The position numbers and the translations under genes were made by a program. The notes beneath the pieces were generated by a model, which worked only from the letters and a program-made list of their open reading frames with translations, made no database searches and was not told where the DNA came from. A DNA stretch of 64,000 nt from positions 3,844,001-3,908,000 of the forward strand of contig NZ_JACBZM010000001.1 in the NCBI RefSeq assembly GCF_013408525.1, written 5' to 3'. Below, one piece after another: positions 1-64,000 of this stretch (position 1 is its first letter; each line of letters begins with the position of its first letter). This stretch comes from Nocardioides aromaticivorans. GTDB taxonomy: Bacteria; Actinomycetota; Actinomycetes; Propionibacteriales; Nocardioidaceae.

Positions 1-912
1 CCCGGTGAGGACGAAGTGCTCGTGCGGATCGCCGCGGCATCGGTCAACGCGGCCGACTGGCACATCATGCGCGGGGAGCCGCGGGTCGCGCGGCTGATGG
101 ACCGCACGATCTTCGGGCGCCGGGGACCGCGCCAACCGATCCGCGGGCGTGACCTCGCAGGCACGATCGAGGCCGTCGGCCCCGGCGTGGTGGGCTGGAA
201 GGTCGGTGACGAGGTGCTGGGGGAGGACGAGGCGACCCTGGCCGAGTACGCCGCCGTTCCCGCCGCGAGCCTGGCGCGCAGACCGGCGGGCCTGAGCGTC
301 GAGGAGGCCGCGGCGCTCCCGCTCGCCGCGGTCACCGCCGACCTGTGCCTGACGGCCGGCGCCGTCCGGGCCGGCCAGCGGGTGCTCGTGGTCGGGGCCT
401 CGGGCGGGGTGGGCACGTTCGCCGTCCAGCTCGCGGTGGCGTCGGGCGCCACCGTCACCGGCGTCTGCAGCACCCGCAACGTCGAGCTGGTGACCTCGCT
501 CGGCGCGAGTGCGGTCGTCGACTACACCGAGCAGGACTTCACCCGCACCGGGGCGTCGTACGACGTGGTGGTCGATCTCGTCGGCAACCGGCGGTTGCGC
601 GACCTGCGCCGGGTCGTGGCGAAGGGCGGCACCCTCGTGCTCTCCGGCGGCGGCAATCCCGGTGAGGGCCGCATCCTCGGCCCGGTCGGGCTGATGGCGA
701 AGGGCGGCCTCTTCGGCCGGCTGCTCGGGCTGCGCGTGCAGATCCCGCTCGCTAAGCCGGACGCCGCGCGGCTGGGCGAGCTCGCGGTGATGGCGGCGGC
801 GGGCGAGCTGCGTCCCGTCATCGAGCGGACCTTCCCCCTCGCCGACGCCGCCGCGGCGATCCGGCACCTGGAGGTCGAGCACGCGCGCGGCAAGGTCGTC
901 GTCACGGTCTGA
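1..912 (+). CDS. MDR-family NAD(P)H quinone oxidoreductase, 5' truncated by window edge
   Basis: This is the C-terminal 303 residues of a medium-chain dehydrogenase/reductase, and the frame is open back to base 1. An N-terminal GroES-like fold is visible (ADWHIMRGEP, then GRDLAGTIEAVGPGV). It is followed by a Rossmann fold with the nucleotide loop GASGGVGTFAVQLA near residue 134. The catalytic zinc ligands of alcohol dehydrogenases are absent, which fits the zeta-crystallin/quinone oxidoreductase branch that reduces quinones or enones with NADPH. The C-terminal stretch ending GKVVVTV is the usual end of this family. The true start lies outside the window. The substrate cannot be told from sequence. 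Confidence 0.85.
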   Translation, partial: PGEDEVLVRIAAASVNAADWHIMRGEPRVARLMDRTIFGRRGPRQPIRGRDLAGTIEAVGPGVVGWKVGDEVLGEDEATLAEYAAVPAASLARRPAGLSVEEAAALPLAAVTADLCLTAGAVRAGQRVLVVGASGGVGTFAVQLAVASGATVTGVCSTRNVELVTSLGASAVVDYTEQDFTRTGASYDVVVDLVGNRRLRDLRRVVAKGGTLVLSGGGNPGEGRILGPVGLMAKGGLFGRLLGLRVQIPLAKPDAARLGELAVMAAAGELRPVIERTFPLADAAAAIRHLEVEHARGKVVVTV

Positions 913-1169
913 GCGGACGGGAATACCGGCCCGGGTGCACCCGTTGTGCCCGTCAGCTGGTTCGACCCAAGCCCCCGGGCCTCACCTTTCGCCGCCACGA
1001 GCGGCCGTCCGCCGAGAGGCGGCTGGCGGACCAGTGAGCAGCACCGCACAGCCACCCGCCGGGTAAGCCCCGGTCAGGGTGGCTGTGCGCGTTGTGCGGG
1101 CGTAGCGTTGGTCGGGCGCCCTGCGCCGGCGCCCTGCAGCCGGCGCGCGACCGGATCGGGGTGATCGAG

Positions 1170-1967
1170 GTGCGCACCATCGCGGCGATCTGCGTCGGGA
1201 GCCTCCTCGCGCTGCTCGTCGGCTGCGGGTCGGACGAGCCGTCCCGGCCGGGCGCGACGCCACCGCCCGACCTGCCGCGCTCGGACGAGGCCAGCACGCT
1301 CGACCCGTCGACCTTCACCGCCGACGTGACCAATCGCTGGTACCCGTTGGCACCGGGCACCCGGTGGACCTACCGCGAGACGACCGAGGAGGGCGAGCAG
1401 CAGCAGGTGGTCGTCACCGCGACGACGATCACCCGCCGGATCGCCAACGGCGTCACGGCACGGGTCGTCCGCGACACGGTGAGCCTCGCGGGTGAGGTCG
1501 TCGAGGACACCCTCGACTGGTACGCGCAGGACGAGGACGGCACCGTCTGGTACCTCGGTGAGGACACCGCGGAGTTCGAGGACGGCGAGGTCAGCAGCCG
1601 CGAGGGCTCCTTCGAGGCCGGCGTCGACGGCGCGGAGGCCGGCATCATCATGCCGGCGGCGCCTGCGGTCGGCATGGACTACCGGCAGGAGTACTACGAG
1701 GGCGAGGCCGAGGACCACGGCGAGGTGATCGCGGTCGGGCAGGCGGTGCAGGTCCCGGCGGGGAAGTACGACGACCTCCTCCAGACCGCCGACACCACGC
1801 CGCTCGAGCCCGACGTCCTCGAGCACAAGTACTACGCCTCCGGGGTGGGGCTCGTCCTGACGGTGGACAAGGAGGCCGGTGGTCGCGAGGAACTCCTGTC
1901 GGTCACACGGGTCTCGATGGCAGAGGCACGCCGTGCGGGCTCCGCCGCGCTGGGCCAGCCGTACTGA
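1170..1967 (+). CDS. Predicted lipoprotein of unknown function
   Basis: This 265-residue protein begins MRTIAAICVGSLLALLVGC, a short basic n-region, a hydrophobic core and an LVGC lipobox, so it should be lipidated at Cys19 and displayed outside the membrane. The start at GTG 1170 was chosen because GGGGTG lies six bases upstream; GTG 1161 is an alternative. The mature part contains WYPLAPGTRWTYRE and KYYASGVGLV, with about 10 predicted beta strands and many acidic residues. Similar WTYR...GVG proteins are common lipoproteins in actinobacteria with no assigned role. It stands alone between an oxidoreductase and a regulatory cluster. No function is proposed. Confidence 0.75.
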   Translation: MRTIAAICVGSLLALLVGCGSDEPSRPGATPPPDLPRSDEASTLDPSTFTADVTNRWYPLAPGTRWTYRETTEEGEQQQVVVTATTITRRIANGVTARVVRDTVSLAGEVVEDTLDWYAQDEDGTVWYLGEDTAEFEDGEVSSREGSFEAGVDGAEAGIIMPAAPAVGMDYRQEYYEGEAEDHGEVIAVGQAVQVPAGKYDDLLQTADTTPLEPDVLEHKYYASGVGLVLTVDKEAGGREELLSVTRVSMAEARRAGSAALGQPY

Positions 1968-2134
1968 CGCGCGGCATTGTCGGTCCCGTCCACCCCGGTG
2001 TCCGCTCCTCGTGGACTACTCAATTTTGGGGGGCGCGCGATACCGCATTCGAGGGTTCACTTCGGCCGTGGCCCGGAGTAACAATCGGGACAGCACCAGC
2101 GTCATCTCGGGCGGAAGCCAAGGGGGGCACCGGG

Positions 2135-3022
2135 ATGATCCGCGTCAGGCTGTTCGGTCCGACATCCGTCGAGGTCGATGGTGAGCCGACGGGGGCCCTG
2201 CGGGGCCGGCCGCGGCAGATCCTCGAGATCCTGGCCAGCGCCGCCGGAGCCCCGGTGGCCAAGGAGAGACTCTCCGACCTCGTCTGGAACGGCGATCCGC
2301 CGGCGTCCCACCTCGGCACCCTCGAGAGCTACATCTGCAACCTGCGCCACTGCCTCGGGGTCCGCAGCGGGCGAGGCTCCGTGCTGGCCACGGCGGCGGG
2401 CGGCTACCAGCTCGCGGGGCCCTCGCTGCGGGTGGACCTCACCGAGGTCCGCGAGCACATCGAGGCGTCGATGGGGCCGGCCGACATCGCGGTGGACCGG
2501 GCGCTCGCTGCGGTCCGGCTCACGACGGGCGACCTGCTCGAGAGCGAGCCCTACGCGGGCTGGGCGGAACGGATGCGGGAGGTGTTCGCGCGCGAAGCGG
2601 TGACGGCGTACGTGCGCACGGCGGGACTGGCCAACGCGACCCGGCGCTTCGACTGCGCGAGCGTCCTGGCGCGCGAGGCGGTGCGCCTCGACCGGCTCTG
2701 CGAGGTCGCGTGGCAGCAGCTGGTCCGGTCGTACTGGCTGGCGGGCCGGCACGGCGAGGCGTTGCGCGCGTACGCCGACCTGCGCGCCCTGATGCTCGAG
2801 GAGCTCGGCGACGAGCCGGGACCGGAGAGTCGCGACCTCTATCTCGCGGTGCTCCAGGACTCGTCGGACCAGGGTGATCGGCGGCGGCTCGCCGGTCGCG
2901 AGCTGCAGACCCTGCTGGTCCTGCTGCGCCAGTCGCTCGCCGCGACCCCGGGCGCGGTCCTGCCCGCGCTCGACTCGGCGTTGTCCGCGGCCGCGGTTCG
3001 AGTGATCGCGACCCAGCCGTGA
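2135..3022 (+). CDS. SARP/AfsR-type transcriptional regulator with BTAD domain
   Basis: This 295-residue protein starts MIRVRLFGPTSVEVDGEP, the signature opening of SARP regulators. An OmpR-type winged helix occupies about residues 1-90 (LESYICNLRHCLG is the recognition region). A BTAD tetratricopeptide-like bacterial transcriptional activation domain occupies about 95-245 (EVAWQQLVRSYWLAGRHGEA, then LEELGDEPGPE). SARPs activate pathway genes by binding direct repeats next to the -35 box. The start ATG has an AAGGGGGG ribosome site nine bases upstream. The gene is followed 61 bases later by a response regulator and a kinase, so it probably belongs to the same regulatory unit. Its targets are unknown, and no biosynthetic cluster lies in the window. 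Confidence 0.88.
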   Translation: MIRVRLFGPTSVEVDGEPTGALRGRPRQILEILASAAGAPVAKERLSDLVWNGDPPASHLGTLESYICNLRHCLGVRSGRGSVLATAAGGYQLAGPSLRVDLTEVREHIEASMGPADIAVDRALAAVRLTTGDLLESEPYAGWAERMREVFAREAVTAYVRTAGLANATRRFDCASVLAREAVRLDRLCEVAWQQLVRSYWLAGRHGEALRAYADLRALMLEELGDEPGPESRDLYLAVLQDSSDQGDRRRLAGRELQTLLVLLRQSLAATPGAVLPALDSALSAAAVRVIATQP

Positions 3023-3083
3023 GCGCGCGCGACGGGAGCCTGCCGGGCGACGGGCAGGACCGGGACGCGAAGGCGGTGCGGTC

Positions 3084-3770
3084 GTGACGGTCCAGACGGA
3101 GGTCCGGCCGGCGGGACCGGTCGAGAAGATGCGGATCGTGGTCGTCGACGACCACCGGATGTTCGCCCAGCTGCTGGCGATCACGCTGGGCGACCAGCCC
3201 GACATGGAGTGCGTCGGGATCGCCAACGACGTCGCGACCGCGCTCAGCATGGTGACGGCGCTCCGGCCCGACCTCGTGCTGATGGACGCCCGCCTCCAGG
3301 ACGGCGACGGGGTCGCCGCGACGGCCGAGCTGGTCGCCACCAACCCCGGCCTGCGCGTGGCCGTGCTCAGCGGCTTCATCGACACCGCCCTGATGCGCCG
3401 GGCGGCGGAGGCGGGCGCCTGCGCCCTGCACCCGAAGGACGGTGACCTGGAGGAGATCCTCAGCGCCGTACGCCGGGCGCGTGCGGGCACCTTCGTCGTC
3501 CAGCCGCAGCTGCTGCGCAGCCTCGTCGCACAGTCGCGCGACGCCCAGCCGCTGCACCCGCCGCTGACGGAGCGCGAGCACGCCGTCCTGCAGTTCCTGG
3601 CGGCCGGCCTGGATGCCTCGGTCATCGCCCGCGAGCTGGGCATCTCCGTCAACACCTGCCGTGGCTACGTGAAGACCCTGTTGACCAAGCTGGGTGCGCA
3701 CTCCCAGCTCGAAGCGGTCGTGTTCGCCCTGCGAACGGGCCTCGTCGGCGTCGGTGATGTCGCGCCGTGA
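3084..3770 (+). CDS. NarL/FixJ-family response regulator
   Basis: The protein has 228 residues. The receiver domain (about 15-130) shows VVVDDH for the acidic pocket, the phospho-acceptor Asp in LVLMDARLQDGDG near residue 70, and a switch Ser in AVLSGF. The Lys region reads CALHPKDGD. The LuxR-type HTH (about 155-215) begins LTEREHAVLQFLAAGLD and contains VIARELGISVNTCRGYVKTL. Phosphorylation by a partner kinase would trigger DNA binding. The kinase gene that follows overlaps the 3' end by 14 bases, which strongly suggests a cognate pair that is translationally coupled. The GTG start lacks a strong Shine-Dalgarno; an internal ATG at residue 16 is possible. Confidence 0.9.
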   Translation: MTVQTEVRPAGPVEKMRIVVVDDHRMFAQLLAITLGDQPDMECVGIANDVATALSMVTALRPDLVLMDARLQDGDGVAATAELVATNPGLRVAVLSGFIDTALMRRAAEAGACALHPKDGDLEEILSAVRRARAGTFVVQPQLLRSLVAQSRDAQPLHPPLTEREHAVLQFLAAGLDASVIARELGISVNTCRGYVKTLLTKLGAHSQLEAVVFALRTGLVGVGDVAP

Positions 3771-5106
3771 GCGGAGACAGGCACCCGTCGGTGGTCTCGG
3801 GCGGCGAGCGCTCGTCGAGTTCGTGCTCTGTGCGCTGCTGTCGGCCACCGCTGTCAGCGTCGCCACCCTGCTGGTGGCGCAGACCATGTCCGAGCGGATC
3901 GCCATCCGTGACGCCCAGGCGCGCGGGGAGGCGTTCACCAACGGTGTCGCGGCGCCGCTGGTCACCATGGGGGTCCGTGACGGCGACCCGGAGGCGATCG
4001 CCGACTTCGACCGGGTGATGCAGAACCGGCTCACCGCCGGAGCGATCGTGCACATGAAGCTGTGGGCCACCGACGGCACGGTGCTGTGGTCCGACGAGAC
4101 CGGCTTGATCGGCCACACCTACGAGCTCGAGGAGTCGGTCCGCCGGCAGGCCGGGACCTCGTTCGCGCACGCGGAGCTCTCCAGCCTCGACGAGCCGGAG
4201 AACGAGCTGGAGAACGAGCTCGACCCGGACACCGGACAGCTCCTCGAGGTGTACGTCGGCACGCGGGACGCCGACGGGAGGCCGATGATCTTCGAGACCT
4301 ACTGGTCGGCCGACCGGATCCACAGCGACGAGCGCCGGGTGTTCTGGACCCTGGCACCGCTGTCGCTGGGGTCGATGGGCCTGCTGCTGCTCCTGCTGCT
4401 GCCCCTCGCGTTCAACCTCGCGCGCAACACCAGCCAGCACGTGCGTGAGCGCAACCGCGTCCTCAAGCACGCCCTGGTCGCGGTGGACCTCGAACGCGCC
4501 CGGATCGCCCAGCTGCTCCACGACGGCGTGATCCAGGACCTCGCCGGCGTCGGCTACGCCCTGCCCTCCGCCGCATCGCGGCTCGAGCACGAGCCGGGCC
4601 TGGCGGACGCGCGCGAGATCATCGACCACGCCACCGACCTGGTCCGACGCGACCTGGTCGCGCTCCGTACCCTCCTCGTCGACATCTACCCGCCCTCCCT
4701 GGGCAGGGGCGAGCTGGCGACCGCGATCGAGGAGCTCGCCGCCACGGCCGAGCGGTCGGGCCTCGAGGTGACGGTGGCGGTCCACACCGACCGGCCGCTG
4801 GACGAGACGAGCAACCGGCTCGCCTACCGGATCGTGCGCGAGGGCCTGCTCAACGTCGTCAAGCACGCGGCCGCGACCCGGGCCAGCGTCGACGTGTGGG
4901 CGTCGGGCACGACGGTCGAGGTCGCGGTGCGCGACGACGGCCCGGCGCCGGCCGCGGTCACGGTCACGGACCCCCGGTCCGGGCACCTGGGGCTGCGCCT
5001 GCTGATCGACGCGGTCGCGGACCACGGCGGCGAGCTCACGATCGGGCCGGCCGTCGACGGCGGGACCCTGCTGCGCGGTTCGTTTCCCGTGCAGGAGCAG
5101 CGCTGA
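3757..5106 (+). CDS. NarL-type sensor histidine kinase (HisKA_3)
   Basis: This 449-residue membrane kinase has a first TM at about residues 16-40 (LVEFVLCALLSATAVSVATL). An extracytoplasmic sensor of about 165 residues follows, including an acidic Glu/Leu/Asn stretch. A second TM is at about 205-228 (SLGSMGLLLLLLLPLAF). The dimerisation domain carries the phospho-acceptor His in ARIAQLLHDGVIQDLAG, as in NarX/DesK kinases. The ATPase domain shows RIVREGLLNVVKHA (N box) and VRDDGPAP (G box). The start at ATG 3757 overlaps the preceding regulator. It should phosphorylate the regulator encoded at 3084-3770 and possibly the receiver protein downstream. The ligand is unknown. Confidence 0.9.
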   Translation: MSRRERRQAPVGGLGRRALVEFVLCALLSATAVSVATLLVAQTMSERIAIRDAQARGEAFTNGVAAPLVTMGVRDGDPEAIADFDRVMQNRLTAGAIVHMKLWATDGTVLWSDETGLIGHTYELEESVRRQAGTSFAHAELSSLDEPENELENELDPDTGQLLEVYVGTRDADGRPMIFETYWSADRIHSDERRVFWTLAPLSLGSMGLLLLLLLPLAFNLARNTSQHVRERNRVLKHALVAVDLERARIAQLLHDGVIQDLAGVGYALPSAASRLEHEPGLADAREIIDHATDLVRRDLVALRTLLVDIYPPSLGRGELATAIEELAATAERSGLEVTVAVHTDRPLDETSNRLAYRIVREGLLNVVKHAAATRASVDVWASGTTVEVAVRDDGPAPAAVTVTDPRSGHLGLRLLIDAVADHGGELTIGPAVDGGTLLRGSFPVQEQR

Positions 5107-5188
5107 CCGCGGCTCCAAGGAATACGCAGGCTGCGCCACCGAGACTGGACGCAGAGCGGCCAACGGGAGGCTCGGGCGGGAGGACGAC

Positions 5189-5680
5189 ATGATCCGGGTA
5201 GTGCTCGCGGACGACCACGACCTCGTCCGGCTCGGCATCACGGCGGTGCTGAGCGAGCAACCGGACATCTCCGTCTGCGGCGTCGCAGCGACCGGGGAGG
5301 ACGCGGTCGCCCAGGCCCAGGAGCAGTCTCCGGACGTCGTGCTGCTCGACCTCACGATGCCCGGGGCGGGCGGCCTCGCGGCCGCGGCCGAGATCGTGGC
5401 CGCCGACCATGCGGTCCGGGCGCTGATCCTCACCGGCCACACCGACCCGGAGCTGATCCGGGCGGCGTTCGCGGCCGGTGCGACCGGCTACGTGTTCAAG
5501 GACGCGGACGTCGGCCAGCTGGTCGAGGCGGTCCGGGCCGTGCACCGCGGTGAGGTGTGGTTGAGCCCGGAGGCGGCCGGCGCACTGGCGGGCGAGCTCA
5601 GGGACCGGACCCGGCGGTCGACCCGCCGTGGGCATGGCCTTCGGCGCCGAGCACCGCGGGAGCAGCTCCCCAGGCCGTGA
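5189..5680 (+). CDS. Receiver-only response regulator, apparently truncated NarL type
   Basis: This 163-residue protein has residues 1-120 that form a normal receiver: VVLADDHDLVRLG, the phospho-acceptor Asp in VVLLDLTMPG, a Thr in LILTGH and a Lys in YVFKDAD. The linker HRGEVWLSPEAAGALAG is what normally precedes the LuxR HTH. The frame instead runs into a basic, low-information tail (TRRSTRRGHGLRRRAPREQ) and stops. The last 83 bases overlap the 3' end of the convergent membrane-protein gene. The DNA-binding domain is therefore missing, probably through a deletion that joined two neighbouring regions. It may act as a phosphate sink for the adjacent kinase or be a decaying gene. Confidence 0.75.
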   Translation: MIRVVLADDHDLVRLGITAVLSEQPDISVCGVAATGEDAVAQAQEQSPDVVLLDLTMPGAGGLAAAAEIVAADHAVRALILTGHTDPELIRAAFAAGATGYVFKDADVGQLVEAVRAVHRGEVWLSPEAAGALAGELRDRTRRSTRRGHGLRRRAPREQLPRP

Positions 5681-6197
5681 GGACGACGGCCGCCCACACC
5701 GCGGTCGTCGCGACCGCCAGGCCGCGCCGGCTGGGGCCGACCTCCGACCACCGGCGTGGCTGGACCCGCTCGCCCCCCGTGAGGCGGAGGGCGACGGCCG
5801 CCGCGGCGACGGACATCAGCTCGAGCAGTCCACACGCCGTGTCGGGGACCCCGACCGGCTCGGGCACCCGGAAGTCGTCGGGCCCGATGGGTGTGCCGAG
5901 GGTGCGCGACAGCAACCACACGGCGACGGTGAGCAGGCCGGTCGCGACCACCAGGACCGCCGCTCGGCTGCTCCACGCGTAGACGGCGAGCAGGGCCAGC
6001 ACCAGCTCGGCGAGCTGGATGCCGAGGAAGAAGAAGCCCGCCGGCACCCATTCGCCGAAGTGCTCGCCCGCGACGGTCCCGTGGATGATCGCGCTCCCGG
6101 TCAGGCTGCTCGCGACGACCGCGCGTGCGACGAGCTGGACATCGGCGACGTACGACGCACGGCCGGCCGCGCGGACAGGGGACAGCACTCTGGCCAT
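5598..6197 (-). CDS. Four-TM integral membrane protein, unknown function
   Basis: This 199-residue protein has four to five hydrophobic segments: VARAVVASSLTGSAIIHG, FFFLGIQLAELVLALLAVYA, AAVLVVATGLLTVAVWLLSR and, near the C-terminus, LAVATTAVWAAVVLTAWG. The C-terminal tail is Gly/His rich (EGHAHGGSTAGSGP). The start ATG at 6197 gives MARVLSPVRAAG, and longer starts would run through sequence that belongs to the divergent gene. It is convergent with, and overlaps, the truncated receiver gene. It faces a secreted transglycosylase gene across an 82-base divergent intergenic region. No family is recognised with certainty. Confidence 0.75.
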   Translation of the reverse strand: MARVLSPVRAAGRASYVADVQLVARAVVASSLTGSAIIHGTVAGEHFGEWVPAGFFFLGIQLAELVLALLAVYAWSSRAAVLVVATGLLTVAVWLLSRTLGTPIGPDDFRVPEPVGVPDTACGLLELMSVAAAAVALRLTGGERVQPRRWSEVGPSRRGLAVATTAVWAAVVLTAWGAAPAVLGAEGHAHGGSTAGSGP

Positions 6198-6279
6198 GTC
6201 CCCACGATGGCGCGCGGACCTTGTGAATTGCTGGGGCGGTCCCAAGGTCTCCACAAGGTCGCGCCGCGACGCTGGGCAC

Positions 6280-7578
6280 ATGAGCCGGATGCATCGACAC
6301 CGCCGTTCCCGGACCTCGTTCGCCCCGCGGCGCCTCGGCCCGCAGCGGGTGGTGGCGGGCCTGTTCTGGCCGGCCTTCGCCGGAACCGCGGCCAGCGCGG
6401 TCTGCGTCGTGTGCGCGGCCCCGGCCGGCGCGCCGCGGTCGGTGCCCGACCGCGCCCCGGCGACCGCGGTGCCGGCCTCCACGGTCCGCGCGGTCTCCGG
6501 AGGACCCGGGTACGACGCGCCGTTCGTCGTCGACGGGAGCCCTGCCCGCGGCGACCGCACCATGGTCCTGCTGTGGCGCGCGTACGCCGGCGCGGTCGAG
6601 GGTGCGCCCACCGACTGCCACCTGCCGCTCTCGCTCCTCGCAGCGATCGGCCAGGTCGAGTCGGGCTCGCTGTCCGGTCGCACCCTGGACGCGGCGCATC
6701 GCGTGGTGCCCGCCGTCCTCGGCCCCGTGCTGGACGGGCACGGCTATGCCGCCGTCGCGGACACCGACCACGGAGACCTCGACGGGAACTCGCGGTGGGA
6801 CCGCGCGGTCGGACCGATGCAGTTCCTGCCCGGCACGTGGGCCCGCCACGGGCGTGACGGTGACGGGGACGGCCGGCTCGACCCCCAGGACATCGAGGAC
6901 GCCGCGGCCACCGCCGCGGCGTACCTGTGCAGGCACGAGCGCGACCTCGCCGACCGAGGCCAGCTGGCGGCCGCGCTCCTGGAGTACGGCAACGCCCGGT
7001 CCTACGTGCACCTGGTCCTGAGCTGGCAGGCGAACATCGACGCCCAGCTCGGCTCGACCCTCGTCGTCACCCCGCTGCCTCCGGTGCCGGTCGGGTTCCC
7101 CCTGCCCGCCGCGACCCCTGCACGGACCCGGCACCCCGCGACGCGGAACCCGGCAGTGCGGCACGCCGCCCATGCCGTCGTGCACGTGCTGGCCGACGCC
7201 TCGTCGCCCGCCGCCGCCCCGGCACACCCGGCGGACGCGCCCGGCGACGTCCCGTGGGACGTCGAGCCGACCACCGAGAACCCGGTCGACGCACCCGGCG
7301 CATGCCCGGTCCCGGCCGCCGAGCCCCCGACGGCCGAGCCCGGTGCGGTGCCTGCGGGACAGCCCGCCGAGGAGCCCGCCGAGGAGCCCGCTGAAGGGCC
7401 CGTGGACGAGCCCGGCGGTGAGGCCACCCCGGAGCCCTCGTCCTGCCTCCCGGCGGGGGAGCCCGTCGAGGAGCCAGCCGAGGAGCCGGCGGAGGAGGTC
7501 ACCGAGGAACCGGCCGACGGACCAGCCGGCGAGCCGGCCGACGACCCGGTGCCCGGCTCGGCTCCGGACGCGAGCTGA
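6280..7578 (+). CDS. Secreted lytic transglycosylase with Pro/Glu/Ala-rich tail
   Basis: This 432-residue protein has a basic N-terminus (MSRMHRHRRSRTSF) and a hydrophobic segment at about 30-50 (VAGLFWPAFAGTAASAVCVV) that acts as signal or anchor. The catalytic SLT-type domain covers about 85-260, with LSLLAAIGQVESG holding the catalytic Glu and DRAVGPMQFLPGTW the family core. DGDGDGRLDPQDIEDAA is a calcium-type acidic loop. YGNARSYVHLVLSW matches the domain end. It would cleave the glycan strands of peptidoglycan to 1,6-anhydro ends. From about residue 300 the protein is a low-complexity tail with repeated EEPAEEP-like units, probably a wall-spanning stalk. The start at ATG 6280 avoids a long, unlikely leader. 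Confidence 0.87.
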   Translation: MSRMHRHRRSRTSFAPRRLGPQRVVAGLFWPAFAGTAASAVCVVCAAPAGAPRSVPDRAPATAVPASTVRAVSGGPGYDAPFVVDGSPARGDRTMVLLWRAYAGAVEGAPTDCHLPLSLLAAIGQVESGSLSGRTLDAAHRVVPAVLGPVLDGHGYAAVADTDHGDLDGNSRWDRAVGPMQFLPGTWARHGRDGDGDGRLDPQDIEDAAATAAAYLCRHERDLADRGQLAAALLEYGNARSYVHLVLSWQANIDAQLGSTLVVTPLPPVPVGFPLPAATPARTRHPATRNPAVRHAAHAVVHVLADASSPAAAPAHPADAPGDVPWDVEPTTENPVDAPGACPVPAAEPPTAEPGAVPAGQPAEEPAEEPAEGPVDEPGGEATPEPSSCLPAGEPVEEPAEEPAEEVTEEPADGPAGEPADDPVPGSAPDAS

Positions 7579-7681
7579 CGGACCGGCCCCCAACCGGTCC
7601 GTCCGCCCCCCGGGCCTGTCTGTGCCCGCGGCCTGTCATGCCTCACGTCCTGCCGTCCTGCCCGGTCGAGGTGCCGGTGGT

Positions 7682-7698
7682 GGGGGGGGGGGGGGGGG
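7682..7698. repeat. 17-base homopolymeric G tract
   Basis: An uninterrupted run of 17 G lies in the intergenic space between the transglycosylase and the multicopper oxidase, about 105 bases after one stop and 60 bases before the other. It is preceded by GGTGCCGGTGGT and followed by AGAGAGG. Runs this long slip easily in replication and in sequencing, so the length should be treated as approximate. It lies outside both coding regions, so slippage would not change a protein. Confidence 0.9.
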
Positions 7699-7721
7699 AG
7701 AGAGGTAGCCACCACCGGCGT

Positions 7722-7752
7722 GGGCGGCCCGTCCTCAGACGACGGGCCGCCC
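7722..7752. terminator. Bidirectional terminator hairpin between convergent genes
   Basis: A perfect 12-bp inverted repeat, GGGCGGCCCGTC (7722-7733) and GACGGGCCGCCC (7741-7752), has a 7-base loop. It sits immediately before the oxidase stop codon (minus strand) and after the transglycosylase (plus strand), as expected for a shared terminator. There is no T tract, which is usual in GC-rich actinobacteria. Confidence 0.7.
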
Positions 7753-7757
7753 CCTCG

Positions 7758-10700
7758 TCAACAGGTGGTGGCGTCGACCCGCCGGACCGAGCAGCTGTCC
7801 GCAGGTAGGACGTGCTGCACACCCCAGGCACCAACTGCGGTGAACGGTCGCCGGGCGTCGCCGTACACGTAGTCGCCGGGTTCGCCACCACCTGCGCCCC
7901 CGACCACGTCGAGGTCGAAGGTCTCCCACGCACCGAGCCCCTGGGCGGACATCCAGTTGGAGTACCGGATGGTCCGGTCCTGCGGCCAGTACAGGCCGCC
8001 CAGGGTGAAGACGTGGCTGTTCTCGCTGCCGGGCGCCAGGAGGACGTGCACCGTCGTCGGCTCGCCCGCATAGGCGGTCAGCGTCGGGACGTCGCCGGCG
8101 CCGGCGAAGGCACCGGGTCCGTCGCCCGCGGGCGCGGCCCGGTAGCCCAGGAGCGTCCGTCCGGCATCGGCGTCCGTCGGGTACGGCATCTGGTCGCGCC
8201 CGATCGCGATGTCGTCGTCGGCCAGGGTCACCGTGAAGTCGCGGTAGTTCGGGTGCGCCTGGCCCGGAGCCCGGACCAGCACCTGGCTGCCCAGGTCCTT
8301 CAGCGCGCCCGTCACCGGGTCGCGGAAGATCGTCGGCTGGCCGGCGACCGTGGACGCGGGTGCGACCACCACGGCGCCGTACAGGCCGTTCTTGAGGCTG
8401 GTCGCGTTGGCGAGGTCGCCGATCGCGGCGCTCCCGATCCGGTCGGTGGGCACGTAGTAGCGGTAGGTGCGGGTGCCACCGGGGGCGACGTCCTGCTCGG
8501 GCGCGAACCCGACGTCCACGCCGCCCGACCCGGCCTCGCGGTCGAGCTTGCCCATGCCGAAGCCGACCGGCGTCAGCAGCCGGTTGCGCAGCGTGACCGT
8601 GACGCACTCGCCCGCGACGACGTGCATGACCAGCGGCTCGGGCTGCTTGGTGCGCTGGATGATCGCGTTGACGTCGACGGTCGGGACGTACGCCGTCCGC
8701 GACCCGTTGTAGACGTTGGACCGGTCGACGGCGGTCAGGTCGAAGGACCGGGCCGGTGCGCCCGCGGGACACGGGTTGCCCGGTGGCGCGTCGGGTGGCG
8801 CGCCGCCCGTGCTCGTCGGCTCCGTGTACGACGCCGTCGGGCTCGTCACGCCGGGCAGCGGCTGGAGCCCCGGGACCAGCCCGGGCAGGACCCGGACGAT
8901 GCCCCAGGCACCCTGCTGGGTGCGGGCCTCCATGCCGTTGGCGTAGAGGTAGTCGCCGGCCCGCAGCCGCATCGCGTCCGGCTTCCCGTTGAGGACCAGC
9001 GTGAACCGCTCGCTGATCCCGCCGTGGATCGCATCGATGAGGGTCCCGTTCGGCTGCCCGTCGGCGCTCTGCCGTGGCTCGAGCAGCGTCCGTGCGCCCA
9101 GGAAGTGGAGCGTGTCCAGGGTGGGGGAGACGCTGATCGTGCGGACGACGAGTGGGTCGTCGGGGTACAGCCTCGGCAACGGGGTGAGCGGGTCGCCGTA
9201 CGTCCAGGAGCTGAACTGGTGGGCCTTGTCGGGCCGGTCGGCCAGCGGGTTGGCGCGAAGGTTCAGCGTCGAGAAGGCGCTCTGGTCGTTGTCGTTGATG
9301 GTCCACAGCGCGAGCTCGCGGAAGCTGCCGTCGACCAGGCCGGGGGCCAGCGGGTTCGTCGTGTGGATGTCGACGAGCGTGCCGGAGTCGACGGGCTTCC
9401 CGGTGACCGGGTCGGTCCAGGTCGAGCCCTTCGGCTCGACGATGATCTGGCCGACGAGGCCGTGGCCCCAGCCGTGGATGCCGTCGACGTGGTCGTGCCA
9501 GAAGACGTTGTCGACCAGGGCGTCGGGGTACCACCTGCTCTGCAGGAACTCCGTGCCGGCGTACTCGCCGGCGGCGTGCGCGGAGGCCAGGCCGGTGGTC
9601 AGGCTGACGGTCCGCGTGCTCGTGTTGACCGAGCGGACCTGCCTGATCTCGATGCCCTCCGTGCCCTGACCGATCGCGATCCACTTCGTCGCCGCCTTGC
9701 CGTTGGCGTCGACGCCGGACAGCCCTGCGACCGAGGTGAGCGGGATGCTGGTCGCGCCCTTGAGGACGTTGCGGGCCAGCGTCGGCTCGACCTGCGTGTA
9801 GGGCCGCACGCTGTGCTCGTAGGCGAAGCCGGCGCTGACGCCGTCGGAGCCCTGGATGTCGAACTGCACGTGGTGGATGTGCATCGAGACCTTGGAGAAG
9901 CCGTCGAAGGTCGCGGCGTCGGGCACCTCGCTGTTGAGGGTGAGCGCGACGCAGTCGCCCTGGTTCGCGCGGATCGCCAGGGGCTCACCGCCGTCAGGTG
10001 AGGCCAGCAGCGCCTTCTTGTCCTTGGCCAGGACGAACACCTTGCCGTCCGGGTCGACCTCCGTCGGCGTGCGCCGGATCGGCTTGGCCACGGCGACCAC
10101 GTTGTAGGTGCGGGTGGTCCGCCCGGCCGGGCACAGGCCGTCCTTCCTGCGGGCCCACGGATCGGTCCCCAGAGCGCCGGCGGGGGCGGCGTCGGCGTTG
10201 CCGCCGAGGTACGGCGCACCCGTGTGCCCGTTGCCCGTGAACGGTGGTCTGCCCCCGATGTGCGTGCGCAGCAGGGGGTACGCCGGCCGGCCGTTCAGCG
10301 GGTTGAACAGGATCGTCGGCCGCCCGCCGACCACGTGGCCCTGGTCGACGAGGAGCAGGTTGGGCTGGCCAGGGACGACCTTCGGCGACTCGACGAAGTC
10401 GGTCGGGTCGGCCGGTGCCCCGAGGTAGACCGGGGCGGCCGAGGTACCGGCGACCTTCCAGTCCATGACGGTCGCGTCCTGGTTGTCCGCCGGGATGCCC
10501 GACGGGGGCAGCTGCGGCCGGATCCACGCGTCGAGGTTGTTCCTGGTGATCTTCGTGCCGCCGAACGTGCGTCCGATCAGGCCGGAGGAGTCGACGGCCG
10601 TCGGCGGCGCCGGGCGGTCGCCGAGGGGAACGAGGTCGGGCTGCAGGGTGTCGAAGACCCGCCACAGCGCCCACATGCCCGAGACGTAGTGCTTGGCGAT

Positions 10701-12383
10701 GTGGCAGTGGTAGAGGAAGTCGCCGGCGGACTGCTGCACGCCGCCGGCGCCGCCCTCGAGCTCGAGGTTGTAGGACTCGCCGGGGCCGACCGACTGCGAG
10801 TCGAGCCGCTGCGACGGCGACAGGGCGGTGGCGGGATCCTTCCGCAGGCCCGTGTCCGCGTAGTAGTACGACGGGTCGGAGACCGGGTTGAAGCGCCAGC
10901 GGTCACCGCCGCCGTGCAGGTGGAAGATGTGGAACTTCTCCGCCCCGGCGTGCATCAGCCGGATCTTGGTCGGGTCGGCCAGGTAGCCGCGCATCATCGG
11001 CGTCGACGGCTCGCCGAAGGTGTAGGAGCTGTAGGCGTGGCTCTTCTCCCGGGGGAAGGCCAGCAGCCGGTTGCGGAAGGACTCGCTGCGGTAGTTGAAC
11101 GCGAAGCTGCCCGGCCGGTAGGAGCCGGTCGTCCTGTCGACGAGGGGCACGGGGGTGCCGTCCTTCGCCGTCAGCTGCTCGTTGTCGTTGCCGATCTCGT
11201 GGTGCAGGATCGCCGCCTCGCGGAAGGCGCAGGTCGGCTGGGGACTGTCCATCTGGCACGGGACGTCCACCCCGCCGGGCTTGATGATCGCCTCCCACCC
11301 CGAGGCCAGGCGTTGCCCCGCGACGCTGGTGTTCCAGTACGTCGAGCCGGGCGGCTCGACCACCAGCGACCCGAACAGGCCGTGGTCGACCGCCGCGCGC
11401 ATGCCCGGGCCGGGGTGGATGTGGTGGCCGCCCTCTGCGCGACGGTCGTCCGGCACGGCGAACCGGTAGGTCACCGTGTCACCGGGGTCCGCCGCGGACG
11501 ACGGGTTGCCGCCGACCTGGTCGCCCGAGGAGCTCACCGCGAACTTCAGCCCGTCGATGTGCATGCCGACCGCTCCGCGCGAGGCGTGGTTGGTGAAGGT
11601 GATCGCCACGCAGTCGCCCTCGTTGGCCCGGATCACCAGCGGCTGGATCGGGTCGTCGCGCAGCCCGATGGAGACCTGCTGGCTCTGCTCCTGCTGCCGG
11701 ATCGCGGGGATCGCGTCCGTCAGGGCGTACATCACGCCGTCGGGGTCGTGGTCGCCGAACCGGTTGACCGGGATGTCGACGTCGATGGCGGTGACGTCGA
11801 AGGAGGTGTCCGTGGGCCCGCCGGCGAGGCAGTCCGGGGCGGCGCTCGCTGCCGGTGCCACGCTGGTGAGGGCGCAGGTCGTCAGCAGGGTGACGGCACC
11901 GGTGGCCAGGGCCAGTCCGGCCCGGACCCGCCGGGGCGAGAGCGCCCCGGCTGCCCGTCGTACCTGCTGGACGAGGGCGAGGAGCGGCAGCAGCACCACC
12001 AACCCCGTTGCGGCGTCCGCCAGGAGCGTCGCCGGACCGACGTCGCCGCCGGCCGAGGACGCGTGCAGCTGGGCGCCGGCCGCGACGGCCAGAGCCGCGG
12101 CCGGCGCGGTCAGGAGGAGCTCGGTGCGGCCGCCACGGGCCCGCGTCGCCGCGAGCAGCACCACGACCGCGGTCACGGTCGGCACCAGCGCGAAGCCGAC
12201 CATCGCGCCGAGCTGGAGCAGGAACCCGCCCGGGCCGGCGCCGTGCTCGACATGTCTCGCCGGCTCGAGGAGCGCGAGCCAGGCCGAGCCGGTCACGCAG
12301 CAGAGCAGGCCGGCCAGCAGGTCGGCGGCGATCGTGGCACCGGTGCGGGTGACGGTGGTGCGGGGAGCTGACTGACGGGACAT
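7758..12383 (-). CDS. Giant membrane-anchored multicopper oxidase (MnxG/ceruloplasmin-like)
   Basis: This 1541-residue protein has about five hydrophobic segments in residues 1-185 (for example VGFALVPTVTAVVVLLAA and GLVVLLPLLALV) that anchor it. Repeated cupredoxin domains follow. Copper motifs are clear: HHIHPGPG (about 318), HIFHLHGGG (HxxHxH, about 484), HCHIAKHYVSGM (HCHxxxHxxxxM with T1/T3 ligands, about 560), MHIHHVQFD (about 833) and HDHVDGIHGWGHG (about 961). A further cupredoxin block ends near SHVFTLGG (about 1456). The size and multi-domain layout resemble ceruloplasmin-type oxidases such as the Mn(II) oxidase MnxG rather than 500-residue laccases. Catalysis is predicted to face outwards and to couple substrate oxidation to reduction of O2 to water. 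It is co-transcribed with the His-tailed protein 18 bases upstream. Substrate (Mn, Fe or organic) is inference. Confidence 0.88.
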   Translation of the reverse strand: MSRQSAPRTTVTRTGATIAADLLAGLLCCVTGSAWLALLEPARHVEHGAGPGGFLLQLGAMVGFALVPTVTAVVVLLAATRARGGRTELLLTAPAAALAVAAGAQLHASSAGGDVGPATLLADAATGLVVLLPLLALVQQVRRAAGALSPRRVRAGLALATGAVTLLTTCALTSVAPAASAAPDCLAGGPTDTSFDVTAIDVDIPVNRFGDHDPDGVMYALTDAIPAIRQQEQSQQVSIGLRDDPIQPLVIRANEGDCVAITFTNHASRGAVGMHIDGLKFAVSSSGDQVGGNPSSAADPGDTVTYRFAVPDDRRAEGGHHIHPGPGMRAAVDHGLFGSLVVEPPGSTYWNTSVAGQRLASGWEAIIKPGGVDVPCQMDSPQPTCAFREAAILHHEIGNDNEQLTAKDGTPVPLVDRTTGSYRPGSFAFNYRSESFRNRLLAFPREKSHAYSSYTFGEPSTPMMRGYLADPTKIRLMHAGAEKFHIFHLHGGGDRWRFNPVSDPSYYYADTGLRKDPATALSPSQRLDSQSVGPGESYNLELEGGAGGVQQSAGDFLYHCHIAKHYVSGMWALWRVFDTLQPDLVPLGDRPAPPTAVDSSGLIGRTFGGTKITRNNLDAWIRPQLPPSGIPADNQDATVMDWKVAGTSAAPVYLGAPADPTDFVESPKVVPGQPNLLLVDQGHVVGGRPTILFNPLNGRPAYPLLRTHIGGRPPFTGNGHTGAPYLGGNADAAPAGALGTDPWARRKDGLCPAGRTTRTYNVVAVAKPIRRTPTEVDPDGKVFVLAKDKKALLASPDGGEPLAIRANQGDCVALTLNSEVPDAATFDGFSKVSMHIHHVQFDIQGSDGVSAGFAYEHSVRPYTQVEPTLARNVLKGATSIPLTSVAGLSGVDANGKAATKWIAIGQGTEGIEIRQVRSVNTSTRTVSLTTGLASAHAAGEYAGTEFLQSRWYPDALVDNVFWHDHVDGIHGWGHGLVGQIIVEPKGSTWTDPVTGKPVDSGTLVDIHTTNPLAPGLVDGSFRELALWTINDNDQSAFSTLNLRANPLADRPDKAHQFSSWTYGDPLTPLPRLYPDDPLVVRTISVSPTLDTLHFLGARTLLEPRQSADGQPNGTLIDAIHGGISERFTLVLNGKPDAMRLRAGDYLYANGMEARTQQGAWGIVRVLPGLVPGLQPLPGVTSPTASYTEPTSTGGAPPDAPPGNPCPAGAPARSFDLTAVDRSNVYNGSRTAYVPTVDVNAIIQRTKQPEPLVMHVVAGECVTVTLRNRLLTPVGFGMGKLDREAGSGGVDVGFAPEQDVAPGGTRTYRYYVPTDRIGSAAIGDLANATSLKNGLYGAVVVAPASTVAGQPTIFRDPVTGALKDLGSQVLVRAPGQAHPNYRDFTVTLADDDIAIGRDQMPYPTDADAGRTLLGYRAAPAGDGPGAFAGAGDVPTLTAYAGEPTTVHVLLAPGSENSHVFTLGGLYWPQDRTIRYSNWMSAQGLGAWETFDLDVVGGAGGGEPGDYVYGDARRPFTAVGAWGVQHVLPADSCSVRRVDATTC

Positions 12384-12401
12384 GGCTGGCCTCCTGGTGC
12401 G

Positions 12402-12998
12402 TCAGTGGTGGTGCTCGTCGTCGCCCGGAGTGGGCGCGGTGCGTCCCGAGGAGCCCGGGACGGCGGGGATGGCGACCGAGTGGTCCGAGGTGGCGGTGCC
12501 GAGGGACAGCCGGGCGTCGGTGCGCGGTACGACGAAGCTCACCGAGCCCTCGACCATCGCGTGGGGGGTGAGCGTGCCGGTGCCGAGCGAGCCGCTCGCC
12601 GGCACGATCGGCTTCGTCGAGCCGGCGGCGAACGCCCGCAGCTGCGACGGGTCGTAGGCGGCGGCACGGTCGCCCGCCGAGACCCGCAGCCACACCTGGA
12701 CCATCATCTGGTCCGCGGTGACCCAGCCCGAGATGTCGTGGCCCATGCCGCCCATGAGGTCGGTGCCGGCGACGCCGACCACCTCCTCCGCGGCGACCAC
12801 CTCGACCCGGGCGTCGCCCAGCTTCAGCGTGGGTGGCGCCTCGTGGCCGTGCGGGGACGCGGCGTGGTGGGCAGGGTCCAGGAGCGACAGGGCCCGCTGG
12901 CCGCCGTACACGGTGGCCGCGCAGAGCAGCACCACGAGCAGCAGGGTCCACCTGGTCGTCTCGCCGACGGGTGCGGGTCGCCGCACGGTCGTGTGCAT
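12402..12998 (-). CDS. Membrane-tethered His-rich partner of the multicopper oxidase
   Basis: This 198-residue protein has one TM near residues 15-35 (RWTLLLVVLLCAATVYGG). A His-containing linker follows (HHAASPHGHEAP), then a beta-rich extracytoplasmic domain (VEVVAAEEVVGVAG, MGGMGHDISGWV, SVSFVVPRTDARLSLG) and the tail DDEHHH. Abundant His and Met (MGGMGH, DQMMVQVW) suggest copper binding. The gene lies 18 bases upstream of the oxidase on the same strand, so the two form an operon. In Bacillus the Mn oxidase MnxG also needs small Cu-binding partners (MnxE/F) encoded beside it. The analogy is positional; I cannot show homology. ATG 12998 is used because upstream sequence in frame looks non-coding. 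Confidence 0.75.
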   Translation of the reverse strand: MHTTVRRPAPVGETTRWTLLLVVLLCAATVYGGQRALSLLDPAHHAASPHGHEAPPTLKLGDARVEVVAAEEVVGVAGTDLMGGMGHDISGWVTADQMMVQVWLRVSAGDRAAAYDPSQLRAFAAGSTKPIVPASGSLGTGTLTPHAMVEGSVSFVVPRTDARLSLGTATSDHSVAIPAVPGSSGRTAPTPGDDEHHH

Positions 12999-13060
12999 GC
13001 TCCGATCGTTCTCCGCCGCCCTTGCACGGATCTTGGAGGACGGCCCCGTCAGGGAGCGCA

Positions 13061-13093
13061 CGGATGCCCGTGGCCGTCGGCCACGGGCATCCG
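13061..13093 (-). terminator. Strong hairpin terminator downstream of peroxidase gene
   Basis: A perfect 15-bp stem, CGGATGCCCGTGGCC with GGCCACGGGCATCCG, closes a 3-base loop. It starts 23 bases beyond the peroxidase stop codon and ends 62 bases before the start of the His-rich partner gene. It therefore probably ends the peroxidase transcript and makes the oxidase operon a separate unit. Confidence 0.75.
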
Positions 13094-13116
13094 CTCCAAG
13101 GGGTGGTCGGTTCCTC

Positions 13117-16100
13117 CTACTGCGTCCTGAAGGTCCAGGCCACCGGGGCCAGGCGGTTGCCCGCGAGGTCACGGATGGCGTTGGTCAGGTTGACCCGGTA
13201 GGTCCTGCCGGGCAGGAGGTTCAGCACCGGGTTCAGCGTGGCGGTCCGGCCGTCCGCGCTCACCGTCACGACCGCTGCCACGCGGGTGTTGGTCGCGGTG
13301 TTGGTGAGGGTGAACGTCACGGGTGTCACGTTGAGCACCGGCTCGCTGAAGGTCACCACGGTGTTGGCGCCCAGGGCGACCCCGGTCGCTCCCGCCGCCG
13401 GCGACCTCGTGGAGACGGTCGGGGCGATCAGGTCGGGGACGGTCCGGAAGTTCCACGACGTGGTCGCCAGCGGGTTGCCCGCCAGGTCCCGGATCGCCGT
13501 GGCACCGCCGGTCAGGGTGACCGTGTACCGGGTGTTGTTGGCCAGCGCGGCATTCGGTGTCAGGGTCACGGTGTTGCCCGCCAGGTTCACCGTTGCCGGG
13601 ACGTTGACGCCGGTCACGGTGTTCCGCAGTCGGACCGTGGTGCCGTTGACACCCTGGACCGGCTCACTGAACGTGGCCGTCACGGTCGTCCCGATCGGGA
13701 CGTTCGTGGCGCCCGCTCCCGGGGTGCGTGCCGTGACGGTCGGTGCCGTCGTGTCGGCCAGGACCGTCACCGCGTTGGACGGAGCGCTGTTGGCGCCCGT
13801 GCCGACCGCGTTGATGGCCGCCACCCGCAGCCGAACCGAGGTGCCCGGGATCAGGCCCGTGACCGTCGCGCTGGTGGCGCTCGGGTTGTTCACGGTGGTG
13901 GTCCCGACCACGTTGTTGCCGGCGTCGATCGCCTGCACGCGGAACCCGGTGACCGGCGAGCCTCCGTCGTCGGCCGGGCCGGACCAGGTGACGCTGGCCG
14001 AGCCGACCCCCGCGGTCGCCGTACCGATCGTCGGAGCCCCCGGAGCGGTGTTCGCGGGGGTGACCCCGTTGGACTCCGCCGAGAAGGGGCTGGTGCCGAA
14101 GGCGCCCACCGCCCGCACCCGGAAGGTGTAGGTGGTGCCATTGGTCAGGCCGGTGACGTGGATGCTGCTGTCGGTCGACGGCGCGGTCCGCAGGGCTCCC
14201 TGCTGGACGCCGCCGCTGAGCACCTGGATCTCGAACGAGCTGGTCGGCTGGCCCGAGGCTGCAGCGGTCCAGGTGACGTCGGCGGAGGAAGGCCCGGCCG
14301 TGGCGGTCCCGATCGTGGGTGCGTCGGGTGCCGCCAGGACCACGATCTCCGTGGTGCCGTCGTCATTGGTGAACTGCAGGCGCTCGATGTTGCGCAGCGT
14401 GTCCTTCCCGTCGAGGACCTTCTGCGCGGCACCCCGCGCTCCGGTCTGCTCCACGATCACGTGGTCGCCCTCCGAGGTGATGGTGTAGCTCGACCTCGGG
14501 CCGCGGTACACCGCCGTGTCGACGGCCGGGGCCGGGTTGGCGCCCGAGCTGGCCGCGTCGTGGTCCCCGGCAGGAGCCGGGATCAGGAAGCGGACCGCCA
14601 CGAGCTGGCCCGGGTCCACGACTCCGGCGAACACGTCCTGCTGGAGCGTGTGGTTGCTGCCCGTGAGGTACGGGTGCTCCATCAGGTCGGTGCTGCCGAT
14701 GACCGGTCCGGTGCCGTCCACGTTGGCGTGGACGTCGATCCGGACGTTGAGCGAGCGGTCGCCGTCGATGATGTCGTCGGCGCCACGACCGGTGATCGTG
14801 TCGCTCCCGCCGCCACCGATGAGGATCTCGCCGTCACCCCAGACGTTGCCGCTGAGCGGGCAGGTGCCGGCTGCCGCGTCGGCGTTGAGGGACGCCGCCG
14901 GCGTCGTCCTGATGCTCGGGGGCACCAGGGCGTCCAGCCCGACGATCCGGTCCACACCGGCCTGGTCGAGCGCGTCGCAGCCGCTGAAGCCCGCGCCGCC
15001 CTGGGCCAGCGGGACATCGTCGGTGCCCTTGAGCACGTCGTTGAACGCCGATCCCGAGTTGCCCTCGACCTCCTGCCACCGGTCGCGGTTGACGACCACC
15101 TGGATCGGGACGCCGACCAGGTTGTTGTTGATCGACATGTCCTCGTCGGCTCCCACCGTGTCGTACTGGTGGAAGGCCCAGTCGAAGCCACCCGCGCCGG
15201 CGTTGCGGTCGATGGCCGCGTTCGCCGACATCAGGTCGTCGCCGCCCTCGGCGTCGTAGTCGTTCTCGCCGGGCTGGCCGATCATGATCTCGTTGCCGGG
15301 AGCGGTCTCGCCCGGGTCGTCGAAGAACGGCGCCCCGTGGTCACCCTGGAGGAGGTCCTGGCCGGTGCCGCCCTCCAGCCAGTCGTCGCCTCCGTCGCCG
15401 AACACGGCGTCGGCGCCCTGGCCGATGATCACGAAGTCGTCGCCGGGTCCGGCGAACTCCTCGTTGTCGTTGGCTCCACCGTTCATGAAGTCCTTGCCGT
15501 CGCCGCCCATCATGATGTCGTCCCCGATGCCTGCGTCGAGCGCATCGTTGCCGGGACCACCCTTCAGCGTGTCGGCACCGGAGAGGTCGGTGACGATGTC
15601 GTCGCCCTCGCCGCCGAGCGCCACGTCGTCGCCGCCGTTGCCCTCGATGACGTCACGGCCCTTGCCGCCCCAGAAGGTGTCGTTGTCGTTGCCGCCGAAG
15701 ACGCGGTCGACCCCGTCCGTTCCCTGGTAGACGGCCTGGCCGTTGATGCCCGACGGATCGACCGAGTTGAACTGCCGGTACTGGATGGTGCCGTCCGGCT
15801 TGCGGAGCAGCAGCAGCGACTCGTCGCAGTCGGGTGTCGACGGGTCGTCCGCGACCGTCGAGCCGAACTGCGTGAACCCGGCGGGAGTCCCCGCGAGGTG
15901 GGCGAGCTGGAACTTGCAGTCGGCGGTCGCGAAGGCGTCCGCCTTGAGGGTGTTGGTGTTGTCGGTGTTGCGCTGGATCAGCTCGGAGAACGAGTTGCCC
16001 TCGAGCTGGGTGCGCAGGTTCAGGCCGGGCGTGCGGGCCAGGTAGTAGAACCGGTCACCGTCCTGCAGCTTCTCCAGCTGGGTCTGGAACACGTAGTTGA

Positions 16101-18810
16101 ACGTGCTGCCCAGCAGTCCGCCGAAGAGGTTGGTGATCTCGGCCAGGCCGCCCACCCAGAGGTCGACGTCGTCCAGGCCGGTGGTGGTCACGCCGTTGGC
16201 GTTGCTCGACCAGTCGCCGGTGCTGAACATGAAGTCCGACGCGTCGGCCGGCGGGACGTCGCTGCCCTGCGGGTTGACGATCGCCCGGGCAGCGTCCCGC
16301 TTGGCGACCAGGGTCGTCGCGCCGGTGATGCTCGGGTGCTTGCCGTAGGCCGCGACGAAGTTGATCAGCGACTCGGGGTGCTTCAGGTGCTGCCCGAAGT
16401 CGCTCCAGCTCGTGTACGGCGTCATCTGGCCGTCGTTCGTCTCGGCGAAGATCTGCCGACGCACGTCGTTGAGCGGCGGGATGCCCGCTTCGCGGGCACG
16501 CGTCATGTTGATCGACGGCAGGTCGAGCGGGAGGCCCAGCAGGTTGTTGCGCAGGGTCTCGGTGACGAACTCGTCGAGCTCGTTGCCCACCTGGTCGGAG
16601 GAGCCCATGACGATGCTGCCCGCCGCCTGCTTGGCGTTGAGCGTTCCCGCCGATCCGCCGTCGAAGTAGGCGGGTGGGTTGAGGAAGGCGGTCAACAGTG
16701 GCAGCGAGTTGTCGGAGCCGTCCCCGTTGGTCCGGGCGACGTCGTCGTCGAGCATCGAGTGGCCGAACCGGTAGACCGCGTGGGCGAACTCCGCCTCGAC
16801 CGCCGGGTTGACCTCCGGGCTGTAGAGGTGGAAGGGCCGGATCGCGGGCTGCACCTTGCGCGCGAACTCCTCGAAGACGAGGTGCTGGTACTGCATCTCG
16901 GTGATGAAGCGGGCTGCCTGGAAGAGCCGCTCGCCGTAGTCGTAGCCGCTGACGCCGATCGCCTTCCAGTTGGCCAGAGCCGCCACCCCGCTGGGGGTCG
17001 TGTCGTTCGTCAGGATCTGGTCGATCTCGTCCACCAGCCTGTTGTGCTCGGAGTGGAACACCTGGTGGATGGTCGACAATGCGATGTTCTCGTTGCACCG
17101 TCCGTCACCACAGGCGAAGTGCGCGTCGAGCATCTCGTCGTCGTACGTCCCGGCCGGTTGGCTCGCGAAGTCGGCGGACGGGGTGTCGTTCGCGTCCGGC
17201 ACCGGCGGAACCGGGGGAGTGCCCGGGTTGTGGTCGGTGTCCTGCGGGCTCGGGTCCGCGTTGTGCGCGATGTCGGTCAGGAAGGGCGTGTCGAAGTGCA
17301 GTACGTTCGCGGGGACCGCCACCGGCGAGTCGAGGTCGCCCTCGACGAGACCGGTCTTGGTCACGTACTGCGGCAGACCCCGTGCCGGACCGGGGATGAA
17401 CTTGCCGTAGGGGTCGGTCGCCAGCATCGGGACGTTGAGCGCGTCCATGTCGACGAGTCGCAGGCCGAGCTTCTCCGCCGCCTGCTTCTTCACCGCTGCC
17501 CACGTGCCGATCCCGCCGGCGCCGTCGGGCGATCCGGCGTAGGTCTCGCCGGCTGGGAGTCCCTCGAGGAACTTGCCCGTCGCGACCGAGGCCGGGTTGT
17601 CCGCGCCGTAGGGGCCGGACCGGCTGCTCGCGGCGTACGCGCGCAGGAAGACCTGGTGCGAGGCGTGCGAGGTGTAGGTCTGGCTCTGGTCCACCCAGGG
17701 CGTGTCGGTGTTGTTGGCGTTCTGGATGTCGTCCGCGCTCTCGTCCGCGGGCGTGCTCGGGTCGTCGCCGAGGACGCCGTCGGGACCGGGCTGGTTCTGG
17801 GCGCGGGTGATCACCATGAAGGCCTGTGAGGCGGGCACCTCGTCACCCGTGCCGGCCTTGCCGTCCGGGCCGAGGACGCGCAGCGGGTCGTCCGCCTTGA
17901 GCGGGACGAACACGTTGCCGCCGCTCTTCACGGTCTGGTCGACACCGTGGTCGAAGAACTGCCCGAAGAACGTGAACAGGCTGTTGTACGGCGGCGAGAG
18001 GCCCACGTCGGTCGTCACGTTCGGGATGAACAGCGTGTGGTGGCTCGGCACGCAGCCGGCAGGGACGCCCTCGACCGGCGGGTCCGCCGTCGGTTCGGGG
18101 TCCGTGGTGCAGGGGAACAGCCCGGGGTTGCCCTGGCTGCGCACCGGGTAGCCGGCGGCGGCGATCGCGGCCGGGTTCGTCGAGGTCTGGTCGACGATCA
18201 GGTTGCTGATCACGCGCGGCTGGGAGTCGAAGACGTTGCCCTTCTTCTGGGCGTACGACGACGGTCCCGGCGGGCCGAAGCCGGTCGGGACGTTCTCCGC
18301 GTCGCGGAACCGGGGATTGGTCAACCGCGGGAACGGCTGGTCGGCGGCGGCGAAGTACTCGTCGCCCGTCTTGAGGTTGTTGCAGCTGCCGTCCACCGTG
18401 CGCAGGCCGTAGGTGGTCAGGATGTCCGGCACCTGCTCGGAGTCGGGGATGCCGTCACCGGGCTGGTTGAGCAGCGTGCTGCAGGGGTGCGCCGGGGTGC
18501 GGGTCAGGGAGTGCCGCTCGGCGATCTTGATCTGCTTGAGGATGAACGCGAGGTCGCCCGTCGTCACCGTGAAGCCGCTGCCCACGGGGCCGGGGTCGGC
18601 CTCGACGGCCGGGGCGACCATCTGGGTTCCGAGCGCCAGCGACACCGCGAAGGCGGTCGCGCCCGCGACCTCGCGCCGGCGGATGCGGAGGAGCACGCGG
18701 AGCCGGGTCCTGGCCCGTCTGGCCGCGTGGCGGCGTCGTACGGACCTCCGACCCGAGCCGGCGCTCGACGCCGAGGGGTGTGTCGCGTGTGCAGGGCGCG
18801 TTGCGTGCAT
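13117..18810 (-). CDS. Secreted animal-type haem peroxidase with RTX, FN3 and Ig-like repeats (MopA-like)
   Basis: This 1897-residue protein has a long basic n-region and hydrophobic core (VAGATAFAVSLALGTQMVAP) that form a signal peptide. The peroxidase domain covers about 75-900, with distal His288 in FFGQFFDHGVD, HSEHNRLVDEI, and the proximal His in YRFGHSML near 685. Hemolysin-type Ca2+-binding nonapeptides fill about 1035-1205 (GGNDNDTFWGGKGRD, GGEGDDIV, GGPGNDALDAG). Two FN3 domains (about 1497-1683) and two bacterial Ig-like domains beginning TAPTVTARTPGAGATNVPIG and IAPTVSTRSPAAGATGVALG end the protein. RTX-fused animal haem peroxidases such as MopA of Aurantimonas oxidise Mn(II). The neighbouring multicopper oxidase supports that role here. 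ATG 18810 is the first start consistent with the signal peptide. Confidence 0.9.
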   Translation of the reverse strand: MHATRPAHATHPSASSAGSGRRSVRRRHAARRARTRLRVLLRIRRREVAGATAFAVSLALGTQMVAPAVEADPGPVGSGFTVTTGDLAFILKQIKIAERHSLTRTPAHPCSTLLNQPGDGIPDSEQVPDILTTYGLRTVDGSCNNLKTGDEYFAAADQPFPRLTNPRFRDAENVPTGFGPPGPSSYAQKKGNVFDSQPRVISNLIVDQTSTNPAAIAAAGYPVRSQGNPGLFPCTTDPEPTADPPVEGVPAGCVPSHHTLFIPNVTTDVGLSPPYNSLFTFFGQFFDHGVDQTVKSGGNVFVPLKADDPLRVLGPDGKAGTGDEVPASQAFMVITRAQNQPGPDGVLGDDPSTPADESADDIQNANNTDTPWVDQSQTYTSHASHQVFLRAYAASSRSGPYGADNPASVATGKFLEGLPAGETYAGSPDGAGGIGTWAAVKKQAAEKLGLRLVDMDALNVPMLATDPYGKFIPGPARGLPQYVTKTGLVEGDLDSPVAVPANVLHFDTPFLTDIAHNADPSPQDTDHNPGTPPVPPVPDANDTPSADFASQPAGTYDDEMLDAHFACGDGRCNENIALSTIHQVFHSEHNRLVDEIDQILTNDTTPSGVAALANWKAIGVSGYDYGERLFQAARFITEMQYQHLVFEEFARKVQPAIRPFHLYSPEVNPAVEAEFAHAVYRFGHSMLDDDVARTNGDGSDNSLPLLTAFLNPPAYFDGGSAGTLNAKQAAGSIVMGSSDQVGNELDEFVTETLRNNLLGLPLDLPSINMTRAREAGIPPLNDVRRQIFAETNDGQMTPYTSWSDFGQHLKHPESLINFVAAYGKHPSITGATTLVAKRDAARAIVNPQGSDVPPADASDFMFSTGDWSSNANGVTTTGLDDVDLWVGGLAEITNLFGGLLGSTFNYVFQTQLEKLQDGDRFYYLARTPGLNLRTQLEGNSFSELIQRNTDNTNTLKADAFATADCKFQLAHLAGTPAGFTQFGSTVADDPSTPDCDESLLLLRKPDGTIQYRQFNSVDPSGINGQAVYQGTDGVDRVFGGNDNDTFWGGKGRDVIEGNGGDDVALGGEGDDIVTDLSGADTLKGGPGNDALDAGIGDDIMMGGDGKDFMNGGANDNEEFAGPGDDFVIIGQGADAVFGDGGDDWLEGGTGQDLLQGDHGAPFFDDPGETAPGNEIMIGQPGENDYDAEGGDDLMSANAAIDRNAGAGGFDWAFHQYDTVGADEDMSINNNLVGVPIQVVVNRDRWQEVEGNSGSAFNDVLKGTDDVPLAQGGAGFSGCDALDQAGVDRIVGLDALVPPSIRTTPAASLNADAAAGTCPLSGNVWGDGEILIGGGGSDTITGRGADDIIDGDRSLNVRIDVHANVDGTGPVIGSTDLMEHPYLTGSNHTLQQDVFAGVVDPGQLVAVRFLIPAPAGDHDAASSGANPAPAVDTAVYRGPRSSYTITSEGDHVIVEQTGARGAAQKVLDGKDTLRNIERLQFTNDDGTTEIVVLAAPDAPTIGTATAGPSSADVTWTAAASGQPTSSFEIQVLSGGVQQGALRTAPSTDSSIHVTGLTNGTTYTFRVRAVGAFGTSPFSAESNGVTPANTAPGAPTIGTATAGVGSASVTWSGPADDGGSPVTGFRVQAIDAGNNVVGTTTVNNPSATSATVTGLIPGTSVRLRVAAINAVGTGANSAPSNAVTVLADTTAPTVTARTPGAGATNVPIGTTVTATFSEPVQGVNGTTVRLRNTVTGVNVPATVNLAGNTVTLTPNAALANNTRYTVTLTGGATAIRDLAGNPLATTSWNFRTVPDLIAPTVSTRSPAAGATGVALGANTVVTFSEPVLNVTPVTFTLTNTATNTRVAAVVTVSADGRTATLNPVLNLLPGRTYRVNLTNAIRDLAGNRLAPVAWTFRTQ

Positions 18811-18893
18811 GGTCGTACCTGCCTCGTATCGGTGATGGACTGATCCACCATCGACAGGCGTCCTTGGGAAAACCTTGCGGGCTCCCGGGACGC

Positions 18894-20072
18894 TCAGCAG
18901 GACCTGATCGCGGCCAGCTCGAAGTGCATGGGATCGGTGTAGCGCCACGTCCCGCCCCAGGCGAAGCCGCACCGGACGAGGATCGCCACCACCCGCCGGT
19001 CGATCGTGCCGGCGGTGCCGCGCCGGTTGCCGGGGACGTTGAGGTCGATCGCGGTGCCGAAGGTGTGGAACGACAGCCCGCGCGAGGGGTCGTGGCCGAT
19101 GAAGCGCGGGACGTAGCAGCCGCCGTACTCGTCGGCGTGGACCTCCGCGGCGAGGCCGGCCTCCACGACCCGGGTCAGCGCCCGGCGCAGCGCGGGCAGC
19201 ATCGCGCGGTTGCAGGTGACCGCGCCGAGGACCGGCACCCGCTCGGTGCGGATGTGGGTGCGCACCCACCGGGCCTCGGGGTCGACCGTGCCGTCCGGGT
19301 TGGGGGTGTAGCTGAACGACCCGACCGCGGCGGCGACCGAGCCGCCCGTGAGCACGGCGCTCAGCGCCTGGTCCGGTACGACGTTCGGGGCGAGCAGGCT
19401 GACCGACGCCCTCGTGCCGAGCACCCGCCGCAGCCGGCGGACCACGGGCCCGGGCGCGGCGAACCGGGTCGACACGACGAGGGCATTGCCCTTCGGCAGG
19501 TGCAGCCGGTCGGCCCACCGCTCGTTGAGCAGCGCCCCGATCGCCGAGTGGGGGACCAGGGGTGCGTACGCCGCGACGTGCGCGCGCTGGGCGTTGTCGT
19601 CGTTGCCGAGGGTCACGAAGTCGCCCGGGCCCGCGAGCGCGGTGCGGAGGTCGGGCCGCAAGCCGATCTCCCCGTCGGCGACCCGGTCCCACAGCGCGTC
19701 GAGGACGGCGGTCGGGCCGGGGGTGAACTGACGGAAGGTCGCCGGGTCGACGGCGGCGTACGTGATCGCCTCGCCCTCCCGGTAGAAGGTGGCGAGCGAG
19801 AACTGCTCGAGCCGGGCCACGCCCTGGGTCGCAGCGGCGCGGGCGACCAGGTCGGCGTCGATGGGGCGCGGGCTCTGGACGAGGATGTCGGGGGAGTCGC
19901 CGGTCGACTCGAAGGGCCCGGGCCGGGCCATCGCGACGTCCTGGTCGCTCGGGGCGGCGGAGGCCGTCGCCGGGGACGTCGGGCCGGCCGTCGGCGCCGG
20001 CGAGCCGGCGCAGCCCGAGCAGAGCACGATGCAGGCGAGAGCGACCGAGAGCACGCGTCGCTTTCCGGCCAA
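18894..20072 (-). CDS. Lipoprotein with C-terminal M15 (VanY-like) peptidase domain
   Basis: This 392-residue protein has a lipoprotein signal VLSVALACIVLCSGCAG, with lipidation at Cys21. The first 250 residues form an unassigned domain (YREGEAITYAAVDPATFRQ, FVTLGNDDNAQRAH). The C-terminal part holds the M15 zinc peptidase pattern: GLSFHTFGTAIDLNVPGN gives the His and Asp ligands, and TDPMHFEL gives the catalytic Glu region and final His. M15 enzymes cleave D-Ala-D-Ala or related peptidoglycan peptides, so a wall-trimming role is likely. The gene lies 83 bases upstream of the peroxidase start on the same strand and could be co-transcribed with it. The large N-terminal extension is unusual for VanY proteins. 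Confidence 0.82.
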   Translation of the reverse strand: MAGKRRVLSVALACIVLCSGCAGSPAPTAGPTSPATASAAPSDQDVAMARPGPFESTGDSPDILVQSPRPIDADLVARAAATQGVARLEQFSLATFYREGEAITYAAVDPATFRQFTPGPTAVLDALWDRVADGEIGLRPDLRTALAGPGDFVTLGNDDNAQRAHVAAYAPLVPHSAIGALLNERWADRLHLPKGNALVVSTRFAAPGPVVRRLRRVLGTRASVSLLAPNVVPDQALSAVLTGGSVAAAVGSFSYTPNPDGTVDPEARWVRTHIRTERVPVLGAVTCNRAMLPALRRALTRVVEAGLAAEVHADEYGGCYVPRFIGHDPSRGLSFHTFGTAIDLNVPGNRRGTAGTIDRRVVAILVRCGFAWGGTWRYTDPMHFELAAIRSC

Positions 20073-20198
20073 TGGACCCCCCGGACACCTGGTCCAGCGA
20101 TGCTACTCCGCCTTCGGCGAGGGAACCGTCAGCTGATCTCCGGCAGCTCCTGCGCGCTGCCCAGCAGCGCCCGGAACGGGTCGCCCGTCCGCGTGCGG

Positions 20199-20765
20199 TC
20201 AGCAGGCCAGGGCGGGGTTGAACTCGGCGAACATCCCGTCCGGGTTGTGCGCCCACGTCCAGACGTGGAGGTCGTAGTGCACGGGCGCGCCAGTGCCGTG
20301 GCCGGGCATCGGCCCGTCGAACTCGTGGCCGAGCAGCGACGGGCGGTCGTCATCGGTCGCCAGGTCCTGGTCGCGGTCGGCCTGGAAGTACTCCACGCCC
20401 ACGAGCCGCAGCTCGCCCTCGACGGGCAGGTAGAGCAGGAACGCCGGCTTGCGGAGGTCGATCGACGCTGCTGCGCGCGCCGGGTTCATGTAGTGGACAC
20501 CCATCGCTCCGGCCGGGCTCTCGACACAGTCGGACACGGGGACGTAGCCGTCGGCCTCTGCCGCCGCGACGTCGTGGTACTTCGCCGTCACCGCCCGCAC
20601 CGTGGCGAGGGTGCCGGGCTTGGGCTCCGGTGCGGCCTGCGCACCGGTCGGCGCCAGGGTCGAGGCCACGGCGGGCAACGGGGCCAGCAGGCCGCCCAGG
20701 ACGACCGCGGCGGTACGACGCCGGCGGGCACGTCGGGCGTGGCGGGCTCGGGTGGTGGGGTTCAT
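20199..20765 (-). CDS. Small secreted protein of unknown function
   Basis: This 188-residue protein has a very basic n-region (MNPTTRARHARRARRRRTA), a hydrophobic core (VVLGGLLAPLPAVASTLAP) and probable cleavage after AQA. The mature chain contains KYHDVAAAEADGYVP, GAMGVHYMNP, LVGVEYFQ and HYDLHVWTWAHNPDGMFAEF. The conserved-looking His, Tyr and Trp residues, with two Cys, suggest a folded domain that may bind metal. I recognise this YHDVxxAxADGYVP pattern as a recurring secreted hypothetical type in actinobacteria but know no function for it. Its location next to the oxidase/peroxidase block may be relevant. Confidence 0.72.
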   Translation of the reverse strand: MNPTTRARHARRARRRRTAAVVLGGLLAPLPAVASTLAPTGAQAAPEPKPGTLATVRAVTAKYHDVAAAEADGYVPVSDCVESPAGAMGVHYMNPARAAASIDLRKPAFLLYLPVEGELRLVGVEYFQADRDQDLATDDDRPSLLGHEFDGPMPGHGTGAPVHYDLHVWTWAHNPDGMFAEFNPALAC

Positions 20766-21018
20766 GGTCAGGACTCGCTCTCGCTCGGTTGGTTGCGGTG
20801 CGAGAAGCATCCGGTCGTCCTACCCACCTGGAACATCCCGTAGGTGCGGGGAATTCGCGGTCCCAGAAAGGTGGGGGAGGGCGTCGTCGGTCCACGAGCT
20901 CCGGAGCGCGACTGGCGAGCCCCGGGAGTGCGGGCGCTGCGCGAGCCCGGGAAAAGCGTTTGGCCGATCGGCGGGCCGGGCCCCACCCTTGACGCACTCC
21001 ACCGGTACGCGCCGGTGC

Positions 21019-21193
21019 GGAGACCGGGGTTACTTCACTGGTAATGAGCGGGTTGCGGGTTCGAGTCCCGCCGCGACGGGCGACCGTCGTGTAGCTCAAA
21101 CGGCAGAGCAGCTGTCGACACCTCGGTCGACCTGGTCCTCGGCGCGTCCCGTCGGAGGGTGCCCGGTGCGAAGGCCACGGCTACTTCGTCTCC
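21019..21193 (+). ncRNA. yrlA: Candidate YrlA-type Y RNA with circularly permuted tRNA-like module
   Basis: The core at 21055-21110 is an almost perfect tRNA in permuted order. T-arm GCGGG-TTCGAGT-CCCGC (21055-21071) is followed at once by CGCGACG (21072-21078), a GCGA tetraloop closed by G-C, and CGTCGTG (21085-21091). The last two strands make a 7-bp acceptor-like stem. Next come TA and a D-arm GCTC-AAACGGCA-GAGC (21094-21109) with the G18G19 equivalents. A GTCGAC/GTCGAC hairpin follows (21114-21131). Outer strands GGAGAC (21019-21024) and GTCTCC (21188-21193) can close the molecule, with CGGG/CCCG extending it. Bacterial Y RNAs of the YrlA class mimic tRNA and bind Ro60, whose gene starts 124 bases downstream. 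Ends are estimates. Confidence 0.75.
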
Positions 21194-21252
21194 AACGGTC
21201 CCGCTGACAACGGGAAAACACCGTCGCCGCACGGTCCTCGGGCGCCACCCCT

Positions 21253-21279
21253 GCCTGCCCGGCGTCCCGCCGGGCAGGC
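21253..21279 (+). terminator. 12-bp hairpin between Y RNA and Ro60 gene
   Basis: GCCTGCCCGGCG (21253-21264), the loop TCC, and CGCCGGGCAGGC (21268-21279) form a perfect stem. It lies about 60 bases after the proposed Y RNA end and 37 bases before the Ro60 ATG. It could terminate the Y RNA, with partial read-through into Ro60, or it could be a leader structure of the mRNA. No T tract follows. Confidence 0.5.
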
Positions 21280-21316
21280 CGACGAACGACCCCGCCCTCG
21301 GAAGGAGGGACACCAC

Positions 21317-22876
21317 ATGAGCAAGTTCAACCTGAGCGGCCTGCGCCGCACCGGCACGAGCGCCGTCCGCACGGCGGACCACGCGACCGGCCGCACCCAC
21401 GAGGGGGCGCGCGGCCACGCCCGCGACGCCAAGGGCGAGCTGTTCCTGCTCGCCGTCACCTCCTTCGTCGCGGAGGACACCTTCTACGAGGCAGCAGCCG
21501 AGCGCGACGAGCGACTGCGGGCACTCGCCGCGACGGTCGCGCTCGAGGACGTCGACTGGACCCTGCGCCTGGTCCGCTGGCTCCGCACGGGGGCGCACCT
21601 GCGCACGGTCGCGCTCGTCGTCGCCGCCGAGGCCGTCAAGGCCCGCCTGGAGGCGGGCATCGCCGGCGACAACCGCGCGCTGGTCGAGGCCGCCCTCGAC
21701 CGTGCGGACGAGCCGGGCGAGATGCTGGCCTACTGGGCCTTGCGGCACGGCCGCGCCTTCCCCAAGCCGGTCAAGCGCGGCGTCGCGACGGCAGCCGAGC
21801 GTCTCTACACCGAGCGTTCGCTGCTCAAGTACGACGCCCGGGGCCGCGACTACCGGTTCGCGGACGTGCTCGAGCTGACCCACGCGCGTCCCCGCGACGC
21901 GCGGCAGTCGGCGCTGTTCCGGCACGCCCTGGACCGCCGGCACGACCGGGCGGACGCCGTCCCGGACGAGCTCGCCGTCCTCGCGGCGCGGGAGCGGCTG
22001 CTCGCCGTACCCGTCGCCGAGCGGCGCGCGACCCTCGTCGGCGACCCCGAGGGGCTGCGCCGTGCCGGGATGACCTGGGAGCAGGTCGCCGGCTGGCTGC
22101 AGGGTCCCCTGGACGCGGCCGCGTGGGAGGCCCTGGTCCCGTCGATGGGCTACATGGCGCTGCTGCGCAACCTGCGCAACTTCGACCGGGCGGGTGTCGC
22201 CGACGACGTGGCCGCAACGGTGGCTGCCAAGCTGGCCGACGCCGGTGAGGTCGCTCGGTCGCGCCAGCTGCCGCTGCGCTTCCTGTCGGCGTACCGGGCA
22301 GCGCCCTCGCTGCGCTGGGCCTGGCCGCTGGAGCAGGCCCTGCAGGCCAGCCTGGCCAACGTCCCGGAGCTGCCGGGCCGCACGCTGGTGCTGGTGGACC
22401 GCTCGGGCTCGATGTTCTCGCGGCTCTCGGGCCGCTCGACCGTCACCCGCGCCGACGCGGCAGCGGTCTTCGGCGCGGCGCTGGCGGTCCGGTCGGCACG
22501 AGCCGACCTGGTCGAGTTCGGCACGGACAGCCGGACGGTGGCCGCGCGGCGCGGGGAGTCCGTGCTGGCGCTCGCCGGCCGGATGGGCAACCTCGGCGGC
22601 ACCAACACCGCCGCCGCCGTACGCCGCCACTTCCGCCGACACGACCGCGTCGTCATCGTCACCGACGAGCAGGCGTGGGCGGGCTGGCGCGGCCAGGACC
22701 CGACGTCGGCGGTGCCGGCGACGGTGCCGGTTTACACCTTCAACCTGGCCGGCTACCGGTACGGCCACGGCCCCTCGGGCTCGGCCAACCGGCACACCTT
22801 CGGCGGCCTGAGCGACCAGGGCTTCGCCGCGATCCCGCTCCTGGAGGCGGGACGTGACGCCGACTGGCCGTTCTGA
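21317..22876 (+). CDS. rsr: Ro60 orthologue (TROVE + vWA), Y RNA-binding protein
   Basis: The protein has 519 residues. The TROVE/HEAT-like ring domain spans about 1-345. Visible pieces include the opening FNLSGLRRTGTSAVRT, VAEDTFYEAAAERDERLRAL, KPVKRGVATAAERLY and the family motif ALLRNLRNFDRAG. The C-terminal von Willebrand A domain has a MIDAS in LVLVDRSGSMF (Asp361, Ser363, Ser365) and GGTNTAAAV supplying the MIDAS Thr. Ro proteins bind Y RNA on the outside of the ring and misfolded RNA in the cavity. In bacteria they assist RNA decay with PNPase and rRNA maturation. An AAGGAGGG ribosome site lies 10 bases before the ATG. No RtcB/RtcA repair genes are adjacent, unlike enterobacteria. Confidence 0.9.
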   Translation: MSKFNLSGLRRTGTSAVRTADHATGRTHEGARGHARDAKGELFLLAVTSFVAEDTFYEAAAERDERLRALAATVALEDVDWTLRLVRWLRTGAHLRTVALVVAAEAVKARLEAGIAGDNRALVEAALDRADEPGEMLAYWALRHGRAFPKPVKRGVATAAERLYTERSLLKYDARGRDYRFADVLELTHARPRDARQSALFRHALDRRHDRADAVPDELAVLAARERLLAVPVAERRATLVGDPEGLRRAGMTWEQVAGWLQGPLDAAAWEALVPSMGYMALLRNLRNFDRAGVADDVAATVAAKLADAGEVARSRQLPLRFLSAYRAAPSLRWAWPLEQALQASLANVPELPGRTLVLVDRSGSMFSRLSGRSTVTRADAAAVFGAALAVRSARADLVEFGTDSRTVAARRGESVLALAGRMGNLGGTNTAAAVRRHFRRHDRVVIVTDEQAWAGWRGQDPTSAVPATVPVYTFNLAGYRYGHGPSGSANRHTFGGLSDQGFAAIPLLEAGRDADWPF

Positions 22877-23106
22877 CGCCCGGCTCCGGGTCGGACGTGG
22901 CCGGCCGGCCCGCGGTCTCCCGCCGTGGGCCGGCCGGAAGCACCGGGGCGCTCGCTCCCCATGGTGGCGGGCGGCCCGTTCGCATCGTCGCGACGACCCC
23001 TCCTCGTCGGACTGCTGGTCCCTCGACGGTAGGGCCGCGGTGACGGTCCGCTGAATAGTCGGATGCGATGCACGGGTGGGGCAGTGGGCGGTGCCGGAGG
23101 GTCCGG

Positions 23107-23225
23107 GAGTTTCACCGGCCGGCCGGTGAAACTCACGCTTGGACGACGAAGTTTCATCGTCCAGGCGTGAGTTTCGTCGTCCAGGCTCGCCAGTTTCACC
23201 GGCCGGCCGGTGAAACTGGCGAGCC
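23107..23225. repeat. Cluster of large perfect palindromes
   Basis: A 28-base perfect palindrome centred on CCGGCC|GGCCGG lies at 23107-23134. A 42-base perfect palindrome with the same core (arms beginning GGCTCGCCAGTTTCACC) lies at 23184-23225. Between them, 23141-23162 is a near-palindrome (GGACGA...TCGTCC) around GAAGTTTC, and CGTGAGTTTCGTCGTCC follows. All share the GTTTC word. The cluster fills the space between Ro60 and the cholesterol oxidase stop, and the 42-mer ends 12 bases from that stop, so it may also act as a bidirectional terminator. The rest of 22877-23106 holds nothing I recognise. Confidence 0.85.
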
Positions 23226-23236
23226 GACGATCTCCC

Positions 23237-24925
<1,689 letters not shown>

Positions 24926-24929
24926 TCAC

Positions 24930-24945
24930 TACTTACCGGGAAGTA
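24930..24945. promoter_or_regulatory. Second inverted repeat in the divergent promoter
   Basis: TACTT-ACCGGG-AAGTA is a 5-bp inverted repeat around a near-palindromic centre, 25 bases from the KstR-like site and 43 bases before the DUF4383 start. It has the size of a TetR-type operator, but the regulator is not known. Confidence 0.35.
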
Positions 24946-24988
24946 ACTCCGTGGGACTCGCGGTCGGGCCGGCGGGTACCGCCGCCCC

Positions 24989-25450
24989 ATGGACACGATG
25001 ACGACGCGACTCTCCCGGAGCTCGCTGCTCCAGAAGGCGGCGGCCGTGGTCACCCTGACCTTCCTCCTGGTCGGCATCCTGGGGTTCGTCCCGGGCGTGA
25101 CGACCGACTACGACGACATGACCTTCGCCGGCCACCACTCCGGCGCCCAGCTGCTCGGCCTCTTCGGCGTCTCGGTGCTGCACAACCTCGTGCACCTCGC
25201 CTTCGGCGTCGCCGGCCTGGCCCTGGCCCGCTCCTTCGGCGGCGCGCGCGCCTTCCTCGTCGGCGGCGGCGTGGTCTACCTCGTGTTGACCGTGTACGGC
25301 TTCCTGGTCGACCGCCACGACGACGCGAACTTCGTGCCACTCGACCAGGCCGACAACTGGCTGCACCTGGTCCTCGGGGTGGGCATGGTCGGGCTGGGGC
25401 TGGCCCTCGGGCGGTCGATGGCCGAGCGCAACCGCCCGCTGCCGGGCTGA
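24989..25450 (+). CDS. DUF4383-family four-TM membrane protein
   Basis: This 153-residue protein has four hydrophobic helices: VVTLTFLLVGILGFVPG, LLGLFGVSVLHNLVHLAFGV, AFLVGGGVVYLVLTVYGFLV and WLHLVLGVGMVGLGLALG. The family pattern GFVPG...LLGLFxVSxLHNLVHLxxG identifies DUF4383, common in actinobacteria and without a known role. The conserved His residues in LHNLVH and NWLHL lie near membrane faces. ATG 24989 or 24998 may be used; neither has a clear ribosome site, so the mRNA may be leaderless. It is divergent from cholesterol oxidase. Confidence 0.85.
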   Translation: MDTMTTRLSRSSLLQKAAAVVTLTFLLVGILGFVPGVTTDYDDMTFAGHHSGAQLLGLFGVSVLHNLVHLAFGVAGLALARSFGGARAFLVGGGVVYLVLTVYGFLVDRHDDANFVPLDQADNWLHLVLGVGMVGLGLALGRSMAERNRPLPG

Positions 25451-25502
25451 TCCCGAGCTCCGTGGAGGTCGCGCCCGGTCGAGGAACGGGCGTGGGATCA
25501 GG

Positions 25503-26093
25503 TCAGAAGGGGCGCTCCGGCAGCGGCTTGATGAGCGGCTCCAGCAGTTCGCCCGCCCGCTCGACGGTGAGTACCTCGGAGGGGTCCAGCGCGATGACCT
25601 GGCGCTTGGACTCGTCGATCTCCCAGACGTCCTCGCCGATCAGGCGGCCCTGGTCGTCGTACGGCCAGATCATGTGCTCGACGTTGGCCACCAGGTAGTG
25701 CGCCTCCGGGTCGACCGGTGCGCCGGCGGCGGCGAGGACCGCGCCCGGGGTCTGCTGGTAGATCGTCGCGGTCGAGCAGATCATGTTGTCGCCGACGGCG
25801 AGCACCTCGTCGTCGGTGTAGAAGACGCACTGCGCGGTCTCGGACCACTCCGCGTAGACCGCCTGGACGGCCTCGGCGCCCTCGAGGACGGTGTTGATGC
25901 CGAAGACGTTGAAGTGGTAGATCGGGTGCTCGACGGTCATCTCCGGCGCGAAGATCTCCTTCCATCGACCGGCCATCTCCAGGTAGCGGTGCCGGTTGTA
26001 GGCGTGCAGCAGGTAGCGGTGGCGCGGGTTCTCGGTCGTCTCGAGCAGGCGCTCGACGGCGAGGTTGGTGCGGGTGATGTCGAAGCGACTCAT
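25503..26093 (-). CDS. SnoaL/NTF2-like fold protein
   Basis: The protein has 196 residues. RHRYLLHAYNRHRYLEMAGRW leads into APEMTVEHPIYHFNV and a beta-rich cone (CVFYTDDEVLAVGDNMICS, ATIYQQTPG, AHYLVANVEHMIWPYDDQGRLIGEDVWE). This is the helix-then-sheet order of NTF2/SnoaL-like domains, which include isomerases, cyclases and dehydratases. The pocket His and Tyr residues (HPIYHF) could be catalytic. It is divergent from an AraC-type regulator 101 bases away, which may control it. The substrate is unknown, but the polyketide/steroid-type fold and nearby cholesterol oxidase leave a sterol link possible. Confidence 0.65.
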   Translation of the reverse strand: MSRFDITRTNLAVERLLETTENPRHRYLLHAYNRHRYLEMAGRWKEIFAPEMTVEHPIYHFNVFGINTVLEGAEAVQAVYAEWSETAQCVFYTDDEVLAVGDNMICSTATIYQQTPGAVLAAAGAPVDPEAHYLVANVEHMIWPYDDQGRLIGEDVWEIDESKRQVIALDPSEVLTVERAGELLEPLIKPLPERPF

Positions 26094-26194
26094 CGGTTCT
26101 CCAGGGTTCGGGGTGGATCTGTCCGGCCATCACGGTCGCAACCGGCGGACCGCAGTGCTTGACAGCACGCGACTCGTTCTTGACCCTGTGCGAC

Positions 26195-27202
26195 ATGACC
26201 CTGATCCGGGGCACCTCGCTCCAGGGGTTCACCACGCTGGCGACCGAGCTCGGCGCCGATCCCGTCGCGCTCCTCGCCGCGGTGCACCTCACGCCCGCCG
26301 TCGTCGGTGACCACGACAGCTTCATCAGCTATCGCAGCGTGACCGCCCTGCTGGAGTCGACCGCCGCGGTCACCGGGCGCGGTGACTTCGGGCGGCGGCT
26401 CGGGGCCCGCCAGGGCCTGGAGATCCTGGGCCCGCTCGGCGTGGCCGCGCGCACCGCACCCACGGTGGGGGCCGCGCTGCAGGCGATCGAGCAGTTCATG
26501 GGCTTCTACAGCCCGGCGATCGCGGTCACCGTCCACCCACCCGGACGCGACGGCCTCGCCCAGTTCGAGTGGCGCCTCGTCGAGCCCCGTCCGCCGGTGC
26601 ACCGGCAGGCGGCCGAGCTCGCTCTCGGCGTCTCCCTGCAGGTCTTCCGGCTCCTCGCCGGACCGGACTTCCGGCCGACCTCGGTGCAGCTGCGGCACCC
26701 CCTGCTCACCCCGGAGGCGGACTACCGCCGCGACCTCGGCTGCCGCGTCGACGCAGGGGAGGACCGCTACGGCTTCCGGTTCCGCGCCGAGGTCCTGGAG
26801 CGCCGGCTGGACGCCGACCACGCGGTGCACGCCGTCGTGCGCGACTACCTCGACACGATCGCGGTCCGGACCGGCGGCGGCACCACCGACGCCGTCGTCC
26901 GGCTGGTGCGCCGGATGCTGCCGACCGGGGGCCTCGGCCTCGAGCTCGTCGCCGAGCAGCTCGCGCAGCACCCGCGCACCCTGCAGCGCCACCTGGCTGC
27001 CCAGGGAACCACCTTCGCCGAGATCGTCGACGGGGTGCGCCGCGACGAGGCCGAGCGCTACCTGCGCGACACGGACATGCCGTTCGGGCAGCTGTCCGGC
27101 AACCTGGGCTTCAGCGAGCAGAGCGTGCTCTCGCGCGCCTGCCAGCGGTGGTTCGGGATGTCGCCGCGGGAGGTACGGCGCTCGAGCCGGGCGGACCGGT
27201 GA
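26195..27202 (+). CDS. AraC-family transcriptional regulator (Arabinose_bd N-domain)
   Basis: The protein has 335 residues. The N-terminal ligand domain runs from about 15 to 195 (ISYRSVTALLESTAAVTG, DFGRRLGARQGLEILGPLG), as in OruR/ArgR-like AraC proteins. The C-terminal double HTH spans about 235-325, with LELVAEQLAQHPRTLQRHLAAQG and the second helix pair in FGQLSGNLGFSEQSVLSRA followed by WFGMSPREVRR. ATG 26195 is preferred to the TTG at 26159, whose bases TTGACA look like a -35 box. The gene is divergent from the NTF2-like protein, a common arrangement for an activator and its target. The ligand is not known. Confidence 0.88.
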   Translation: MTLIRGTSLQGFTTLATELGADPVALLAAVHLTPAVVGDHDSFISYRSVTALLESTAAVTGRGDFGRRLGARQGLEILGPLGVAARTAPTVGAALQAIEQFMGFYSPAIAVTVHPPGRDGLAQFEWRLVEPRPPVHRQAAELALGVSLQVFRLLAGPDFRPTSVQLRHPLLTPEADYRRDLGCRVDAGEDRYGFRFRAEVLERRLDADHAVHAVVRDYLDTIAVRTGGGTTDAVVRLVRRMLPTGGLGLELVAEQLAQHPRTLQRHLAAQGTTFAEIVDGVRRDEAERYLRDTDMPFGQLSGNLGFSEQSVLSRACQRWFGMSPREVRRSSRADR

Positions 27203-27205
27203 GCG

Positions 27206-27889
27206 TCAGGCCCGCGCGGCCCCCTCGCTGATCAGCAGCTGCCCGGCCGTGTACGTCGCCATCACGAGCGACTCGAGTCGCTCCGGCGGGTCCGTCAGCA
27301 CGAAGGTCCGTGAGCCGAGGACGGAGTCCGAGAGCAGGAACAAGCCCGCCCCGACGGCGGTGAGCACGCGCGCGTCGCGCGGCAGCGCGGGGGACAGGTG
27401 CTGGGCCGAGGCGGTCATCGAGCTCAGCAGCGCGGAGTAGCCGAGCACGGTCGGGCCGAGGGCGCGCTCCTTGCGGGCCGCGGCGATCGCCATCACCGGT
27501 CCGCTCACCGCCCAGGTGGCCGCGATCGCCCGTGCCGCGCGGTTGCCACGCAGCGGCGTGGACCGGTCGCGGTGGCGGGCCAGGCCGCTGATGTAGGCGA
27601 GGTGCCCGACGCCGAACGACCCGGCGCCTGCGGCGAAGGCCTTCGGGCCCTCGCCGAGCAGCAGGACGTCGCCGGCCCAGCCCGCCGCCTGTCCCGCCAG
27701 CGTGCTGGCGCGCAACGGCGATCCCTGGGCGCGTGGATCGGTCGCCAGCGAGGCGCCGAGCACCGGCATCAGCAGCGGCTTGGTGACGAAGCGGGCGCGG
27801 TGCGCCCAGTGGCTGCCGGACCCGGCCAGCAGGGTGTCGGTGATCGCGAGGGCACCGTAGGCGAGCCTGAGCCGCGTCGTCGTACGCAC
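27206..27889 (-). CDS. YhhN/TMEM86-family lysoplasmalogenase-like membrane protein
   Basis: This 227-residue polytopic protein has about seven or eight TMs. It carries the family features FVTKPLLMPVL, GWAGDVLLLGEG, SFGVGHLAYISGL and LFLLSDSVLG, where the conserved Asp residues of GDxxLL and SDS form the proposed active site. Mammalian TMEM86B hydrolyses the vinyl-ether bond of lysoplasmalogens; the bacterial role is inferred from homology. Its stop is four bases from the stop of the convergent AraC gene. Downstream of the upstream HNH gene it could form part of a short minus-strand unit. Confidence 0.85.
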   Translation of the reverse strand: MRTTTRLRLAYGALAITDTLLAGSGSHWAHRARFVTKPLLMPVLGASLATDPRAQGSPLRASTLAGQAAGWAGDVLLLGEGPKAFAAGAGSFGVGHLAYISGLARHRDRSTPLRGNRAARAIAATWAVSGPVMAIAAARKERALGPTVLGYSALLSSMTASAQHLSPALPRDARVLTAVGAGLFLLSDSVLGSRTFVLTDPPERLESLVMATYTAGQLLISEGAARA

Positions 27890-27911
27890 GGGCGCAATCT
27901 AGCGCCCCTGG

Positions 27912-28355
27912 TCAGCGGGTGGCGGCGAGCTGGGCCCGGGTCGGGGCGTAGGGCTGGACCAGGAGTCGCATCCCGGCCTCGAGTGGCGTGCGGTTGGCCT
28001 TGCGCCCGTTGCAGGGGCTGCACGCGGCGACGGTGTTGAGCCAGGTCCAGGTCCCGCCGCGGCTCTGGGGGAGGAGGTGGTCGACGGTGGCGGCGTGGCG
28101 GCCGCAGTAGGCGCAGCGGTGGCGGTCGCGCTTGAGCACGCCGGAGCGGGAGTACGCCGCCGGGCGGTACATCCACTTCGCCGCGATGTAGCGGACCAGC
28201 CGGATGACTCGCGGCCACGGGTGCGGCCCGATCATCCGGTCCTCGTGGGCCTCCTCGACGGTGGCCACCTCGCGGAAGAGCATCCGCACCGCGTGCTGGA
28301 AGGTCACCGTCCCGAGCGGCTCGTAGGAGGCGTTGAGCAGCATGACGGTCGTCAT
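27912..28355 (-). CDS. HNH endonuclease
   Basis: This 147-residue protein has an N-terminal MTTVMLLNASYEPLGTV that is the standard opening of actinobacterial HNH proteins. The ββα-metal motif reads RCAYCGRHAATVDHLLPQSRG, then NTVAACSPCNGRKANRTP, with two CxxC zinc pairs and the catalytic His in VDHL. These enzymes nick or cut DNA with a divalent metal. The exact role of this orphan family is not settled. The start ATG 28355 has AAGGAGG eight bases upstream. It lies 22 bases before the YhhN-type gene on the same strand. Confidence 0.88.
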   Translation of the reverse strand: MTTVMLLNASYEPLGTVTFQHAVRMLFREVATVEEAHEDRMIGPHPWPRVIRLVRYIAAKWMYRPAAYSRSGVLKRDRHRCAYCGRHAATVDHLLPQSRGGTWTWLNTVAACSPCNGRKANRTPLEAGMRLLVQPYAPTRAQLAATR

Positions 28356-28535
28356 GGCAGCCTCCTTCCACGGACCCGGGTCGCGCGCTCCTGACCGATC
28401 GTGGGTGCCCCGTCGTCCTCCGGTGTTTCCGGAGGGCCACGAGTGCGTGAAATGCAGAAGACCACTGGGCGCGGCCCTGCCTCGACGGTACGCCGCTGCC
28501 GGCGTGATGGCCCGCGACTTTCCCGGAACGGTGTG

Positions 28536-29018
28536 ATGATGGCGGACATGGACGCATCGACGGACTGGACCGAGGACCGCAAGCAGAGGATCCGGGCCGC
28601 GCTGCGGGACCGGGCGGAGCAGGACCTGCAGGCCTCGCGGCAGGCCGCCGCCGCGCAGGCGTCGGCGGCCCGGCTCGACGAGGACGCGTCGTACGACGCC
28701 GACGCCCTCTCGCAGTCCGACGAGGCCGGTGAGCTCTCCGGGTTGCAGGACGACGCGGTCGCCCGCCAGGAGCGGCTGCTGGCGCAGATCGACGAGCTGG
28801 ACCTCTCCGTGCGCGAGGCCGCCGGGCCCGGTGCCGTCGTCGCATTCGGCGGCGACCACTACCTCGTCGGCGTCGTGGCCGGTGAGCTCGACGTCGATGG
28901 TGTGCGGATCGAGGGCATCGCTGCCGATTCCCCCGTCGCCGCGGCGATCGCGGGCAAGCGGGCGGGGGAGACGTTCACCGTCAACGGCGTGGAGCAGCGC
29001 CTCGACCTGGTGGTGTGA
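28536..29018 (+). CDS. Gre-factor-like protein (GreA/GreB C-terminal domain)
   Basis: The protein has about 160 residues. An Ala/Gln/Asp-rich helical region (RKQRIRAALRDRAEQDLQAS) leads through acidic DEDASYDADALSQSDEAGE to a second helix (VARQERLLAQIDELDLSV), giving an antiparallel coiled coil. The C-terminal FKBP-like part reads GAVVAFGGDHYLVGVVAG then IAADSPVAAAIAGKRAGETF, matching the SPIGxALxGKxxGD pattern of Gre factors. Gre proteins enter the RNA polymerase secondary channel; acidic tip residues stimulate RNA cleavage. Whether the acidic loop here does so is unproven. Three ATGs (28536, 28539, 28548) are possible starts. Its 3' end overlaps the convergent PucR gene by 38 bases. Confidence 0.75.
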   Translation: MMADMDASTDWTEDRKQRIRAALRDRAEQDLQASRQAAAAQASAARLDEDASYDADALSQSDEAGELSGLQDDAVARQERLLAQIDELDLSVREAAGPGAVVAFGGDHYLVGVVAGELDVDGVRIEGIAADSPVAAAIAGKRAGETFTVNGVEQRLDLVV

Positions 29019-30198
29019 GCCCCGGCGCGGGCTCCGCCAGGAAGGGCGCCAGCTCGACGGCCAGGTGCAGCCGGAGCCGGTCGCGCCCGCGGCTGAGGTC
29101 GTGGCCGGTGGCCTGCTCCACCTGCGCGAGCCGGTGGTAGACGGTCTGCCGGTGCACCGACAGCCGCTCGGCGGTGCGTGACGCACTGCCGGCCTCGTCC
29201 AGCCAGACCTGCAATGTGGTGACCACGTCGGACGTCGCCGTCGCGAGGAACCGTTGCACCGCGGGCTCGACCACGGCCGCCGCCAGGTCGTCGTCGCGGG
29301 CGACTCCGAGCAGGGCGAGGGGGCCGAGCGAGGACCACGTGACGACCTCGCCCGGCGGGCGGGTGCGAGCCACCCGGAGCCCGACCCGGGCGCCGCGGAA
29401 GGTGGTGGCCAGGCTGTCGATGTCCGGTACGACGGGCCCGACGGCCGCGCGCGTGACGGAGTCGAGGCTGTCGAGGCGCCGACCGATCCCGAGCGCCGTC
29501 AGCAGGGCGTCGGTCCCGGTCGCCCCGCCACTGCCCGCCCCGCCGCTGCTGTCGGCCACCAGGCGCGCGCGGACCACGGCCGCGACGGCGTCGCCGGTCC
29601 GCGCCCACACCACGCCGGACCGGGCCGGCCGGCTGGCCACCTGGTCGGCGAGCTCGGGCCGGTCGACCAGCACGCAGGCCAGCGGCTCGCGCAGGTCGAG
29701 GCCGGCCGCGTCGGCGAGGTCGGCGGCGGACTCCCGCGCGGCCAGGCGCCCGCCCTCGACGAGCTCACGGAAGAGCGCGTCACGTCGGGCCTGCCGCCGC
29801 TCGGCCACATTGAGGAGGTGGGCCGCCGACTCGGCGATCCGGCCGGCCTCGGGCCACGTCGCCGGGTCGATCCGTCCGTCGGGGTCGAGCAGCCAGAAGT
29901 AGCCCTGGACGCGACCCAGGTGGCGTGCCGGCACGCAGAGCCGGGCGACGATCCCGAGCTCGGTGTCCGCCGGCGTGCGCAGCGGGCCCTCGCTGTCCTC
30001 GATGCCCTGGCCGCGGAACCACGCCCGCACGTCCTCGCTCGAGTGGCGCTGCAGGATCGAGCGCTGGCGGATGCTGTCGACGGCGTCGTCGGTGCGGTGG
30101 TCGGAGAACGCGATCAGGCGGAACTCCGGGTCCTCGAGGGTGCACGGGGCGTCCGTCAGCCGCGCCATCTCCTCGGTCAGGTCGTCCAGCGTCGTCAC
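28981..30198 (-). CDS. PucR-family regulator of proline catabolism (PruR-like)
   Basis: This 405-residue protein has an N-terminal sensor region (TLDDLTEEMARLTDAPCTLED; RQRSILQRHSS) that resembles GAF-like modules of CdaR/PucR proteins. The middle contains GGDEF-related remnants. The C-terminal HTH_30 reads LDEAGSASRTAERLSVHRQT followed by VYHRLAQVEQATGHDL. It is divergent from proline dehydrogenase with an 82-base intergenic region containing two GACAnnTGTC sites, so it most likely activates the pru genes in response to proline, as PruR does in mycobacteria. One operator lies three bases from its own start, which suggests autoregulation. Confidence 0.87.
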   Translation of the reverse strand: MTTLDDLTEEMARLTDAPCTLEDPEFRLIAFSDHRTDDAVDSIRQRSILQRHSSEDVRAWFRGQGIEDSEGPLRTPADTELGIVARLCVPARHLGRVQGYFWLLDPDGRIDPATWPEAGRIAESAAHLLNVAERRQARRDALFRELVEGGRLAARESAADLADAAGLDLREPLACVLVDRPELADQVASRPARSGVVWARTGDAVAAVVRARLVADSSGGAGSGGATGTDALLTALGIGRRLDSLDSVTRAAVGPVVPDIDSLATTFRGARVGLRVARTRPPGEVVTWSSLGPLALLGVARDDDLAAAVVEPAVQRFLATATSDVVTTLQVWLDEAGSASRTAERLSVHRQTVYHRLAQVEQATGHDLSRGRDRLRLHLAVELAPFLAEPAPGLTPPGRGAAPRR

Positions 30199-30200
30199 TG

Positions 30201-30243
30201 GACAAATGTCTCACGAACCTCGCCGAAGGACGTGACAGATGTC
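30201..30243. promoter_or_regulatory. Paired GACAnnTGTC operators in the divergent pru promoter
   Basis: GACAAATGTC (30201-30210) and GACAGATGTC (30234-30243) are inverted repeats with the same arms, 33 bases apart, or about three helical turns. The first abuts the regulator start codon and the second lies just before the pruB -35 box. Same-face spacing suits cooperative binding by the PucR-type protein. A 14-base palindrome GTGGCCCGGGCCAC follows at 30252-30265 inside the promoter spacer. Confidence 0.55.
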
Positions 30244-30246
30244 GGT

Positions 30247-30274
30247 TTGCTGTGGCCCGGGCCACTCGTAGCGT
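30247..30274 (+). promoter_or_regulatory. Candidate pruB promoter
   Basis: A -35-like TTGCTG (30247-30252) and a -10-like TAGCGT (30269-30274) are separated by 16 bases, and the -10 lies six bases before the pruB ATG. Transcription would start at or next to the ATG, giving a leaderless mRNA, which is common in actinobacteria. It has not been tested. Confidence 0.45.
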
Positions 30275-30280
30275 GGAAGC

Positions 30281-31204
30281 ATGCTGAGCCAGACCCTCAA
30301 CCGCGCCTCGCGCAGCACCCGCGCGCGCCGGGCCGTCGAGTCCTTCCCGGTGACCCGCAAGGTCGTCGACCGCTTCGTGCCCGGCGAGACCACCGCCGAC
30401 GCCGTCGAGGCGAGCGCCGCGCTCATCGCCACCGGACGCAGCGTCACCATCGACGTGCTGGGCGAGGACGTCCTCGACATCGGCGGCGCCCGCGCCACCC
30501 GCGACGCCTACCGCGCCCTGCTGGTCGCCCTCGCCGAGGCCGGCTGCGCCGACGGCGCGGACGTCTCCCTCAAGCTGTCCGCCCTCGGCCAGGCCCTTCC
30601 CGACGGTACGACGATCGCGACCGACCACGCGGCCGAGATCTGCGACGCCGCTGCCGGCCTGGGCTGCACCGTCACGCTCGACATGGAGGACCACACGACG
30701 GTCGACTCCACGCTCGCGATCGGCGCCGAACTGCGGGCGTCGTACCCGTGGATCGGCAACGTGCTCCAGACCAACCTCCGTCGTACCCCCGGCGACATCG
30801 CGGCGCTCGACGGCACGGGCGCGCGGATCCGCCTGGTCAAGGGCGCCTACCGGGAGCCGGCGACCGTGGCGCTGCTGCGCAAGGACGACGTGGACCGCGC
30901 CTACGAGGCCGCGATCGACGCCCTGATGACCTCCGACTGCTACCCGATGATCGCCACCCACGACCCGGCGATGCTCGACCGCGCGATCGAGAAGGCCGTC
31001 GCGGCCGGCCGCGGCGACGACCGGTGGGAGGCGCAGATGCTGTACGGCGTGCGGCCCGACCTCGAGCAGCGGATGGTCGACGGCGGCCACCGGATGCGGG
31101 TCTACCTCCCGTTCGGCACCGACTGGTACGGGTACTTCATGCGACGCCTGGCCGAGCGTCCCGCCAACGTCGCCTTCTTCCTCCGCGCCCTCGCGCACCG
31201 CTGA
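30281..31204 (+). CDS. pruB: Proline dehydrogenase (monofunctional)
   Basis: This 307-residue protein is a FAD-dependent beta-barrel enzyme that converts L-proline to delta-1-pyrroline-5-carboxylate. Family motifs visible are VSLKLSALGQAL, VTLDMEDHTTVDSTL, NVLQTNLRRT, IRLVKGAYREP, ATHDPAML and QMLYGVRPDLEQRM, with YLPFGTDWYGYFMRRLAERP at the C-terminus binding FAD and substrate. The length matches actinobacterial PruB, separate from the aldehyde dehydrogenase encoded next. The gene is followed 38 bases later by pruA and is presumably activated by the divergent PucR-type regulator when proline is present. Electrons go to quinone at the membrane. Confidence 0.95.
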   Translation: MLSQTLNRASRSTRARRAVESFPVTRKVVDRFVPGETTADAVEASAALIATGRSVTIDVLGEDVLDIGGARATRDAYRALLVALAEAGCADGADVSLKLSALGQALPDGTTIATDHAAEICDAAAGLGCTVTLDMEDHTTVDSTLAIGAELRASYPWIGNVLQTNLRRTPGDIAALDGTGARIRLVKGAYREPATVALLRKDDVDRAYEAAIDALMTSDCYPMIATHDPAMLDRAIEKAVAAGRGDDRWEAQMLYGVRPDLEQRMVDGGHRMRVYLPFGTDWYGYFMRRLAERPANVAFFLRALAHR

Positions 31205-31242
31205 TCCGCCTGATCCCCGAAGCCCCCACGAGAGGACCTGAC

Positions 31243-32880
31243 ATGGACGCCATCACCACCCCGCCGGCTCCCGTCAACGAGCCCAACCTGACCTACGCGC
31301 CCGGCAACCCCGAGCGCGAGGCGCTGGCCGCCGAGATCACCCGGCTCACGTCGACCACCCACCAGCTCGACGCCCGCATCGGTGGCGAGAGCGTCACCGG
31401 TGGCGGCGAGGAGATCGCCGTCGTCCAGCCGCACGCGCACCAGAAGGTGCTGGGCGTGCTGCGCAACAGCACCGCCGACGACGCCAAGTCCGCGATCGCG
31501 GCCGCCCACGAGGCCGCGCCGGAGTGGCGCGCGCTGCCCTTCGACGAGCGCGCCGCGGTGCTGCTGCGCGCCGCCGAGCTGCTCGCCGGCCCCTGGCGCC
31601 AGCGGCTCAACGCCGCGACCGTGCTCGGCCAGTCGAAGACCGCCTTCCAGGCCGAGATCGACGCCGCCTGCGAGCTGATCGACTTCTGGCGCTTCAACGT
31701 CCACTTCGCCCGGCAGGTCCTCGCCGAGCAGCCGATCGCCAACAGCCCCGGCATCTGGAACCGCACCGACCACCGCCCGCTCGAGGGCTTCGTCTACGCG
31801 ATCACCCCGTTCAACTTCACCGCCATCGCCGGCAACCTGCCGACCGCGCCGGCGCTGATGGGCAACACCGTGATCTGGAAGCCGTCCCCGACCCAGCAGC
31901 TCGCCGCGTCGCTGACGATGCAGCTGCTCGAGGAGGCCGGCCTGCCGCCGGGCGTGATCAACATGCTCCCGGGCGACGGGCTCGCGGTCTCCGAGGTCGC
32001 GCTGGCGCACCCCGACCTGGCCGGCATCCACTTCACCGGCTCGACGCCGACCTTCCAGCACCTGTGGCGCACGGTGGGCGACAACCTGACGTCGTACCGC
32101 TCCTACCCGCGGCTCGTCGGCGAGACCGGCGGCAAGGACTTCGTCATCGCGCACCCCTCCGCCGACCCGGACGTGCTGCGCACGGCGCTGATCCGCGGTG
32201 CCTTCGAGTTCAGCGGCCAGAAGTGCTCCGCCGCCTCGCGCGCCTACGTCCCGGCCTCCCTGTGGGCGCGGATGGGTGACGACCTGGCCGCGCAGACCGA
32301 CGCGCTCGCCGTCGGCGACCCGACCGACTTCTCGAACTTCACCGGTGCCGTCATCGACGCCCGCGCCTTCGCCAAGCACAAGGCCGCCATCGAGCGCGCC
32401 CACGCGACCGAGGGCCTCCAGGTCGTCGCCGGCGGCACCGTCGACGACAGCGTCGGCTGGTTCGTCCGGCCCACGATCGTGGTCGCCGAGGACCCCGCCG
32501 ACGAGATGTTCTCGACGGAGTACTTCGGCCCGATCCTCGTCGTCCACGTGTACGACGACAGCCGGCCCGGCGCGTTCGAGGCGGTCGTGAAGCAGGCGGA
32601 GTCGGCGGCGCCGTACGCGCTGACCGGCTCGATCCTCGCCACCGATCGCCGGGTGATCGACTGGGCGAGCGAGGAGCTCCGGTTCGCGGCGGGCAACTTC
32701 TACGTCAACGACAAGCCGACCGGTGCGGTCGTCGGCCAGCAGCCGTTCGGCGGCGGCCGCGCCTCGGGCACCAACGACAAGGCCGGCTCGGCGCTCAACC
32801 TGCTGCGCTGGACCTCGCCGCGCTCGATCAAGGAGACGCTGGTCCCGCCGACCGACCACGGCTACCCGCACATGGGCTGA
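31243..32880 (+). CDS. pruA: L-glutamate gamma-semialdehyde (P5C) dehydrogenase
   Basis: This 545-residue protein oxidises glutamate semialdehyde to glutamate with NAD+, completing proline catabolism. ALDH motifs are NFTAIAGNLPTAPALMGN, PGDGLAVSEVAL, the catalytic Glu in LVGETGGKDF and the catalytic Cys in FSGQKCSAASRAY. The C-terminal KPTGAVVGQQPFGGGRASGT belongs to the P5CDH subfamily. The start ATG 31243 has GAGAGGA eight bases upstream. The 38-base gap from pruB and shared orientation make an operon likely. A long inverted repeat downstream would end the transcript. Confidence 0.95.
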   Translation: MDAITTPPAPVNEPNLTYAPGNPEREALAAEITRLTSTTHQLDARIGGESVTGGGEEIAVVQPHAHQKVLGVLRNSTADDAKSAIAAAHEAAPEWRALPFDERAAVLLRAAELLAGPWRQRLNAATVLGQSKTAFQAEIDAACELIDFWRFNVHFARQVLAEQPIANSPGIWNRTDHRPLEGFVYAITPFNFTAIAGNLPTAPALMGNTVIWKPSPTQQLAASLTMQLLEEAGLPPGVINMLPGDGLAVSEVALAHPDLAGIHFTGSTPTFQHLWRTVGDNLTSYRSYPRLVGETGGKDFVIAHPSADPDVLRTALIRGAFEFSGQKCSAASRAYVPASLWARMGDDLAAQTDALAVGDPTDFSNFTGAVIDARAFAKHKAAIERAHATEGLQVVAGGTVDDSVGWFVRPTIVVAEDPADEMFSTEYFGPILVVHVYDDSRPGAFEAVVKQAESAAPYALTGSILATDRRVIDWASEELRFAAGNFYVNDKPTGAVVGQQPFGGGRASGTNDKAGSALNLLRWTSPRSIKETLVPPTDHGYPHMG

Positions 32881-32889
32881 TCGGTCCTG

Positions 32890-32952
32890 CGTCGTACCGG
32901 ACCCAGTGGTCGTGATCTCGCGGGAGACGCAGCCACTGGGTCCGGTACGACG
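32890..32952. terminator. 20-bp inverted repeat between pruA and the GH6 gene
   Basis: CGTCGTACCGGACCCAGTGG (32890-32909) and its exact reverse complement (32933-32952) flank a 23-base loop. It starts nine bases after the pruA stop and ends six bases before the convergent GH6 stop, so it can terminate both. The long arms and large loop are unusual for a simple intrinsic terminator and could mark a repetitive element. Confidence 0.65.
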
Positions 32953-32958
32953 GGCTGC

Positions 32959-34119
32959 TCAGCGGAACCGGGTGTACGCCGCCATCCGCACCATCCGCCC
33001 CGGGGTGCGGCTGTCGTTGCCACCCTGCTGCATCCAGCGCCAGCCGCGCCCGAACCAGAGGTACCCGTCGACGTACACGCGGGCCTGGCGGCGCAGGGTC
33101 GGGTGGTCGGTGCCGAGGCCGAGCTTGGCGGCCTCGGCGTCGAGCGGGCTGCGGCTCGGGCGGTGGCCGATCGTCTGGCAGACCTGCTCGGTCGGGGAGC
33201 CGCAGGTCGGGGTGTTGTCGAACTGGTAGTACTCGTTGCCGGTCGAGCGGAAGCGGTCGCCCCAGCGGGCGTTCCACTGCGCCCAGGTGAAGGGCGTGCC
33301 GTTGTCGGCGGTGTCGATGATCGCGCGCTTCCCGCTGATGCCGACGCGGCCGAGCGCCTGGGAGACCTTCGCCGCGAAGGCGACATTGGCGGCGACGGAG
33401 TCGTAGTGCGTGGCGCCGAGGGCGAAGCCGCGGGCGTACTGCACGCCGCTCGCGCGCAGCAGCCGGACCGCCTCGTCGACGTACAGCCAGTCGGCGGAGC
33501 CGGCGTCGAGGTACAGGGTCTCGTTGCGCAGAGTGGTCGCGAGGTAGCGCGCCGCCCACGCGGCCATCCGCATCCGGGTGCCCGGTGAGGGGTCGGGCAT
33601 GGTCCGGCCGTCGGCGCCGTGGTTGGCGGAGATGGCGAGGTCGGGCTCGAGGACGATGATGGCGCGGGCGTCGCCGATGCCGAGGGCGATCTGGCGGATC
33701 CACGCTTGGTAGCGGGTCATCGACCACGACATCGCCGGTCGCCGGCCGTTGACCACCTCGCCGTCGGGCCAGAGCCCGAAGATCGCCAGCTGGGCGACGC
33801 CGTCGGGGTGGTTGCGGCGAGCGTCGGCGACGTACGACGCCACCGACTGCCGCACGCGGTCCACATTGCAGGAGCCGCAGTTCGCGAACCACCGCACGCG
33901 CGGGGTGAGCGCGATCCGCGCGAGCTGTGCCTTGCGCGCAGGATCGGTCTCGACGCGGTGGTTCAGCAGCTCCGGGTTGGCGCGCGTGGTGATGGCGGAC
34001 CACTGCCAGGGACGGCCGTCCTGCAGCGGGTTGGCGGGGTTGAGTGGGTCGGCCCCCGCCGGCCACGCGGCCAGTGCCAGCGCGACCAGCAGGGTGCCGA
34101 GGACGATGAGGCGGCGCAT
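32959..34119 (-). CDS. Secreted glycoside hydrolase family 6 (cellulase-like)
   Basis: This 386-residue protein has the signal peptide RRLIVLGTLLVALALAAWPAGA. GH6 features include VRWFANCGSCNVDRVR, YQAWIRQIALGIGDARAIIV followed by LEPD (the catalytic acid Asp), ETLYLDAGSADWLYV, YARGFALGATHY and KRAIIDTADNGTPF. GH6 enzymes hydrolyse beta-1,4-glucan with inversion. FANCGSC replaces the more usual PxRDC segment near the active site, so activity on cellulose is not assured, and a cell-envelope or other beta-glucan substrate is possible. No carbohydrate-binding module is present. ATG 34119 has GAGGAGAGG directly upstream. Confidence 0.82.
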   Translation of the reverse strand: MRRLIVLGTLLVALALAAWPAGADPLNPANPLQDGRPWQWSAITTRANPELLNHRVETDPARKAQLARIALTPRVRWFANCGSCNVDRVRQSVASYVADARRNHPDGVAQLAIFGLWPDGEVVNGRRPAMSWSMTRYQAWIRQIALGIGDARAIIVLEPDLAISANHGADGRTMPDPSPGTRMRMAAWAARYLATTLRNETLYLDAGSADWLYVDEAVRLLRASGVQYARGFALGATHYDSVAANVAFAAKVSQALGRVGISGKRAIIDTADNGTPFTWAQWNARWGDRFRSTGNEYYQFDNTPTCGSPTEQVCQTIGHRPSRSPLDAEAAKLGLGTDHPTLRRQARVYVDGYLWFGRGWRWMQQGGNDSRTPGRMVRMAAYTRFR

Positions 34120-34162
34120 CCTCTCCTCGTCGGCGCCGCCGCCGCGATCCTGAGCGAAAGGC

Positions 34163-35377
34163 TCAGGACACGGGACCCTCGCCGAGGGTGACCGTGGCCG
34201 ACCGCGTGCTTCCGCCGGAGGTCGTCCAGGTGATCGTGACGCGGTCGCCCGGGTCGTGGGCGGCGATCGCGGAGCGGAGGGCGTCGGCCGTGCCGATGGT
34301 GTCACCGTCGACGGCGGTGATCGTGTCGCCGACCGCGAGTCCGGCCTCCTCGGCCGCGGTGTCGTCGATGACCTGGGCGATGAGGGCGGAGGACGCCGAC
34401 GGGTCGAGGCCGACGCCGAGGTAGCCGCTGTAGCCGAGCTCGATGTCGCCGCTCTCGTCGCCGGCCTCGATCCGGTCGACGACGGACTCCACGGTGGCGA
34501 TCGGGATCGCGTAGCCGGTCACATTGCGGCTGCCGCTGGAGGCGGCGACGTTCATGCCCACCACGTCGCCCTGGTCGTCGAGGACGGCGCCCCCGGAGTC
34601 GCCGGGCACCACGTAGGCGTCCATCCGGATCAGGTCGGTCAGCTTCGTGGAGGAGCCGTCGGTCTCCTGGACGGTGATGTCCTGGCCCAGCGCGGAGACC
34701 GTGCCCGGCGCGGCCGTCAGCGAGCCACCGTCGCCGCCGGCGTCGCCGACCGCGGTGATCTGGTCGCCGACCTGCGCGGCGTCGTCGGACAGGTCGACCG
34801 GGGTGAGCCCGCTGGCGCCCTCCAGCTGCAGGACCGCGACGTCGGTGACCGCGTCGCCGCCGAGGTACGTCGCGCGGTAGGTCTGGCCCGTCGACACGAC
34901 GGTGACCTCGATCCTCGTCGCGCCGTCGACCACGTGGTGGTTGGTGACGATGGTGCCGTCGGCGTCGAGGACCAGCCCGGTGCCCGCCCCGGTGCCGTTG
35001 GTGAGCGTCGAGGTGATCTGCACGATGCCCGTCGACTGCTCCGCGCTCGCGTCGGACGCGGTCTCGCTGCCGGCGTCCTGCCCGCCGCCGTACGGCGTCA
35101 GCTCGGGCAGCGTTCCCGTGTCCGGCCGGCTGCCCGTCCCGTCCTGGGCGGTCGTCGACGGGACCAGGCTGGTGCCGGCGCTCGCGGCGCCGTCGCGGTC
35201 GAGGACCTGCAGCGCGACGGCGGTCGTCGCGGCCCCGGTGCCGACCAGCAGCACGCCGCCCGCGACACCGGCGGCGACCAGGCCGCGGCCGCTCCGCCGA
35301 CGGGCGTGGCCGGCCGGCCCGAACGGGGGCGGCGGCGGGGGCGGCAGGTACGGCGGCGGGGGAGTCGGGCTGGTCAT
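34163..35377 (-). CDS. HtrA/DegP-like S1C serine protease with PDZ domain
   Basis: This 404-residue protein begins with a Pro-rich cytoplasmic N-terminus (PPPPYLPPPPPPPFGP). One TM follows at about 35-58 (GLVAAGVAGGVLLVGTGAAT), then an extracytoplasmic trypsin-like domain. The triad is His in TNHHVVDG, Asp in DVAVLQL and Ser in VPGDSGGAV. A single PDZ domain occupies about 305-400 (YLGVGLDP; AAEEAGLAVGDTITAVDGD). Such proteins degrade or process misfolded and envelope proteins. Its start lies 103 bases from the divergent hydrolase-regulator fusion. ATG 35377 was preferred to an upstream start with no family-like sequence. Confidence 0.9.
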   Translation of the reverse strand: MTSPTPPPPYLPPPPPPPFGPAGHARRRSGRGLVAAGVAGGVLLVGTGAATTAVALQVLDRDGAASAGTSLVPSTTAQDGTGSRPDTGTLPELTPYGGGQDAGSETASDASAEQSTGIVQITSTLTNGTGAGTGLVLDADGTIVTNHHVVDGATRIEVTVVSTGQTYRATYLGGDAVTDVAVLQLEGASGLTPVDLSDDAAQVGDQITAVGDAGGDGGSLTAAPGTVSALGQDITVQETDGSSTKLTDLIRMDAYVVPGDSGGAVLDDQGDVVGMNVAASSGSRNVTGYAIPIATVESVVDRIEAGDESGDIELGYSGYLGVGLDPSASSALIAQVIDDTAAEEAGLAVGDTITAVDGDTIGTADALRSAIAAHDPGDRVTITWTTSGGSTRSATVTLGEGPVS

Positions 35378-35480
35378 GTCATCGAGCGTGCGTCGCGAAT
35401 CTGTGGGTTCGATGTGGGGAGGCCAAGGAGTCGCCACGAAGCCCGGCCGCCGGGGCTGGGAGCGGCGTACATTGACGCCC

Positions 35481-36530
35481 GTGGTCGCCGCTCAGGTCCC
35501 GAACCAGCAGGTGCGCTTCTGCCGCGCCGACGACGGGGTGCGGATCGCGTGGGCCCGGCACGGCTCCGGTCCGCCGCTGCTCATCGTGTCCTGCTGGCTC
35601 AGCCACCTGCAGCACGACTGGCAGAGCCCGGTGTGGCGGCACTTCCTCGACGACCTCGGCGACCTCGCCACGGTGGTCCGGTACGACGAGCGCGGCTTCG
35701 GGCTCTCCGAGTGGGAGGTCACCGACTTCTCCCTCGCGCGCCGGCTCGCCGACCTGGAGGCGCTGGTCGAGGCGGCCGGGCTCGACCGGTTCGCGGTGAT
35801 GGGCATGTCCGGCGGCGCGCCCGTCGCGCTGGCCTACGCGCACGCCCACCCGGACCGGGTGTCGCGGCTGGTGCTCTACGGCGGCATGGCCGGGGGTGGG
35901 CTGCAGCAGGCCGACGAGGCGGCCGAGGAGGCCTTCCTCGCGATGATCCGCGCGGGCTGGGCGCGGCCGGACCCGCTCTTCCGCCGGGTCTTCACCAACT
36001 CGTTCATCCCCGACGCGACCGAGCAGCAGATGGAGTGGATGGACGAGCTGCAGCGCACCTCGACGAACACCGAGAACGCCGTCTGCAGCCGGGTGGCCCG
36101 GCACGCGACCGACGTCCGGGCGCTGCTGCCGGAGATCACCACGCCGACCCTGGTCCTGCACGCGGAGGGCGACCGCGTGGCGCCCGGCTGGGGTCCCCGG
36201 CTGGCCGCCGACATCCCGGACGCCCGCCTGGTGATGCTGGAGTCCCGCAACCACGTGCTGCTGGCGGACGAGCCCGCCTGGCCGGCGTTCCTGCGTGAGG
36301 TCGCGGCGTTCGTGGGTGAGGACCGGGCCGTCGTACCGGTGTCGCACCTGACGGACCGCGAGCGCGAGATCCTCCTGCTCGCCGCCGAGGGCCTCGACAA
36401 CACCGCCATCGCCGACCGCCTGACCCTCAGCGTCCGCACCGTCGAGCGGCACTTCCAGAACGTCTACCTCAAGCTCGGGCTCTCCGGCCGCACGGCCCGT
36501 GCCGCTGCGGTCGCGCGCGTCCTCACCTGA
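35481..36530 (+). CDS. Alpha/beta hydrolase fused to a LuxR-type HTH domain
   Basis: The protein has 349 residues. Positions 1-280 form an alpha/beta hydrolase: oxyanion region HGSGPPLLIVSCWLSHL, nucleophile Ser in GMSGGAPVAL, Asp in HAEGDRVAP and His in ESRNHVLL. Positions 285-349 form a LuxR HTH: HLTDREREILLLAAEGL, NTAIADRLTLSVRTVERHF, then KLGLSGRTARAAAV. The fusion suggests a regulator whose hydrolase domain senses or cleaves a small ester or lactone. Similar adenylate-cyclase-like and CadC-like fusions exist, but the ligand here is unknown. GTG 35481 follows a TACATT -10-like box by seven bases, consistent with a leaderless transcript; TTG 35472 is the alternative. Confidence 0.87.
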   Translation: MVAAQVPNQQVRFCRADDGVRIAWARHGSGPPLLIVSCWLSHLQHDWQSPVWRHFLDDLGDLATVVRYDERGFGLSEWEVTDFSLARRLADLEALVEAAGLDRFAVMGMSGGAPVALAYAHAHPDRVSRLVLYGGMAGGGLQQADEAAEEAFLAMIRAGWARPDPLFRRVFTNSFIPDATEQQMEWMDELQRTSTNTENAVCSRVARHATDVRALLPEITTPTLVLHAEGDRVAPGWGPRLAADIPDARLVMLESRNHVLLADEPAWPAFLREVAAFVGEDRAVVPVSHLTDREREILLLAAEGLDNTAIADRLTLSVRTVERHFQNVYLKLGLSGRTARAAAVARVLT

Positions 36531-36567
36531 CCCTCCCGTCGGTCGAGGAGGTTGCGCAGCACACCCC

Positions 36568-36707
36568 GGTGGTCGAGGAGGTTGCGCTAGCAACCGTCTC
36601 GAGACCTGGTGAGCCGGTCCGCGGTCCGGCTCAATGGGATGAGTTGGTAGCACGGGTTGCGGGGGTCTCGAGACGGTCGCTGCGCGACCTCCTCGACCAC
36701 CGGGTGA
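36568..36707. repeat. Left 140-bp inverted-pair repeat unit
   Basis: A forward core (GGTGGTCGAGGAGGTTGCGC...CTCGAGACC), a 70-base middle (GAGCCGGTCCGCGGTCCGGC...) and a reverse core ending ACCTCCTCGACCACC make this unit. A partial extra forward copy precedes it (36538-36567) and a partial reverse copy follows (36708-36728). The forward hairpin here has an inserted T (GCGCTAGCAACC). Positions 36531-36806 contain nothing else. Confidence 0.85.
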
Positions 36708-36806
36708 CGGTCCTCCTCGACCACCGGTGCGCTTCGTCAGGCTCGTTTCCACAGGCTGACCGGGTCCCCGTTGCGGACTGCTGCGGCGCGGACGAGGGTC
36801 CGCGTC

Positions 36807-37166
36807 ATGCCGTACACCTACATCCTTCGTTGCGCCGACGGAACCTTCTACGTCGGCAGCACCGTCGACCTCCAGCGCCGGATCGACGAGCACAACCTGG
36901 GCCTCGGATCCGCGTACACCCGCAGGCCCCGCCGTCGCCCGGTCGTGCTCGTGTGGTCGCACTGGTTCGACCGGATCGACCTCGCCTTCCTCTTCGAGAA
37001 GCAGATCCAGGGCTGGGGACGCGCGAAGCGGATCGCACTGATCGAGGGTCGGATCGACGCGCTGGTGGAGCTCGGCAGTCGCGGCTACTCGGGTAGGGCG
37101 GCGCGCCAGGATGCGCAGACGAGCGGCGCTCCGGACCGTTGGGAGCCTCCTGCGGACGTCCCGTGA
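36807..37166 (+). CDS. GIY-YIG nuclease family protein
   Basis: This 119-residue protein opens MPYTYILRCADGTFYVGST, where TYIL and FYVGST are the GIY and YIG motifs. RRIDEHN carries the catalytic Arg/His region, and FLFEKQIQGWGRAKRIALIE supplies the conserved Glu. This is the small single-domain type (UPF0213/YhbQ-like) that nicks DNA with a Mg2+ ion. The gene is enclosed by two 140-bp direct repeats and no other gene is inside. ATG 36807 is chosen because the GIY domain begins there. The link between nuclease and repeats is inference from position. Confidence 0.9.
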   Translation: MPYTYILRCADGTFYVGSTVDLQRRIDEHNLGLGSAYTRRPRRRPVVLVWSHWFDRIDLAFLFEKQIQGWGRAKRIALIEGRIDALVELGSRGYSGRAARQDAQTSGAPDRWEPPADVP

Positions 37167-37167
37167 C

Positions 37168-37306
37168 GGTGGTCGAGGAGGTTGCGCAGCAACCGTCTCG
37201 AGACCTGGTGAGCCGGTCTGCGGTCCGGCTCGGTGGGATGAGTTGGCAGCACGGGTTGCGGGGGTCTCGTGACGGTCGCTGCGCGACCTCCTCGACCACC
37301 GGGTGA
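37168..37306. repeat. Right 139-bp inverted-pair repeat unit
   Basis: This unit is almost identical to the one at 36568-36707. The forward hairpin is GGTTGC-GCA-GCAACC (37180-37194) and the reverse one GGTCGC-TGC-GCGACC (37274-37288). A further reverse copy follows to about 37337. The two hairpins in one unit already show a T-A to C-G arm exchange. Confidence 0.85.
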
Positions 37307-37465
37307 GCGTCGCTGCGCGACCTCCTCGACCACCGGTGACGCGTACGCGTCGGCCGCCACGCACCCGCCGCGGGTTGCGCGTCGGCGCGGATCCGGTGGA
37401 CCCCCTCCCGGGCGGAGGCTTCGGGCATCGGCGGAGACACCGCCCAGGACCCGAAGGAGATCGTC

Positions 37466-37831
37466 ATGTCGAACAAGGCCGTCGTCAGCCTCGCCACCGG
37501 ACTCGAGGACCCCGAGAAGGTCACCGTCGCGTTCCTCGTCGCGCTGGGTGCTGCCGAGCACGGGCGCCCGACGCTGATGTTCCTGACCAAGGAGGCCGTG
37601 CGCCTCGCGGTGCCCGGGACGGCCGTCGGCCGGGCCTGCGAGGGATGCCCGTCGCTGCCGGAGCTGCTGGCCCGCTACGAGGCGGCCGGCGGCAGGTACC
37701 TCGTCTGTCCGCTCTGCTTCAACGCCAAGGCCCTCGACCCCGAGAACCTCATCGCCGGCGCCGAGATCGGCGGCACCGTGCCGATGTGGCAGTGGATCGG
37801 CGACGAGGGCGCGACCAGCTTCAGCTACTGA
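37466..37831 (+). CDS. DsrE-family protein
   Basis: This 121-residue protein begins NKAVVSLATGLEDPEKVTVA and shows the DsrE/F fold: a strand-helix opening, FLVALGAAEHGRPTLMFLTKE, then AGGRYLVCPLCFNAKAL near the C-terminus. Cys residues in RACEGCPS and VCPLC could carry sulfur, as in DsrE/TusD sulfurtransferases, or bind metal. The CPLC pair is typical of the actinobacterial subgroup. The gene stands alone and overlaps the convergent dehydrogenase stop by 11 bases. Partners are not evident, so the role is only inferred as sulfur relay or redox. Confidence 0.82.
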   Translation: MSNKAVVSLATGLEDPEKVTVAFLVALGAAEHGRPTLMFLTKEAVRLAVPGTAVGRACEGCPSLPELLARYEAAGGRYLVCPLCFNAKALDPENLIAGAEIGGTVPMWQWIGDEGATSFSY

Positions 37832-38783
37832 GCGCGGCCATCTCCGGGACCGGGGTCTGCAGGCGACCGGACTCCCACCAGAGCGCGAGGTTGGCGAGCG
37901 TGAGGTCCGCCATCGCGGTCCGCGTCCGCACGGTCGCCGAGCCGACGTGGGGGAGGAGCACCACGTTCCCGAGTGCTCGCAGCGCCTCCGGGACGTGGGG
38001 CTCCTCGGCGTACACATCGAGGCCGGCGGCGCCGAGCCGTCCCTCCTGCAGCGCGGCGACGAGGGCGGGCTCGTCGACGACGGATCCCCGCGCCACGTTG
38101 ACCAGCACGCCGTCCGGACCCAGGGCGTCGAGCACGTCCCGGTCGACGAGGGCGGCCGTCGCGGACCCGCCCGGTACGACGACGACCAGGTTGTCGACCG
38201 CCGCCGCCAGCTCGGTGGGGGAGCCGGCGTAGGCGTAGGGGACGCCGGGGACAAGGCGGCGGTTGTGGTAGCTGATCTCGCAGCCGAGCGCCTCGAGGAC
38301 GCCGGCGATCCGGCGCCCGATCCGGCCCAGGCCGAGGATGCCGACGCGACTGCCGCTGACCTGCCCGGTGAGCGGGAACTGACCGTCGGCCCACCGGCCC
38401 TCACGGACGAACGCGTCGGCCTCGACCAGGCGGCGGCGGGTCGCGATCAGCAGGCCCAGCGTGGTCTCGGCGACCGCGTCGTCGAGGACGTCGGGGGTGT
38501 GGCTGACCAGGATGCCGCGCTCGAGGCAGGCGTCGACGTCGACGTTCTCGTAGCCGACACCCTGGTTGACGACCACCTGCAGTCGCGGCACCGCGCCGAT
38601 CAGCTCGGCGTCGACCCGGCCGCTGTTGGTGCACGCGATCGCGACCACGTCACCGGCGTGCTCCGCGAGGAACGCGGCCCGCCCCTCGGAGGGCAGGTCG
38701 AGGACGTCGTACGACGCCGCGAGGGACTCGTGCAGCAGCTTGCTCAGCGGGGGGACCCGCAGGACGGCGCCGGATCGTGTCAC
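37821..38783 (-). CDS. D-isomer-specific 2-hydroxyacid dehydrogenase
   Basis: The protein has 320 residues. The split substrate domain comes first, then the NAD(P)-binding domain with VGILGLGRIGRRIAGVLEAL. Catalytic positions are Arg in NVARGSVVDEPAL, Glu in DVYAEEPHVPEAL and His in VLLPHVGSATVRTR. The sequence fits the glyoxylate/hydroxypyruvate reductase subgroup, which reduces 2-oxo acids to D-2-hydroxyacids. The length is normal for the family. Its start is preceded by the triple tandem repeat at 38812-38921. The preferred cofactor cannot be told with confidence. Confidence 0.88.
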   Translation of the reverse strand: MTRSGAVLRVPPLSKLLHESLAASYDVLDLPSEGRAAFLAEHAGDVVAIACTNSGRVDAELIGAVPRLQVVVNQGVGYENVDVDACLERGILVSHTPDVLDDAVAETTLGLLIATRRRLVEADAFVREGRWADGQFPLTGQVSGSRVGILGLGRIGRRIAGVLEALGCEISYHNRRLVPGVPYAYAGSPTELAAAVDNLVVVVPGGSATAALVDRDVLDALGPDGVLVNVARGSVVDEPALVAALQEGRLGAAGLDVYAEEPHVPEALRALGNVVLLPHVGSATVRTRTAMADLTLANLALWWESGRLQTPVPEMAALSS

Positions 38784-38811
38784 CGGACCAACCTACGAGG
38801 TCGGGTGCGGG

Positions 38812-38921
38812 GGTCTCGAGACGGTCGCTGCGCGACCTCCTCGACCACCGGGGTGGAGGTCGCTGCGCGACCTCCTCGACCACCGGGGTGGAGGTCGCTG
38901 CGCGACCTCCTCGACCACCGG
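38812..38921. repeat. Three tandem 35-bp reverse copies of the interspersed repeat
   Basis: Copies start at 38823, 38858 and 38893, each GGTCGCTGCGCGACCTCCTC followed by GACCACCGGGGTGGA. The array begins with GGTCTCGAGAC, the outer arm of the family. It fills the gap between the start of the 2-hydroxyacid dehydrogenase and the stop of fprA, both on the minus strand. Confidence 0.9.
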
Positions 38922-38929
38922 GGTGGTGC

Positions 38930-40264
38930 TCAGGCGCGACCGGCCCGCAACATCTCCTCGCGGGTGGCGACCTTGACCCGGGCGCGGCCCTCGGCCTCGC
39001 CCAGGGCGACCTCGTGCGCGTCGAGGAGCTCCCACGAGGTGTGGGTGGCGACGTCGACGTCGCGCTCGGCGAAGTAGGCGTCGACGTCCTCGGGGCGGCG
39101 GGCCGTGGCGGTCTCCACCGTCGTCTCGAGCAGGTGGGCGACGGTCTCGGCGGCGTCGCTCTTGGTGTGGCCGATCAGGCCGACGGGACCGCGCTTGATC
39201 CAGCCGGTGACGAAGGTGCCCGGGATCGGGTTGCCGTCGAGGTCCAGGACCCGTCCTCCGTCGTTCGGGATCACGGCGGCGCGGTCGTCGAAGGGCAGGC
39301 CCGGCAGCGCGGTGCTGCGGTAGCCGATCGCGCGGTAGACCTGCTGGACGTCCCAGTCGGTCACCTCGCCGGTGCCCTCGACGGTGCCGTCCTCGTTCGG
39401 CGAGTGGGTGCGCTCGGTGCGCAGCGTGGTCACCCGGCCGTCGGCGTCGGTGACGATCTCGACCGGCGCCTCGGCGAAGTGCAGGTGGATCCGGTGCGGC
39501 TTGCCGACCGGGTCCGCGCCGACCCAGCTGGTGAGGGTGTTGAGCACCATCTTCTGCGACTTGTGCTGGGCGATGTGCTCCATGCCGTGGGCGTCGACGT
39601 CGAAGCCCTCGGGGTGGACGATCACCTCGACGTTGGGCGAGTGGTTGAGCTCGCGCAGCTCGAGCGGCGAGAACTTCGCGTACGCCGGGCCGCGGCGCGC
39701 GAAGACGTGCACGTCGGTGATGGTCTTGGCCTTCAGGCCGGCGTGGACGTGGGCGGGGATGTCGGTCACGAGCATCTCGTCGCCGGTCTTCGCGAGCACG
39801 CGGGCCACGTCGAGGGCGACATTGCCGACGCCCAGCACGGCGACGCTCGTCGCCTCGAGCGGCCAGGTCTGCGGGACGTCGGGGTGGGCGTCGTACCAGC
39901 TCACGAAGTCGGCGGCGCCGAGGCTGTGCTCCTCGCCGGGGATGCCGAGGTCGCGGTCGGCCATGGCCCCGGTGGCGATGACGACGGCGTCGTAGAACTC
40001 GCGCAGGTCCTCGAGCTTCACGTCCACGCCGTACTCGACGTTGCCGAGGAAGCGGACCTCCGGCTTGGCCAGCACCCGCTGGAGCGCCTTGATGATCTCC
40101 TTGATGCGCGGGTGGTCGGGCGCGACGCCGTACCGGACCAGTCCGAAGGGCGCGGGCAGCCGCTCGATGATGTCGACCGAGACGGGGGTCTCCGACCTGG
40201 TCAGGATGTCGGCGGCGTAGATGCCGGCCGGTCCGCCGCCCACGATGGCCACACGAAGAGTCAT
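38930..40264 (-). CDS. fprA: Ferredoxin-NADP+ reductase, adrenodoxin-reductase type
   Basis: This 444-residue protein has FAD binding in VAIVGGGPAGIYAADIL, then ERLPAPFGLVRYGVAPDHP, the signature of FprA/adrenodoxin reductase. NADP binding is in VAVLGVGNVALDVAR. The typical ending segment is TGWIKRGPVGLIGHTKSDA. The enzyme moves electrons between NADPH and ferredoxin, for instance to P450s. A short C-terminal tail (WELLDAHEVALGEAEGR) is normal. ATG 40264 gives MTLRVAIVGGG. The gene is divergent from a LysR regulator with a 76-base spacer, so it may be that regulator's target. Confidence 0.93.
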   Translation of the reverse strand: MTLRVAIVGGGPAGIYAADILTRSETPVSVDIIERLPAPFGLVRYGVAPDHPRIKEIIKALQRVLAKPEVRFLGNVEYGVDVKLEDLREFYDAVVIATGAMADRDLGIPGEEHSLGAADFVSWYDAHPDVPQTWPLEATSVAVLGVGNVALDVARVLAKTGDEMLVTDIPAHVHAGLKAKTITDVHVFARRGPAYAKFSPLELRELNHSPNVEVIVHPEGFDVDAHGMEHIAQHKSQKMVLNTLTSWVGADPVGKPHRIHLHFAEAPVEIVTDADGRVTTLRTERTHSPNEDGTVEGTGEVTDWDVQQVYRAIGYRSTALPGLPFDDRAAVIPNDGGRVLDLDGNPIPGTFVTGWIKRGPVGLIGHTKSDAAETVAHLLETTVETATARRPEDVDAYFAERDVDVATHTSWELLDAHEVALGEAEGRARVKVATREEMLRAGRA

Positions 40265-40317
40265 GCTGATGAGTCTGCTGATCCGCGACCGCTCACAGAA
40301 CGAGGTTGTGGTTGGGT

Positions 40318-40340
40318 GGTCACAAGGTAGGCTTGTGACC
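40318..40340. promoter_or_regulatory. Perfect 9-bp inverted repeat overlapping the LysR start region
   Basis: GGTCACAAG-GTAGG-CTTGTGACC ends directly at the ATG of the LysR gene. A regulator bound here would block its own transcription or translation and could act on fprA in the other direction. TAGGCT inside it could serve as a -10 box of a leaderless transcript. LysR proteins normally bind T-N11-A sites with inverted symmetry, which fits (TCACAAGGTAGGCTTGTGA). Confidence 0.6.
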
Positions 40341-41258
40341 ATGTTGGGGCCGCACGTCCCGGATCTCCGGGCGCTGGAGCTGCTCGTCGTCGTCTCCCGC
40401 ACGGGGTCGCTGGGGGCCGCCGCGGCCGAGCTCGGCATCACCCAGCAGGCCGCCTCCTCGCGGGTCCGCACCATGGAGTCACTGGTCGGCGAGCCCCTCG
40501 TCACACGCAGCAAGCGCGGCTCCGAGCTCACCCCCACGGGGGAGCTGGTCGTGCAGTGGGCCGACCGCGTGCTCGACGCCGCGCAGGAGCTGGACGCCGG
40601 CATCGGCGCCCTGCGCGCCGACCGCCGCGGCCACCTCGACATCGCCGCAAGCCTCACCATCGCCGAGCACCTGCTGCCCGGTTGGCTGGTCGGCCTGCGC
40701 GCCCAGCAGGTGCAGCGCGGCCAGCAGCCGACCGACATCACGATGACCGCCACCAACACCCAGCGGGTGGTCGAGCTGGTCACGGCCGACGAGGTGACCC
40801 TCGGCTTCGTCGAGGGTCCCGACGCCCCGCGGGGCCTGCGGCACCGCCTCGTCGGCACCGACGAGCTCGTCGTGGTCGTCGGGCCCGCGCACCCGTGGGC
40901 GCTGCGGTCCCGCCGCCGGGTCACGGCGGCGACGCTCGCGGCCACGCCCCTCGTCGTACGCGAGGTCGGGTCGGGCACCCGCACCGTCCTCGAGCGCGCC
41001 CTCGCGGACCTGCCGATGGCGGCGCCCGTCCTCGAGCTCTCGAGTACGGCGTCCGTGCGGGCCGCCGTCGCCGCCGGCGCCGGTCCCGCGGCGGTCGGCG
41101 CGCATGCCGTCCGCGACGACCTGGCCACCGGGCGTCTGGTCCGGGTGACGGTGACCGGCCTCGACCTCACCCGCCGCCTGCACGCGGTCTGGAAGGGCGG
41201 TCCGCACCCGCCCGAGGGCCCGGCCCGCGAGCTGGTCGCCTGGGCGTCGCGCCGCTGA
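40341..41258 (+). CDS. LysR-family transcriptional regulator
   Basis: This 305-residue protein has an N-terminal winged HTH at about 8-68 (DLRALELLVVVSRTGSLGAA, AAELGITQQAASSRVRTME, then LVTRSKRGSELTPTGE). The effector domain spans about 95-300 (LDIAASLTIAEHLLPGWL; DELVVVVGPAHPWA; VVREVGSGTRTVLERAL). The ending AVWKGGPHPPEGPARELVAW belongs to this subgroup, related to CysB/YeiE-like regulators of substrate uptake. It is divergent from fprA, and a 23-base inverted repeat touches its start codon. The inducer is not known. Confidence 0.9.
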   Translation: MLGPHVPDLRALELLVVVSRTGSLGAAAAELGITQQAASSRVRTMESLVGEPLVTRSKRGSELTPTGELVVQWADRVLDAAQELDAGIGALRADRRGHLDIAASLTIAEHLLPGWLVGLRAQQVQRGQQPTDITMTATNTQRVVELVTADEVTLGFVEGPDAPRGLRHRLVGTDELVVVVGPAHPWALRSRRRVTAATLAATPLVVREVGSGTRTVLERALADLPMAAPVLELSSTASVRAAVAAGAGPAAVGAHAVRDDLATGRLVRVTVTGLDLTRRLHAVWKGGPHPPEGPARELVAWASRR

Positions 41259-41280
41259 CACCCGAGAGGTGCGCCCGGGC

Positions 41281-41322
41281 GTCTCGTGACGCTTGCTGCG
41301 CAAGCTCCTCGACGACCGGGAG
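41281..41322. repeat. Diverged single copy of the interspersed repeat
   Basis: GTCTCGTGACGCTTGCTGCG then CAAGCTCCTCGACGACCGGG. The hairpin is GCTTGC-TGC-GCAAGC (41291-41305): the second base pair is C-G where other copies have G-C, a compensatory change that keeps pairing. It lies between the LysR gene and the convergent M14 gene and may serve as terminator. Confidence 0.75.
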
Positions 41323-41391
41323 ACGAGCAGGCCCCCGGCGTGGTGCCGCGGGCCTGCTGTCGTCACTCCTGGGTCGTCGCTCCTGAGGCCG

Positions 41392-44300
41392 TCAGTCCAG
41401 CAGGTGCTCCATCGCCGCGGCGATGAAGTCGTTGCGCATCGCCGTCGTCGTGAGGCCCTCGGCGCCGAAGCCGGTGAACACCGTGTCCTCGGTGACGGTG
41501 CCCGCGCCCTCCTGGAAGGCGGTCTGGCTGCGCTCCCAGTTGTTCGTCGTCCGCGAGCCGGCCGGCGCCGCGGACGGGGTCCAGCCACCGAGGCCGTCCT
41601 CGAAGGAGGTCGTCGCGGTCGGTGCACCGTCGACGATGACCTGCGTGTCGTCGACGAACACGCCGAGGCCCTGGGTGCCCCAGTCGGTGAGATAGGAGAT
41701 CGACACCTCGACCTGCTTGCCGGCGTACGCCGTCAGGTCGACGTTCCACTCCTGCCACCCGCCGCTGCTGCCGGTCGCGGCGTTCCAGGCGCCGGTGGTG
41801 CCGGTCGGCGAGCAGTCCGCGCCCTGGTAGTGGGCGACGAACGGGTGGATGGCGTCCCAGCCGGACGCACACGACTCACCGGTGACCTGCGCGGTGTGGC
41901 CGTTGGCGTCGGGCAGCGTGGTCCACTCGTCGCTGCCCACCTCGTGGGCCTCGACGATCACGAAGTCCCAGTCCGCCTCGGTGTCGTGCGACATCTGGAA
42001 CTTGAGCGCTCCCGACGTCTTCCCGGTCAGGTCGACCGTGCGGCTGAGCCGCTTCCAGCCCTGGTCGGCGGTCTGGCTGAACATGTACCAGTCGCCGGTG
42101 TGCGGGTCGAAGGGCGCGCCACCGGGGCGGTCCCACTCGATCGGCTCCGAGCTCGCGAACTGCGGGAACTCGGCCGGGGGCAGGAAGCTCGACGTGGTCA
42201 GCAGCGACGCCGTGTGGCCCTGGTTGTCGGCGCCGTCGCCACCGTTGAAGGTGCCGGCGAAGCCGTCGAACGTCCCGTCGTCGCCGCGGACCGGGTAGGG
42301 GTTGCCCGAGTCGGGGTCCGTGCCGCCGTCGCTGACGTAGTTGTAGGCGCCGAGCCAGTACTGGAGGAAGTCGTTCTCCAGAGTCAGGCAGGGGTTGGCC
42401 CGGACCGTGCACTCCGGCGGCGCCGTCGGCGAGAAGTAGTACGTCGCGCCGGTGGCCTGGGCGAAGAGGTTGTACTGGCCGGTGACCAGCGCCTTGCCGC
42501 CCTCGTTGAGGTAGTCGCGGACGGCGGTCTCGAGGTCGTTGGACAGCTTGGCCGCCGTGCCCCCCGGCTGGCCGACCGCGCGGGTGATGATGTCGTCGCC
42601 CGACTCCCAGACGATGGCGTCGTAGTGGGACAGGACGCCGAGGTGGTGCGGGGCCCGGCGGTCGTTGGCGTCGACGTCGTACACGTCGGAGGTGTAGCCG
42701 GCGGCCGTGAGCGCCGCGGCGTAGTCGTCGGCGTACTTGGCGGTCGTCACGCCCTGGACGGGGCTGGCGCCGGTGACGTCCTCGGCGGCGAGGATCAGCA
42801 CGTCGCCGCCGATGTCGTCGGCCACCTCGTAGGTGAACGGCTCGCTCCTGACCGGGCCCTTGCCGGGCTTGACGCCGGTGAACCAGACCTTGACCGAGTC
42901 ACCGGACGCCGTGCCGGTGACCGTGCCGCGGAACTCGCCGTAGTAGTCGTGGTGGGTGTCGCCGTAGCGCTCGCCGCCCTTCCACAGCGCCGTCTTGGCC
43001 GTCCTCGTCGGACCGCCGTTGACGGAGTAGTTGAGCTTCAGGTCCTTGATCGCCTTCTTGGCCGTCACCGCGACCGGCTGGGTGGTGCCGTGCGACACCG
43101 AGAACGGGTCGGAGACCATGTCGGCGGCCGTCCGCGCCTTGCCGTCGTCCTTGACGACAGACACCGGGTCGTCGGGGTCCGTCGCCGACTTCGCGACCGA
43201 GAGGGCGAACGGGATGTTCTTCTCGAACTCGGCCTGGATCAGGCCCTCGTCGTCGGGGAAGTTGAAGCCGGAGAGGCAGTCGTCGGCCTCCCACTCGTCG
43301 TCGGGGTCGGAGTTCGACGCCGTCTCGCAGGTGGTCATCTCCGGCGTGAAGCCGAGCGTGCCGTACTCGACCTGGGCGTGCGTGTCGGTGTCGCCGTTGG
43401 TGGTGTAGAGCTCGGCGGAGATGTCCGGGTCGTAGCCGGGGACCGCCGGGTTGGCGTCGTCACCCACCATCGCCTCCGAGATCACGTCGTCCGGCGACGG
43501 CGTGCCGACCTGCCAACCGATGCCGTAGAGCAGGAGCTCGGCGGCCGAGTGGTAGTTGATGTAGAACTCGAACCCGACCCGGGCCATGAGGGCGTCGAGC
43601 GCCTTGGTCTCCGGCTCGGAGTTCGGGCCCGGGCCGCGATAGGTCTCACTGGCCGGCTCTGGCGAGGAGCCCTCGTTGTCCCAGCCCCACTTGACCGCGA
43701 AGTTGCGGTTGGGGTCCACGCCGTCACCGGGCGTGATCGTCCCGTCGCCGTTGTTGTCGCGCAGGTTCTTGCGCCACAGGCGGTTGTCGGGGGTGAACGT
43801 GAAGTCGTAGCCGTCGGGGTTCGAGACCGGCAGGAACCACAGCTCGGTGGTGTCGACCAGCGACGTGATCTCGGGGTCCGAGCCGTAGCTGTCGAGGAAG
43901 TGGTGCATCAACCGGCGCACCATCTCGGGGGTGATCCACTCCCGGGCGTGCTGCGCGCCGCCGTACAGGACCGCGGGGCGCTTGCCGTCCTTGAGCTGCC
44001 GGGCGTTCTTCGTCACCTTGAGCGCGAGGATGTCCTGGCCGTTGACGGTCTTGCCGATGCTGACGAGCTTGGCGATCGAGGGGTTGGCCGCCGCCGTCTC
44101 GCGGAGCTCGTCGGCGATGCCGCCGGCCTCGCTGTACGAGCGATAGGCGTCGTAGCCGGCGAGGTTCTGCCGACGCGCCTCCTCGGAGGCCTTGCGGCCG
44201 TTGACCCGCTTGACGGTGACCTTGAGGCCGTCCTTGCGCAGCTGCGCGGCCTGCCTGCCGGTGATGACGGCGTCGAGGCGGACGTTGCCCTGGCCGGCGT

Positions 44301-44502
44301 CCTCCTGGGTGACGTGGTGGGTGTCGACGCCGACGTCCTCGAGGGCGTCGAGCTGGCCCGGGGCCGCCTCGACGACGTACACCTCGAGGCCGCCGCCGCT
44401 GCCGCGGTCGTCGCGGCTGGGGCTGGTGCTGGCGGGAGGACCGGCGGTGAGGAGGCCGGCGGTCAGGGCGGTGAGGGCAAGCGCTGCAGGTAGGTGGCGC
44501 AC
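41392..44502 (-). CDS. Large secreted M14 zinc carboxypeptidase with C-terminal accessory domains
   Basis: This 1036-residue protein has the signal peptide LPAALALTALTAGLLTAGPP. A propeptide-like segment covers about 35-120. The M14 catalytic domain (about 125-460) has the zinc ligands His and Glu in YGGAQHAREWITPE, the substrate Arg/Asn region in VDPNRNF, the third His in YINYHSAAELLLYG and the catalytic Glu in GFTPEMTTCE. The second half holds Ig-like and jelly-roll modules resembling immune-inhibitor-A accessory domains (VDLTGKTSGALKFQMSHDTE; GGWQEWNVDLTAYAGKQVEV). It should digest peptides outside the cell. GTG 44502 is chosen because GAGGTC lies seven bases upstream and the signal peptide starts there. 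Confidence 0.9.
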   Translation of the reverse strand: MRHLPAALALTALTAGLLTAGPPASTSPSRDDRGSGGGLEVYVVEAAPGQLDALEDVGVDTHHVTQEDAGQGNVRLDAVITGRQAAQLRKDGLKVTVKRVNGRKASEEARRQNLAGYDAYRSYSEAGGIADELRETAAANPSIAKLVSIGKTVNGQDILALKVTKNARQLKDGKRPAVLYGGAQHAREWITPEMVRRLMHHFLDSYGSDPEITSLVDTTELWFLPVSNPDGYDFTFTPDNRLWRKNLRDNNGDGTITPGDGVDPNRNFAVKWGWDNEGSSPEPASETYRGPGPNSEPETKALDALMARVGFEFYINYHSAAELLLYGIGWQVGTPSPDDVISEAMVGDDANPAVPGYDPDISAELYTTNGDTDTHAQVEYGTLGFTPEMTTCETASNSDPDDEWEADDCLSGFNFPDDEGLIQAEFEKNIPFALSVAKSATDPDDPVSVVKDDGKARTAADMVSDPFSVSHGTTQPVAVTAKKAIKDLKLNYSVNGGPTRTAKTALWKGGERYGDTHHDYYGEFRGTVTGTASGDSVKVWFTGVKPGKGPVRSEPFTYEVADDIGGDVLILAAEDVTGASPVQGVTTAKYADDYAAALTAAGYTSDVYDVDANDRRAPHHLGVLSHYDAIVWESGDDIITRAVGQPGGTAAKLSNDLETAVRDYLNEGGKALVTGQYNLFAQATGATYYFSPTAPPECTVRANPCLTLENDFLQYWLGAYNYVSDGGTDPDSGNPYPVRGDDGTFDGFAGTFNGGDGADNQGHTASLLTTSSFLPPAEFPQFASSEPIEWDRPGGAPFDPHTGDWYMFSQTADQGWKRLSRTVDLTGKTSGALKFQMSHDTEADWDFVIVEAHEVGSDEWTTLPDANGHTAQVTGESCASGWDAIHPFVAHYQGADCSPTGTTGAWNAATGSSGGWQEWNVDLTAYAGKQVEVSISYLTDWGTQGLGVFVDDTQVIVDGAPTATTSFEDGLGGWTPSAAPAGSRTTNNWERSQTAFQEGAGTVTEDTVFTGFGAEGLTTTAMRNDFIAAAMEHLLD

Positions 44503-44613
44503 GAGATCGACCTCTGCTTCATGGGTGGAAGGGGATGGTCCGCGCTGCACACATTCGCTGTGATCTGGGTCACCGTCAAGAAGCTGGGCGAAACTCGTCG
44601 CCGGGAGGAGGTC

Positions 44614-45510
44614 CTACGCGTGGGCGGGCGTGCGGGCCAGGATCGCGGCGATGGAGTCGTCGGTGCAGTCGGCCCAGAAGCCGCCGACGACGTCCTCGAC
44701 CTGGGCGAACGACTCGGCGACGTAGAGGACGTCCTGGTAGTCGGTGATGTCGTAGACCTGCGTGCCCATGGTGGCGACGTCGAGCGGGCGGATGTTCATG
44801 CCGCGGAACGCCTCGATCTCGCCGGGGGAGGAGAGGATGCCCGCGCCGTAGGCCTTGAGCTCGCCGGCCTCCCAGAGCACGCCGAACTCGAGGGTGAACC
44901 AGAAGACCTTGCTGACGAACTCGAGCGCGTCCGCGCTCTGCACGCGACGCGAGGCCTGGCCGGCGAGCTCGTAGAGGGCGGTGAAGCGCGGGTTGGCGAG
45001 GGTGTTGCCGTGGCCGACGACCTCGTGCAGCACGTCGGGCTCCGGCGTGTAGAGCGGCACCGAGTGGTGGCGGACGTACTGCGTGGACCAGAACGCCTTG
45101 TCGGCGAGCGAGCCGTAGAACTCGCGCAGCGGCACCAGTCCGGCGGCCGGCTGGTAGCGGTAGCCGGTCAGGGGCGCGAGCCACTCGCTGACCTCGGCGA
45201 GCTGGGGGATGTGGTCGATGGGGAGTCCGAGCGACTCCTTGCCGTCGAGGAACTCGCGGCAGGCGTAGCTGCGGTGCTTGGTCACCAGCGCCTCGCTGAC
45301 GACCTGCCACACGCGGTGCTCGTCGTCGGTGTACGGCGCGATGGGCGCGGGGGTGCCCGGCCGCCAGTTGTTGGCGAGGGTCGCGAGCGCGTCACGGCGG
45401 GCGCGGTACTCGGGGTCGGCGAACCCCGGGTGGTCGGCGCCGAGATGGACCTCGAGCGCTCCGTCCTCGTTGGCGGTCACGGGCGCGAAGTACTGACCTT
45501 CCTCGAACAT
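44614..45510 (-). CDS. phhA: Phenylalanine 4-monooxygenase (bacterial PhhA type)
   Basis: This 298-residue protein is an iron- and tetrahydropterin-dependent aromatic amino acid hydroxylase. The iron site is His-His in LHEVVGHGNTL (about 161) and Glu in EFGVLWEAGELKAYGAG. Other family segments are ACREFLDGKESLGLP, GYRYQPAAGLVPLREFYGSLA, and VYDITDYQDVLYVAESFAQV near the C-terminus. It converts phenylalanine to tyrosine. Divergent 81 bases away is an Lrp/AsnC regulator that probably controls it in response to aromatic amino acids. ATG 45510 gives MFEEGQYFAPV, the normal start for the family. A pterin-4a-carbinolamine dehydratase is not adjacent. Confidence 0.93.
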   Translation of the reverse strand: MFEEGQYFAPVTANEDGALEVHLGADHPGFADPEYRARRDALATLANNWRPGTPAPIAPYTDDEHRVWQVVSEALVTKHRSYACREFLDGKESLGLPIDHIPQLAEVSEWLAPLTGYRYQPAAGLVPLREFYGSLADKAFWSTQYVRHHSVPLYTPEPDVLHEVVGHGNTLANPRFTALYELAGQASRRVQSADALEFVSKVFWFTLEFGVLWEAGELKAYGAGILSSPGEIEAFRGMNIRPLDVATMGTQVYDITDYQDVLYVAESFAQVEDVVGGFWADCTDDSIAAILARTPAHA

Positions 45511-45590
45511 GGCTGCAGTGTGTGACCCGATCCACAGAATTGCCAGTGCCGTCGGACGTTTGGTCATCAGGTACGTCGAATTGTGGCAAC

Positions 45591-46031
45591 ATGTCTCGCA
45601 TGGACGCCGTCGACCGCGCGATTCTGGACGTGTTGCGGGACGATTCGCGGACGTCGATCCGCGACGTCGCGACCCGGGTCGGGATCAGCCGCGCCAACGC
45701 CTACGCGCGGGTGAAGCGGATGGTCGACACCAAGGTCATCCGGAAGTTCACGGTCGACGTGGACCACGCCGCGATCGGGCTCGGCCTGTCGGCGTACGTC
45801 CACGTCCGGACGAAGCAGAACTCGTGGAAGTCGTTCCGCAAGAAGGTCTGGGAGCTGGAGGAGGCGGCGCACGTCGCGCTGGTCACCGGCGACTTCGACT
45901 GCGTGATCCTGGTCCGCGCCCGCGACGCCGACCACCTGCGCGAGCTGGTGCTGGAGCGGATCCAGGCGCTCCCCGAGGTGGTCGCCACCCAGACGGTGCT
46001 GGTGTTCGAGGAGCACGTCGGCCCGTCCTGA
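45591..46031 (+). CDS. Lrp/AsnC-family regulator, probably of phhA
   Basis: The protein has about 146 residues. The HTH is at 5-55 (DRAILDVLRDDSRTSIRDVA, TRVGISRANAYARVKRMV). The RAM effector domain follows, with LVTGDFDCVILVRARDADHL and EVVATQTVLVFEEHV. Lrp-like proteins form octamers that bind amino acids. The gene is divergent from phhA; the shared 80-base region has TTGCCA (45540-45545) facing TGGCAA (45583-45588), a possible binding pair. Starts at ATG 45591 or 45600 are both plausible. Five tandem repeat copies follow six bases after the stop. Confidence 0.9.
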   Translation: MSRMDAVDRAILDVLRDDSRTSIRDVATRVGISRANAYARVKRMVDTKVIRKFTVDVDHAAIGLGLSAYVHVRTKQNSWKSFRKKVWELEEAAHVALVTGDFDCVILVRARDADHLRELVLERIQALPEVVATQTVLVFEEHVGPS

Positions 46032-46036
46032 CACCT

Positions 46037-46209
46037 CCGGTCGTCGAGGAGGTCGCGCAGCGACGCAGCCGGTCGTCGAGGAGGTCGCGCAGCGACGCAG
46101 CCGGTCGTCGAGGAGGTCGCGCAGCGACGCAGCCGGTCGTCGAGGAGGTCGCGCAGCGACGCAGCCGGTCGTCGAGGAGGTCGCGCAGCGACCGTCGCGA
46201 GACGCCCCC
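46037..46209. repeat. Five tandem 32-bp forward copies of the interspersed repeat
   Basis: Copies start at 46037, 46069, 46101, 46133 and 46165. Each is CCGGTCGTCGAGGAGGTCGC followed by GCAGCGACGCAG, and the first four are identical. The fifth continues instead with CGACCGTCGCGAGACGCC, the outer arm. Identical units imply recent expansion. The array ends six bases before the -10 box of the next gene. Confidence 0.92.
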
Positions 46210-46214
46210 TCCTC

Positions 46215-46220
46215 TATAAC
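46215..46220 (+). promoter_or_regulatory. Leaderless -10 box for the SDR pair
   Basis: TATAAC lies eight bases before the GTG start at 46229, so the transcript would begin at about the start codon. The -35 region falls inside the last repeat copy, so the array could influence promoter strength. Confidence 0.55.
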
Positions 46221-46228
46221 CTGTTCTC

Positions 46229-47041
46229 GTGCAGAGCTTCGAGGGCCGGGTGGCCGTGGTGACGGGTGCCGGCAGCGGGATCGGACGGGTGACGGCGCAG
46301 CGCCTCGCCGCGCGAGGCTGCCACCTGGCGCTGGTCGACCTGCGCGCGGAGGGCCTGGCGGAGACCGCCCGCCTGGTCGAGGCGCACGGTCGCCGCGCGA
46401 CGACCCACCTGGCCGATGTCGCCGACGCCGAGCGGATGGCGGCCCTGCCCGACGAGGTCCGGGAGCGGCACGACGTCGTCCACGTCCTCGTGAACAACGC
46501 CGGCATCACCTCCGTCGGTGCGTTCGCCGACGAGGCGCTCGAGGACATGCGGATGCTCGTCGACGTCAACGTGTGGGGCGTGGTCCACGGTTGCCGGGCC
46601 TTCCTGCCGGTGTTGCGGCAGCAGGACGAGGCGCACATCGTCAACGTCTCGAGCATGGCCGGGCTGATGGGCCTGCCGCACACGGCCACGTACGCGCTGA
46701 CCAAGGGCGCCGTGAAGGCGTTCTCCGAGGCGCTGCGCGGCGAGCTCGCCGGTACGACGGTCGGTGTCTCCGTCGTCTTCCCCGGCACCCACCGCACCGG
46801 CATCGCCGCGACGGCCCGCGGCGCCGACGGGGCCCGGATCGCGAAGGTCTCCCAGGGCCCGCTCTCGGTGCTGATGCCGCCACCGTCGTTCGTCGCGCGC
46901 CGCATCGTCAAGGCGATCGAGAGGGACCAGCCGCGCGCGGTGGTCGGCCCGGACGCGCGGGTGATCGACCTGGCCTCACGGGTCGCACCCGGCCGGACCC
47001 GGCTGATCGGCCGCGTGACGAGCCGGTTGTCGGGACACTGA
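46229..47041 (+). CDS. Short-chain dehydrogenase/reductase
   Basis: This 270-residue protein has a classical SDR Rossmann opening VAVVTGAGSGIGRVTAQRL, NNAG as LVNNAGITSVG, and the catalytic Ser-Tyr-Lys as NVSSMAGLMG and TYALTKGAVKAF. The C-terminal VFPGTHRTGI matches the PG motif. A basic extension (FVARRIVKAIERDQPRAVVG) is common in acyl- or lipid-acting SDRs. The stop overlaps the next SDR start by one base (TGATG), so the two are translationally coupled and probably act in one pathway. The substrate is unknown. Confidence 0.9.
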   Translation: MQSFEGRVAVVTGAGSGIGRVTAQRLAARGCHLALVDLRAEGLAETARLVEAHGRRATTHLADVADAERMAALPDEVRERHDVVHVLVNNAGITSVGAFADEALEDMRMLVDVNVWGVVHGCRAFLPVLRQQDEAHIVNVSSMAGLMGLPHTATYALTKGAVKAFSEALRGELAGTTVGVSVVFPGTHRTGIAATARGADGARIAKVSQGPLSVLMPPPSFVARRIVKAIERDQPRAVVGPDARVIDLASRVAPGRTRLIGRVTSRLSGH

Positions 47042-47826
47042 TGACGATGACCGGGCCCCTGCACCAGCGCGCGTTCGTCTTCGGCGGCTCCGAGGGGATC
47101 GGCCTCGCCGTCGCCGGACGGCTGGCCGCGGCCGGCACCGAGGTGGTGATCCTGTCCCGCTCGGAGGCCAAGCTCGGCGCGGCGCTCGCGCAGCTCGGCG
47201 ACGACGCCCTCGCCCGCGCGGTCGACGTGACCGACGCCGAGGCGGTGCAGGGCGTCGTGGACGCGCTGGTGGCGGAGGTCGGCGTACCGGACCTCGTGGT
47301 GACCACCGCCGGCTACGCGCGGCCGGGGTGGCTGGAGGAGCTGCCGGCCGAGGACGTGGCCGGGATGGTTGCGACCAACCTGGTCGGCACCATCAACGTC
47401 GCCCGCGCGGTGCTCCCGCACCTGCGCCGGGCCGGCGGCGGGACGGTCGTGACGACGTCGTCGATGGCCGGACTGGCGGGGGTCTTCGGCTACACGGTCT
47501 ACAGCGCGACCAAGTTCGGCGTGGTCGGCTTCTCGGAGGCGTTGCGCCGCGAGGTCCGCCCGTACGGCGTCCGGGTGCTCGTGCTCTGCCCGCCCAACAC
47601 GCTGACCCCCGGCTTCGACGAGGAGAACCGCCACAAGCCGGCCGAGGTCCTCGCCGCCGAGGAGAGCGTGAAGACGCTGACGCCCGACGAGGTGGCCGAG
47701 GCGCTGATGGGCGCGCTCGGTCGGCGGCGCGGCTTCCTCGTCGTACCGGGGCGCGACAGCCGGCTCGCCGCGGTCGCCATCCGGCACCTGCCGGCGGTCG
47801 TGGACCGGGCGCTGCGGCGGCCCTGA
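47041..47826 (+). CDS. SDR similar to 3-ketosphinganine-reductase-like proteins
   Basis: This 261-residue protein has cofactor loop FVFGGSEGIGLAVAGRL, acidic pocket LSRSEAKL, a TTAGYARPG variant of NNAG, and active-site SSMAGLAGVFGYTVYSATKF. FSEALRREVRPYGVRVLVLC followed by PPNTLTPGFDEEN resembles 3-dehydrosphinganine reductases (KDSR), where the PP(N/D)T segment is conserved. It is coupled to the upstream SDR. Its stop is three bases from the stop of the convergent PhaC-like gene. A role in long-chain lipid reduction is inferred only. Confidence 0.85.
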   Translation: MTMTGPLHQRAFVFGGSEGIGLAVAGRLAAAGTEVVILSRSEAKLGAALAQLGDDALARAVDVTDAEAVQGVVDALVAEVGVPDLVVTTAGYARPGWLEELPAEDVAGMVATNLVGTINVARAVLPHLRRAGGGTVVTTSSMAGLAGVFGYTVYSATKFGVVGFSEALRREVRPYGVRVLVLCPPNTLTPGFDEENRHKPAEVLAAEESVKTLTPDEVAEALMGALGRRRGFLVVPGRDSRLAAVAIRHLPAVVDRALRRP

Positions 47827-47829
47827 GCC

Positions 47830-48912
47830 TCAGCGCCGCTTGCGGTCGTGCGCCTCGAGGAACTCGTGGATGTAGGCCCACGTGGTCTCCGGCGCCTTCG
47901 TGCCGGTGAGCACGCCGAGGTGGCCGCCGGGGGCGAGGGGGAGCCGGACGTCGCGGGAGCCGGTGACCAGGTCGCCGACGTGGTGCGCGGCCGCGGCCGG
48001 GACGAGCACGTCGGTCTTGCCGGCGACGTTCATCACCGGGACCTTCACGGTCGCGAGGTCGACGAGCGCGTTGGGGCCCTGCACCTTGCCGGTGGCGAGC
48101 TCGTTGCGCAGCGCCATCCGCTGGTAGACCTGCAGCGTCGCCCGCCCGGGGTAGGCCAGCATGTTGTTCATGATGTGGTCGACGGCCTGCACCTGACCGA
48201 GGAACTCCCTGTCCTCGCGCCTGTTCCAGAGGGTTCGGGGCTTCTTCAGGTACGTCGGCAGGGCGGTCGCCTTGAACCCGATGCTGACCACGGGCGCGGG
48301 CACGGAGCCCGCAGCCTTGAGCGCTGAGCCGACCAACCGTCCGCGGGTCACCTTCGCCACGGCCTGCACCGGCTTGAGGAGCGGTTGCTTGGACAGGTCG
48401 AACGGGCTCGCCACCATCGCGACGGACCGGACCGGCAGGTCCTGGTGGACGGCGACGGTGCCGAGCGAGAGCAGGCCCCCCATGCACCAGCCGACCAGGT
48501 GCACGTCGCGCCCGCCGGCGTCCTCGGAGACCTTGCGGATGGCCGGCGGCAGCACGTCGTTGATGAAGTGCTCGATGCCTACCTTGCGGTCCTCGCCCTT
48601 GAGCGGCCCGTAGTCGACGAGGTACGTCGGCCGGCCCCGGTCGACGAAGTCCTGGGCCAGCGAGAGCCCCTGCCGCAGGTCGAAGCAGGACGCCTGCGAG
48701 CCGAGCGGCGGGACCAGCAGCACCGGGATGCCCTTGCTGCGCACGCCCTTCGCCTTGTCGTACCGATGGAGCTCGCGGGTCCGTCCGGTGTCGATGATCT
48801 CCGAGGGGGTGCGGGTCAGGTCGGCGATGCCGCCCTTGACCAGGAAGTCCCACAGGTTGACGACGGACTGCTTGCTGGGCGCCTTGGGAGCGGAAGGGGT
48901 GGCCACGGGCAC
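47830..48912 (-). CDS. PHA synthase/depolymerase-like alpha/beta hydrolase (PhaC family)
   Basis: The protein has about 360 residues. The lipase box is GWCMGG with Cys (about 143) as nucleophile, as in PHA synthases, not Ser. Asp in VAGKTDVLVP and His in PGGHLGVLTG complete the triad. Upstream segments PVLLVPPLGSQASCFDL and VDYGPLKGEDRKVGIEHFI also match class III-like PhaC. It may polymerise or transfer 3-hydroxyacyl-CoA; no PhaE, phasin or depolymerase gene is adjacent, so polymer formation is unproven. The GTG start at 48912 (or 48906) follows CACACT, a -10-like box, by six bases. Confidence 0.85.
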   Translation of the reverse strand: MPVATPSAPKAPSKQSVVNLWDFLVKGGIADLTRTPSEIIDTGRTRELHRYDKAKGVRSKGIPVLLVPPLGSQASCFDLRQGLSLAQDFVDRGRPTYLVDYGPLKGEDRKVGIEHFINDVLPPAIRKVSEDAGGRDVHLVGWCMGGLLSLGTVAVHQDLPVRSVAMVASPFDLSKQPLLKPVQAVAKVTRGRLVGSALKAAGSVPAPVVSIGFKATALPTYLKKPRTLWNRREDREFLGQVQAVDHIMNNMLAYPGRATLQVYQRMALRNELATGKVQGPNALVDLATVKVPVMNVAGKTDVLVPAAAAHHVGDLVTGSRDVRLPLAPGGHLGVLTGTKAPETTWAYIHEFLEAHDRKRR

Positions 48913-48957
48913 AGTGTGGCCCACGTCACCCGGATCCGTCGGGACGTTCCACGGCCC

Positions 48958-49050
48958 GGTGGTTGAGGTGCGACGAGCGCTAGCGAGGAGCCTCGAAACC
49001 CCCGGGCGACCGGGTGGTCGAGGAGGTTGCGCACCAACGTCGCGAGACGC
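48958..49050. repeat. Two different palindromic repeat copies side by side
   Basis: The first, 48958-49000, is GGTGGTTGAGGTGCGACGAG then CGCTAGCGAGGAGCCTCGAAACC, a second repeat family with GGTT-GAGG arms facing CCTC-GAAACC. The second, about 49013-49050, is a forward copy of the main family (GGTGGTCGAGGAGGTTGCGC, then ACCAACGTCGCGAGACGCC). They lie between the PhaC-like gene and the pilus leader. Confidence 0.75.
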
Positions 49051-49312
49051 CGAAAGTGCCAAACCTTCGCGCAATTCTCCGATCTGCGAAGCCTCAGGGG
49101 CGGCGGCAGATTATGCGCACCTGCGGGCCGTTTCGCAGGCGAACCATCGGATCCGATAGGTGCTGGGCGGACCTTAGTCGGGGTACAAGCAGATGAAAAG
49201 TAAAGAAAACCGCATTGCCATGACGCGGCGTCGCGAGAGGTCGTTTCATCGACGCAGTGGCTCGGGCTCACATCCTCTCCCGTTCAACTCTCTCTTCCGA
49301 AGAGGTAACGCC
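49051..49312 (+). other. Long structured leader/promoter region of the pilin gene
   Basis: This non-coding region contains a CTTCGC/GCGAAG stem (about 49064-49090), a CCTGCG/CGCAGG stem (about 49122-49140), the 12-base palindrome ATCGGATCCGAT (49147-49158), and an A-rich stretch (GATGAAAAGTAAAGAAAACC) that stands out in a GC-rich genome. TACAAG at about 49186 could be a -10 box. The pilin ribosome site AGAGG lies eight bases before the ATG. I see no confident riboswitch; GCCAAACC recalls part of the c-di-GMP-I aptamer, but the rest does not fit. Confidence 0.5.
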
Positions 49313-49666
49313 ATGCGCCGAACCATCGACCGCCTCCAGGCGGCCCGCCGCGAGGACCGCGGCTTCACGCTCATCGAGCTCCTGATCGTCATCATCATCC
49401 TCGGCATCCTCGCCGCGGTCGTCGTCTTCTCCGTCCGGGGCATCTCGGACAACGGCGAGGAGGCGGCGTGCAAGACCGAGATCCGCACGGTTGAGACTGC
49501 CGTCGAGGCCGCATACGCCGAGAACGGCAGCTACCCGGGCACTGTCGGAGCCCTCGTGACGCAGGGCTTCCTGCGCGCGGCGCCGGACGGCACCGTGTCC
49601 TCGATCACCGGCGCCACCGCCATCACGGCCACGGGTGCCCTGAACCCGGCGCCGGCTGCCTGCTGA
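49313..49666 (+). CDS. pilA: Type IV major pilin (prepilin)
   Basis: This 117-residue protein has a short basic leader MRRTIDRLQAARREDRG, cleaved before Phe in G|FTLIELLIVIIILGILAAV, with the essential Glu5. The hydrophobic N-helix continues into the globular part, which has two Cys (EAACKTEIRTVETAV and the final APAAC) that may form the C-terminal disulfide loop. YPGTVGALVTQGFLRAAP is typical of GspG/PilA-like pilins. It is the first gene of the pilus operon and is followed by a hairpin that can make it the most abundant product. ATG 49313 has AGAGG upstream; longer starts are unlikely. Confidence 0.93.
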   Translation: MRRTIDRLQAARREDRGFTLIELLIVIIILGILAAVVVFSVRGISDNGEEAACKTEIRTVETAVEAAYAENGSYPGTVGALVTQGFLRAAPDGTVSSITGATAITATGALNPAPAAC

Positions 49667-49683
49667 CGATTCCAGCTCGCAAC

Positions 49684-49715
49684 AGGAGGGCCGTCGCTCT
49701 GGCGGCGGCCCTCCT
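49684..49715 (+). terminator. Hairpin between pilA and pilT
   Basis: AGGAGGGCCG (49684-49693) pairs perfectly with CGGCCCTCCT (49706-49715) across a 12-base loop. It lies 18 bases after the pilA stop and 42 before pilT. Partial termination would give excess pilin over the assembly proteins. Confidence 0.65.
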
Positions 49716-49756
49716 TCGGCATCCGTCCCGGCACGACCAGACCTGAGGGGCTCCAC

Positions 49757-50869
49757 GTGTACCACCACCTGCACCGGATCGGTGATCGCATTGACCAGCT
49801 GCTCGGCGCCCTGTGGGAGGTACAGGGCACCGACCTGATGCTGACCGTCGGGATGCCGCCCATGCTCCGCGTCGACGGATCGCTCCGTCCGATCCCGGGC
49901 CAGCCGGCGCTCAGCGCCGAGGACACCGATGACCTGCTGGCCGAGGTGCTGACGCCGGAACAGGCGACGGCGTGGAGCGCCCAGCACGAGTACGACTTCT
50001 CCTTCTCCTGGCGCGAGCACGCTCGGATCCGCGGCAATGCCTTCACGCAGCGCAACCTGACCGCCGTCGCCCTGCGGATGATCCCGCGCCATGTCCCGAC
50101 CGTCGACGAGCTCGGCCTTCCGGTGGCGCTGCGCGAGCTCTCCATGCGCCACCAGGGCCTGATCCTGATGACCGGGCCCACCGGCTCCGGCAAGTCGACC
50201 ACCCTCGCCTCGCTGATCGACCTGATCAACTCGAACCGCGGCTGCCACATCATCACCGTCGAGGACCCGATCGAGTACGTCCACGACCACAAGATGGCGG
50301 CGGTCAACCAGCGTGAGGTCGGCACCGACACCGCGAGCTTCCGCGACGCGCTGCGCTCCGTGCTCCGCGAGGACCCCGACGTCCTGCTCGTCGGTGAGAT
50401 GCGCGACCTGGAGTCGATCCAGTTCGCGCTCACCGTCGCCGAGACCGGCCACCTCGTGTTCGCGACGCTGCACACCAACGACACCGCCCAGTCGCTGGGC
50501 CGGATGATCGACGTCTTCCCGGCGGAGCAGCAGGCCCAGATCCGGGTCCAGCTCGCCGCCGCACTGAGCTGCGTCGTCTACCAGCGGCTGATCCCCAAGA
50601 TCGGTGGCGGGATGACCGCGGCCTACGAGGTGCTCGTCGCCACGCCCGCCGTCCGCAACCTGATCAAGGAGGGCAAGACCCACCAGCTGCGCAACTCCCT
50701 GGTGACCGGCGCCCAGGACGGGATGATCACTCTTGAGCAGTCGCTGTCGCGCCTCGTCCAGGATGGCATCGTGACCGAGGAGGAGGCGGCCGCGCGCAGC
50801 CTCTACCCGAAGGACATCGAAGCGCGTCCGCGCTACTCGACGGTCCCCGCCGCAATGGGCTCCCGCTGA
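49757..50869 (+). CDS. pilT: Type IV pilus retraction ATPase
   Basis: This 370-residue protein has an N-terminal PAS-like domain (TDLMLTVGMPPMLRVDGSLR) and a RecA-like ATPase core. Walker A is GPTGSGKSTT, the Asp box VEDPIEYVHDHK, Walker B VLLVGEMRDLES, and the His box TGHLVFATLHTNDTAQS. The AIRNLI-type retraction motif appears as VRNLIKEGKTHQLRN. It depolymerises pili and drives twitching. The presence of PilT means these pili are probably dynamic. The GTG start has GAGGGG nine bases upstream. It is followed 13 bases later by pilB. Confidence 0.94.
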   Translation: MYHHLHRIGDRIDQLLGALWEVQGTDLMLTVGMPPMLRVDGSLRPIPGQPALSAEDTDDLLAEVLTPEQATAWSAQHEYDFSFSWREHARIRGNAFTQRNLTAVALRMIPRHVPTVDELGLPVALRELSMRHQGLILMTGPTGSGKSTTLASLIDLINSNRGCHIITVEDPIEYVHDHKMAAVNQREVGTDTASFRDALRSVLREDPDVLLVGEMRDLESIQFALTVAETGHLVFATLHTNDTAQSLGRMIDVFPAEQQAQIRVQLAAALSCVVYQRLIPKIGGGMTAAYEVLVATPAVRNLIKEGKTHQLRNSLVTGAQDGMITLEQSLSRLVQDGIVTEEEAAARSLYPKDIEARPRYSTVPAAMGSR

Positions 50870-50882
50870 ACGAGGACGGACG

Positions 50883-52616
50883 ATGAGGCTCAAGGGACGC
50901 CACAGCAAGGTCGAGGCGCCGATCGCGGCACCCCGAACCGACGAGGACGACGAGCGGCTCGGTCGGATCCTGGTCAGCGCAGGCCGGGTGCAGCCCTACC
51001 AGCTCGACGCCGTTCGAGGGCAGGAGGGAGCACTCGCGACGAAGCTCATCGCGAGCGGCGCCATCACCGATGATGCGCTGGCGCGGACGCTCTCCGAGCA
51101 CCACCAGGTGCCGTTGGCGGACTTCCGCACCATCACACCGGCTGAGGAAGCCATCGCCCTGCTGACCCGGGAGCAGGCCACCACCCTGCAGGTGCTGCCG
51201 GTCGCCGTGGACGACGACGCAGTCACGGTCGCTGTGCTCGACCCGGCTCCGGAGCGGATCGCCGCCGTGGCATCGGTGCTCGAACGACCGGTCCGGGCGG
51301 CGGTCGCCACGGCGCGTGACCTAGAGCGGGGCCTTGCCACCTCGTACCGGGCCACCCACGAGGTCGGCGGCCAGATCACGGCCTTCGAGGCGCGCGACGC
51401 GCTGCGCAAGGACACCTTCGACCTGGACGGCGTCAACGTCAACGAGGACGCGCCGGTCGTGCGGGTCGTCCAGTCGATCATCACCCAGGCCATGCGCGAC
51501 CGGGCCTCAGACATCCACGTCGAGCCGACGGGTGAGCGGGTCCGCGTGCGCTACCGGATCGACGGCGCCCTGACCGAGGTGCTCGACCTGCCCGGCTCCA
51601 TCGGGCCGGCCATCGTCAGCCGCGTCAAGATCCTCGCCGACATGAACATCGTCGAGCGACGCCGGCCGCAGGACGGTCAGATCTCGATGGTCATCGAGGG
51701 TCGCGAGGTCGACATCCGGGTCTCGACGACCGCGGTCGTCGGCGGCGAGAAGATCGTCATGCGGGTGCTCGACAAGAGCCGGCCGCTCTTCGAGCTGGAG
51801 CAGCTCGGCATGCCGGCCGACACGGCGGAGCGCTACTCCGCGCTGATCCACAACCCGTTCGGCATGGTGATCTGTGCCGGCCCCACCGGTGGTGGCAAGA
51901 CCACCACGCTGTACGCGTCGCTCGGCGAGCTGAACAGCCCCGAGAAGAACCTGATGACGATCGAGGACCCGGTCGAGTACACCTTCGACTCGATCAACCA
52001 GATCCAGATCAACGAGGCGGCCGGCATCACCTTCGCCGGTGGCCTCAAGTCCATCCTGCGCCAGGACCCGGACGTGATCCTCGTCGGCGAGATCCGTGAC
52101 GTCGACACCGCCCGGATCGCCGTGCAGTCGGCGCTCACCGGTCACTTCGTGCTCTCGTCGCTGCACGCGACCGAGGCGGTCTCGGCCCTCTACCGACTCC
52201 TCGACATGGGCATCGAGGCCTTCCTCATCGCCTCGTCGGTGACGGCTGTCGTGGCCCAGCGCCTGGTTCGCCGCAGCTGTACGTCGTGTCTCGAGCCCTA
52301 CCAGCCGTCGCCCGACGAGCTCGCCTTCCTCCAGCAGTACGGCGGGCAGGAGCCGATCGGCGGCTTCCAGCACGGCACCGGCTGCCACTTCTGCGCCCAC
52401 ACCGGCTACCTCGAGCGGATCGGTGTCTACGAGATGCTCGTGGTGACCGACGAGGTGCGCGAGCTGATCGTCGATCGCGCCCCCCACGACCAGATGCGAA
52501 AGCTCGCCCGCAGCCAGGGGATGCGCACCCTGCAGGAGCAGGCGGCACAGCTGGTCACCCACGGCACGACCACGGCCGCCGAGGTCATGCGCTCCATCTA
52601 CGTGGCAGGAGTCTGA
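50883..52616 (+). CDS. pilB: Type IV pilus extension ATPase
   Basis: This 577-residue protein has an N-terminal MshEN-type domain at about 20-150 (RLGRILVSAGRVQPYQLDAV; LSEHHQVPLADF), a fold that in several homologues binds c-di-GMP. The ATPase domain contains GPTGGGKTTTLYASL, IEDPVEYTF, VILVGEIRDVDTA and SSLHATEAVSALYRLLDMG. A four-Cys zinc module (CTSCLEPY...CHFCAHTGY) precedes GVYEMLVVTDEVRELI. It powers pilus extension at the inner face of PilC. The spacing to its neighbours (13 and 2 bases) shows tight operon packing. Confidence 0.94.
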   Translation: MRLKGRHSKVEAPIAAPRTDEDDERLGRILVSAGRVQPYQLDAVRGQEGALATKLIASGAITDDALARTLSEHHQVPLADFRTITPAEEAIALLTREQATTLQVLPVAVDDDAVTVAVLDPAPERIAAVASVLERPVRAAVATARDLERGLATSYRATHEVGGQITAFEARDALRKDTFDLDGVNVNEDAPVVRVVQSIITQAMRDRASDIHVEPTGERVRVRYRIDGALTEVLDLPGSIGPAIVSRVKILADMNIVERRRPQDGQISMVIEGREVDIRVSTTAVVGGEKIVMRVLDKSRPLFELEQLGMPADTAERYSALIHNPFGMVICAGPTGGGKTTTLYASLGELNSPEKNLMTIEDPVEYTFDSINQIQINEAAGITFAGGLKSILRQDPDVILVGEIRDVDTARIAVQSALTGHFVLSSLHATEAVSALYRLLDMGIEAFLIASSVTAVVAQRLVRRSCTSCLEPYQPSPDELAFLQQYGGQEPIGGFQHGTGCHFCAHTGYLERIGVYEMLVVTDEVRELIVDRAPHDQMRKLARSQGMRTLQEQAAQLVTHGTTTAAEVMRSIYVAGV

Positions 52617-52618
52617 GC

Positions 52619-53824
52619 ATGCCGAAGTTCGCCTATGTCGGAGTGGACCCGCAGGGCCAGAGCGTCAAGGGGACCCAGAAGGCCGCCAACCGCGGCGACG
52701 CCGAGGTCGCGCTCTACGAGCAGGAGCTGCGCGACCTGCGGGTGCATGAGAAGACGAGCATCCTGCAGTACGAGATCTCGGGACCGCGGATCAAGCGCGA
52801 GCACGTGATGCACCTGTCCCGCCAGATCGCGGCGTTCCTGCGCGCGGGCCTGCCGATCCTGGATGCGGTGCACTCGATCGGTGCCGAGAGCGAGAACTCC
52901 TCGGTGCGCCGGATGATGCACGACATCGAGGACGGGCTGCGCACCGGCGAGCGCTTCTCGGACACCCTGGAGCGCTACCCGAGGGTGTTCCCGGAGTTCT
53001 ACCGCGGCATCGTGCGCTCGGCCGAGCTGACCGGCGAGCTGGACACGGTCCTGTCCCGCCTCGCGGTCTACATCGAGCGCGACCTCGAGGCGCGGCGCAA
53101 GATCAAGTCGGCCATGATCTATCCGATCGCCGTCGCGATCATGTCGGTGGCGACGGTGCTCGTGCTCGCGCTCTACGTGCTGCCGAAGTTCGTCGACTTC
53201 TTCGACTCGCTGGACGCCGAGCTCCCGCTGCCCACCCGGATGTTGCTCGGATTCACTGGTTTCCTGGGCGACTGGTGGTGGGCGATCCTGATCGGTATCG
53301 CCACGGTCTCCCTGCTCTTCTTCATCTCCCAGCGCTTCGAGCGCGGGAAGTACGTCTTCCACGCCTTCCTGCTGAAGGTCCCCGTCCTGGGCGAGACCAT
53401 CCAGTACGCCCTCGTCGAACGCTTCTGTCGCGTGATGGCCTCGATGGTCAGCGCGGGAGTCAACCTGCCCGAGGCCATCCGGGTCGCGACGGACTCGCTG
53501 CGCAACCGGGTCTTCATGAAGCGTCTCAACGGCGTGACGGAGCAGATGCTCGAGGGGCAGGGCATCGCCGGCCCGCTGGCGCGGACGCAACTCTTCCCGG
53601 GAACCGCCACTGCCATGTTGCGCGTCGGCGAGGAGACGGGGTCGATGGACACCCAGCTCGAGGTGACGGCGGAGTACTACGAGGACGAGCTCGACTACAA
53701 GATCAAGAAGCTCACCGCGCTCTTCGAGCCGATCGTGATCGTGATCATGGGTGGCATCGTCGGCTTCGTCGCGGTCGCCCTGGTGTCTGCGATGTACGGG
53801 ATCTTCCAACAGGTCGAGCTCTGA
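52619..53824 (+). CDS. pilC: Type IV pilus inner-membrane platform protein
   Basis: This 401-residue protein has two GspF/PilC domains: residues about 65-190 (LSRQIAAFLRAGLPILDAVH) and about 265-385 (FCRVMASMVSAGVNLPEAIR). TMs are at about 165-190 (SAMIYPIAVAIMSVATVLVL), about 215-240 (WWWAILIGIATVSLLFF) and the C-terminus (IVIVIMGGIVGFVAVALVSA). PilC turns with PilB or PilT to add or remove pilins. The start has GGAG eight bases upstream and is two bases past the pilB stop. Its own stop overlaps the next start (TGATG). Confidence 0.94.
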   Translation: MPKFAYVGVDPQGQSVKGTQKAANRGDAEVALYEQELRDLRVHEKTSILQYEISGPRIKREHVMHLSRQIAAFLRAGLPILDAVHSIGAESENSSVRRMMHDIEDGLRTGERFSDTLERYPRVFPEFYRGIVRSAELTGELDTVLSRLAVYIERDLEARRKIKSAMIYPIAVAIMSVATVLVLALYVLPKFVDFFDSLDAELPLPTRMLLGFTGFLGDWWWAILIGIATVSLLFFISQRFERGKYVFHAFLLKVPVLGETIQYALVERFCRVMASMVSAGVNLPEAIRVATDSLRNRVFMKRLNGVTEQMLEGQGIAGPLARTQLFPGTATAMLRVGEETGSMDTQLEVTAEYYEDELDYKIKKLTALFEPIVIVIMGGIVGFVAVALVSAMYGIFQQVEL

Positions 53825-54309
53825 TGCAGTGGCTCGCGCGCCGGCGTACAGCGTCCACCTCTGATGCGGGTGTGACGCTCATCGAGACGCTCGTCGCGCT
53901 GTCGATCCTGGCCATCGCCGGGGTAGCGATCATGGCCGGCCTCCAGCTGGCAGTGAAGAGCTCCGACATCCACCGCAAGCAGTCCACCGGCGGCTCCGCG
54001 GTACGCACGTACGCGGAGGCGATCGAGAAGTATCTCGACGCCGATGGCAACTATGTCCCGTGCGCTGGTGCGGGCGCCTATGCGCCGGCGACGGTGGGCT
54101 ACGCCGTCCCCTCGGGCTACACGGCCTCGGCGTCAGCCGCGCAACCGCTCGACGGCAACGGCTCGGTGATCACGACCGGCTCCTGCCCGTCGAGGGACAA
54201 GGGCGTCCAGCGCCTGACCCTCACGGTTGCGAGCTCGGACAGCAGGGCGACAGAGCGCTTGACGATCGTCGTGCGGCGCTCGTGTGGGACGGGGACGGCA
54301 TGTCCCTGA
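53824..54309 (+). CDS. Minor prepilin (PilV/GspI-like)
   Basis: This 161-residue protein has a cleavage site in DAG|VTLIETLVALSILAIAGV, with Glu5 conserved but Val at position 1 instead of Phe/Met. The globular part has a Cys pair (VPCAGAGAY and TGSCPSRD) and ends SCGTGTACP. It is probably a tip or priming pseudopilin that starts assembly. The start overlaps the pilC stop by one base and the end overlaps the next gene by 10 bases. Confidence 0.85.
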   Translation: MQWLARRRTASTSDAGVTLIETLVALSILAIAGVAIMAGLQLAVKSSDIHRKQSTGGSAVRTYAEAIEKYLDADGNYVPCAGAGAYAPATVGYAVPSGYTASASAAQPLDGNGSVITTGSCPSRDKGVQRLTLTVASSDSRATERLTIVVRRSCGTGTACP

Positions 54310-54935
54310 ATCCGGATCGCCGCGACCTGCGCGATGACAGCGGCTTCACCCTGATGGAGCTGATGATGACGGTGACGATCATCGGCTTCGTGATCGCGGG
54401 ACTCACCGGGATCGTCATCAGCTACTTCAAGACGACCGTGGACACCCAGGCGCGGCTCACCGAGTCGCACGACGTGCAGTTCGTGGCGGCGTACTGGCAG
54501 CGGGACGTGGCGAGCATCGGTGTCCGCTCCTTCGACGCCGGCACCAAGACGTTCCCGCTGCAGCAGTCGGTCGACGTGACGCCTGCGTGTGCGCTCCCGT
54601 CGGGCACGGTCGTGGCCACCCTCGCGTGGAGCGAGTACACCTCGCTCGACTCGACCGCCACGCCCGCTCGCGTGACGGTGAGCTATGTGGCCCAGGCCGA
54701 CGGCACCGGCTATGACCTGGTCCGCCGCCGGTGCAGCGGCGCGACCGTTGACTCCACCGTCGAGGTGGCCCACAGCCTCAACGCACTGCCGACCAAGACG
54801 TGCGATGTCGCCTGCACCGGCTCCGGCGCCAACGTGCCCTCCGTGGTCAACCTCAACCTGTCCGTGCTGGACCCCGAGGGCAACGGTACGACCGCCTACA
54901 CCGCCACGCTCTCTGGCGAACGGAGACAGTCATGA
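54300..54935 (+). CDS. Minor prepilin (PilW/GspJ-like)
   Basis: This 211-residue protein has processing site DDSG|FTLMELMMTVTIIGFVIAG with Glu5. Next come QARLTESHDVQFVAAYWQRD, then a beta-rich domain with four Cys (PACALP, RRCSG, KTCDVAC). The length and pattern fit GspJ/PilW proteins at the pilus tip. Its 3' end overlaps the next start (ATGA). The start lies inside the preceding gene, so translation is coupled. Confidence 0.85.
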   Translation: MSLNPDRRDLRDDSGFTLMELMMTVTIIGFVIAGLTGIVISYFKTTVDTQARLTESHDVQFVAAYWQRDVASIGVRSFDAGTKTFPLQQSVDVTPACALPSGTVVATLAWSEYTSLDSTATPARVTVSYVAQADGTGYDLVRRRCSGATVDSTVEVAHSLNALPTKTCDVACTGSGANVPSVVNLNLSVLDPEGNGTTAYTATLSGERRQS

Positions 54936-57133
54936 ACTTCCGCCTGCGGCGCCGCCGCTCCGACGAGGGCGCTATCCTCATCATCGCGATCTTCGTCGTC
55001 GCCGTGGTGGCCGTGGTGACGGGCGCCGTGCTGACGCGGGGGGACGGAAGCCTCCGCGCCACCGTCGCGCTGCGCGACGTCGCCCGCTCGTCGTACGCCG
55101 CCGACGCCGCCGCGCAGGTGGCGATCAACGGTCTCCGGACCGGCTACAGCGTGGGCTCGGGCAGCAGTGCACAGGTGCCGAAGTGGTACTACACCAATGT
55201 CGCGGGCACGGGCTGCTTCGGCTACGACGGCAGCGGCTCCTCGACCACCCCGAAGGACACCCTCGTCCTCGACGGCCTGATCCCCAAGCAGACGGGAGAG
55301 ACCCAGAGCGCCATGTCGGCAGCCGTGGTCTGCGAACCCGAGGAGGCCACAGGCGCACAGGGATCGGCCGTACCGATCAACAGCAGCAACAAGCCCGGCT
55401 ACGCGATCGTCGCCCTCGGCGACCGGACGACGAAGACCGGCGGGAACATCTCGGCCTCGCAGACCCTCAACGTCCACGGCGGCGTCTATGCCAACGGCAA
55501 CATCTCGGGCCCCGTCGCCCTGGACGCCGGCGACGTGAAGGCCACGGGGACCTGTTCGGCGACGACCGTGGTCGCGCCCTCCACCAAACGATGCTCGGAC
55601 TCGCCCCCCGCTGCGGCCGCGCTGAACGACCCGAACTACAACCACGAACTGGGCTCGACCGTGCCCGCGCTGCAGCAGCCGCCGACGTCCTGCACGGGCG
55701 GCGTGGCCGAGTTCGCGCCGGGCTACTACGACAGCGCGCAGGCACTGAACACCGCCATGGGCCTGTGCCGGGTGATGTGGTTCAAGCCGGGCAACTACTA
55801 CTTCGACTTCCACGACGAGACCTGCGCCAACGTCTGCCCGGACAACCTCTACGCCGGCACCACCAATGTCTGGACGATCCCGCGTGGCACCGACGTCGTC
55901 GGGGGGACGCCCACCAACCCGACGACTGGCGCAGTCCTCTCGCGGCCTCCCTCGCCGCTCCCGGCGAACGGCAACGGGCTGATCCCGGGCAACTGCCAGA
56001 GCCCGATCACGAACATCAACGCCCAGGGCGTCCAGTTCGTCTTCGGCGGCAACAGCAGGCTGTTCCTGGACGGCAACGGCAGCAGCGGTGCCCGGATGGA
56101 GCTCTGTGCGACCTATCACGCCAACCGTCCACCCATCGAGCTCTACGGACTCAAGACCGGCAGCACCCCCACCTCGGCCCAGGCGAACGGACTGCTTCCC
56201 AGCGGCAGCGTGACCACGACCCAGCCGCAGGGAACGTGGACGAACGCCACTGCTGCGGCGGTGAGCGCCGACGGCGGCGCCGAGGCGACCTGGACCACCA
56301 CCGGCAACGGGACCAAGAACGGCACGATCACGGTGCCCGGTTTCACCCCGGTCCAGAATGTCCCGGCCGGCGCCATCCTGACGGGTGCCTCGTTGCGCGT
56401 GAAGCACAAGGACGTCGCCAACGCGAGCACGGTGACCGTCCAGGTGACCGGCGCGCCCGCCGCGACGGGCACGTTCAACGTCCCCGTGCGCAACACGACG
56501 AGTGGTGTCGACACCGTCAACCTCGCGACCGCGGACCCGACCCAGTTCCAGGCGCTGCAGAAGCAGGTGCACGACTACGGCTACTCCGGCGCGCGGCTGG
56601 TGTACGCGGTCAAGGTGACCACCAACGGAAACAACACCGTCACGCTGGACTCCTTGGCGCTCGACCTGACCTACTACGTCCCGGTCCTGCGCGGTGAGCA
56701 GGGCACCTGCATCGAGACCGGCACGAGCTGCCCCATCCTCGGCACCGACCCGAGCGGCAACAACAAGATCAACATGTACCTCCAGGGGACCACCTACGTT
56801 CCCTACGGCCACATGAGCATCGTGCTCAGCAACTTCAGCGCCGAGGTGGCCAAGTTCGGCGTCGTCACGCGATCGGTGTCGTTCAGCGTCAACACGGGAA
56901 ACCCGCGCTACACCGGCCCGGTGTTCGAGATCCCTGACGACTCGCCCGGCTTCGGGTTCGAGCGGACACTCGTGCGCCTCAAGGTCTACCTTTGCCCCGG
57001 CGTCACGTCCGGGTGCACGCCCGGTGGCGGGGAGCTGGCTTTGGAGTCGCGCGTGGAGCTGTTCGACGAGGGTGGCACCCCAGGACCTCCGAACCGTGAA
57101 GTGACCGTGCTGAACTGGAGCCACACCCGCTGA
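54932..57133 (+). CDS. Large PilX-like protein, candidate tip adhesin
   Basis: This 733-residue protein starts with a basic leader and a hydrophobic helix DEGAILIIAIFVVAVVAVVT, as in PilX-type N-termini that lack the FTLxE box. RDVARSSYAADAAAQVAINGL is typical of the segment after the helix. The remaining 650 residues are beta-rich and Asn/Gly/Thr-rich, with 18 or so Cys (TGCFGY, SCTGG, CANVCPDN, SCPI, CPGVTSGC). LNVHGGVYANGNISG resembles polymer-forming or bactofilin-like repeat turns. Such large PilX/PilY-like proteins often sit at the pilus tip and mediate adhesion. The exact fold is unknown, and it is much larger than ordinary PilX (about 170 residues). Confidence 0.8.
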   Translation: MNFRLRRRRSDEGAILIIAIFVVAVVAVVTGAVLTRGDGSLRATVALRDVARSSYAADAAAQVAINGLRTGYSVGSGSSAQVPKWYYTNVAGTGCFGYDGSGSSTTPKDTLVLDGLIPKQTGETQSAMSAAVVCEPEEATGAQGSAVPINSSNKPGYAIVALGDRTTKTGGNISASQTLNVHGGVYANGNISGPVALDAGDVKATGTCSATTVVAPSTKRCSDSPPAAAALNDPNYNHELGSTVPALQQPPTSCTGGVAEFAPGYYDSAQALNTAMGLCRVMWFKPGNYYFDFHDETCANVCPDNLYAGTTNVWTIPRGTDVVGGTPTNPTTGAVLSRPPSPLPANGNGLIPGNCQSPITNINAQGVQFVFGGNSRLFLDGNGSSGARMELCATYHANRPPIELYGLKTGSTPTSAQANGLLPSGSVTTTQPQGTWTNATAAAVSADGGAEATWTTTGNGTKNGTITVPGFTPVQNVPAGAILTGASLRVKHKDVANASTVTVQVTGAPAATGTFNVPVRNTTSGVDTVNLATADPTQFQALQKQVHDYGYSGARLVYAVKVTTNGNNTVTLDSLALDLTYYVPVLRGEQGTCIETGTSCPILGTDPSGNNKINMYLQGTTYVPYGHMSIVLSNFSAEVAKFGVVTRSVSFSVNTGNPRYTGPVFEIPDDSPGFGFERTLVRLKVYLCPGVTSGCTPGGGELALESRVELFDEGGTPGPPNREVTVLNWSHTR

Positions 57134-57930
57134 CCGAGCAGGACTTCCTCGACATCGCGATCCCGGCGATCGCCGGCCTCCTCGGGCTGGCCATCGGGTC
57201 GTTCCTCAACGTCGTCGCGCACCGGGTGCCGGCGGGGGAGTCCGTGGTGCACCCGCCCTCCGCGTGCCCGAAGTGCGGGCACGCCATCCGGACCCGGCAC
57301 AACGTCCCCGTGCTCGGGTGGCTGGTGCTGCGGGGGAAGTGCTTCGACTGCGGTGAGCCGATCAGTCCGCGGTACCCGCTCGTCGAGGCGGGGACGGGGG
57401 TGGCCTTCGCGCTGGTGGCGCTCCGGCTCGGGGCGGACGAGGCGGGGCTGCGGTTGCTGCCGGCGTACCTCGCCTTCGCCGGGATCGGGATCGCGCTCGC
57501 GCTGATCGACTTCGACGTGAAGCGGCTGCCGGACGTGATCGTGCTGCCGTCGTACCCGGTCCTGGCGGCGCTGCTGCTGATCGGCGGGGACGGAGACGCG
57601 CTGCTGCGGGCGCTGATCGGGGCCGCCGTGCTGGGGGCGTTCTACTTCATCGTGTGGTTCGTCGCGCCCGGCGGGATGGGGTTCGGGGACGTGAAGCTGG
57701 CCGGGCTGGTCGGCGGGATGACCGCGTACCTGACGTGGGGGACCTTCCTCGTCGGCGCGTTCATGGGCTTCCTGCTCGGGGCCGTCGCCGGCGTGCTGCT
57801 GATGGTCGGCGGGAAGGCGGGGCGCAAGACGGCGGTGCCGTTCGGGCCGTTCATGATCCTGGGCGCGTGGACGGCGATCCTGGGCGCGGGCGAGCTGGGG
57901 AACTACTACCTGGAGCTGATCGGGGTGTGA
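57130..57930 (+). CDS. pilD: Prepilin peptidase/N-methyltransferase, CTG start
   Basis: The protein has 266 residues. An N-terminal TM with GLLGLAIGSFLNVVAHRVP leads to the zinc module CPKC...CFDC. Catalytic Asp residues of the A24 aspartic protease are in LIDFDVKRLPD and GGMGFGDVKLAG. About seven TMs follow the family pattern. It trims the G|F leaders of the pilins upstream and methylates the new N-terminus. No ATG, GTG or TTG lies between the last upstream in-frame stop (57097) and the conserved N-terminal helix. CTG 57130, which overlaps the preceding stop (CTGA) and has GGAG nine bases before it, is the best start. GTG 57226 would delete the helix. Confidence 0.88.
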   Translation: MTEQDFLDIAIPAIAGLLGLAIGSFLNVVAHRVPAGESVVHPPSACPKCGHAIRTRHNVPVLGWLVLRGKCFDCGEPISPRYPLVEAGTGVAFALVALRLGADEAGLRLLPAYLAFAGIGIALALIDFDVKRLPDVIVLPSYPVLAALLLIGGDGDALLRALIGAAVLGAFYFIVWFVAPGGMGFGDVKLAGLVGGMTAYLTWGTFLVGAFMGFLLGAVAGVLLMVGGKAGRKTAVPFGPFMILGAWTAILGAGELGNYYLELIGV

Positions 57931-57942
57931 GGGTGCCGGGGG

Positions 57943-58154
57943 TCTCGTGACGGTTGCTGCGCAACCTCCTCGACCACCGGCGGTGCTGCGCAACCTCCTC
58001 GACCACCGGCGGTGCTGCGCAACCTCCTCGACCACCGGCGGTGCTGCGCAACCTCCTCGACCACCGGCGGTGCTGCGCAACCTCCTCGACCACCGGCGGT
58101 GCTGCGCAACCTCCTCGACCACCGGCGGTGCTGCGCAACCTCCTCGACCACCGG
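57943..58154. repeat. Seven tandem 29-bp reverse copies of the interspersed repeat
   Basis: Units CTGCGCAACCTCCTCGACCA followed by CCGGCGGTG start at 57957, 57986, 58015, 58044, 58073, 58102 and 58131, and are identical apart from the last end. The array opens with GTCTCGTGACGGTTGC, so the first unit keeps the full GGTTGC-TGC-GCAACC hairpin while later ones have a shortened 5' arm. It lies between convergent pilD and the kinase gene, directly after both stops. Confidence 0.92.
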
Positions 58155-58156
58155 AC

Positions 58157-59593
58157 TCACAGGAACGCGCGGACCCCGTCCACGGCCGAGGAGATGCGGT
58201 CCGCTGCGGACGAGGAGACCTCGCCCTTCTCCTGGCCCTCTGCCAGCTTCCGGGCGATCTCGTCGAGAGGCTTGGCGAGCGTGTCGTCCTCGTCGTCGCC
58301 GCCCTTGCCCCCTTTGCCGGGCTTGCCGGGCTTGCCGGGCTTGTCGTCCTCGAGCGCCTTCTGCAGGTCCTCGACGCGCTTGGTGAGGTCGTCGGCGGTC
58401 TTGCCCTCGAGCCCGCCCGACCGGGCCTCCTGGGCGACGACGTCGCGGAGGGCGGCGACGGCGTCGGCGAGGGTCGAGGGTTCCGCGGCACCGTCCGTGG
58501 TCGCAGGGGGCGCCGTGCCGGGATCGTCCGTCGTCGGAGTCGGCGTCGCGGTCGAGCGCTCGCTGGTGCTCGCCGAAGCGTCCGGCGGCGGGGCGTCGTC
58601 GTCCTGCGCGAGGACCGCGATGACCACCACGAGGACGACGACGGCAGCGAGCGCCGCGGCGGCGAGCATGCCGACGGGCAGGCGCCGCCGAGTCGTGGGT
58701 GGTGGCGGGGGAGGTGGCGGCAGCACGGCCGTGGTGGACGGGGACGGAGCGGCGTCCGGCAGCACTGCGGTGGCGCCGGGTGAGGGCGGACCACCGCGCT
58801 GCAGGGCGGCGACGCCGGCCGCACGTCGTACCGGGTCCTTCGCGAGCAGGTCGTCGACGGCGGCGTCCAGCCAGGCGGGTACGCCGTCGCGCCGGTCGCT
58901 CACGCGGGGCGGGGCCTCGTCGAGGTGCTGGCGCAGCACGGCCATCGGGTGCTCGGCCGTGAACGGCGGCTCCCCGGTCAGGAGCGTCATCAGGGTGCAG
59001 CCCAGGGCGTAGTGGTCGCTCGCCGGGGTGGCGGCGTCGCCACGGGCCTGCTCGGGGGAGAGGTACGACGCACTTCCGACCACCATCCCGGTGGCCGTCA
59101 GCCGGGTGCCGGTCGCCTCGGTCAGGCGGGCGATCCCGAAGTCCACCAGGCGCACCCGTCCCCGCGCGTCGAGGACCAGGTTGCCGGGCTTGACGTCGCG
59201 GTGGAGGACTCCCACCCGGTGGGCGGCCTCGAGACCCGTGGCCGCCTGCGCGGCGAGGTCGGCGGCCCGCTCCGGCGCGAGCGGTCCCTCCTCCCGGACC
59301 AGCGTCGCCAGCGTCGGGCCGGGCAGCAGCTCCATGACGAGGAAGGCGCGGTCGCCGTCGGTGCCCGCGTCGTAGACGCCCACGACGTGCGGGTGGTTGA
59401 GGGACGCGGCCGTGCGTGCCTCCTGCTGGAAGCGCGCCGTCTCGGCGTCGTCGGCTCCGGCGAGCGAGACCACCTTGACCGCGACGTCGCGCTGGAGCGC
59501 CGTGTCGCGGGCCTGCCACACCTCGCCGCTCGCACCACGCCCGATCGGGCTCCGCAGCTCGTAACGGCCGGCCAGCAGGTCACCCGGAGACAT
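58157..59593 (-). CDS. Membrane Ser/Thr protein kinase (PknB type)
   Basis: The protein has 478 residues. The Hanks kinase domain covers about 8-265: P-loop IGRGASGEVWQARD, Lys in VAVKVV, catalytic loop LHRDVKPGNLVLD, DFGIAR, and SYLSPEQARGD. A Pro/Thr-rich juxtamembrane linker is followed by one TM (VGMLAAAALAAVVVLVVVIA) at about 315. The extracellular part of about 145 residues has no PASTA domains. Instead it carries a coiled-coil-like region (TADDLTKRVEDLQKALEDD) and a KPGKPGKPGKGGKGG tract. It phosphorylates proteins on Ser/Thr; the signal is unknown. ATG 59593 precedes the normal GRYELR opening. Confidence 0.92.
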   Translation of the reverse strand: MSPGDLLAGRYELRSPIGRGASGEVWQARDTALQRDVAVKVVSLAGADDAETARFQQEARTAASLNHPHVVGVYDAGTDGDRAFLVMELLPGPTLATLVREEGPLAPERAADLAAQAATGLEAAHRVGVLHRDVKPGNLVLDARGRVRLVDFGIARLTEATGTRLTATGMVVGSASYLSPEQARGDAATPASDHYALGCTLMTLLTGEPPFTAEHPMAVLRQHLDEAPPRVSDRRDGVPAWLDAAVDDLLAKDPVRRAAGVAALQRGGPPSPGATAVLPDAAPSPSTTAVLPPPPPPPPTTRRRLPVGMLAAAALAAVVVLVVVIAVLAQDDDAPPPDASASTSERSTATPTPTTDDPGTAPPATTDGAAEPSTLADAVAALRDVVAQEARSGGLEGKTADDLTKRVEDLQKALEDDKPGKPGKPGKGGKGGDDEDDTLAKPLDEIARKLAEGQEKGEVSSSAADRISSAVDGVRAFL

Positions 59594-59653
59594 GGCGCCA
59601 TGATGCCCGTTCGGCGCCGACGGCCCGCGCACCGGACCAGTGCCGGGCGGGGC

Positions 59654-59863
59654 TCAGCGCAGCGGTCGGTCGTCGTGGTGGACGACGCGCTCGCGGCGCC
59701 ACGGCGGTGCGACGACCAGGGACAACACGATCGCGAGCGCACCGGCGACGATCAGGATCGTGCCCAGCAGGTCGTCGTTGACGTAGTCGATGTCGACGGT
59801 GATGACGTCCAGGGCGAGGATCAGGCCGAGGACGAGGAGGACGATTCCGAGTCCGATGTACAT
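59654..59863 (-). CDS. Small two-TM membrane protein (DUF6458-like), copy 2
   Basis: This 69-residue protein has a first TM from residue 2 (YIGLGIVLLVLGLILALDVI), the loop TVDIDYVNDD, a second TM (LLGTILIVAGALAIVLSLVV), and a basic tail ending HHDDRPLR. The pattern fits DUF6458, a small family of actinobacterial membrane proteins of unknown role. It is a close paralogue of the gene at 60102-60314, sharing long identical DNA blocks, so duplication was recent. It lies 60 bases upstream of the kinase start on the same strand. Confidence 0.75.
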   Translation of the reverse strand: MYIGLGIVLLVLGLILALDVITVDIDYVNDDLLGTILIVAGALAIVLSLVVAPPWRRERVVHHDDRPLR

Positions 59864-59910
59864 GCCCGCTCGGTGCCCCGGGGCAGCCACCGCATACCCG
59901 TGCGCCGAGA

Positions 59911-59953
59911 GGGCGTCTCCTGGCGGTTGCTGCGCCACCTCCTCGACACCGGG
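59911..59953. repeat. Diverged single reverse copy of the interspersed repeat
   Basis: GGGCGTCTCCTGGCGGTTGC then TGCGCCACCTCCTCGACACCGGG. The hairpin is imperfect (GGTTGC-TGC-GCCACC has one mismatch), and one base pair of the outer GACCACC is lost, so it is probably an old copy. It separates the two duplicated small membrane-protein genes. Confidence 0.65.
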
Positions 59954-59962
59954 CGGGCGGGA

Positions 59963-60091
59963 TCAGAGCGTCAGCGCCACCAGCAGCCCGAGCATCAGCA
60001 GGATGCCGAGGAAGAGGTGCAGCCCCGACGCCTCGGCGTCGACGGGCCGGCGGCCGGCCGCGCGGCGGCCCGGGGGCTGGGCGAGTGACAT
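59963..60091 (-). CDS. Tiny single-TM protein
   Basis: This 42-residue protein, MSLAQPPGRRAAGRRPVDAE followed by a hydrophobic C-terminal helix (LHLFLGILLMLGLLVALTL), is a tail-anchored type. A strong ribosome site GAGGAG lies seven bases before the ATG, and the gene starts 10 bases after the stop of the gene at 60102-60314. These points support it as a real gene. Function unknown. Confidence 0.6.
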   Translation of the reverse strand: MSLAQPPGRRAAGRRPVDAEASGLHLFLGILLMLGLLVALTL

Positions 60092-60101
60092 GGCGGGCTC
60101 C

Positions 60102-60314
60102 TCAGCGCAGCGGACGGTCGTCGTACTCGTGGACCACGCGGTCGCGTCGCCACCGCGGAGCCATGAAGAGCGACAGCACGATCGCGAGCACGCCGGCGAC
60201 GATGAGGATCGTGCCGAGCGCGCCGTCGTCGACGAACTGCAGGTCCACCGTGATGACGTCCAGGGCGAGGATGAGGCCGAGGACGAGGAGAACGATTCCG
60301 AGTCCGATGTACAT
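60102..60314 (-). CDS. Small two-TM membrane protein (DUF6458-like), copy 1
   Basis: This 70-residue protein shares with its paralogue at 59654-59863 the identical opening MYIGLGIVLLVLGLILALDV and the ending DDRPLR. It differs mainly in the loop (TVDLQFVDDGAL) and in FMAPRWRRD. Two TMs are present. It is followed by the 42-residue protein gene. The role is unknown. Confidence 0.75.
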   Translation of the reverse strand: MYIGLGIVLLVLGLILALDVITVDLQFVDDGALGTILIVAGVLAIVLSLFMAPRWRRDRVVHEYDDRPLR

Positions 60315-60481
60315 GGCGCTGTCAGTGCCCGGCGACGACCGGTCCAGACCCATCGGATCGTAGGACGGATGGAGGCGCCGTGCGCGACCTCAGCGGCCGC
60401 CGGGGTGCCGCGGCGGAGCAGCCGCCCCACTCGACGCGGGCTGCTCCGCCGCGGTCGTTTCGTGCGCCCGGCCCCTCGGGC

Positions 60482-60703
60482 TCAGCGCTGCGTGAAGCAG
60501 ACGAGGCAGCTGTGCGGCTCGTGCTGGATATGGCTGGCGTGCAGGCGGTCCGCCCGGCCGAGCAGCTCGTCGAGGGCCCGCTCGGAGGCGGCGATCTCGA
60601 GGATGGTCTCCTCCAGCTCCGCGGGGATCCGCGGACCGGCCGGCGCGGTGGCCGCGCCGAGCGAGACGTCAGTGTCGACGACGGTGGCTTCGAGAGCGCT
60701 CAT
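60482..60703 (-). CDS. Small protein of unknown function
   Basis: This 73-residue soluble protein consists of an N-terminal acidic/Ala-rich part (ATVVDTDVSLGAATAPAG), one long predicted helix (AELEETILEIAASERALDEL, LGRADRLHAS) and a C-terminal HIQHEPHSCLVCFTQR. A CxxC pair with three nearby His residues could bind zinc. The ribosome site GGGAGG lies six bases before ATG 60703. No family recognised. The 182-base gap after it, up to the cardiolipin synthase stop, holds nothing I recognise. Confidence 0.65.
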   Translation of the reverse strand: MSALEATVVDTDVSLGAATAPAGPRIPAELEETILEIAASERALDELLGRADRLHASHIQHEPHSCLVCFTQR

Positions 60704-60885
60704 GGGTTCCTCCCTGAACTCCTGACACATGACCGAGACCCTTCTTCACGAGGATCAGGGGTCGCTCACCGCCGTAGCAATGGGCGCGCGTCAGGTCAGG
60801 TCGAAGGATTCGGGCGGATGACCCGTCGTGACTACCCACCCGGGACGACCGTCTCGGATCCTCTCCGCGACGACCATCGGATCCG

Positions 60886-62358
60886 CTACTGCAGCGCCGC
60901 GGTCAGCCGCATCACGTTGTCGACGTACTTCGTCCGGCGCGGGCGCCGCTCCCACTCGGGGAGGGTCAGCTCCGTCGACAGGGCCCGGTAGTCGTCCTGC
61001 ACCTCGCGCAGCCGCTCGACGACGGCGGGGTCGGGGAGCATCAGCGAGATCTCGTAGTTGAGGCCGAACGAGCGCATGTCCATGTTGCTGGAGCCGATCA
61101 CCGCGACGTCGTCGTCGATCGTGAAGTGCTTCGCGTGGAGGATGAACGGCGCGGGGTAGCGGAAGATCCGGACGCCGGCCTCGAGCAGCGCGCGGTAGTA
61201 CGACGCCTGTGCGTGGCCGACCATGAACTGGTCGGAGACCTCGCTGACGAACAGCTCGACCTCGATGCCGCGCTCGGCCGCGGTGGTGACGGCGTAGAGG
61301 AGCGACTCGTCGGGCACGAAGTACGGCGAGGTCAGGGAGATCCGCTGGGTCGCGGCGTAGATCAGCGACGTGAACATGCGCAGGTTGTTCTCCGCGACGA
61401 TGCCCGGGCCGCTGGGGACCACCTGGCAGGGGACGTCGAGCACCTCGTCGGGGCGGACGTCGGGCTGGCCGAAGACGGGCACCAGCTCCACGACCTCGCC
61501 CGTCTCGACGTACCAGTCCGAGGCGAAGACGGCGTTGAGGCCGCCGACGACCGGGCCCTCCAGGCGCACCATCAGCTCGACCCACTCGCGGCCCAGCCGG
61601 TGGTTCTTCGGATTGTTGTAGCCGGGCTCGGTGAGGTTGAGCGAGCCGGTGAAGCCGACGGTGCCGTCGACGACGAGGATCTTGCGGTGGTTGCGCAGGT
61701 CCGGGCGGCGGAACCGTCCCTGCAACGGCTTGATCGGCAGCATCGGGTGCCACTCGATCGACGTACCCCGCAGCCGCTTCAACATCCGGCGGTAGCCCTT
61801 GAGGCGGCGCGAGCCGAGGTGGTCGAAGAGCAGGCGTACGTCGACGCCGCGGCCCGTCGCGCGCACCAGCGCCTGGAAGAGCGGGTCGGTCACCTCGTCC
61901 CACGCGGTGATGTAGAACTCCACGTGCACGTGGCTGCGCGCCCGCTCGACCTCGCGGGCCATCTCCTCGATCACGCCCGCGTAGTCCGGCCACAACTGGA
62001 CCTCGTTGCCTCCGGTGAGGGGGAGCGCCCCGAGGTGGTGGTTGAGGTCGGCGACCCGCGCTATCGGCGCCGGGAGCACGGTGCTGTCGAAGGACAGCGG
62101 CAGCTCGTCGGCACGCTCGCGGATCGCCGCGATCGCCGCCTTCTGGCGGGTGATCCGCCGGTTGCCGAGGCGGGTGCGGCCGAGCAGCAGGAAGATCGAG
62201 AACCCGATGATCGGCTCGATCATGATCAGCAGCAGCCAGGCCATTCCCGTCGAGGGCTTCCGGTTGCCCGGGATGATCCCGAGCGCGACGAAGCGCAGCA
62301 CGATGTCGAGGCCGAGGACGATCCAGCCGAGCGTCGACGTCGGCACAGGGAAATTCAT
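60886..62358 (-). CDS. cls: Cardiolipin synthase (PLD type)
   Basis: This 490-residue protein has two N-terminal TMs (LGWIVLGLDIVLRFVALGII; AWLLLIMIEPIIGFSIFLLL). Two HKD motifs of the phospholipase D superfamily are present: NHRKILVVDGTVGFTGSLNL at about 225 and LHAKHFTIDDDVAVIGSSN at about 405. YVDNVMRLTAAL is the common ending. It condenses two phosphatidylglycerols, or PG with another lipid, to cardiolipin at the membrane. Length and layout match ClsA. ATG 62358 precedes the first TM. Confidence 0.92.
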   Translation of the reverse strand: MNFPVPTSTLGWIVLGLDIVLRFVALGIIPGNRKPSTGMAWLLLIMIEPIIGFSIFLLLGRTRLGNRRITRQKAAIAAIRERADELPLSFDSTVLPAPIARVADLNHHLGALPLTGGNEVQLWPDYAGVIEEMAREVERARSHVHVEFYITAWDEVTDPLFQALVRATGRGVDVRLLFDHLGSRRLKGYRRMLKRLRGTSIEWHPMLPIKPLQGRFRRPDLRNHRKILVVDGTVGFTGSLNLTEPGYNNPKNHRLGREWVELMVRLEGPVVGGLNAVFASDWYVETGEVVELVPVFGQPDVRPDEVLDVPCQVVPSGPGIVAENNLRMFTSLIYAATQRISLTSPYFVPDESLLYAVTTAAERGIEVELFVSEVSDQFMVGHAQASYYRALLEAGVRIFRYPAPFILHAKHFTIDDDVAVIGSSNMDMRSFGLNYEISLMLPDPAVVERLREVQDDYRALSTELTLPEWERRPRRTKYVDNVMRLTAALQ

Positions 62359-62493
62359 GGATGAACAGTAGGGCGGGCGTTCGTCACAGGCGCACAACCG
62401 ACGCGTCGGTTGTTGTCGCGTCGGGCCGGTCCGGACGGGGCGCCCGCGTCCCTACGGTGGCGCGACAGCTCGCACGCCACCCTGGAGGAAGCC

Positions 62494-63252
62494 ATGTCCG
62501 CACCCGTCGCCATCGTCACCGGATCCGCGAAGGGCATCGGCCTGAGCACGGCCCGCGAGCTCGCCTCCCGGGGCTACCAGCTCGTGGTCTCCGACCTCGA
62601 CGCCTCGGCCGCCGAGGTCGCGGCGAAGGAGATCGACGGCGCGATCGCCGTACCCTGCGACGTCCGTGACGAGGACCAGGTCCGGGCGCTGGTCGCGGCC
62701 ACGACCGACCACCACGGGCGCCTCGACCTGATGGTCCCCAACGCCGGCATCGGCATCGTCGCGCCGATCCTCGACACCGACCTCGCCCAGTGGCGCGAGG
62801 TCACGTCGGTCAACCTCGACGGCGTCTTCCTCAGCCTGCGCTGGGCGGCGCCCGCCATCATCGCCTCCGGCGGCGGCTCGATCGTCTCCATCGCCTCGGT
62901 GAGCGGTACGACCGGCACGCCCCTCATCGCGTCGTACGCCGCTGCCAAGGCCGCGGTCATCAACCTCACCAAGACCGCGGCGATGGAGCTGCGCGACCAC
63001 GGCGTCCGGGTCAACGCCGTCGCACCGGGCTTCATCGGCACCGACCTGGTCAACGACGCGGCGCCCGAGTTCGAGCGCCTGCTCGGCCTTCCCGAGGGCG
63101 GCTTCGGTCCGGTGATCGAGGCCAAGCAGGGGCGCTTCGGCGACCCGGAGGACGTGGCGCGGGCGGTGGCCTTCCTCGCGGACGCGCAGCAGTCGTGGGT
63201 GACCGGGTCGATCCTCACCCTCGACGGCGGGATCACGTCGTCGCTGATCTGA
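62494..63252 (+). CDS. Short-chain dehydrogenase/reductase
   Basis: This 252-residue protein has cofactor loop VAIVTGSAKGIGLSTAREL, acidic pocket VSDLDASA (favouring NAD), PNAGIG in place of NNAG, and active-site SIASVSGTTGTPLIASYAAA then K. RVNAVAPGFIGTDLV and the ending WVTGSILTLDGGITSS are classical SDR. The start has TGGAGGAA six bases upstream. It is convergent with an IclR-type regulator. Substrate unknown. Confidence 0.92.
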   Translation: MSAPVAIVTGSAKGIGLSTARELASRGYQLVVSDLDASAAEVAAKEIDGAIAVPCDVRDEDQVRALVAATTDHHGRLDLMVPNAGIGIVAPILDTDLAQWREVTSVNLDGVFLSLRWAAPAIIASGGGSIVSIASVSGTTGTPLIASYAAAKAAVINLTKTAAMELRDHGVRVNAVAPGFIGTDLVNDAAPEFERLLGLPEGGFGPVIEAKQGRFGDPEDVARAVAFLADAQQSWVTGSILTLDGGITSSLI

Positions 63253-63285
63253 TCGCGCCGACGGCTCCTCGACCAGCGGTGCGGG

Positions 63286-64000
63286 TCAGCCGACCGAGCG
63301 GCCGATGCCCTGCGCGGCGACCTGGAGCGCGGCGACGAGGCGGGTGCGGTCGCGCTTGAGCGAGGGCACCACGATGCCGAGGGCTCCGATGACCCGGTCG
63401 CCTGCGCTGATCGGCACCGCGACGGAGCAGGCGCCCAGCGTCATCTCCTCGACGGTGGTCGCGTAGCCGTCGTGGCGGATCCGCTCCAGCTGCTCACGCA
63501 TCCGCCCCGGCTGCGTGATCGTGTACGGCGTCACGCGGGCCAGCCGCGCGAGGGCGGCCTCGACGACGTCCTCCGGTGCGTGGGCCAGGAGCACCTTCCC
63601 GACACCGGTCGCGTGGAGGGGGAGCCGGGAGCCGACGGTGCTCACGACGGGCACCGACGCGCGACCGGACAACCGCTCCAGGTAGAGCACCTCGGTCCCC
63701 TCGCGGACGGCGAGGTGCACCGTAGCGCGGGTGGCGGCGTGCAGGTCGTTCATGAACGGCGCCGCGATCTCGCGCAGCCCCGTCTCGACGGGGGCGAGCA
63801 GGCCCGTCTGCCACAGGCGTCGCGCGACGACGTACTCGCCGGTGGGGCGGCGCACCAGCGCGCCGCCGGCCACCAGCTCGCCGACCAGGCGGTGCGCGGT
63901 GGGGACGGGCAGGTCGGCGCGCCGGGCGAGCTCGGAGAGGGTGAGCCGGCGGTGCGCGTCGTCGAACGCGAAGAGCAGCGCGAGCGCCCGGGAGACGACG
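63286..64000 (-). CDS. IclR-family transcriptional regulator, 5' end beyond window
   Basis: The frame is open to the end of the window, so the first residues are missing. The visible HTH reads LTLSELARRADLPVPTAHRL then VGELVAGGALVRR, and the effector domain covers the rest (LVLYLERLSG-like region VLYLERLSGRASVPVVSTVG; LPLHATGVGKVLLAH; GACSVAVPISAGDRVIGALG). IclR proteins respond to small aromatic or organic acids. It faces the SDR gene tail to tail, and a relic of the interspersed repeat (CTCCTCGACCAGCGG, about 63265-63279) lies between. Confidence 0.9.
   Translation of the reverse strand, partial: VVSRALALLFAFDDAHRRLTLSELARRADLPVPTAHRLVGELVAGGALVRRPTGEYVVARRLWQTGLLAPVETGLREIAAPFMNDLHAATRATVHLAVREGTEVLYLERLSGRASVPVVSTVGSRLPLHATGVGKVLLAHAPEDVVEAALARLARVTPYTITQPGRMREQLERIRHDGYATTVEEMTLGACSVAVPISAGDRVIGALGIVVPSLKRDRTRLVAALQVAAQGIGRSVG

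Follow-up and report, generated by a model that had tools for sequence, protein, structure and literature searches.

A Ro60-adjacent YrlA-class Y RNA of Nocardioides aromaticivorans with a putative permuted tRNA head and an anticodon-like arm

The ends of Y RNAs form a Y stem that is held by Ro60, whose HEAT-repeat ring binds Y RNA, and in Nocardioides aromaticivorans an RNA element with tRNA-like arms in permuted order lies before a gene for this protein; the question raised by the locus is how much of a tRNA the element contains and which proteins such a part could address. In the accessible parts of earlier papers, YrlA is described as resembling the D, T and acceptor arms of tRNA, as a substrate of DusA and TruB and as a tether of PNPase (PMC8394870), and the structure PDB 6CU1 as one that superposes on tRNAs once a circular permutation is allowed for (PMC11472068). 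The permuted mimicry and the idea of modification by tRNA enzymes, both put forward in the sequence-only reading that preceded this work, are already published for YrlA and so are not new. Within the portions covered, PMC4726728 also reports Y RNAs from M. smegmatis, PMC9569102 gives a predicted yrlA for some mycobacteria and PMC7765460 mentions YrlA in phages. The literature search, which took in its sources in part, returned no description of an anticodon arm for YrlA; the primary papers may contain one.

The window, which is the whole stretch of 64,000 nucleotides analysed here, occupies C1:3844001–3908000 of a genome of 5.26 Mb and carries on its + strand, one after the other, two Y RNAs and a TROVE/vWA gene (Table 1), the gene starting 168 bases after the end of Y RNA 1. 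The TROVE domain of the gene product exceeds the PF05731 cut-off of 23 bits, with its best stretch at residues 253–328, and the protein resembles the PDB TROVE chains 9l5y and 9kop (E 1.1e-30). The MIDAS motif of vWA domains, DxSxS, is represented by DRSGS at residue 361, and for 43 of the 57 loci of a TROVE search (+ strand scanned) an open frame holds a MIDAS-related motif; in NCBIfam the protein falls into no family at E <= 0.01. The closest named relatives by Ro60 identity are Nocardioides and Pimelobacter, and within the genus the gene is sporadic, being present in two of 59 genomes searched, the host genome included. A linkage to RtcB was rejected: the search of the host genome gave one RtcB gene, about 2.7 Mb from the locus. 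A GAAAA-N4-TTGGC motif at window positions 20951–20964 may be a promoter; it precedes 5 of 121 compared elements, Y RNA 1 by 55 nt and four Streptomyces elements (type A, see below) by 44 nt. On the - strand of the window (40778–40875) ARAGORN calls a tRNA-Cys of 98 nt; it is missing from the 50 tRNA matches that Rfam gives for the genome and is probably false.

Table 1. Features of the Y RNA locus in window coordinates; tRNA numbering is used for the parts of the head.
Feature	Position	Strand	Basis and remarks
Y RNA 1, YrlA class, type A (with putative anticodon arm)	21006..21148	+	R1 120.7 bits; RF02553 39 bits
Lower Y stem, 5' strand	21006..21013	+	Pairs with 21141–21148; outermost pair non-standard
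Conserved GGTGCGGAG, probable Ro60-binding internal loop	21014..21022	+	Columns mostly invariant or nearly so in the 34-element alignment; function inferred
Upper Y helix, 5' strand	21022..21030	+	Pairs with 21120–21128
Anticodon-like hairpin TCA[CTGGTAA]TGA	21035..21047	+	tRNA positions 29–31, 32–38, 39–41; anticodon-like GGT
tRNA positions 42–43	21048..21049	+	Pair with 21111–21112 (28 and 27)
Variable region 44–48 (GGGTT)	21050..21054	+	48 is the Levitt partner of 15
T-arm GCGGG TTCGAGT CCCGC	21055..21071	+	Read in the window; covariation in relatives
Acceptor-like hairpin, 8 bp, one G-U, GCGA tetraloop	21072..21091	+	Read in the window; covariation
U8, A9 (21092–21093), D-arm (21094–21109), A26	21092..21110	+	D-arm is GCTC AAACGGCA GAGC
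tRNA positions 27–28, putative lower two pairs of split anticodon stem	21111..21112	+	Comparison of type A elements
Upper Y helix, 3' strand	21120..21128	+	Covarying partner of 21022–21030
Lower Y stem, 3' strand	21141..21148	+	Covarying partner of 21006–21013
Y RNA 2, without tRNA module	21157..21247	+	R1 46.3 bits; shared GGTGCGAAG...TACTTC motif and closing stem
Ro60 orthologue, TROVE and vWA	21317..22876	+	PF05731 58.1 bits; PDB TROVE chains; MIDAS motif

The structure of Y RNA 1 was examined on 34 aligned YrlA elements, the window included, taken from the loci fetched by the TROVE search. In the structure as written, 92.8% of cells pair against a shuffled mean of 71.0%, and the covariation score is 0.552 against 0.160 in shuffled alignments, none of 500 shuffles reaching it; when partners are slid by 1–3 columns, pairing goes down to 33–52%. 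Compensatory changes in relatives, named in the sequence-only reading as a way to check the stems, were found as double changes at 27 of the 34 pairs. The structure was picked by inspection of the same alignment, which biases these values in its favour, and the D-stem is invariant there and hence no evidence by itself. Of the two helices outside the tRNA-like module, the lower Y stem (helix 1) has 94.9% of cells paired with double changes at seven of eight pairs, and the upper Y helix (helix 2) 88.2% with double changes at all eight.

The proposed permuted succession of T-arm, acceptor and D-arm is present at 21055–21109 (+), with covariation beyond that of the shuffles; the single G-U pair and the GCGA tetraloop of the acceptor stood, and its length, first given as 7 bp, is counted as 8 bp. 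The interval originally assigned to the RNA (21019–21193) had to be replaced, the covarying ends putting Y RNA 1 at 21006–21148 and the old interval entering Y RNA 2, an element that had been missed together with the anticodon-like arm (21035–21049 overall). An outer stem GGAGAC/GTCTCC was rejected since its two strands belong to different RNAs, Y RNA 1 and Y RNA 2. The two RNAs have in common the GGTGCGAAG...TACTTC motif and the closing stem. Y RNA 2 also contains a hairpin, TCCCG[CTGACAA]CGGGA (window 21199–21215), with 5 bp and a 7-nt loop resembling an anticodon loop.

From the 34 elements a covariance model, R1, was built, and the R1 score of the window is not independent because the window is part of the model. 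In the host genome Y RNA 1 and Y RNA 2 are the only R1 matches. The Rfam model of YrlA, RF02553, searched with Infernal as the sequence-only reading had suggested, scores 39 bits on Y RNA 1 (E 3.6e-07 on 471 bases) against a gathering score of 69; at its own cut-off the Rfam search returned no match at Y RNA 1, and the cut-off was reached by none of 14 related loci tried. By its anatomy Y RNA 1 is YrlA-class, outside the present Rfam model, and the original placement of a YrlA-class Y RNA upstream of a same-strand Ro60 gene agrees with the RF02553 score, albeit below 69, with the TROVE domain and with the covariation.

A wider comparison started from 105 R1 matches in 63 sources (the window and 62 TROVE-fetched loci), some sources being without a match and one match (L006) being a tRNA pair. 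The R1 matches of at least 70 bits, minus L002, which is the same element as L008, gave a set of 60 elements (70–137 bits) in which L015:2672 and L063:3783 were lengthened at the 3' end. Later counts were selected by a T-arm/D-arm pattern and without a score cut-off: a first set of 121 elements remained from 251 matches in sets A2, A3 and A4 after the pattern and a duplicate filter, and a second, mostly viral set of 44 remained from 89 A6 matches after the pattern filter, consisting mainly of IMG/VR contigs with some GenBank phages and a plasmid and repeating four first-set elements. Scores below 60 bits occur in one of the 121 (L123) and three of the 44. Seven of the 60 are absent from the 121, namely the near-duplicates L042 and L008 and five pattern failures (L004, L050:3818, L052:3777, L040 and L043:1640), four of these five being type A. 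As the elements are related, the counts do not represent independent events.

A hairpin with a 7-nt loop lies exactly 10 nt before the T-stem in 25 of the 60 elements, whereas, when the 24 nt that precede the T-stem were shuffled, hairpins at this spacing arose 0.99 times on average and at most 4 times in 300 rounds; 10 nt is the length of tRNA positions 39–48. Elements with such a hairpin, here type A, make up 59 of the 121, Y RNA 1 included, and 28 of the 44 in the second set, and the 10-nt spacing is exact in 54 of the 59; two of the 59, L113 and L137, are apparent chance hairpins that were retained. The hairpin stem consists of three pairs, 29–31 with 39–41, which are the selection rule for type A, so that their 96.5% pairing in the 59 elements is not independent and the argument rests on the spacing, the loop and the pairs 27-43 and 28-42. 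Positions 42–43 pair not with the 5' strand of the hairpin but beyond the D-arm, with the two bases that follow position 26, in Watson-Crick fashion in 57 of 59 elements for 27-43 and in 55 for 28-42. The downstream base 29 is a Watson-Crick partner of 41 in only 5 of 59 (T-G in 37), and since the two preceding pairs are Watson-Crick and this one is not, the strand switch falls at 28/29. Among 43 independent nearest pairs of elements, compensated changes number 9 at 28-42 against 5 other changes and 4 at 27-43 against 4, and the downstream 29-41 combination, used as negative control, shows none against 11. The comparison supports a putative anticodon stem of five pairs that is split over two strands, the Y stem joining it at 28/29. 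In alignment A5, MAFFT placed the hairpin one column off in the row of the window and in a few others. The other 62 of the 121 elements, type B, are without an anticodon-like loop and mostly have a continuous downstream stem instead, of 5 bp (G-U allowed) in 45 of the 62, which agrees with the short stem of the Rfam consensus; both types are present in 22 of 94 locus records (distinct elements only).

In tRNA, position 15 of the D-loop and position 48 of the variable region form the Levitt pair. The corresponding bases are Watson-Crick (G-C or A-U) in 57 of 60, 119 of 121 and 39 of 44 elements, and the pair fails in three of the 60 before the pattern filter, two of the 121 and five of the second set; the value of 119 is flattered by the filter because the excluded L040 and L043:1640 have A-A at 15-48. 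Over the 165 rows of both sets (four elements being in both) 158 are Watson-Crick, against 81.6 on average and 105 at most in 10,000 rounds of shuffling, and 82 independent nearest pairs give 14 compensated against 5 other changes. To judge from this comparison, the tRNA core is kept despite the permuted chain order, and with the 15-48 pair and the anticodon-like arm also present, the mimicry called 'unusually exact' at the outset had been understated.

The loop of the type A hairpin has the features of an anticodon loop: in the first set U33 occurs in 56 of 59, a purine at 37 in 54 and A38 in 56, and in the second set U33 in 27 of 28, a purine at 37 in all 28 and A38 in 26. Of the 87 type A rows over both sets (three rows being repeats), 52 have loops identical to an anticodon loop of tRNAs of the host genome, against a mean of 30.4 and a maximum of 40 identities in 1000 column shuffles. 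The loop of Y RNA 1, CTGGTAA, is not among the 52, the host tRNA-Thr(GGT) having ATGGTAA. Modification with t6A needs U36-A37 and TrmD needs G36-G37; positions 36–37 are U-A in 58 of 87 rows and G-G in 14, with A36 in 4. Over the 43 nearest pairs position 35 is the most variable (25 changes) and positions 33 and 38 the least (4 and 5). Common descent explains part of the loop pattern. Copying of a whole tRNA into the element was not supported: in a ranking that omitted the anticodon loop and stem, for which 75 of 87 rows were rankable, the host tRNA with the same anticodon ranks at a median of 10 (from 0) of 40.

Folding energy was dropped as evidence for the structure, with z-scores of -0.06 for 21019–21193, no better than shuffled, and -1.84 for 21030–21116; the support is comparative and not thermodynamic. 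The annotated fold of the window has -53.2 kcal/mol against -70.4 for the minimum free energy fold, in which the D-stem strand pairs elsewhere, and by energy the strand 39–43 prefers the D-stem strand. In the 59 type A elements the mean pair probability is 0.30 for 29–31 and 0.08 for 27–28 (in the window 0.002 for 29–31/39–41 and 0.001 for 27–28/42–43), against an average of 0.62 for the anticodon stems of real tRNAs in the same test; D-stems are similar, with 0.48 and 0.45. RNAalifold leaves the anticodon helices out of its consensus. These results suggest that the new part, a putative anticodon arm in about every second one of the RNAs, is well supported by comparison and not predicted by energy; the arm, if formed, needs tertiary contacts, modification or Ro60.

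Type A elements are spread over many actinomycetotal genera; one plasmid each of Rhodococcus and Deinococcus (L125, L127), Gordonia and Streptomyces phages and viral contigs carry them as well. A class scan with R1 gave matches at E <= 1e-9 in 50 of 394 genomes, and a phylum scan at E <= 1e-3 in 176 of 396; low-scoring matches were rejected as YrlA, all 20 of the low-scoring phylum loci examined (L075–L094, 41–56 bits, best 56.1) holding ARAGORN tRNAs and 19 of them at least two. Since the low scorers sit at tRNA genes, 176 of 396 is not a YrlA count. Read across two adjacent tRNA genes, the 3' half of the first and the 5' half of the second succeed one another in the order found in YrlA, and such neighbouring genes at L075–L094 are a plausible origin of the permuted order. 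In the second Pseudofrankia YrlA (L050:3818–3956, L052:3777–3914) the D-arm is GTCT...GGAC instead of the usual GCTC...GAGC and resembles that of tRNA-Glu in the genome of the window, which hints at other tRNA ancestors. A tRNA annotation overlaps the R1 match in four of nine annotated phage loci (GiJojo, VanLee, Alone3 and Frankenweenie), all four adjoining a Ro-like gene. VanLee alone is clear, with a 'tRNA-Arg(tct)' within a type A element of 111.3 bits (L120:3704–3775), where misannotation is likely; in the other three (L119:3769–3843, Arg, 58.6 bits; L159:2774–2847, Ser, 57.6 bits; L161:2745–2835, Pro, 58.0 bits) the scores of 57.6–58.6 bits are near the level of tRNA artefacts and misannotation is possible.

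On this evidence, 21006–21148 is probably a Ro60-binding YrlA-class Y RNA with a near-complete permuted tRNA head opened at 28/29, whose permuted order, helices, 15-48 pair, apparent split 5-bp anticodon stem and anticodon-like loop are supported by comparison. A reading as an ordinary YrlA, in which the T, acceptor and D arms alone matter and the linker hairpin with its U-turn loop is unrelated to tRNA, is rather unlikely. It would fit the 62 of 121 elements that are without the hairpin, 45 of them with the continuous 5-bp stem, as well as the low probability of the split stem by energy and its omission by RNAalifold; it leaves unaccounted the 10-nt spacing in 54 of 59 elements, the addition of three and two pairs to five as in tRNA, the U33, R37 and A38 of the loop and the identity over 7 nt to real tRNA loops, 52 of 87 against a shuffled maximum of 40.

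Much less credible is that the element is a remnant of tandem tRNA genes, a 3' half and the 5' half of the next tRNA, without any Y RNA: the order is the same and R1 matches of 41–56 bits do lie at tRNA genes in all 20 loci, but the Y stems covary outside the tRNA module, the acceptor strands pair mutually and covary, and the 60 analysed elements score 70–137 bits with Ro60 alongside; the covariation already disfavours this origin. The most improbable reading is a real permuted tRNA gene that is matured for translation. The Rfam tRNA model (RF00005) gives the element 28.0 bits, just below its cut-off of 29, and ARAGORN calls a relative, the type A YrlA at L016:3728–3799, tRNA-Ile(gat); against this, the acceptor is closed by a 4-nt loop and no 3' CCA end is present, a break at 28/29 divides the anticodon stem, conservation extends to the Y stem and the host already has a normal tRNA-Thr(GGT). 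At Y RNA 1 itself ARAGORN found no tRNA, neither a free acceptor end nor a linear cloverleaf being available there.

In the favoured reading of a Y RNA with a permuted tRNA head, Y RNA 1 would be transcribed and bound by Ro60 via the Y stem, and the head would run from the anticodon arm through the variable region, T-arm, GNRA-closed acceptor stem and D-arm back to 27–28, as in a tRNA opened between 28 and 29 with the Y stem inserted inside the anticodon stem. Such a head could dock proteins that read tRNA, among them modification enzymes and PNPase, and type A would add readers of the anticodon loop. The likeliest of these are anticodon-loop nucleases or enzymes that modify position 37, and for them type A may act as a Ro60-tethered bait or sensor. 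The extension of this proposal is tentative and carries less than even confidence: about half of the Ro60-adjacent YrlA RNAs of Actinomycetota, together with some from Deinococcota and phages, would be whole permuted tRNAs with modification-competent loops mostly of the t6A class, presented by Ro60 as bait or sensor, the fold possibly having arisen by tandem tRNA duplication.

Permuted tRNA genes of red algae and archaea mature into normal tRNAs. Y RNA 1 resembles them in the 3' half preceding the 5' half, and differs in that its acceptor is a closed hairpin and the Y stem appears to lie inside the anticodon stem. With YrlA as represented by RF02553 and Salmonella YrlA (PDB 6CU1), within the published detail consulted, it has in common the Y stem at the ends, the adjoining Ro60/Rsr and the permuted T-arm, acceptor and D-arm; the matched part of the Rfam consensus, in contrast, shows one stem of 4 bp in the place of the anticodon arm and lacks a 7-nt loop, whereas Y RNA 1 keeps an anticodon-like loop and its Y stem probably enters between 28 and 29. 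The tRNA-less bacterial Y RNAs, to which Y RNA 2 belongs, share the GGTGCG-AG...TACTTC motif and the closing stem and lack the tRNA module. tmRNA and viral tRNA-like structures are likewise cases of tRNA mimicry outside normal tRNAs (PMC8394870, PMC11472068, accessible parts), but, unlike in Y RNA 1, permutation is absent from the tmRNA fragment and non-circular in the two viral structures given in the table of PMC11472068.

If the anticodon arm is real, YrlA would be more than a three-arm mimic, and enzymes recognising whichever part of a tRNA, among them nucleases and those acting on the anticodon loop, could read some of its members. Salmonella YrlA is described, in the part of PMC7790460 consulted, as uncut by an anticodon nuclease, and its tRNA-like domain is proposed there as a possible competitive inhibitor; as type A carries the kind of loop that anticodon nucleases cut, this idea becomes directly testable. 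In practical terms, RF02553 at its cut-off misses all 14 related loci tried and tRNA finders mistake some members for tRNAs. Around the Ro60 genes of the compared loci, RNA ligase genes were seen in a Streptomyces phage (L123:3229–3981) and on a Bifidobacterium plasmid (L126:8212–9249), and two viral contigs (L195, L173) carry five R1 matches each, arrayed before the Ro60 gene.
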